A model generated the notes under the pieces. The model worked only from the letters and a program-made list of their open reading frames with translations. It was not told the DNA's origin and made no database searches. Shown here piece after piece: positions 1-20,784 of a stretch of 20,784 nt of DNA. The position numbers and the translations under genes are program-made. Within the stretch, counting starts at the first letter, position 1, and every line of letters begins with the position of its first letter. The stretch is from a virus. The stretch spans positions 1 through 20,784 of IMG/VR virus record IMGVR_UViG_3300047564_004814; one strand, written 5' to 3'.

Positions 1-9
1 AGAGGCGGA

Positions 10-1005
10 ATGTCTCAGACGACATTAAATGCTTCTATTACTGAATTATTTCCATGTATTGCTTTTACAACTGGAATACAATCCAGAACAATTAAAAGTA
101 CCAAAGATTTCTATCAAAAAATATTAGAAAAAAATAATACTGCATTGAGTTGTTATGTTAACTCTAGAGATGCAAACGCAGGTAGAGAATTTATTGAAAA
201 GGCAGAGACTGGGAAATTTGAAGAAAAAGTTAGAAATGCAATTAATGTTTTAAAATGGATTGAAGCTGTAAATAAAAAACATCCTATTGCAAATGTTATT
301 TGGGGATACCGAGCAAAACCTCCCGGAGTGATGTTTAATCATCCTGGAGATATTTTTATTCGCTTTAGAAATGGAAAATTACTGGGAGTAAGTTTAAAGG
401 CTGGAGGAGAAAATACGGATGAACCAAAATTGAATACTTATGTTAGACCAATATTTGAGTATTATGGTAAATTAGATCAATATGCAAACTTGAAGGAGAA
501 ATTGTGGCCACAATACTTACAAATTCCAGGAATTACTGAGGAAGATAAAAAATTTTGGGGAAAAAATAGTCTGGCTCAAAAAACATATAGTTTTGAAATA
601 AGTAATAAAGCTAGATATGATCAACTATATGATATGAATTTGGAAATTATAAAACAAGAATTAATTAATTTATTAAACAGTAATTTCAATAAAACAAGAT
701 CGTGGTTACTTGAAAAAGTTGCACAACAGCAACAGGATGTTCCCCTAGTTGTTGTTAAGGCAACTCAGAGAACTGCTAGAAGAGATAAGTCTAGTGATAT
801 TCTTGTAGAAGCACTTGCCTCTGTTACAAGTATTGTTGCCCAACCGTCACGAGGATCTTCAAAACAATCTTGGAATATCGTACTACAAGATGGATCTACA
901 CTTGAAATGGATTTTACGACTAGGACAAATAAGGTTGGTGCCGGACATAAATTAGGTCAATTTGAAAATCTTGCTGTTAAATTTAATAAAGTTAAAGTAA
1001 AATGA
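10..1005 (+). CDS. Unknown phage protein, possible PD-(D/E)xK nuclease-like fold
   Basis: This 331-residue protein is not one I recognise by name. The start follows a purine-rich GGCGG. Residues 111-130 hold a pattern like a PD-(D/E)xK nuclease core: HPGD (D114), a short strand, then VSLK (S128, K130). The usual Glu before the Lys would be Ser here, so the nuclease reading is an inference and the enzyme might be altered or inactive. The N-terminal third is mixed helix with many Lys and Asn. The C-terminus from about residue 285 is a strand-rich stretch (WNIVLQDGSTLEMDF) ending in a basic tail. It overlaps the next gene by ATGA, so the two are probably translationally coupled, and it heads a run of likely virion genes. 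It could equally be a structural or accessory protein. Confidence 0.75.
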   Translation: MSQTTLNASITELFPCIAFTTGIQSRTIKSTKDFYQKILEKNNTALSCYVNSRDANAGREFIEKAETGKFEEKVRNAINVLKWIEAVNKKHPIANVIWGYRAKPPGVMFNHPGDIFIRFRNGKLLGVSLKAGGENTDEPKLNTYVRPIFEYYGKLDQYANLKEKLWPQYLQIPGITEEDKKFWGKNSLAQKTYSFEISNKARYDQLYDMNLEIIKQELINLLNSNFNKTRSWLLEKVAQQQQDVPLVVVKATQRTARRDKSSDILVEALASVTSIVAQPSRGSSKQSWNIVLQDGSTLEMDFTTRTNKVGAGHKLGQFENLAVKFNKVKVK

Positions 1006-1226
1006 ATCAACAAATACAAGATATTATTAGATCATTTGAATCTTTATCTAAAACTAGAAAAGCAAGGTATAAGGATTTTCTAACACACATTTATGTTACA
1101 TTCGATAAAAAAATATCATTATGTAAGAAGGATAAAGAAATGAATAAATATAAGAAAATGAGAACAAGTATCCTTCACTACGTAGTGGCAAACGAAAATA
1201 AAATCATATCTAAAATTTGTAAATAA
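1002..1226 (+). CDS. Small basic hypothetical protein
   Basis: A 74-residue, Lys-rich, probably helical protein with no recognised domain. Its ATG overlaps the upstream stop (ATGA) and its stop overlaps the next start (TAATG), so it is embedded in a coupled three-gene run. Two Cys residues (CKK in the middle, CK at the C-terminus) are not spaced like a metal site. No signal peptide or membrane segment is seen. The overlaps at both ends are the main reason to accept it as a gene. Confidence 0.65.
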   Translation: MNQQIQDIIRSFESLSKTRKARYKDFLTHIYVTFDKKISLCKKDKEMNKYKKMRTSILHYVVANENKIISKICK

Positions 1227-2461
1227 TGAAAAGTTTTTTTCAATTCTTAACCGAAGCATCTACTGCTGTACAACAAGCCAATCGTATGGGATTGGAAGGT
1301 GATGGCCACGGTGGGTGGTATAAGGATGGAGAATTTGTAGCAAAAACGGAAAGGGGAAGATTAGTATTTTACAATAAGCGTCAAAAATCTCAAGGAAAGG
1401 ATCCTGCACAAACTCCGAAAGAAAAAAATATTTCTGATCCTAACTTTGTAGATCCTGCTCTGCAGCAAGAACCCCAGGCACAGCAACAAGCACCCGTAGC
1501 ACAACCACAAGTCCAAGAACCTCAACAACCTGCTGGACCACCTCCGGTTGAGAAAACTAAAGGAACTTTGACAATTGCATTTGGAAGATTTAATCCGCCA
1601 CATTTAGGTCATTTGCAATTAATGGATACTGCTGCATCATCTGCCGAACAAGAAGGTAGTGATTATATGATTATCCCTTCTCGCAGTCAGGATAAGAAGA
1701 AAAATCCATTGGATCCTGATACAAAAGTTTCAATGATGAGACAAATGTTCCCTCAGCATAGTGAGAGGATTATGAATGATGCTAATACTAAAACTATCTT
1801 TGATGTTCTTAAAAAGGCACATAATGATGGATATACAAATGTAAGAATTGTTGGCGGTGCCGATAGAGTGAAAGAGTTTGAGAAATTATCAAACAACTAC
1901 AATGGTCAACTTTATGCATTTGATAATATTGAAGTAGTATCTGCCGGAGATAGGGATCCTGATTCTGAAGGTGTGGAAGGTCTTTCTGCTTCAAGAATGA
2001 GACTTGCTGCTGCTGAAAATGACTTTAAGACTTTTCGTTCTGGTCTTCCCCCAGAGATGCCAAGAAAAAGTGCTTTAGAATTATTTACTCGTGTTCAGCA
2101 ATCTATGGGTATTACTGAATCTCTGCAAATTTGGGAGATTGCTCCTAAGTTAGATTCTCAGTCTCTTAGAGAAAATTATATTTCTGAAAATATTTTTAAT
2201 ATTGGTCAGATGGTTGAAAACTTAAATACTGGTCTTGTTGGTAGAATTATTCGTAGAGGAACTAATTATCTGATTTGTGTTACTGAAGATAATATTATGT
2301 TTAAATCTTGGATTAAGGACGTTACTGAAACTTTTAAAAATAATTATGGAGTTCCTCCCGATAAGAGATTAATTGGAACTGATTCTTATCGAGAGTATGT
2401 TCAATCTATGACTCCACTAGAGAAAATTAAATCATTCATAAATAAGAATAGGAAAAAGTAA
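1226..2461 (+). CDS. Nucleotidyltransferase-fold protein with capsid-targeting-like N-terminus
   Basis: A 411-residue modular protein. Residues 1-11 read MKSFFQFLTEA, very like the capsid-targeting sequence of T4 internal head proteins, with LTE|A fitting the (L/I)xE prohead protease site. Residues about 18-55 hold a GDGHGGWY segment. A Pro/Gln-rich linker (about 75-110) follows. Residues about 114-290 are a cytidylyltransferase/adenylyltransferase-like domain: GRFNPPHLGH at 120-129 is the HxGH nucleotide-binding motif, GGADR is mid-domain, and SASRMR at 254-259 matches the second signature (SxxxxR). NMN adenylyltransferases and related enzymes share this fold; the substrate cannot be told from the sequence. 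The last 110 residues have a small strand-rich region (GLVGRIIRRGTNYLICV). The start overlaps the upstream stop (TAATG). If the N-terminus is a real targeting signal, the enzyme is packaged and may be injected, as T4 Alt is. Confidence 0.85.
   Translation: MKSFFQFLTEASTAVQQANRMGLEGDGHGGWYKDGEFVAKTERGRLVFYNKRQKSQGKDPAQTPKEKNISDPNFVDPALQQEPQAQQQAPVAQPQVQEPQQPAGPPPVEKTKGTLTIAFGRFNPPHLGHLQLMDTAASSAEQEGSDYMIIPSRSQDKKKNPLDPDTKVSMMRQMFPQHSERIMNDANTKTIFDVLKKAHNDGYTNVRIVGGADRVKEFEKLSNNYNGQLYAFDNIEVVSAGDRDPDSEGVEGLSASRMRLAAAENDFKTFRSGLPPEMPRKSALELFTRVQQSMGITESLQIWEIAPKLDSQSLRENYISENIFNIGQMVENLNTGLVGRIIRRGTNYLICVTEDNIMFKSWIKDVTETFKNNYGVPPDKRLIGTDSYREYVQSMTPLEKIKSFINKNRKK
2437..2444 (+). promoter_or_regulatory. 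Possible T4-type late promoter CATAAATA
   Basis: CATAAATA fits NATAAATA and ends 36 bases before the ATG at 2481. It lies inside the end of the upstream coding region and the first base differs from the T4 consensus, so it is weaker evidence than the perfect boxes elsewhere. Confidence 0.4.
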
Positions 2462-2480
2462 GTATTAACAAAATCTTCCA

Positions 2481-4157
2481 ATGAATAATAAGAAAATTTT
2501 TGAAGATGCTCCCGCTCCTGCACCTGCTGCAGAAGTTGCCGGAGGTGCAAAACAAAAAATAGAAAAGCAGGCAAGACAACTTGCTTACGATACCCGATAT
2601 AAGGTAAAGCAAACTTTTAAGGATGGGAAGACTGACCCGGCAGCTGTTAAAAGGGCGTATATGCAACAACTTCAAAAGTCTAGTGCTCCTGCACCGGTTA
2701 AGATGAGGGCAAAGCAAATGCTTTTAGGCGAAGATTATATTTCTGATATTAATGATATGGTTGCAGAGAATGTATCCAATTGTCTATTCAAAGTATTTGT
2801 AGAAAATATTAAAACGGAAGATGCAATTGATTCTTCCGAGTATCTGCAGTCACTTGCGGAAATGGACGAAAAGAAATATAAGGTAAGAGTTACTGATAAG
2901 AATAGTGGTAGTTCATATGTAAGATATGCCACTCGTGAAAAAATTAATCAACTTCGCGCAAATCCTAATATTAAATCTGTTGAAATGACCGAATATGGAA
3001 CTCCATATGAGGGTGAAAGGAATCGGGGAGAGCAAACTGCCAAAGCAACTTCCGGTAAAGGATTGGATCCTGTCGGTAAAGAAGATGCCGATGTTAATAA
3101 TGATGGTAAAGTTGATAATACTGATGGATATTTGAAAAAGAGAAGACAAGCAGTCGGAAATGCCATTGCGACTCGTAAAGAAGAAGTAGAATTTATTGAC
3201 GAAGTAAAAAAAAACAAAAAGAATACTGATGAAAAAATCGATGTTATGAAGGGTAAAAATAAAGTGAAGGTTTTTCCGGAAATTAAAGTTCAGGAAGAAA
3301 CTGAAACTGGATACTCAAAGTTTCTTAAAAAGGTTCATTCCCTTCAAGAAATGTCAGTAAGTATTAATCAGCAGCAAGCAGCTGGGGCTGCTCTTAGTGC
3401 AAAAAGAGGTAAAACCGATCCTTCAGAATTAAAAGGTGCTGCTCGTGAAATGTATGATTCTATGACAGAAAAACAACTTCGTGATTTTGCCAAAACCAAG
3501 CACGAAGGTCTTCCTGAAAAAGTAAAGGAAGAAATGGAATGTGGTTCAGATGATAAGAAAAAGAAAGGTGAAGAAGATCCTCGTTCTATGAGTACTAAAA
3601 TTAATCTTGTAAAAAACAAGTTTAGATCAATGGGACTTAAGATGTCTTATGAACCAGAAGGTGAGCAAATTTCTGAAATTCCAATTATTCCAATTGCTGC
3701 TGGAGCTGCTGCATTATATGGATTGAATAAAGTCCGTCAAGGAATGCAACAAGATAGAAGTGGTGGCGGTAAAGTTGCTCCTGCCGGTACTATTAAATCA
3801 AACATTCAAAACAGAAGAGCAGCGGAATCTGAATTAATGAAACAGTATCAATCATATGAACCAGAAGGTGAGCAAATTGATGAGTTGAATCGTTCCGAAA
3901 GAGAAACCGGTATTAATACAAAGACTGGTAGACCAACTCAAAAAGGTGGTGATCCTAAAGTTGCTGAAAGAAATAAACCACCATTTAAATATGGCGGTTC
4001 AAGACAGCAACCAAAGAATCGTGGAGAAAAACCACCTTCTCCCAGCGAGCAGGCTACTAAGAGAGGTGTTCTTAGTCCTTTAGAGCATAAAGTAGCACTA
4101 CGTCGTGCTTCTAGAAAAAGAGCAGCAGAGTTTGAGATGGATACTAAAGGAACCTAG
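2481..4157 (+). CDS. Long modular virion-type protein with dockerin-like loop and DUF3008-like module
   Basis: A 558-residue protein of short modules in order: an Ala/Pro-rich start; a basic helical region; a segment KVRVTDKNSGSSYVRY near 133-150; a calcium-loop motif DVNNDGKVDNTD at 204-215 followed by a helix GYLKKRR, resembling a dockerin/EF-hand repeat (acidic or Asn residues at loop positions 1, 3, 5, 9 and 12); and, at about 291-352, a stretch (QQQAAGAALSAKRGKT, then EMYDSMTEKQL) that I recognise as like the small DUF3008 family. The motif YEPEGEQI occurs twice, encoded by identical 24-base repeats. A short hydrophobic stretch sits near residue 400, and the C-terminus is basic. No enzyme is recognised. 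The modular low-complexity build and neighbours suggest a virion or scaffold-associated protein, which is an inference. Confidence 0.8.
   Translation: MNNKKIFEDAPAPAPAAEVAGGAKQKIEKQARQLAYDTRYKVKQTFKDGKTDPAAVKRAYMQQLQKSSAPAPVKMRAKQMLLGEDYISDINDMVAENVSNCLFKVFVENIKTEDAIDSSEYLQSLAEMDEKKYKVRVTDKNSGSSYVRYATREKINQLRANPNIKSVEMTEYGTPYEGERNRGEQTAKATSGKGLDPVGKEDADVNNDGKVDNTDGYLKKRRQAVGNAIATRKEEVEFIDEVKKNKKNTDEKIDVMKGKNKVKVFPEIKVQEETETGYSKFLKKVHSLQEMSVSINQQQAAGAALSAKRGKTDPSELKGAAREMYDSMTEKQLRDFAKTKHEGLPEKVKEEMECGSDDKKKKGEEDPRSMSTKINLVKNKFRSMGLKMSYEPEGEQISEIPIIPIAAGAAALYGLNKVRQGMQQDRSGGGKVAPAGTIKSNIQNRRAAESELMKQYQSYEPEGEQIDELNRSERETGINTKTGRPTQKGGDPKVAERNKPPFKYGGSRQQPKNRGEKPPSPSEQATKRGVLSPLEHKVALRRASRKRAAEFEMDTKGT
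3648..3878 (+). repeat. Pair of 24-bp in-frame direct repeats
   Basis: TATGAACCAGAAGGTGAGCA plus AATT occurs identically at 3648-3671 and 3855-3878, 207 bases (69 codons) apart and in the same frame. It encodes YEPEGEQI in both places. Identity at the nucleotide level suggests recent duplication or conversion. Confidence 0.85.
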
Positions 4158-4160
4158 TTC

Positions 4161-4167
4161 CTAAATA
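4161..4167 (+). promoter_or_regulatory. CTAAATA box, possible late promoter variant
   Basis: CTAAATA ends 30 bases before the ATG at 4198, the same spacing as the perfect TATAAATA boxes in this window. The same heptamer occurs at 19557 before the porin. It is only a partial match to NATAAATA, so it is a weak call. Confidence 0.3.
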
Positions 4168-4197
4168 AGACAGGATATTCTTCACACGGAGGTTATT

Positions 4198-4383
4198 ATG
4201 TCTGCAGGTCTTATTTGGGCTTGGATTGTTGCAAATGAAGCAGCAGTTGCTACTATTCTTTTAGTTGTTTCCGAACTTCTTGGCGCAATTCCTAAAGTTA
4301 AAGCAAACGGAATTGCTTCTTTTGTTATTCTTCAGATTCAAACACATCTCAAGAAAAAAGGTGCAGCAGATCCAACTCCCTGA
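4198..4383 (+). CDS. Small membrane protein
   Basis: A 61-residue protein with a strong Shine-Dalgarno (GGAGG, 8 bases before the ATG). Residues about 3-31 are hydrophobic (LIWAWIVANEAAVATILLVV), then comes an amphipathic or second hydrophobic helix (IASFVILQI) and a Lys-rich tail. It looks like one or two membrane segments with the charged C-terminus in the cytoplasm. A holin is conceivable from size and topology, but nothing specific proves it and no endolysin is adjacent; the lysozyme gene is 11 kb away. It ends just before a rho-independent terminator, so it is the last gene of its transcript. Confidence 0.8.
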   Translation: MSAGLIWAWIVANEAAVATILLVVSELLGAIPKVKANGIASFVILQIQTHLKKKGAADPTP

Positions 4384-4409
4384 ATTAACAACTAAATAAA
4401 ATATCAATT

Positions 4410-4438
4410 AGGGGAGAAACTTAAACTCCCCTTTTTTT
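4410..4438 (+). terminator. Rho-independent terminator
   Basis: AGGGGAG (4410-4416) pairs perfectly with CTCCCCT (4426-4432) around a 9-base loop, followed by T7. The last T is also the first base of the late promoter box TATAAATA. Confidence 0.9.
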
Positions 4439-4445
4439 ATAAATA
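4438..4445 (+). promoter_or_regulatory. T4-type late promoter TATAAATA
   Basis: A perfect match to the T4 late consensus, starting on the last T of the preceding terminator and ending 33 bases before the ATG at 4479. It would give a separate late transcript for the structural protein gene. Confidence 0.8.
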
Positions 4446-4478
4446 TCATTATAATAAAGAACTTTATAGGTAACAAGA

Positions 4479-5291
4479 ATGGCACTCTGGGGAAAAGCAG
4501 ATAGTATTTACTCTCCTGGAACAGTAACAGTTGATTATGCTGCAAAAACTATTACTGGAACTGGAACATCATTCACATCAGCAACGGTTGGTTCTGTAAT
4601 CAGTATCGGTGTTGGAAATACTTTTGGTGAAGCAGTAATTTCTGGAATTACTTCAGATAGAGTTATTTCCATTGCATCAACAGGTGCATTGAATGGACAA
4701 CCAATTTCTGGTGTGGCATATACAATGTCACAAAAACCAGTATATACCCTTCACGATTCTCACTATGGTCCTAATCAGATTTATGGTGTAGATGTTTACG
4801 AAGCCGGTGCTGCTGTTGATACAAAGTATGCGGTAACTCATGCTGGATGGGTTGGAGTTACGACCTATAATGATACCGATGGAAATCTGAGAGTCAAGAG
4901 CGAAACTCTGGTCGCTTTCTCTGGAATTTCTACCGGAACTGCTACTTATGGAGTTGCCGGTGATGCTGCAGATGATGCTACCCTCCCTGACTTCAAAATT
5001 ACAATTGCAGGAGTAACCGCATCTCCTAGCGCAGCAGTTGGAGTTGGAACAACTGTAACTCTAACGGTTTCTGCTTCAGTATCTCCTGATACAACCCTAT
5101 CTTATCAGTGGCAGAAGTCCAGCACTGCTAATGGAACTGTTTATAATAACATTTCCGGAGCAGTTGGAATTAGCACCAATATTGCTAACCCAACAACTGG
5201 TAATAATAACTATAATTATCGTGTTATTGTCACTGCTGATGGTGGAGCAACGGCAACTTCTAGCCCAATCAAACTCACAGTAACTGCATGA
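4479..5291 (+). CDS. Probable virion structural protein with C-terminal Ig-like domain
   Basis: A 270-residue, beta-rich, Gly/Thr/Ser/Val-rich protein starting MALWGKADSIYS. The N-terminal 170 residues alternate short strands and turns (ITGTGTSFTSATVGSVISIG). Residues about 175-270 form an Ig-like domain: the strand pattern ends SYQWQKS ... NYRVIVTADGGATATSSPIKLTV, with the usual core Trp and Tyr. Such domains decorate the surface of many tailed phages. It has its own late promoter and a terminator isolating it from upstream genes, fitting high late expression. Its exact place in the virion (head decoration, as T4 Hoc, or tail) cannot be told. No catalytic motifs are seen. Confidence 0.85.
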   Translation: MALWGKADSIYSPGTVTVDYAAKTITGTGTSFTSATVGSVISIGVGNTFGEAVISGITSDRVISIASTGALNGQPISGVAYTMSQKPVYTLHDSHYGPNQIYGVDVYEAGAAVDTKYAVTHAGWVGVTTYNDTDGNLRVKSETLVAFSGISTGTATYGVAGDAADDATLPDFKITIAGVTASPSAAVGVGTTVTLTVSASVSPDTTLSYQWQKSSTANGTVYNNISGAVGISTNIANPTTGNNNYNYRVIVTADGGATATSSPIKLTVTA

Positions 5292-5295
5292 TAAT

Positions 5296-5667
5296 ATGAG
5301 ATTTGATGAATTGAATGAAAGTAACTATATGCTTTTTGCTATAAAATTCTACGATAATCCTCAAGCAGTGACTAAAGAAGACTTTGAGGATGATTTGAAA
5401 CGAATAAAGTATATAAAAAGATTATTGAAAAGATATAAGAATACCGGCACATTAAAAATTCATTTGATCTTGAATCATTTAACTTTACTTTTTAATGTTT
5501 TTAATGATGCCGCTATTCCACTTTTATTTTATAATCTTGATCCAGATCTTTGGCCAATAGTAAAAAGCTTTTTGATATTTTTGAATCGAATTCCTGAGTA
5601 TCCAAGAACAAATATTCATGATATTCAAGAAGATTGTGAATGTCTTTCTCAATTGCAATCAATCTAA
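5296..5667 (+). CDS. Conserved-type small phage protein, function unknown
   Basis: A 123-residue helical protein with the run KHYDNP-like FYDNPQAV, then DLKRIKYIKRLLKRYK and ILNHLTLLFNVF. I recognise this general pattern from T4-like marine phages, where it is carried as a hypothetical protein of unknown role. It starts 5 bases after the structural protein stop and overlaps the next start by one base (TAATG), so it is probably co-transcribed from the late promoter at 4438. No membrane segment or signal peptide is clear, although the LIFLN and LLFYNL stretches are hydrophobic. Confidence 0.8.
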   Translation: MRFDELNESNYMLFAIKFYDNPQAVTKEDFEDDLKRIKYIKRLLKRYKNTGTLKIHLILNHLTLLFNVFNDAAIPLLFYNLDPDLWPIVKSFLIFLNRIPEYPRTNIHDIQEDCECLSQLQSI

Positions 5668-5870
5668 TGGATAAATTAGACAAAATCATTTGTATTATTC
5701 GTAATTTGAAGGAAGAAGGTATTATTGCTGTTCCTACAAATAATGCAACTAGTGGTAACATAGCAGGTCTTCCGCCAGACCAACCTCCAGTTTTTAAGAA
5801 CAAAAAAAGAAATATTTTCTTAGGAAAAGGTTCGCGTAAAAAATGGATGTTAAAACGTAATAAAGATTAA
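5667..5870 (+). CDS. Small conserved-type phage protein, function unknown
   Basis: A 67-residue protein. The ATG at 5667 (TAATG overlap with the upstream stop) is chosen over an in-frame ATG at 5640 because the stop-start overlap is typical here and the sequence from MDKLDKIICI looks like a natural N-terminus. It has an N-terminal helix, a middle PTNNATSGNIAGLPPDQPPV, and a basic aromatic C-terminus (FLGKGSRKKWMLKR). This layout looks familiar from other T4-like cyanophages, but no function is known to me. Confidence 0.75.
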   Translation: MDKLDKIICIIRNLKEEGIIAVPTNNATSGNIAGLPPDQPPVFKNKKRNIFLGKGSRKKWMLKRNKD

Positions 5871-5899
5871 CAACATCCTGCGATTCACCGCATTCAAAA

Positions 5900-5907
5900 A
5901 ATAAATA
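5900..5907 (+). promoter_or_regulatory. Possible late promoter AATAAATA
   Basis: AATAAATA fits NATAAATA in the 98-base gap before the gene at 5969. It ends 61 bases before that start, further than the other boxes, so the call is weak. Nothing else in the gap stands out beyond an imperfect hairpin around the T6 run near 5927. Confidence 0.35.
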
Positions 5908-5968
5908 TTAATAAATCTACTCGAATTTTTTGTTTCGTAGGAATTAAATTTCATACAGTATAAAAAAT

Positions 5969-6412
5969 ATGTTTAGCAAATCATCCAACGAAACTAAAAT
6001 TGCAGTTCTAGAAGAACGTCTTACATCTTATGAGGTTATGATGAAAAAGATTGATGAGGCCATTCAAATAATGGGCAAGACCAGTCAAAACATTTCAAAA
6101 ATGTTGGCGGTTCATGAAGAGAAACTGGAAAATAATAATAAAAGTGATGAATTGATTATTGATAGAATTAAAACAATCGAAGTAAAAAATACGGAAGAGC
6201 ACAATAAAGTAATAGAAAGATTTGAATCATTGGAAGAAAAGATTGATGATCGTATAGAATCTTTAGATAAAAAAGTTGATGAAGTAACAAAATTTCGTTG
6301 GTTGTTGGCAGGAGCTTTAGTTATTATTTCATTTGCAATTTCTCAATCTAGTATGGTGGTCGATGTCTTGACACCAGATTCAGGTCAGGTTAGAATAGAG
6401 AGAGCAAAGTAA
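5969..6412 (+). CDS. Coiled-coil protein with C-terminal membrane anchor
   Basis: A 147-residue protein. Residues about 8-105 are a long charged coiled coil with heptad-like Ile/Leu spacing (ERFESLEEKIDDRIESLDKK). Residues about 110-130 are one membrane helix (WLLAGALVIISFAISQSS), followed by a short tail. Length and topology resemble small phage membrane proteins with a coiled-coil domain; an inner spanin usually has the anchor at the N-terminus, so that role is not favoured. It lies 10 bases upstream of the primase gene and may share its transcript. The function is unknown. Confidence 0.8.
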   Translation: MFSKSSNETKIAVLEERLTSYEVMMKKIDEAIQIMGKTSQNISKMLAVHEEKLENNNKSDELIIDRIKTIEVKNTEEHNKVIERFESLEEKIDDRIESLDKKVDEVTKFRWLLAGALVIISFAISQSSMVVDVLTPDSGQVRIERAK

Positions 6413-6422
6413 AACCCTTATA

Positions 6423-7394
6423 ATGGATTTGATTGATTCCAAGTATATTGGATTAGTTTCGTCACGCCTACAAAAATTTAAAAGGGTCAAAGCGGATCTC
6501 TACAATTTCCGTTGCCCTATTTGTGGTGATTCACAACGCAATAAAAATAAGACAAGGGGATATTTTTATAGTGTAAAAAATAATATGAACTTCAAGTGCC
6601 ACAATTGCGGATCTAGTCTATCGTTCAATAATTTTCTCAAAAAGATAGACTCTAATCTTCATAGTCAGTATACTATGGAGAAGTTTAAGGAGGGATTTAC
6701 TGGTAAGAATTTTGTAGTTGAAGAACCTAAACTAGAGTTTTCAAAACCATCTTTTTCTAAAAAGTTAGATCTTCCAAAAGCATCAACAAATGAAGTTGCC
6801 AAAACTTATTTGGAAAAAAGAAAACTAAATCCAGATAAGTTTTATTTTGCTAACAAATTTCAGGAGTGGGTAAATACTCAAAAACCCACATTTAGTAGGA
6901 TAGTAAAGGATGAAAGTCGTATAGTGATACCATTACACACTAGAGAAGGAGAGATCTTTGGATTTCAGGGAAGATCGCTAGGTCCAAACAATGTTAAATA
7001 TATTACCGTCATCTTGGACGAATCGATTCCCAAACTTTATGGGTTGAATAAAATAGATGCAAATAAGACGGTTTATATTGTTGAAGGTCCATTTGACTCT
7101 GAATTTGTAGAAAATGGAATTGCAATGTGTGGTGCCGATGTTGACATTAGTTCTTGCAATTTTAATGATGTAGTTTATGTCTTTGACAATGAACCGCGAA
7201 ATCGAGAAATTTGTAGTCGAATGAATAAGATTATTGAAAACGGAAGCAAAATTATTATTTGGTCCAGATCGATTATTCAAAAGGACATTAATGATATGGT
7301 AATTGCTGGACACAATGTTATGGATGTGTTAAAATCAAATACATACTCAGGTTTAGAAGCAAAAGTAAAGTTTAGCGAGTGGAAGAAAGTATGA
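6423..7394 (+). CDS. 61: DNA primase, T4 gp61-like
   Basis: This makes RNA primers for lagging-strand synthesis together with the replicative helicase (gp41 in T4). The 323-residue length is close to T4 gp61 (about 340). A zinc-binding domain is visible: C31-x2-C34 (CPICGDS) and C59-x2-C62 (CHNCGSS). A Toprim-type core follows: VYIVEGPFD with Glu at 221 and Asp at 225, then VVYVFDNEPRNRE and the strand IIIWS with a following KDINDM. The stop overlaps the nrdA start (ATGA), so primase and nrdA are translationally coupled, joining replication and dNTP supply. The start is the ATG just after the upstream gene's stop region; no strong Shine-Dalgarno is present. Confidence 0.92.
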   Translation: MDLIDSKYIGLVSSRLQKFKRVKADLYNFRCPICGDSQRNKNKTRGYFYSVKNNMNFKCHNCGSSLSFNNFLKKIDSNLHSQYTMEKFKEGFTGKNFVVEEPKLEFSKPSFSKKLDLPKASTNEVAKTYLEKRKLNPDKFYFANKFQEWVNTQKPTFSRIVKDESRIVIPLHTREGEIFGFQGRSLGPNNVKYITVILDESIPKLYGLNKIDANKTVYIVEGPFDSEFVENGIAMCGADVDISSCNFNDVVYVFDNEPRNREICSRMNKIIENGSKIIIWSRSIIQKDINDMVIAGHNVMDVLKSNTYSGLEAKVKFSEWKKV

Positions 7395-9694
7395 GTAACG
7401 GAACAAAGGTTATTAAGAGAAATGGGTCAATTGAGAGTCTTGATCTAAACAAACTGCACTTGATGGTTGAAGAGGCTTGCAAGGACTTAGCAGGAGTTTC
7501 GGCATCACAAGTTGAAATGCAGTCTGGTATTCAATTTTATGATGGGATTACTACGGCAGAAGTTCAGGAAATTTTAATTCGCTCTGCAAGCGATCTTATT
7601 GATCTTGATCACCCTAACTATCAATTTGTTGCTGCTCGCCTGCTTCTGTTCGCTCTCCGCAAGCAGTTGTTCGGTCGTATGTATGAGTGTCCTACAGTTC
7701 TTCAGCACACCCGTAATTGTGTTGAGAGAGGTGTGTATGATGAAGAAATTTTGAATCTTTATACTGAAGAAGAGTTTGAAAAACTCCAATCGTTTATCGA
7801 TCACGAGCGTGACTATTTGTTCACTTATGCAGGTCTTCGCCAAGTAGTAGACAAGTATCTTGTACAAGACAGGAGTTCTGGTGCTCTTTATGAGACTCCA
7901 CAGTTCATGTATCTTTTGATTTCTGCAACTATTTTCTCTAAATATCCAAAAGAGACCCGTTTGGATTACGTTAAGAAGTATTATGACGCAATCAGCAAGC
8001 ACAAAATCAACATCCCCACACCAATCATGGCAGGGGTCAGAACACCACTTCGTCAATATGCATCTTGTGTTCTCGTTGATGTTGATGACACCCTCGATAG
8101 TATCTTTAGCAGCGATATGGCTATTGGTAAATATGTCGCACAAAGGGCTGGTATCGGTATTAACGCAGGTAGAATCCGTGGTATCAACTCTAAAATCAGA
8201 GGCGGAGAGGTACAGCACACAGGCGTTGTGCCCTTCCTTAAGAAGTTTGAGTCAACTGTACGATGCTGCACTCAGAACGGCATCAGAGGTGGTTCTGCTA
8301 CAGTTCACTTTCCTATCTGGCACCAAGAAATAGAAGACATTCTTGTATTAAAGAATAATAAGGGAACTGAAGATAATCGCGTTCGTAAGTTAGACTATTC
8401 TATCCAAATCTCTAAATTGTTCTATGAACGATTTATCCGCAACGAAGAAATTACTCTCTTCTCTCCACACTCAGTTCCTGGTCTTTATGATGCTTTTGGG
8501 ACTGATTCATTTGACGAGTTGTATGTGGCTGCAGAACAAGATGAGTCTATTCCTAGAAAGACTATTGGAGCACAAGAACTCTTTCTGGACCTCCTGAAGG
8601 AACGTGCTGAGACTGGTCGTATTTACATTATGAATATTGACCACTGCAATTCTCACTCTTCCTTTATGGATAAAGTTGAGATGAGCAATCTGTGTCAGGA
8701 AATTACTCTTCCAACTAAACCAATCCAGCATATTGACGATCCAAATGGCGAAATTGCTCTCTGCATTCTTAGTGCTATTAATATTGGAAAAATCAGGGAT
8801 AATGAGGATCTTGAGATTCTTTGCGATCTTGCTGTTAGGAGTCTTGATGAACTTATTGATTTCCAAGGATATCCCGTCAGAGCAGCAGAAATCGCTACCA
8901 GAGCGCGTCGTTCACTTGGGGTAGGTTATATTGGTTTGGCACATTACCTCGCCAAGCACGGGGTAAAATATGAGGAACAGGAGGCATGGAATCTTGTACA
9001 TGACTTAACCGAAGCATTCCAATATTATCTCATTCAGGCAACTGTAAATCTTGCAAAAGAGAAAGGTGCCTGTGAGTATTCTCACCGTACAAAGTATGGA
9101 AATGGTATTTTACCAATTGATACATACAAGAAGGATGTTGATGAACTTGTTCCAAATAATTTGAAATATGATTGGGATAGCCTTAGGGAACAAATTAAGC
9201 GGTATGGAGTTAGGAACTCAACATTGTCGGCACAAATGCCTTCAGAGAGCAGTTCCGTTGTGTCAAACGCAACCAATGGAATTGAACCTCCTAGAGGGTA
9301 TTTGTCCATTAAGAAATCCAAGAAAGGACCACTTAAGCAGATTGTACCACAGTATCAAACTCTTAAGAGCAATTATACGCTTCTTTGGGATATGCCTAGC
9401 AATACTGGTTATATTAATATTGTTGCTGTTATGCAGAAGTTCTTTGATCAAGCGATTTCTGGAAACTGGTCCTATAATCCGGAACATTATCCCAATAATG
9501 AAGTTCCTGTGTCAATAATGGCACAAGATCTTTTAACTACATACAAGTATGGATGGAAGACAAGTTATTATCAAAACACTTATGATATTAAGACCGATGA
9601 GGTTGATGATAACGCGAATAAAGTAGATTCTTTAGTTGATGAAATTCTAGCACTATCAGACGAGGAGGAAGATTGTGAGTCTTGTAAAATTTAA
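7391..9694 (+). CDS. nrdA: Ribonucleoside-diphosphate reductase, alpha subunit (class Ia)
   Basis: NrdA reduces ribonucleotides to deoxyribonucleotides, with NrdB supplying the tyrosyl radical. The ATG at 7391 is preferred over the alternative at 7379: it has a purine-rich GGAAG upstream and overlaps the primase stop. It is 767 residues, close to the E. coli 761, so no intein or intron. Visible features: an N-terminal ATP-cone (KVIKRNGSIESLDLNK); redox Cys226 (YASCVL); the catalytic trio N433, C435, E437 (NLCQE); Cys458 (ALCILSAINIG); the Tyr pair in TSYYQNTYD for radical transfer; and the C-terminal shuttle cysteines 762 and 765 (CESCKI). All key residues are intact. The 3' end overlaps nrdB by 20 bases, coupling production of the two subunits. 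Confidence 0.97.
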   Translation: MSNGTKVIKRNGSIESLDLNKLHLMVEEACKDLAGVSASQVEMQSGIQFYDGITTAEVQEILIRSASDLIDLDHPNYQFVAARLLLFALRKQLFGRMYECPTVLQHTRNCVERGVYDEEILNLYTEEEFEKLQSFIDHERDYLFTYAGLRQVVDKYLVQDRSSGALYETPQFMYLLISATIFSKYPKETRLDYVKKYYDAISKHKINIPTPIMAGVRTPLRQYASCVLVDVDDTLDSIFSSDMAIGKYVAQRAGIGINAGRIRGINSKIRGGEVQHTGVVPFLKKFESTVRCCTQNGIRGGSATVHFPIWHQEIEDILVLKNNKGTEDNRVRKLDYSIQISKLFYERFIRNEEITLFSPHSVPGLYDAFGTDSFDELYVAAEQDESIPRKTIGAQELFLDLLKERAETGRIYIMNIDHCNSHSSFMDKVEMSNLCQEITLPTKPIQHIDDPNGEIALCILSAINIGKIRDNEDLEILCDLAVRSLDELIDFQGYPVRAAEIATRARRSLGVGYIGLAHYLAKHGVKYEEQEAWNLVHDLTEAFQYYLIQATVNLAKEKGACEYSHRTKYGNGILPIDTYKKDVDELVPNNLKYDWDSLREQIKRYGVRNSTLSAQMPSESSSVVSNATNGIEPPRGYLSIKKSKKGPLKQIVPQYQTLKSNYTLLWDMPSNTGYINIVAVMQKFFDQAISGNWSYNPEHYPNNEVPVSIMAQDLLTTYKYGWKTSYYQNTYDIKTDEVDDNANKVDSLVDEILALSDEEEDCESCKI

Positions 9695-10859
9695 AACAGG
9701 TTTAGGGGATGAAAGAGTGATTAATCAAATGACCGTTTTTAATTCTGAAGAAGTTGATACTAAAAAACAACCAATGTTTTTTGGACAACCACTTGGAATT
9801 CAAAGATATGATTCTTACAAGTATCCCATTTTTGACAAACTTACAACTCAACAGTTAGGATATTTTTGGAGACCGGAAGAGGTCTCTCTTCAAAAGGATA
9901 GGGGAGATTATCAGTCTCTTCGCCCAGAACAAAAGCACATCTTTACTTCCAATTTGAAGTATCAAGTTATGCTTGATAGTGTACAAGGTCGTGGACCCGG
10001 TATGGCATTTGCACCATACTGTTCGCTTCCTGAACTGGAAGCGTGTATGAAGGTCTGGGAGTTTATGGAGATGATTCATTCCCGCTCCTATACTTACATC
10101 ATCAAAAATGTATATTCAGATCCATCTGATGTTTTTGATACCATTCTGAAAGATGATAGAATTATGGAACGTGCAATCAGTGTTACTGATGCATATAATG
10201 ATTTTATCAACAGTGCCCAACATTATGGAACTTCTGAACTTTGGAAACACGCCCAAGAACAAGTTCCTTATGCCCAAGCAGAAAGATATGAACTCAAACG
10301 CAAACTCTTTAGAGCAGTTGCAAACGTTAATATTCTTGAAGGTATTCGCTTTTATGTCAGTTTCGCTTGCAGTTTTGCATTTGGCGAACTCAAACTTATG
10401 GAAGGAAGTGCAAAAATCATCTCATTAATTTCTAGAGATGAGAATCAGCACTTGGTCATCACTCAAAATATTCTCAATAAGTGGAAAGAAGGTGATGACC
10501 CTGATATGAAGAAAATCTCACAAGAGGAGGAGCAGTGGGTCTATAAGACTTTTGAGAACGCTGTCAATCAAGAAAAACTTTGGGCAGAGTATCTGTTCAA
10601 GGATGGATCTATGATTGGTTTAAATGACAAACTGCTACATCAATATGTTGAATGGATTGCTAATCGTAGAATGAAGGCGATTGGACTTCGCCCACTTTAT
10701 GATATTCCCGCAAAGAATAATCCCCTTCCTTGGACTTCTCATTGGATTAACTCTAAAGAAGTTCAAGTGGCACCTCAGGAAACGGAAATTACTAGTTATT
10801 TGGTTGGAGGTATCAAACAAGATGTTAAAACCAATACATTTAAAGACTTTAAATTGTGA
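9675..10859 (+). CDS. nrdB: Ribonucleoside-diphosphate reductase, beta subunit (class Ia)
   Basis: The small subunit holds the di-iron centre and radical tyrosine that activate NrdA. It is 394 residues. The start is a GTG at 9675, inside the nrdA coding region, with a strong Shine-Dalgarno (GAGGAGG) six bases upstream that is also read as the Glu-rich tail of NrdA. Visible metal and radical motifs are EMIHSRSYTYI (Glu, His ligands and the Tyr equivalent to E. coli Tyr122) and SRDENQH (Glu and His ligands of the second site). The C-terminus ends DVKTNTFKDFKL, the type of tail that docks on NrdA. It forms an operon with primase and nrdA; a GIY-YIG endonuclease gene follows 27 bases downstream. 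Confidence 0.97.
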   Translation: MSLVKFKTGLGDERVINQMTVFNSEEVDTKKQPMFFGQPLGIQRYDSYKYPIFDKLTTQQLGYFWRPEEVSLQKDRGDYQSLRPEQKHIFTSNLKYQVMLDSVQGRGPGMAFAPYCSLPELEACMKVWEFMEMIHSRSYTYIIKNVYSDPSDVFDTILKDDRIMERAISVTDAYNDFINSAQHYGTSELWKHAQEQVPYAQAERYELKRKLFRAVANVNILEGIRFYVSFACSFAFGELKLMEGSAKIISLISRDENQHLVITQNILNKWKEGDDPDMKKISQEEEQWVYKTFENAVNQEKLWAEYLFKDGSMIGLNDKLLHQYVEWIANRRMKAIGLRPLYDIPAKNNPLPWTSHWINSKEVQVAPQETEITSYLVGGIKQDVKTNTFKDFKL

Positions 10860-10865
10860 TATAAT
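10857..10865 (+). promoter_or_regulatory. Possible extended -10 promoter
   Basis: TGATATAAT is an exact TGn-TATAAT extended -10. It overlaps the nrdB stop and lies 21 bases before the GIY-YIG start. No good -35 is present at the right distance. Confidence 0.35.
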
Positions 10866-10886
10866 ATTTTAAGATGAATTGAAAAA

Positions 10887-11354
10887 ATGTATTACGTTTA
10901 TCTCTATCTAAAGGAGGATGGAACTCCTTATTATGTTGGTAAAGGGAAAGGAAACAGATGGAAACAAAAGTCTCATAGTGTTGAAGTTCCACCTCCAGAT
11001 AGAGTTATTTTTTATGTAAAAGATGTTGATGAAGAAACTGCATTAAAAGAAGAAGTTAATTTAATTCTTAAGTATGGTAGATTAACTGATGGAACTGGAA
11101 TATTAGAAAATAAAACAGATGGGGGTGATAGTCCACCAAAACAATATAAGCACTTATATAAACCTTATGAAAGAACACAAGAAATAAAAGAAAAATATTC
11201 TAAATCTGCTCATAGAAAGGGAAGACCTGGAAAACAAACTCAAGAAGAAATTGAAAGAAAAAGAGAATCTATGAAAAATGTATGGGCAGAAGGAAAAAGA
11301 AAAAAACTTTCCAGAGACTCTAAAGGTAGATTTTTAAAGACAAATGAATCCTAA
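10887..11354 (+). CDS. GIY-YIG homing endonuclease, free-standing
   Basis: A 155-residue protein. The N-terminal nuclease domain has the GIY-YIG signature in variant form: YVYLY (for GIY), YYVGKGKGNRW (for YIG, with the conserved Arg), a Glu-bearing helix (ALKEEVNLILKYGR) and the closing ENKTDGGD. The C-terminal half is basic with SKSAHRKGRPGKQTQEE, resembling the NUMOD3-type DNA-binding modules of phage homing enzymes. Such enzymes cut a related phage genome lacking the gene and spread by repair. It sits directly after nrdB, and genes of this kind are often found beside phage nrd genes. It overlaps the next small gene by 11 bases. No Shine-Dalgarno is seen. Confidence 0.88.
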   Translation: MYYVYLYLKEDGTPYYVGKGKGNRWKQKSHSVEVPPPDRVIFYVKDVDEETALKEEVNLILKYGRLTDGTGILENKTDGGDSPPKQYKHLYKPYERTQEIKEKYSKSAHRKGRPGKQTQEEIERKRESMKNVWAEGKRKKLSRDSKGRFLKTNES

Positions 11355-11505
11355 AATACTTAAAGATGATTCCAATTATGATGAATGGTGTGAGCAAGAA
11401 ATTTTAAATGCTTATAAAGATGCTGCAGAGTATGACCAATTTATGTTTGGTGACTTTGACTATACTGAAGTATGGTTAAACGATAAAGGTAATGATATTG
11501 CTTGA
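11344..11505 (+). CDS. Small acidic hypothetical protein
   Basis: A 53-residue ORF reading MNPKILKDDSNYDEW at the N-terminus and ending NDKGNDIA. It is strongly acidic (about 13 Asp/Glu) with many aromatics. Its start overlaps the end of the GIY-YIG gene in another frame and its TGA runs into the terminator stem at 11504. No domain is recognised. It is accepted because it fills the gap exactly between gene and terminator, a common layout in this genome. Confidence 0.55.
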   Translation: MNPKILKDDSNYDEWCEQEILNAYKDAAEYDQFMFGDFDYTEVWLNDKGNDIA

Positions 11506-11529
11506 GGGTCTTTGGGACCCTCTTTTTTT
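11504..11529 (+). terminator. Rho-independent terminator
   Basis: GAGGGTC (11504-11510) pairs perfectly with GACCCTC (11516-11522) over a TTTGG loop, followed by T7. It ends the transcript of the nrd and GIY-YIG genes, and its last T starts the next TATAAATA box. Confidence 0.92.
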
Positions 11530-11536
11530 ATAAATA
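11529..11536 (+). promoter_or_regulatory. T4-type late promoter TATAAATA
   Basis: A perfect consensus fused to the preceding terminator, ending 27 bases before the ATG at 11564. Confidence 0.8.
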
Positions 11537-11563
11537 AAACTATAACGAACTTAAAGTATAAAA

Positions 11564-12784
11564 ATGTCTAGACTTACAGGAAATGATGCCAGGAGTTTGA
11601 TGGAGGCATACAGTGCTGTATATGCTCCCCAAGAACTTACCGAAGAACAAATTTGGGAAGAAGTAGAGAATTGGGTCAACTCCCTTCTAGAAGAGGGTTA
11701 TGACCTGAGTGACTATACTTGGGAAGAGATGTATGAGGAATATCTTAATGAAGCACCAATGACAGCGTTCCAGGCTGCTGGTGGTCAAGCAAAGTTAAAT
11801 CAATTAAATAAAGGATTGAGTCCTCGTAGTGGTTTGAGAGCAACAGCATCTACAATAGAAAAACAAGGACAAGAAAATCTTTATAAAGCTGGTGGTGGTA
11901 ATGCGGCAATTCAAAAAGGACCATCCACAAGACAAAATACAAGAGGTGGTAGGTCAATACAGGTTCCATCTTTAACCAGACAAGATATTATCAATAGAGG
12001 AACAGTAGCTGCTGTGTCAAAACCTGCTGGTAGTGCTCCTGCCGCTAGACCTTCTGCCGCTGCTCCTGCCGCTAGACCTTCTGCCGCTGCTCCTGCCGCT
12101 AGACCTTCTGCCGCTGCTCCTGCCACTAAATCTGCTACTCCCGCTCCTACTGCTAGACCTTCTGCCGCTGCTCCTGCCGCTAAATCTACTACTCCTGCTC
12201 CTACTGCTAAACCTGCCGCTGAAACAGGACCTACAGGAAAGCCATTGGTTGGTGGCATTGAAAGAAGAACTCCAACAAGAGCTGAAATGGATGCAGCAAA
12301 AGCATACCGTACTCCATCTGCAACAACAGGAACACTTGGTTCAGCAACAGCGGCTGCTTCTAAACCAGCAGCATTTGGATCATCAACTCCCGCACCAGCA
12401 GCGACACCAGCTCCTGCTGCAGAAGCACCTAAGCCTGCACCTAAACCAACTCCAGCAGCAACAGGTTCTAAAAAGCCAGGAAGCATTGTTTCCAGTTTTG
12501 ATCCATTTGATGTAGTAATTGGACACCTTCTTGATGAGGGATATGCTGATACTGAGGAAGCAGCACTTGCGATTATGGCAAATATGAGTGGAGATTGGAG
12601 AGAGAGTATCATTGAAGCGCAAGTGGCAAATAGAGATCCTGATGCTTATGAAGAGGGTGAAAGAAAGAAAGAAACCAGTGGACAAAGATCTGAAAGAAAA
12701 GTTAGAGGTAGACTTGCAACCATGGACCCAGAGAAAAGAAAGAGAATGATTGCTCAAATGAGAGCAGTTGGTTTAGATGTTTGA
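11564..12784 (+). CDS. Low-complexity probable virion protein, Ala/Pro repeat type
   Basis: A 406-residue protein not assigned to a named family. Residues 1-66 form an acidic helical module (SRLTGNDARSLMEAYSAVY, then EEVENWVNSLLEEGYDLSDY); LMEA fits a prohead-protease LxE site. The middle (about 155-290) is a long Ala/Pro/Ser linker with tandem AAPAARPS units. Residues about 312-355 (FDPFDVVIGHLLDEG, then DTEEAALAIMANMSGDW) form a C-terminal helical module that closely resembles the C-terminus of the protein at 13983. A basic tail follows. It has its own late promoter and terminator, so it is a monocistronic late gene. A role in the head, perhaps inside it, is an inference from neighbours and composition. 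Confidence 0.82.
   Translation: MSRLTGNDARSLMEAYSAVYAPQELTEEQIWEEVENWVNSLLEEGYDLSDYTWEEMYEEYLNEAPMTAFQAAGGQAKLNQLNKGLSPRSGLRATASTIEKQGQENLYKAGGGNAAIQKGPSTRQNTRGGRSIQVPSLTRQDIINRGTVAAVSKPAGSAPAARPSAAAPAARPSAAAPAARPSAAAPATKSATPAPTARPSAAAPAAKSTTPAPTAKPAAETGPTGKPLVGGIERRTPTRAEMDAAKAYRTPSATTGTLGSATAAASKPAAFGSSTPAPAATPAPAAEAPKPAPKPTPAATGSKKPGSIVSSFDPFDVVIGHLLDEGYADTEEAALAIMANMSGDWRESIIEAQVANRDPDAYEEGERKKETSGQRSERKVRGRLATMDPEKRKRMIAQMRAVGLDV
12035..12115 (+). repeat. Three perfect 27-bp tandem repeats, with degenerate copies after
   Basis: The unit GCTCCTGCCGCTAGACCTTC plus TGCCGCT occurs three times without a mismatch (12035, 12062, 12089), encoding APAARPSAA. Diverged copies continue to about 12220. 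The copies are in frame, so copy-number change would only lengthen or shorten the linker. Confidence 0.92.
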
Positions 12785-12814
12785 TAATCTACACTCAATA
12801 AATTGATATAATGT

Positions 12815-12840
12815 GAGGGTCTTCGGACCCTCTTTTTTTT
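12815..12840 (+). terminator. Rho-independent terminator with TTCG loop
   Basis: GAGGGTC (12815-12821), TTCG tetraloop, GACCCTC (12826-12832), then T8. The stem is identical to the terminator at 11504; only the loop differs. Confidence 0.93.
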
Positions 12841-12847
12841 ATAAATA
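12840..12847 (+). promoter_or_regulatory. T4-type late promoter TATAAATA
   Basis: A perfect box sharing its first T with the terminator T-tract, 19 bases before the ATG at 12867. It supports that ATG over the in-frame ATG at 12813, which lies before the terminator. Confidence 0.82.
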
Positions 12848-12866
12848 CCTAAAAAGTAAGAAAGAA

Positions 12867-13937
12867 ATGAAAACTTTTAGAGAATTTATCACTCTTGTTG
12901 AAGATAAAATGACTGAAAGATTGTCTAAAATGAGTGATGATGAATTTGAACAGTTTTTGAAGGGGAGGCAACCTAAAGAAGCTAAGACATTTAGAGCAAA
13001 AAGAACTACAGTTTCAAGTAGTGCATTTAGAAATCCACAAAAATCAGCACCAGTATCTAAAACTAGTACAATTACAAAACCAACTCCAACACCCCCATCG
13101 GGAGGAGCAACTCCACCAAAAGGAGGACCATTAACAAAAGCGGAACCAGCAGGAAAACTCTCAACTGATGTTAAAACTACATCCACCAAACCTACTGCTA
13201 AACCCACAGCAAATCCATTGAAAGGTTTGAAATCTGGTTCAGTTCTTTCTGGTGCTATTGATACTGCACTTGAAAAATCAAAAGGTTCTGGGTGGGCAAG
13301 GTCTGTTGCTAAGGGTGCTACAACTGCTCTAGGAACTCTAGCTGGCGGTGCATTAGGTTCTGCTGCTGGTCCTGTTGGAACATTTGCTGGTGGAACTGCT
13401 GGTGGTATGGCAGCATCTCAAGCATTTGATACTGTTGCAGGAGCAAATGCGAAAGAAAGAGCAGCAATGAGACAACAAAAACGTCAAAGTCAGTCTGGTG
13501 GTGCATTAAAAGGTATTGGAGGAAAAACCACATTTGATACTAAAAAAGGAACTATGACAACTGGTTCTGGTTCTCAGAAGAAAACAGTACAATTAGGTAA
13601 AACTTCTGTTGTAACTGATCCTAAAACTGGTAAAAAAGAAACTGGTTATTTGGCATATAAAGGTGGTAAAGCAGTTTATAAGAGAGCAGACACTTCTAAT
13701 GCAGCTCTTGCCAAAACTTCTTCAAATCCACTTGAAAGAGTTGGTAGAACTTTATTTTCTGGTGCCTATAAGGCGCATGATGAAAAAATGAAGCAGCAGA
13801 AATTGAAGCAAGCATCAGCATCTGATGTTAAAAGAAGTAAAGATTTGGGATTGAAGAAGGTTGGACCTGCTATTGTTGGACCCAAAAAAGTTGGACCTAA
13901 AGTGGTAGGACCAAAGATAGTTGGACCTGCAAAGTAA
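12867..13937 (+). CDS. Probable internal head protein: capsid-targeting-like start, glycine zipper, VGP repeats
   Basis: A 356-residue basic protein. The start at 12867 is chosen because the upstream in-frame ATG (12813) would read through the terminator. The N-terminus MKTFREFITLVED resembles the T4 internal-protein capsid-targeting sequence (MKTYQEFIAEA type), with LVE|D as a possible prohead-protease site. A Lys/Thr/Pro-rich linker follows (about 40-115). Residues about 141-195 are Gly/Ala-rich with GxxxG-type spacing (TLAGGALGSAAGPVGTFAGG), like a glycine-zipper membrane-inserting segment. The C-terminus has five VGP units (KKVGPAIVGPKKVGPKVVGP). No enzyme domain is seen. A packaged, injected, membrane-active protein is a reasonable but untested reading. 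Confidence 0.82.
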   Translation: MKTFREFITLVEDKMTERLSKMSDDEFEQFLKGRQPKEAKTFRAKRTTVSSSAFRNPQKSAPVSKTSTITKPTPTPPSGGATPPKGGPLTKAEPAGKLSTDVKTTSTKPTAKPTANPLKGLKSGSVLSGAIDTALEKSKGSGWARSVAKGATTALGTLAGGALGSAAGPVGTFAGGTAGGMAASQAFDTVAGANAKERAAMRQQKRQSQSGGALKGIGGKTTFDTKKGTMTTGSGSQKKTVQLGKTSVVTDPKTGKKETGYLAYKGGKAVYKRADTSNAALAKTSSNPLERVGRTLFSGAYKAHDEKMKQQKLKQASASDVKRSKDLGLKKVGPAIVGPKKVGPKVVGPKIVGPAK

Positions 13938-13946
13938 TAAACATTT

Positions 13947-13954
13947 TATAAATA
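13947..13954 (+). promoter_or_regulatory. T4-type late promoter TATAAATA
   Basis: A perfect box in the 45-base gap, ending 28 bases before the ATG at 13983. No terminator precedes this one. Confidence 0.8.
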
Positions 13955-13982
13955 ATTTTATAAAAAGTAAATTATTAATAAA

Positions 13983-15281
13983 ATGTCAAATCTTTCCCAC
14001 AGTCTTGTTGAGGATATTTCACATCTTTATAGAAATATCTCATCACAAGATTATTCATATCTTGATGAGGCATCACAACATTATGATGAAGAACTCAAAA
14101 ATTTAGTTGAAGATATTGTAGCATCTATTTCTTTGGAAATGATTTATGAGGGGTATAGTGCAAATGCTGCATTAGATTTCTTATCATATTCACTGGATGA
14201 AGAAATTATTGAAAAGTATCTTGGATTTGATGAAAATATCATTTCAGAAAGTGTTGTTTCTGAAGAATATATTGAAGAACAACTCATTCTAATCAATGAG
14301 GCTATTGGTAGTGCTTTAGGATTGCTTGGAAAAGCAATGTTTGGTGCTGGAGCACGTAGAACTTTATCTGTTGCTACGAAAAGAGCAATGGGTCCAGGTG
14401 CAAGAAAGGCAATCAAAGGTGCCGTAACGAAGGTAAAAGATATTGCCGTAAAAACAAAGGAAGCGTTACCTAAAATTGCTAAAGGTGCCGCTGCCGGTGC
14501 TGGTGCATTAGGTTTGGGAGCTGCTGGAGGATATATTGGTGCTAAAGCTGCTGGTGCAGGTAGTGACAAATCTTCAGCAGAGACATCAAAACCATCATCT
14601 GCAGATAGTGCAAAATGGAGTGCTTCTAAGGCATTGGGGGGTGAAGCAGCATTTAAAGCTGGTGGCGGTGCTGCAAAAATGAAAATGAATCCCGAAATGA
14701 CTGCAGCAGATGTTCAAAAGTTGGGAATGAAGAATCTCAAATCCAAATCATCTTCATCTACACCATCTTCAACCCCATCATCAGATTCTTCTGCTGGGTC
14801 TGGTTCTTCTGGAGGTGGAGGTGGAGGTTCTACACCAGCACCATCAGCAAAACCAGCACCAGTACCAGCAGCAAAATCACAAGAACAGTCTCAAGCACAA
14901 AATGATTCTGAAATCAACAAGAAGTATGATGAACTGAGAAAGACAGATCCAGAAGCAGCAGTTAAGTATGGTAAGGAGCAATGGGCTAAAAAGTATGGGC
15001 AACCTACAACTGGTCCTGAAGCAACAGAAGCACAAAAGACTGAAGCAGGTAAGGATGTAAAGGCTGAAATTGAAAGACAGCAAGAGAAGATGAAGAAAGA
15101 GCAGGAAAAAAATAAGGAGAAAACTGAAGCAAGCACTAAGTCAGAGTCTTATGAACCTTATGACCTTGTTTTAGAGTATCTCCTCTCACAGGGGCACGTA
15201 GATACCGTAGAAGAAGCAAATTATGTAATGCTTGAAATGGATGCTGAAACTATTCAAAGTATTGTAGAAGATTATCAGTGA
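13983..15281 (+). CDS. Low-complexity probable virion protein sharing a C-terminal module with the protein at 11564
   Basis: A 432-residue protein. Residues 1-110 are acidic helices (SLVEDISHLYRN, then EELKNLVEDIVASI), with several LVE sites fitting the prohead-protease pattern. Residues about 115-195 are basic then Gly/Ala-rich (AKGAAAGAGALGLGAAGGYI), which could enter a membrane. A Ser/Gly/Pro linker with a GGGGGG run follows, then a charged coiled coil (EKMKKEQEKNKEKTEA). Residues 390-432 (YEPYDLVLEYLLSQG, DTVEEANYVMLEMDAETIQSIVE) align by eye with the C-terminal module of the 11564 protein. It is expressed from its own late promoter and ended by a strong terminator. I do not recognise a function. 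Confidence 0.82.
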   Translation: MSNLSHSLVEDISHLYRNISSQDYSYLDEASQHYDEELKNLVEDIVASISLEMIYEGYSANAALDFLSYSLDEEIIEKYLGFDENIISESVVSEEYIEEQLILINEAIGSALGLLGKAMFGAGARRTLSVATKRAMGPGARKAIKGAVTKVKDIAVKTKEALPKIAKGAAAGAGALGLGAAGGYIGAKAAGAGSDKSSAETSKPSSADSAKWSASKALGGEAAFKAGGGAAKMKMNPEMTAADVQKLGMKNLKSKSSSSTPSSTPSSDSSAGSGSSGGGGGGSTPAPSAKPAPVPAAKSQEQSQAQNDSEINKKYDELRKTDPEAAVKYGKEQWAKKYGQPTTGPEATEAQKTEAGKDVKAEIERQQEKMKKEQEKNKEKTEASTKSESYEPYDLVLEYLLSQGHVDTVEEANYVMLEMDAETIQSIVEDYQ

Positions 15282-15311
15282 TATTTTGATTACCTAATTT
15301 AACTTCACGAA

Positions 15312-15336
15312 GGGGGCTTGACAAAGCCCCCTTTTT
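15312..15336 (+). terminator. Rho-independent terminator
   Basis: GGGGGCTT (15312-15319) pairs perfectly with AAGCCCCC (15324-15331) over a GACA loop, followed by T5. It closes the late virion-gene cluster. No convincing promoter is seen in the rest of the gap before 15406, although it is AT-rich near 15380-15395. Confidence 0.92.
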
Positions 15337-15405
15337 ATTGCTAGACTAGGTTTGTCCCCGTTGAAGATAAGTATTAAGTTTATAAAGATACTATAAGACC
15401 CTTAA

Positions 15406-15696
15406 ATGCAATTTTTAAACCTAATCAAACATTTTCTTAAGTACTTGACTAAACAAGATAAACCTTCTACAGTGGAAGAACAAATAATTGAAAATCCAAT
15501 TTCTATGGAAACACTTGAATCAACGCTTAAGATTTCACACGATTGGGCAAAAAATAGAATTGATTATCTTGATTGCAATAATCACGAACGGGATGCTAGT
15601 GCTGTTTTTCAGGAATTTATGGAATGGCTTGATCCAGATGTTGATGAGCACGATATTATTTCTATGTGTAATCTAACTGATGATGAGGACAGTTAA
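15406..15696 (+). CDS. Small hypothetical protein, acidic C-terminus
   Basis: A 96-residue protein with a hydrophobic, basic N-terminal helix (FLNLIKHFLKYLTK), a middle helix (ESTLKISHDWAKNRIDYL), and an acidic C-terminus (WLDPDVDEHDIISM, ending DDEDS). No known domain is recognised. It stands alone between the terminator at 15312 and the sigma70 promoter at 15710. No clear Shine-Dalgarno is seen. Confidence 0.65.
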   Translation: MQFLNLIKHFLKYLTKQDKPSTVEEQIIENPISMETLESTLKISHDWAKNRIDYLDCNNHERDASAVFQEFMEWLDPDVDEHDIISMCNLTDDEDS

Positions 15697-15709
15697 ACAA
15701 CTGGACATC

Positions 15710-15738
15710 TTGACAAATTCTAAATAGTAACTTATTAT
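15710..15738 (+). promoter_or_regulatory. Sigma70-type promoter (early class)
   Basis: TTGACA (15710-15715), 17-base spacer, TATTAT (15733-15738). Initiation is expected near 15745. It drives a structured leader and the lysozyme gene. The spacer contains CTAAATA. Confidence 0.8.
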
Positions 15739-15744
15739 GTACAA

Positions 15745-15869
15745 ATCCCTGTTATGAGCAGGGTTTCTCGTTATGAGATTTTGATCGTGACACTTAGAGC
15801 CGTGGAAAGTGCCCTTTGAGAATTGGGTGTACCCCCTTTCTATACGGATGCCGAATTCAATTTAACTAA
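15745..15869 (+). ncRNA. Structured untranslated leader or small RNA
   Basis: About 125 bases between the promoter and the lysozyme ATG hold several hairpins by manual pairing: CCCTG/CAGGG (15747-15763), TCTC/GAGA (15766-15778), CACTT/AAGTG (15791-15811), GGG/CCC (15825-15834) and CGG/CCG (15845-15853). TTATGAG appears in both of the first two loops. No Shine-Dalgarno precedes the ATG. It could be a cis-regulatory leader or a separate small RNA; it does not match a riboswitch class I know. Confidence 0.45.
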
Positions 15870-16517
15870 ATGCTAAAAAACCTAACAAATGTAACCGTAG
15901 CTCTTTTAGGTGCGGTTGCAACATCAGCGGCAACACTGCCAGCACCGAGTATGGCAACATCTTCAGCAACTGTGAAACAACCTTTCTCAATCGTTCCTGA
16001 AGGTCCTACTCAAGAGACAGAGACCAAAGAGGTTGTTCCCGAGAAACCTAAAGTCAAACGATTAGTTTGTAAAGGATGTAATACTAATGAGACCCGTACT
16101 CTGGAATTCTTACAGAAACGAGGAATCACTGATAAAAACGCCCTAGCAACCATTATGGGCAATATCCGACAAGAATCTACCTTCACTCCAAATATTTGTG
16201 AGGGTGGTGCCCGAACTTCCTATCCTAATTGTGGTGGGGGGTATGGTCTGATTCAATGGACTAATGCTCCTCGTTTTTATGGACTAGGAAAACATGCTGC
16301 CCGTATTGGCGCTAATCCTTCCTCACTTGATGCACAACTTGACTATATGTTGCATGAAGGTGATTGGAAGATGATTGAACCCTATATGAAGACTCCCGGT
16401 GGGTCTATTCATCACTATATGCGTCTTGCAAGTAAGTGGATTCGTTGGGGTCATCATGGTGCAAGAACTGATTATGCGTATGGTTATGCAAATCGTCTTG
16501 TTTTGACTGAAGTATAA
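15870..16517 (+). CDS. Secreted lysozyme, phage tail-lysozyme type
   Basis: A 215-residue protein. Residues 1 to about 30 look like a signal peptide (basic start, hydrophobic VALLGAVATSAATL, Ala/Ser-rich end). Residues about 30-75 are a Pro/Glu/Lys linker. The catalytic domain starts TLEFLQKRGITDKNALATIM, with GNIRQESTF carrying a likely catalytic Glu at 102 and GGYGLIQW at the substrate cleft; this matches the Phage_lysozyme2 family, which cuts peptidoglycan. It lacks any other tail-protein domain and carries an export signal, so it may act as an endolysin in the periplasm rather than at entry. The paired Cys (CKGC, CEGG, NCGGG) may form disulfides there. It is transcribed from the promoter at 15710. 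Confidence 0.85.
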   Translation: MLKNLTNVTVALLGAVATSAATLPAPSMATSSATVKQPFSIVPEGPTQETETKEVVPEKPKVKRLVCKGCNTNETRTLEFLQKRGITDKNALATIMGNIRQESTFTPNICEGGARTSYPNCGGGYGLIQWTNAPRFYGLGKHAARIGANPSSLDAQLDYMLHEGDWKMIEPYMKTPGGSIHHYMRLASKWIRWGHHGARTDYAYGYANRLVLTEV

Positions 16518-16535
16518 TAAAAAATCATAAGGCCT

Positions 16536-16543
16536 AATAAATA
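16536..16543 (+). promoter_or_regulatory. Possible late promoter AATAAATA beside a terminator
   Basis: AATAAATA ends directly at the first G of the hairpin at 16544. With T4 spacing, transcription would start near 16549, at the end of the 5' arm, so the new transcript would not form the terminator. Confidence 0.45.
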
Positions 16544-16565
16544 GGGGGAGCAATCCCCCTTTTTT
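16544..16565 (+). terminator. Rho-independent terminator abutting a start codon
   Basis: GGGGGA (16544-16549), GCAA loop, TCCCCC (16554-16559), then T6 (16560-16565). The next base is the A of the ATG at 16566. It ends the lysozyme transcript. Confidence 0.9.
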
Positions 16566-16961
16566 ATGTACCAATATAAAATTTCAAATATTCTTAAAGT
16601 AATTGATGGCGACACTGTTGAAGCCACACTTGACTTAGGATTTAATATTCATTTAAAACAAACAATTCGTCTTACAAATATTGATGCTCCTTCAATTCGT
16701 ACTTTAGATGAAGAAGTAAAGAAGTATGGATTAAGAGCAAAAGAGAAACTTGAAGAATATCTAAAAACTGGTGATAGAATTATTGTAGCAACTCAAAATC
16801 CAAATAAAACAGAAAAGTTTGGAAGAGTTCTTGGTGAACTTTATGTTGAAGGAAATAGTTTAACCGCAAGTGAGTATCTGTTTTCAAATGAGTATGCTTG
16901 GGTTTATGATGAAGAGAATAGAAAATCAGACCTATCAGAACTAGCACCCTTAGATGAATAA
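16566..16961 (+). CDS. Staphylococcal-nuclease-like protein
   Basis: A 131-residue protein of the SNase (thermonuclease) family, calcium-dependent nucleases of DNA and RNA. Visible: VIDGDTVEA (D14, D16, T17), IRLTNIDAPS (R35, D40) and KFGRVLGELYV with the conserved Arg. The position of the general-base Glu (DTPE in the staphylococcal enzyme, Glu43) is Ser43 here, so activity is uncertain. There is no signal peptide, so it acts in the cytoplasm if active; host DNA breakdown would fit. MYQYKISNILKVIDGDTV is a natural N-terminus, so the ATG at 16566 is right even though it touches the terminator T-tract and has no Shine-Dalgarno. It overlaps the next gene by 8 bases. Confidence 0.85.
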   Translation: MYQYKISNILKVIDGDTVEATLDLGFNIHLKQTIRLTNIDAPSIRTLDEEVKKYGLRAKEKLEEYLKTGDRIIVATQNPNKTEKFGRVLGELYVEGNSLTASEYLFSNEYAWVYDEENRKSDLSELAPLDE

Positions 16962-17244
16962 CCTTCCAGAAGAACCAGAAGAAATTATTGATGTCGTTGC
17001 TAAGACACACTACTTAAAAGTTGAGAATGAATTAGGTGAGATTAAATTAGAAGCACATAATCAAGTTAATTTTCAACCAAAAGGAACTCCGTTAGGAATG
17101 AAACTTAAGGTTGAAGAGACTGGAGACATTACACCTACAATTACTTTTGATACTAAAAAACTTCAACAACCACAAAAAGAAATTGATGCTAAACAAATAT
17201 TAGATGATGCAATAAGAGAATATTTAAATGACCAAGAAATCTAA
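16954..17244 (+). CDS. Small acidic hypothetical protein
   Basis: A 96-residue acidic protein. Strand-rich residues 15-65 (HYLKVENELGEIKLEAHNQV) are followed by a helix (IDAKQILDDAIREYLND). It overlaps the nuclease gene (ATG within its last codons) and the next gene by 17 bases. No domain, membrane segment or signal peptide is seen. The chain of overlaps 16566-17987 suggests one co-translated unit of four genes. Confidence 0.75.
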   Translation: MNNLPEEPEEIIDVVAKTHYLKVENELGEIKLEAHNQVNFQPKGTPLGMKLKVEETGDITPTITFDTKKLQQPQKEIDAKQILDDAIREYLNDQEI

Positions 17245-17515
17245 ATTTAATATTTTTGAATTTAAATTTGGTGAAGAAAAGAAGGATATCTTTCATTATG
17301 TAAGATTGGGATTTTTTCTCAAAGGAACTGTAGATGTAATATCATTATTACCATTTGTAAATCGTAAGTCTTTATTTAATTTCATTGACGAGGCACAACT
17401 TCATTTTGGTATAGATGTTATGAATGATTATATTATTCAAGATGAAGAATTACTCAAGTTTCGTATAGATAGAGTTATTACAAAATCAATAGAGGAATAT
17501 GAAAAACATTCCTGA
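17228..17515 (+). CDS. Small hypothetical protein
   Basis: A 95-residue protein with a basic start (MTKKSKFNIFEFKFG) and a helical body (HYVRLGFFLKGTVDVISLLP, then LFNFIDEAQLHFGIDV). It is moderately hydrophobic, but no clear membrane span is seen. The function is unknown. It overlaps both neighbours in the same co-translated run. Confidence 0.75.
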   Translation: MTKKSKFNIFEFKFGEEKKDIFHYVRLGFFLKGTVDVISLLPFVNRKSLFNFIDEAQLHFGIDVMNDYIIQDEELLKFRIDRVITKSIEEYEKHS

Positions 17516-17987
17516 CTTTTTGGTATCAGTTAAATTAACACCTAAAAGGTCTTTAATAGCAGTCATTATTGCATCTTCTCTACTCTTCTTAACAACAAGA
17601 TGCGGTATCAGTCAGGAAGATTTGTTGAAGTTTTATAATGAGATTCGTAAGTCAATTAAGTTTGATTTACCAGATGAAAATCATATTCTTAACGAAATTG
17701 ATAGGCAATTGAATGATAAGATTAATCGCAATCCAAAGTTATTAGAATATAAGGTGAAAAGGGAAGTTGATGGTGCTATTTTAAATTATGAAAATGAAGA
17801 GAATAAAACCAGACAAATCAATATGAAGAATCAAAATATTCTTGAAGAAATCAATAAACCCAAATATGATAAGTTACAAAAACTGATTGTGGAAAACGCA
17901 GTTTATTATGAATTTGAAGACGGAACAATGGGTATTCGTGGTGCTTGGGTTGCTCCAGACCCCCGAGAAGTGGATTTAAAGCAATAA
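17499..17987 (+). CDS. Single-span membrane protein with charged helical domain
   Basis: A 162-residue protein. Residues about 18-33 are a membrane segment (SLIAVIIASSLLFLTT) after a basic stretch (KLTPKR), so it probably has the N-terminus inside and about 125 residues outside. The outer part is charged and helical (NEIDRQLNDKINRNPKLLEY, many Lys/Glu/Asn), ending with a small strand region (YEFEDGTMGIRGAWVAPDP). The Cys in TTRCG is preceded by Arg, so it is not a standard lipobox. The topology resembles an inner spanin, but no partner outer spanin is seen, so this is only a possibility. Confidence 0.75.
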   Translation: MKNIPDFLVSVKLTPKRSLIAVIIASSLLFLTTRCGISQEDLLKFYNEIRKSIKFDLPDENHILNEIDRQLNDKINRNPKLLEYKVKREVDGAILNYENEENKTRQINMKNQNILEEINKPKYDKLQKLIVENAVYYEFEDGTMGIRGAWVAPDPREVDLKQ

Positions 17988-18032
17988 AACTTGTATATAT
18001 AAACATATCTTTTATTTTTATTGGAGATTATT

Positions 18033-18224
18033 ATGTCTGAAACCGTAACACAACTTGCTGAAGCATTTGCGACTTGGCAAACTGAAGATGAAAAGTTCGT
18101 AAAGGGAAATGGTGCCGCTGGCACTCGTGCCCGTAAATCACTACAAGAAATCGCTAAACTGGTCAAGGCTCGTAGAGCAGAAATCAGCGACGAAAAGGCT
18201 GCCCGTAAGGAAGCAAAGGGTTGA
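18033..18224 (+). CDS. Histone H1-like (Hc1-type) small basic protein
   Basis: A 63-residue protein with a strong Shine-Dalgarno (TTGGAG) before the ATG at 18033, preferred over the TTG at 18021. The stretch KGNGAAGTRARKSLQEIAKL resembles the start of Hc1-type nucleoid proteins of bacteria (KGNKAA, then Arg-rich helix), and the tail is Lys/Arg/Ala-rich (SDEKAARKEAKG). Such proteins bind and compact DNA; here it might act on phage or host DNA. Its codons are more host-like than its neighbours' and suggest high expression. The stop TGA overlaps the -35 box of the next promoter. The family call is by motif only. Confidence 0.7.
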   Translation: MSETVTQLAEAFATWQTEDEKFVKGNGAAGTRARKSLQEIAKLVKARRAEISDEKAARKEAKG

Positions 18225-18249
18225 CAGTAAACCCTCAATAGACTATAAT
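18221..18249 (+). promoter_or_regulatory. Consensus sigma70 promoter for the tRNA cluster
   Basis: TTGACA (18221-18226), exactly 17 bases, TATAAT (18244-18249): a perfect match to the bacterial consensus. Start is expected near 18256. It overlaps the stop codon of the Hc1-like gene. Confidence 0.9.
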
Positions 18250-18255
18250 ACTGAG

Positions 18256-18338
18256 ACGGGTGGAGGAGGTCCAAACTTCTCATAAATCCCACACCTCCCA
18301 TGCCTCTCATAGAAGCACAAACAGGGAGGTCCCTTTAT
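18256..18338 (+). other. Leader before the tRNA cluster
   Basis: About 80 bases with no gene. GGAGGTCC occurs twice, 60 bases apart (18265, 18325), and TCTCATA twice between them, so this looks like an old imperfect duplication. A GGAGGAGG run has no start codon at a workable distance. Confidence 0.4.
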
Positions 18339-18414
18339 GGGCACGTAGCATAATGGATAATGCAGCATCCTTCTAAGATGTCGATTGGGAGTTCGACCCT
18401 CTCCGTGCCTGCCA
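18339..18414 (+). tRNA. tRNA-Arg (UCU)
   Basis: Full cloverleaf: acceptor GGGCACG/CGTGCCT (one G-T pair), D-arm GCAT/ATGC, anticodon loop CTTCTAA (TCT), T-arm GGGAG-TTCGACC-CTCTC. Discriminator G at 18411 and an encoded CCA at 18412-18414. It reads AGA/AGG. Confidence 0.95.
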
Positions 18415-18488
18415 GGGGAATTAGCTCAGTCTGGTAGAGCGCCTGCTTTGCAAGCAGGATGTCAGGAGTTCAAGTCTCCTATTCTCCA
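18415..18488 (+). tRNA. tRNA-Ala (UGC)
   Basis: Acceptor GGGGAAT/ATTCTCC, D-arm starting GCTCAG, anticodon stem CCTGC/GCAGG with loop TTTGCAA (TGC), T-arm AGGAG-TTCAAGT-CTCCT. Discriminator A; CCA not encoded. It abuts tRNA-Arg with no spacer and reads GCA best. Confidence 0.95.
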
Positions 18489-18664
18489 TTGGAGATTTAT
18501 TCTCCATACATAAATTGATAGAGCGTAAGTCCCTGTTATATCCTTATGAGGTATATCACACTTACGCCATCAATCGTAGGAAGTGCAACACCTCTCGCTG
18601 GTTTAGACTGGATGATGTGAAAGGTGATTCTGTCCGCACATAGAAATCCCTCCTACCACAATAA
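18489..18664 (+). other. Structured non-coding stretch between tRNAs
   Basis: 176 bases without a gene. It holds a long hairpin, ATTGAT (18514-18519) with ATCAAT (18569-18574) and GCGTAAGT (18523-18530) with ACTTACGC (18560-18567), then a region closed by GTAGGA (18576-18581) and TCCTAC (18651-18656). Parts resemble the leader at 15745. It may be a small RNA or tRNA remnants; no cloverleaf is complete. Confidence 0.45.
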
Positions 18665-18737
18665 TCCCATCGACCGAGCAAGCGAACGGGCCCGACTGTT
18701 AATCGGAGATTGGTAGGGGCAGTACCTACGATGGGAG
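18665..18737 (+). tRNA. Atypical tRNA-Asn (GUU) or tRNA-like RNA
   Basis: Cloverleaf by manual pairing: acceptor TCCCATC/GATGGGA (7 of 7), D-stem CCG/CGG (3), anticodon stem CCCGA/TCGGA (4 of 5) with the canonical Asn loop CTGTTAA, T-stem GTAGG/CCTAC (5 of 5), discriminator G. However, the T-loop is GGCAGTA instead of the TTC type, and the D-loop AGCAAGCGAA lacks GG. The elbow contacts would be lost, so it may be a degraded or specialised tRNA. Confidence 0.5.
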
Positions 18738-18784
18738 TTCTAACCTCTAAAATATTATAAATAATAATAAGTTGGAGGTTAGAA
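18738..18784 (+). promoter_or_regulatory. RBS-sequestering inverted repeat before the HNH gene
   Basis: TTCTAACCTC (18738-18747) and GAGGTTAGAA (18775-18784) are a perfect 10-bp inverted repeat. The second arm covers most of the Shine-Dalgarno (GGAGG, 18774-18778) and the A of the ATG. The 27-base loop holds a late promoter box. Read-through RNA would fold and block translation; RNA started at the late promoter would lack the first arm. Confidence 0.8.
18756..18763 (+). promoter_or_regulatory. T4-type late promoter TATAAATA inside the hairpin loop
   Basis: A perfect box. With T4 spacing the start would be near 18769, giving a leader of about 15 bases with a free Shine-Dalgarno. Confidence 0.82.
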
Positions 18785-19317
18785 TGTCTGGTAAAAGAGT
18801 TGTCCAATTTCGTCAAAGAAGAAAAAGATGGGCAGTTGATGCATTTGGTGGTAAGTGTGGTATTTGCGGTTATGATAAATGTGTTGAAGCATTGGAGTTT
18901 CATCACATAGACCTCAACCAAAAAGATTTCACACCATCAGCATCTGTAGCAAACAGGCAAGTATTTGTTGAAGAACTTAGAAAGTGTGTTTGTTTATGTT
19001 CTAACTGTCATCGTGAGGTTCATTCTGGTATTACTAAAATACCAGATAATGTATCAAAATTTGATGAAAGTTTTTCTGACAAACCTTTACCAGAAAAACC
19101 AAAACATCCTTGTAAAGAGTGTGGAAAACTAACAATTATTACTCAAACATTCTGCTCAGTAAAATGTTCTCGTAAAAGTAGAGAAGTTGCTGATTGGCCA
19201 ACTAATCAAGAATTACAAAAACTAGTTCTTGAAAATGGATATTCTGCTACTGGTAGAATGTTTGGGGTTAGTGATAATGCTGTTAGAAAAAGGTTAAATA
19301 GAAAATCCGCCCTATAA
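18784..19317 (+). CDS. HNH homing endonuclease, free-standing
   Basis: A 177-residue protein; the ATG at 18784 (GGAGG five bases upstream) is preferred over the TTG at 18772. The HNH core is CGICGYDKC, LEFHHIDLNQKDF, then CLCSNCHREVHSG, with two zinc-binding Cys pairs and the catalytic His pair. A second Cys cluster (CKECGKL, FCSVKC) follows, and the C-terminus (ENGYSATGRMFGVSDNAVRK) is a helix-turn-helix for DNA recognition. It lies between tRNA-Asn-like and tRNA-Thr; its last two codons and stop are the first nine bases of tRNA-Thr. It probably acts as a mobile endonuclease homing into tRNA clusters of related phages. Confidence 0.92.
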   Translation: MSGKRVVQFRQRRKRWAVDAFGGKCGICGYDKCVEALEFHHIDLNQKDFTPSASVANRQVFVEELRKCVCLCSNCHREVHSGITKIPDNVSKFDESFSDKPLPEKPKHPCKECGKLTIITQTFCSVKCSRKSREVADWPTNQELQKLVLENGYSATGRMFGVSDNAVRKRLNRKSAL

Positions 19318-19379
19318 GCATTGTGGTGATGCAGCAGTTTTGTAAACTGCAGAGAACAGTTCAATTCTGTTATGGGGCT
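19309..19379 (+). tRNA. tRNA-Thr (UGU)
   Basis: Acceptor GCCCTAT/ATGGGGC (one G-T), D-arm GCAT/ATGC, anticodon stem GCAGT/ACTGC with loop TTTGTAA (TGT), T-arm AACAG-TTCAATT-CTGTT, discriminator T; CCA not encoded. The 5' nine bases overlap the end of the HNH gene and its last base is the first T of the next -35 box. Confidence 0.93.
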
Positions 19380-19407
19380 TGACATAATATTCATTATGTC
19401 TTATACT
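19379..19407 (+). promoter_or_regulatory. Sigma70-type promoter with palindromic spacer
   Basis: TTGACA (19379-19384), 17 bases, TATACT (19402-19407). A perfect inverted repeat GACATAAT-ATTC-ATTATGTC (19381-19400) fills the -35 and spacer. It serves tRNA-Gly and the porin. Confidence 0.88.
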
Positions 19408-19434
19408 TCTCCTGTCCGTGTGAAGGAAGTTGCC

Positions 19435-19450
19435 GGGAGAGCAATCTCCC
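19435..19450 (+). other. Hairpin before tRNA-Gly
   Basis: GGGAGA-GCAA-TCTCCC followed by ATTTT. It has the same GCAA loop as the terminator at 16544 but a poor T-tract, and lies about 20 bases after the expected transcript start. It could be a weak attenuator or a processing signal for the tRNA. Confidence 0.45.
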
Positions 19451-19455
19451 ATTTT

Positions 19456-19527
19456 GCGGATTTAATTCAGTGGTAGAATGGCTGCCTTCCAAGCAGTTCG
19501 TCAGGGGTTCAAATCCCCTAATCCGCT
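19456..19527 (+). tRNA. tRNA-Gly (UCC)
   Basis: Acceptor GCGGATT/AATCCGC (7 of 7), D-arm with GTGG, anticodon stem GCTGC/GCAGT with loop CTTCCAA (TCC), T-arm AGGGG-TTCAAAT-CCCCT, discriminator T; CCA not encoded. It reads GGA. Confidence 0.95.
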
Positions 19528-19556
19528 TACCCGAACATTTCCAAAATGTAAGGGTG

Positions 19557-19563
19557 CTAAATA
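19557..19563 (+). promoter_or_regulatory. CTAAATA box before the porin
   Basis: CTAAATA ends 31 bases before the porin ATG, as the one at 4161 does before its gene. It could be a late promoter variant giving the porin a second transcript. Confidence 0.3.
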
Positions 19564-19594
19564 ACCTTCGTAGTTGTAATTCTTAACAAACTAT

Positions 19595-20784
19595 ATGAAA
19601 CTATTTCAACAACTGATGCTGGCACCTGTTGCTCTGGGTCTTGTTGCTCCTTCTGCTATGGCAGCAGACCTTAATATGGAAGGAGTTGATAAGTATTCTT
19701 CAGTAGAACAAGTCACCAGTATCAATCAATTTACTGATGTCCGTCCTAGCGATTGGGCGTATCAGGCACTCAGCAACCTCGTAGAGCGTTATGGTTGCGT
19801 TGCTGGTTACCCTAATGGAACCTACGGTGGTGGTCAGTCAATGACCCGTTATGAGGCAGCAGCACTTCTCAATGCTTGTCTTGACCGCGTAACCGAAGTG
19901 ACTGATGAACTTCGCAAACTTCAGGAAGAGTTCAAGGCAGAACTGATTGTTCTTCGTGGTCGTGTTGATGGTCTGGAGGCAAAGGTTGGTGTTCTTGAGG
20001 CACAACAATTCTCCACCACAACCAAACTGAATGGTGAAGTTAATTTTGTTCTTGGTGGTGTTCCTGGTTACGAAAGTCGTGGTACTGCTGCGGATGGAAC
20101 AGCATTCAACTACGATGTTCGCCTGAACTTTGATACTTCATTTACTGGTCGTGACCTGCTCCGTACCCGCCTTCGTGCTGGTAACTTCAGTGAGCAACCT
20201 TTTGGTTCTAGTTCTTCCCTATTCAAATTGGATAAGGCAGAAATCACTGATAACAGCGTAGAGATTGACCGTCTGTACTATCAGTTCCCTGTTGGTGACA
20301 CCATAACCCTGACCGTTGGTCCTAAGGTTCGTAACACCGAAATGGCGTGGGTTCCTTCTGCTTATAAGTCAGAAATTCTTGACTTCTTTACTACTGCTGG
20401 TGCTCCCGGCGTTTATAACAAGGCAGTTGGTGCTGGTGTCGGTGCTCAATACACAAGTAACGGTTTTGTTGCCGGAGTAAACTATGTTGCTCAAGATGGC
20501 GATAGCACTGAGACTGGTGTGTTTGCTTCCGATGGTGCTCTAAACCTAATGGCACAACTTGGTTATCGTGAAGATAACTGGGGTGTTGGTGTTGGTTATC
20601 GTTATGGTACTGAAGGTACTCGTCCTCGTACTTACAACGGTTTCTTTGGCGGAAACGGTACTCTGCTTGGTAATCAAGATTCCAACAGTGTTTCTGTGAA
20701 TGGTTACTGGCGTCCTACTGAAACTGGTGTAATTCCTTCAGTCAGTGCTGGTTATGGTTACAATGATGTAAGTGGTAATCCTGG
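19595..20784 (+). CDS. Cyanobacterial-type outer-membrane porin (SomA-like), 3' end beyond the window
   Basis: 396 codons are present and the frame is open to the window end. Residues 1 to about 24 are a signal peptide (MKLFQQLMLAPVALGLVAPS, cut near AMA|AD). Residues about 45-100 are an SLH domain (FTDVRPSDWAYQALSNLVER, then GYPNGTYGGGQSMTRYEAAA), which ties the barrel to peptidoglycan. A coiled coil follows (EVTDELRKLQEEFKAEL, RVDGLEAKVGVLEAQ), then Gly/Tyr-rich alternating strands of the barrel. This is the standard layout of cyanobacterial SomA/SomB porins, which pass small solutes. Its codons are richer in C and G than the phage genes, consistent with capture from a host. It is expressed from the sigma70 promoter at 19379, so probably early. 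The role could be nutrient uptake or altering the infected cell's surface. Confidence 0.9.
   Translation, partial: MKLFQQLMLAPVALGLVAPSAMAADLNMEGVDKYSSVEQVTSINQFTDVRPSDWAYQALSNLVERYGCVAGYPNGTYGGGQSMTRYEAAALLNACLDRVTEVTDELRKLQEEFKAELIVLRGRVDGLEAKVGVLEAQQFSTTTKLNGEVNFVLGGVPGYESRGTAADGTAFNYDVRLNFDTSFTGRDLLRTRLRAGNFSEQPFGSSSSLFKLDKAEITDNSVEIDRLYYQFPVGDTITLTVGPKVRNTEMAWVPSAYKSEILDFFTTAGAPGVYNKAVGAGVGAQYTSNGFVAGVNYVAQDGDSTETGVFASDGALNLMAQLGYREDNWGVGVGYRYGTEGTRPRTYNGFFGGNGTLLGNQDSNSVSVNGYWRPTETGVIPSVSAGYGYNDVSGNP

Follow-up and report, generated by a model that had tools for sequence, protein, structure and literature searches.

The locus analysed here raises the question of why the ribosome-binding site of a phage HNH endonuclease gene, situated among tRNA genes, is folded into a hairpin that also holds a late promoter. 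The window, by which we mean the whole stretch of DNA analysed, comes from the genome of a T4-like cyanophage, of which it covers a 20.8-kb fragment; among isolates, S-SRM01 matches it best. The features of the locus are collected in Table 1.

Table 1. Positions of the HNH gene, its leader and its flanking elements in the window
Feature	Position	Strand	Remarks
Sigma-70 early-type promoter TTGACA-17-TATAAT	18221..18249	+	12/12 consensus; upstream of the tRNA cluster
Outer helix, 5′ strand	18737-18750	+	perfect core 18738-18747; missing from the predicted late RNA
Inner helix, 5′ strand TATTAT	18753-18758	+	pairs with 18764-18769 (6 pairs)
T4-type late promoter box TATAAATA	18756-18763	+	invariant in the alignment of relatives
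Predicted late transcription start	18769 (approx.)	+	inferred, about one helical turn 3′ of the box
Outer helix, 3′ strand	18772-18785	+	includes GGAGG (Shine-Dalgarno, 18774-18778) and positions 1-2 of the ATG
HNH endonuclease gene, 177 aa	18784..19317	+	phrog_35854 HNH endonuclease, E 4.6e-28
tRNA-Thr(TGT)	19309..19379	+	first 9 bases encode the end of the HNH gene and its stop codon

The HNH gene and its tRNA cluster

The protein contains HNH, zinc-finger-like cysteines and a helix-turn-helix-like C-terminal part, and a Pfam search with it returned nothing above the cut-off. The gene is embedded in the order tRNA-Arg, tRNA-Ala, a tRNA-Asn-like element, the hairpin with the HNH gene, tRNA-Thr and tRNA-Gly, in agreement with the cyanophage-type tRNA cluster of the earlier note. 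No close copy of the gene was found among the phage isolates searched. S-SRM01 has a different arrangement between the same tRNAs; it was rejected as a clean empty site because its tRNA-Asn to tRNA-Thr interval is filled by other DNA. Among relatives of the gene, the tRNA on the 3′ side varies, being Thr, Val, Lys, Met or Asp. This patchy presence with changing neighbours is the pattern of a free-standing HNH homing endonuclease, and judging from the sequence the gene is probably a selfish DNA-cutting gene.

Candidate early and late promoters are both recognizable. The early tRNA promoter proposed at 18221 is indeed a perfect TTGACA-17-TATAAT; it lies 535 bases upstream of the gene with no strong terminator in between, making it a candidate source of read-through RNA, and in 31 of 33 relatives the gene is preceded by a sigma-70 promoter that matches at no fewer than 11 of 12 positions. 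For cyanophages, the late promoter has been described as NATAAATA (PMC2984593). The window has nine ATAAATA sites, every one of them on the + strand and upstream of an ORF start, eight at a distance of a few tens of bases and one at about 80. Homologues of gp55 were found in relatives, namely S-SRM01, DSL-LC03, S-SKS1 and a contig carrying the window's gene family (L039), with E-values of 1e-16 to 1e-21, the window itself being a 20.8-kb fragment.

The surroundings of the gene contain further elements. An abiF RNA (RF03085, 44.8 bits, above gathering) lies between the early promoter and tRNA-Arg (18294-18330) and is also found in S-SRM01 at the same position. The segment 18489-18660, between tRNA-Ala and the tRNA-Asn-like element, is structured and unannotated, with a stem GCGTAAGT/ACTTACGC, and 18489-18572 is 87% identical to S-SRM01. 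The next element (18665-18737) is tRNA-Asn(GTT)-shaped with normal arm lengths, has a fixed D-loop AGCAAGCGAA instead of GG and a T-loop GGCAGTA (also GGCGGTA or AGCGTTA) instead of TTCRANY, and is missed by both ARAGORN and the Rfam tRNA model. Its core occurs in many viral contigs (L421, L450, L451, L460 and others), where the anticodon is GTT or GCA (Cys), CCA is often encoded and the stems vary in compensation; such elements may be phage tRNAs whose elbow is altered. A second near-consensus sigma-70 promoter (11/12, 19379-19407) lies right behind tRNA-Thr and before tRNA-Gly. Elsewhere in the window, a GIY-YIG-like ORF with a weak homing endonuclease match (10887-11354) directly follows nrdB, and neither a late box nor a hairpin was seen at its start.

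A hairpin that encloses the ribosome-binding site and the late box

The 10-bp inverted repeat lies exactly where the earlier note had placed it: TTCTAACCTC (18738-18747) is the perfect reverse complement of GAGGTTAGAA (18775-18784). The hairpin is bigger than described there, with the 10-bp core sitting in an outer helix of 14 pairs (G.U included) followed by the 6-pair inner helix. The late box said to lie in the loop is present, in the apical part of the hairpin, and the 3′ arm reaches both the Shine-Dalgarno sequence and the ATG (18784-18786), as had been claimed. An Rfam search at and near the hairpin found no known leader, riboswitch or intron.

The hairpin has a minimum free energy of −21.3 kcal/mol (z −7.63), and none of 200 shuffled sequences is equally stable. 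In the read-through RNA, the Shine-Dalgarno sequence is predicted to be unpaired with a probability below 0.002. We placed the late start at about 18769 because in T4 the late box stands about one turn upstream of the transcription start (PMC2988020). The supposed difference between the two RNAs is borne out by folding prediction: opening of positions −12 to +3 would cost 20.2 kcal/mol in the read-through RNA versus 4.9 kcal/mol in the late RNA, in which some structure remains because part of the Shine-Dalgarno sequence can pair with a downstream UCCAA. The corresponding means are 15.7 versus 3.3 kcal/mol for the window's gene family, and 6.2 versus 4.2 kcal/mol at 24 other cyanophage late genes.

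Taken together, the data point to a T4-type temporal translation switch, off early and on late, to which we assign a probability of about 0.8. Early read-through RNA would hold both arms, and the HNH gene would be silent. Late in infection, the phage-modified RNA polymerase (gp55-type) would start at about 18769, inside the hairpin, yielding an mRNA that lacks the 5′ arm, so that the same ribosome-binding site would become usable and the HNH gene would be translated. Nuclease production would thereby be confined to the late phase, and the early precursor of the tRNA whose first bases encode the gene end would stay free of ribosomes; both are likely benefits. The reading builds on the sequence, the predicted folding difference, conservation and recurrence, from which we infer the late start, the repression, the timing and the benefit.

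Conservation, recurrence and competing explanations

Viral contigs supplied 48 close relatives whose leader could be read. The hairpin and TATAAATA are kept in 47 of them, with minimum free energies of −13 to −21. The alignment comprises 21 distinct leaders, the window included; 95% of its cells are paired in the named structure, compared with at most 56% in slid controls. Compensatory change, to which the earlier note had looked for confirmation, is seen in part: there are two double changes, one of them U-A to C-G in the inner helix (L023), whereas covariation within the window's family is modest because the arms hardly vary. In one group (L032-L035), the Shine-Dalgarno sequence is weakened to AUAGG and there is one mismatch.

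Loss of the repeat in relatives that keep the gene, which the earlier note had regarded as counterevidence, is confined to the remaining leader (L008). There the 5′ arm is gone and TTGACA-17-TATGAT occupies its place, directly behind a tRNA-Leu. Thus, where the gene has a putative early-type promoter of its own, the arm is gone, and this case shows one lineage that apparently manages without the switch.

In nearly all relatives, a spacing of 0-3 nt separates the hairpin from the 3′ end of a preceding tRNA or tRNA-like element, a position that would also suit a processing or stability element, parting the tRNA precursor from the mRNA as an RNase III/E target or 3′ protector, with burial of the Shine-Dalgarno sequence as a by-product. 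We consider this unlikely as the main role, since in other endonuclease leaders unrelated arms fall exactly on the Shine-Dalgarno sequence and the start codon with no tRNA next to them, since TATAAATA, unnecessary for processing, always lies between the arms, and since an early promoter occupies the position of the 5′ arm where that arm is missing. The 5′ arm has 15/17 identity to the T-arm of tRNA-Arg, and we also considered whether it derives from such a T-arm. This origin is not supported, because the arm follows the acceptor stem in relatives with an intact tRNA-Asn and because an extra T in several relatives breaks the loop.

The architecture recurs with unrelated arms at other endonuclease genes. 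In DSL-LC03, an unrelated HNH gene (family B) lies upstream of a tRNA-Thr that is 100% identical over 73 bases, and its leader forms a perfect 12-bp hairpin ATAGTAGACCTT/AAGGTCTACTAT enclosing TATAAATA; another member of that family (L119) has compensated arms. S-SRM01 has a 20-bp hairpin at an endonuclease VII-type gene (126172) and, behind a tRNA, a gene distantly homologous to that of the window, with the arms TACATACAC/GTGTATGTA. The same architecture is found at S-SKS1 23326 and at HNH or GIY-YIG genes of three contigs (L053, L102, L149). When eight cyanophage isolates are taken together, endonuclease-type genes account for all six of the strongest late-promoter hairpins, and T4, scanned alike as a positive control, yielded I-TevII, e and soc. 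Within S-SRM01, TATAAATA lies in a strong stem at 10 of 12 endonuclease starts versus 1 of 23 sites elsewhere (Fisher 3.7e-6), a comparison in which some endonuclease queries came from genes discovered via their leaders and in which nearly all the S-SRM01 genes have independent PHROGs matches to HNH, endonuclease VII or homing endonuclease families. In at least one cyanophage, the hairpin thus appears to be the form that late promoters of endonuclease genes usually take, and its occurrence with unrelated endonuclease families and unrelated arms indicates repeated selection. As a prediction, the switch is therefore supported by the folding, the position of the late box, the upstream early promoters, the conservation and this recurrence.

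In addition, the 241-kb genome of S-SRM01 (L285-L296) contains at least 15 endonuclease-like ORFs, 13 of which have a NATAAATA box at the start. A wcaG RNA (RF01761, 101 bits; L294:11427-11524) lies about 1 kb upstream of one S-SRM01 endonuclease gene.

Since the promoter falls within a dyad, the repeat could instead be a DNA operator, bound by the endonuclease and repressing its own late promoter in the manner of I-TevI. The arms differ inside one protein family (L119 vs the other family B loci), while unrelated endonucleases are served by identical class-II arms; the arms therefore do not follow the protein. Moreover, apart from the T-arm of tRNA-Arg, with 2 mismatches, the window contains no similar site. 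We thus regard an operator as slightly less probable still than a processing element.

With respect to chance, the window has three inverted repeats of at least 10 bp versus about one expected, so that length alone is unremarkable; what carries the claim is the combination, together with conservation. The full combination, defined as arms of at least 10 bp with TATAAATA in the loop and the Shine-Dalgarno sequence and start at the 3′ arm, is present once in the window and arises in none of 400 whole-window shuffles; when the part from TATAAATA to the ATG was fixed and the 60 bases upstream were shuffled, the observed stem was reached in 0 of 5000. A chance palindrome in AT-rich DNA beside a strong Shine-Dalgarno sequence, although a shuffled window holds about one 10-bp inverted repeat, has a negligible probability given these shuffles and the recurrence at other endonuclease genes, and is already refuted by the conservation of the hairpin.

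Known switches, tRNA overlap and a second leader type

The mechanism itself is known from T4 e, soc, I-TevI, I-TevII, I-TevIII and SegB and from mobE of Aeromonas phage Aeh1 (PMC2988022, PMC3014915). The earlier note saw novelty in a different endonuclease family. This does not hold, because Aeh1 mobE and T4 I-TevIII (PMC2988022) are already HNH cases with a hairpin. The homing endonuclease gene mobE (Gibb and Edgell 2007, 2009, via PMC2988022 and PMC3014915) resembles the window's gene, as far as these sources describe it, in its HNH family, hairpin-held ribosome-binding site, late promoter and RNA from an upstream early or middle unit; in the same accounts it differs in sitting in a ribonucleotide reductase gene with no tRNA context, and in that its hairpin function has been tested, whereas that of the window's gene is predicted. 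T4 SegB shares with the window a free-standing endonuclease, a tRNA gene cluster and a predicted hairpin with a late promoter, but belongs to the GIY-YIG family and has an E. coli host, and the consulted portion of PMC2988022 describes no overlap of its gene end with a tRNA. I-TevI, I-TevII and I-TevIII likewise have an early RNA with a hairpin at the ribosome-binding site and a late RNA without the 5′ strand (PMC2988022), but they are intron-encoded, the RNA protected being a group I intron rather than, as is possible in the window, a tRNA precursor. T4 e and soc follow identical switch logic (PMC3014915), but are lysis and capsid genes with shorter stems (scores 16 and 13 vs 24 in the window).

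In the literature searched, which covered few subscription papers, we found no report of the switch in cyanophages. As far as searched, the apparent wide use of the switch on cyanophage homing-type endonucleases and the tRNA overlap are new, and would extend a classic T4 control device to cyanophages.

Among 49 loci of the window's gene family, there are 26 at which the gene extends 8-23 nt into an intact tRNA (Thr, Val, Lys, Met or Asp), a count that excludes the ARAGORN tRNA-Phe behind 11 relatives because it is 90 nt long and remnant-like. In the DSL-LC03 family, the gene ends 8-37 nt inside tRNA-Thr at all 13 loci. Because the HNH genes end inside the next tRNA, early translation would run ribosomes over that tRNA, possibly disturbing its folding and processing, by analogy with I-TevI, whose translation disturbs td intron splicing and whose delayed translation has been shown to protect the folding and splicing of its host intron (PMC3014915). 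The overlap supplies a testable reason for the delay, namely that translation may conflict with the maturation of a tRNA on the same transcript. We tentatively propose, at somewhat less than even odds, that cyanophage homing-type endonucleases commonly carry exchangeable leaders with a late promoter in a hairpin, and that in tRNA clusters these keep ribosomes off early tRNA precursors.

Outside the window, many endonuclease genes share a longer leader type, in the order CCTGA-arm-TCAGG, a G+C-rich hairpin with T residues behind it, TATAAATA, the complementary arm, TTAGAGTAG and the start codon. It is found in S-SRM01 (L285:17950-18053, L287:8430-8536 and L294:12430-12520) and in further contigs (L130-L133 and L297-L408), and an Rfam search of two closely examined leaders gave no credible match there. 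Among 39 distinct leaders with 20 loops, pairing with the leader's own 3′ arm averages 9.3 bp versus 4.0 bp when arms are swapped, and one arm type is common to unrelated endonucleases (GIY-YIG and HNH). The G+C-rich hairpin with its T residues is terminator-like, and the 5′ arm lies in the loop of P1 (CCTGA..TCAGG). CCTGA has two potential partners, TCAGG and, through its CTGA part, TTAG, so that two mutually exclusive states are possible.
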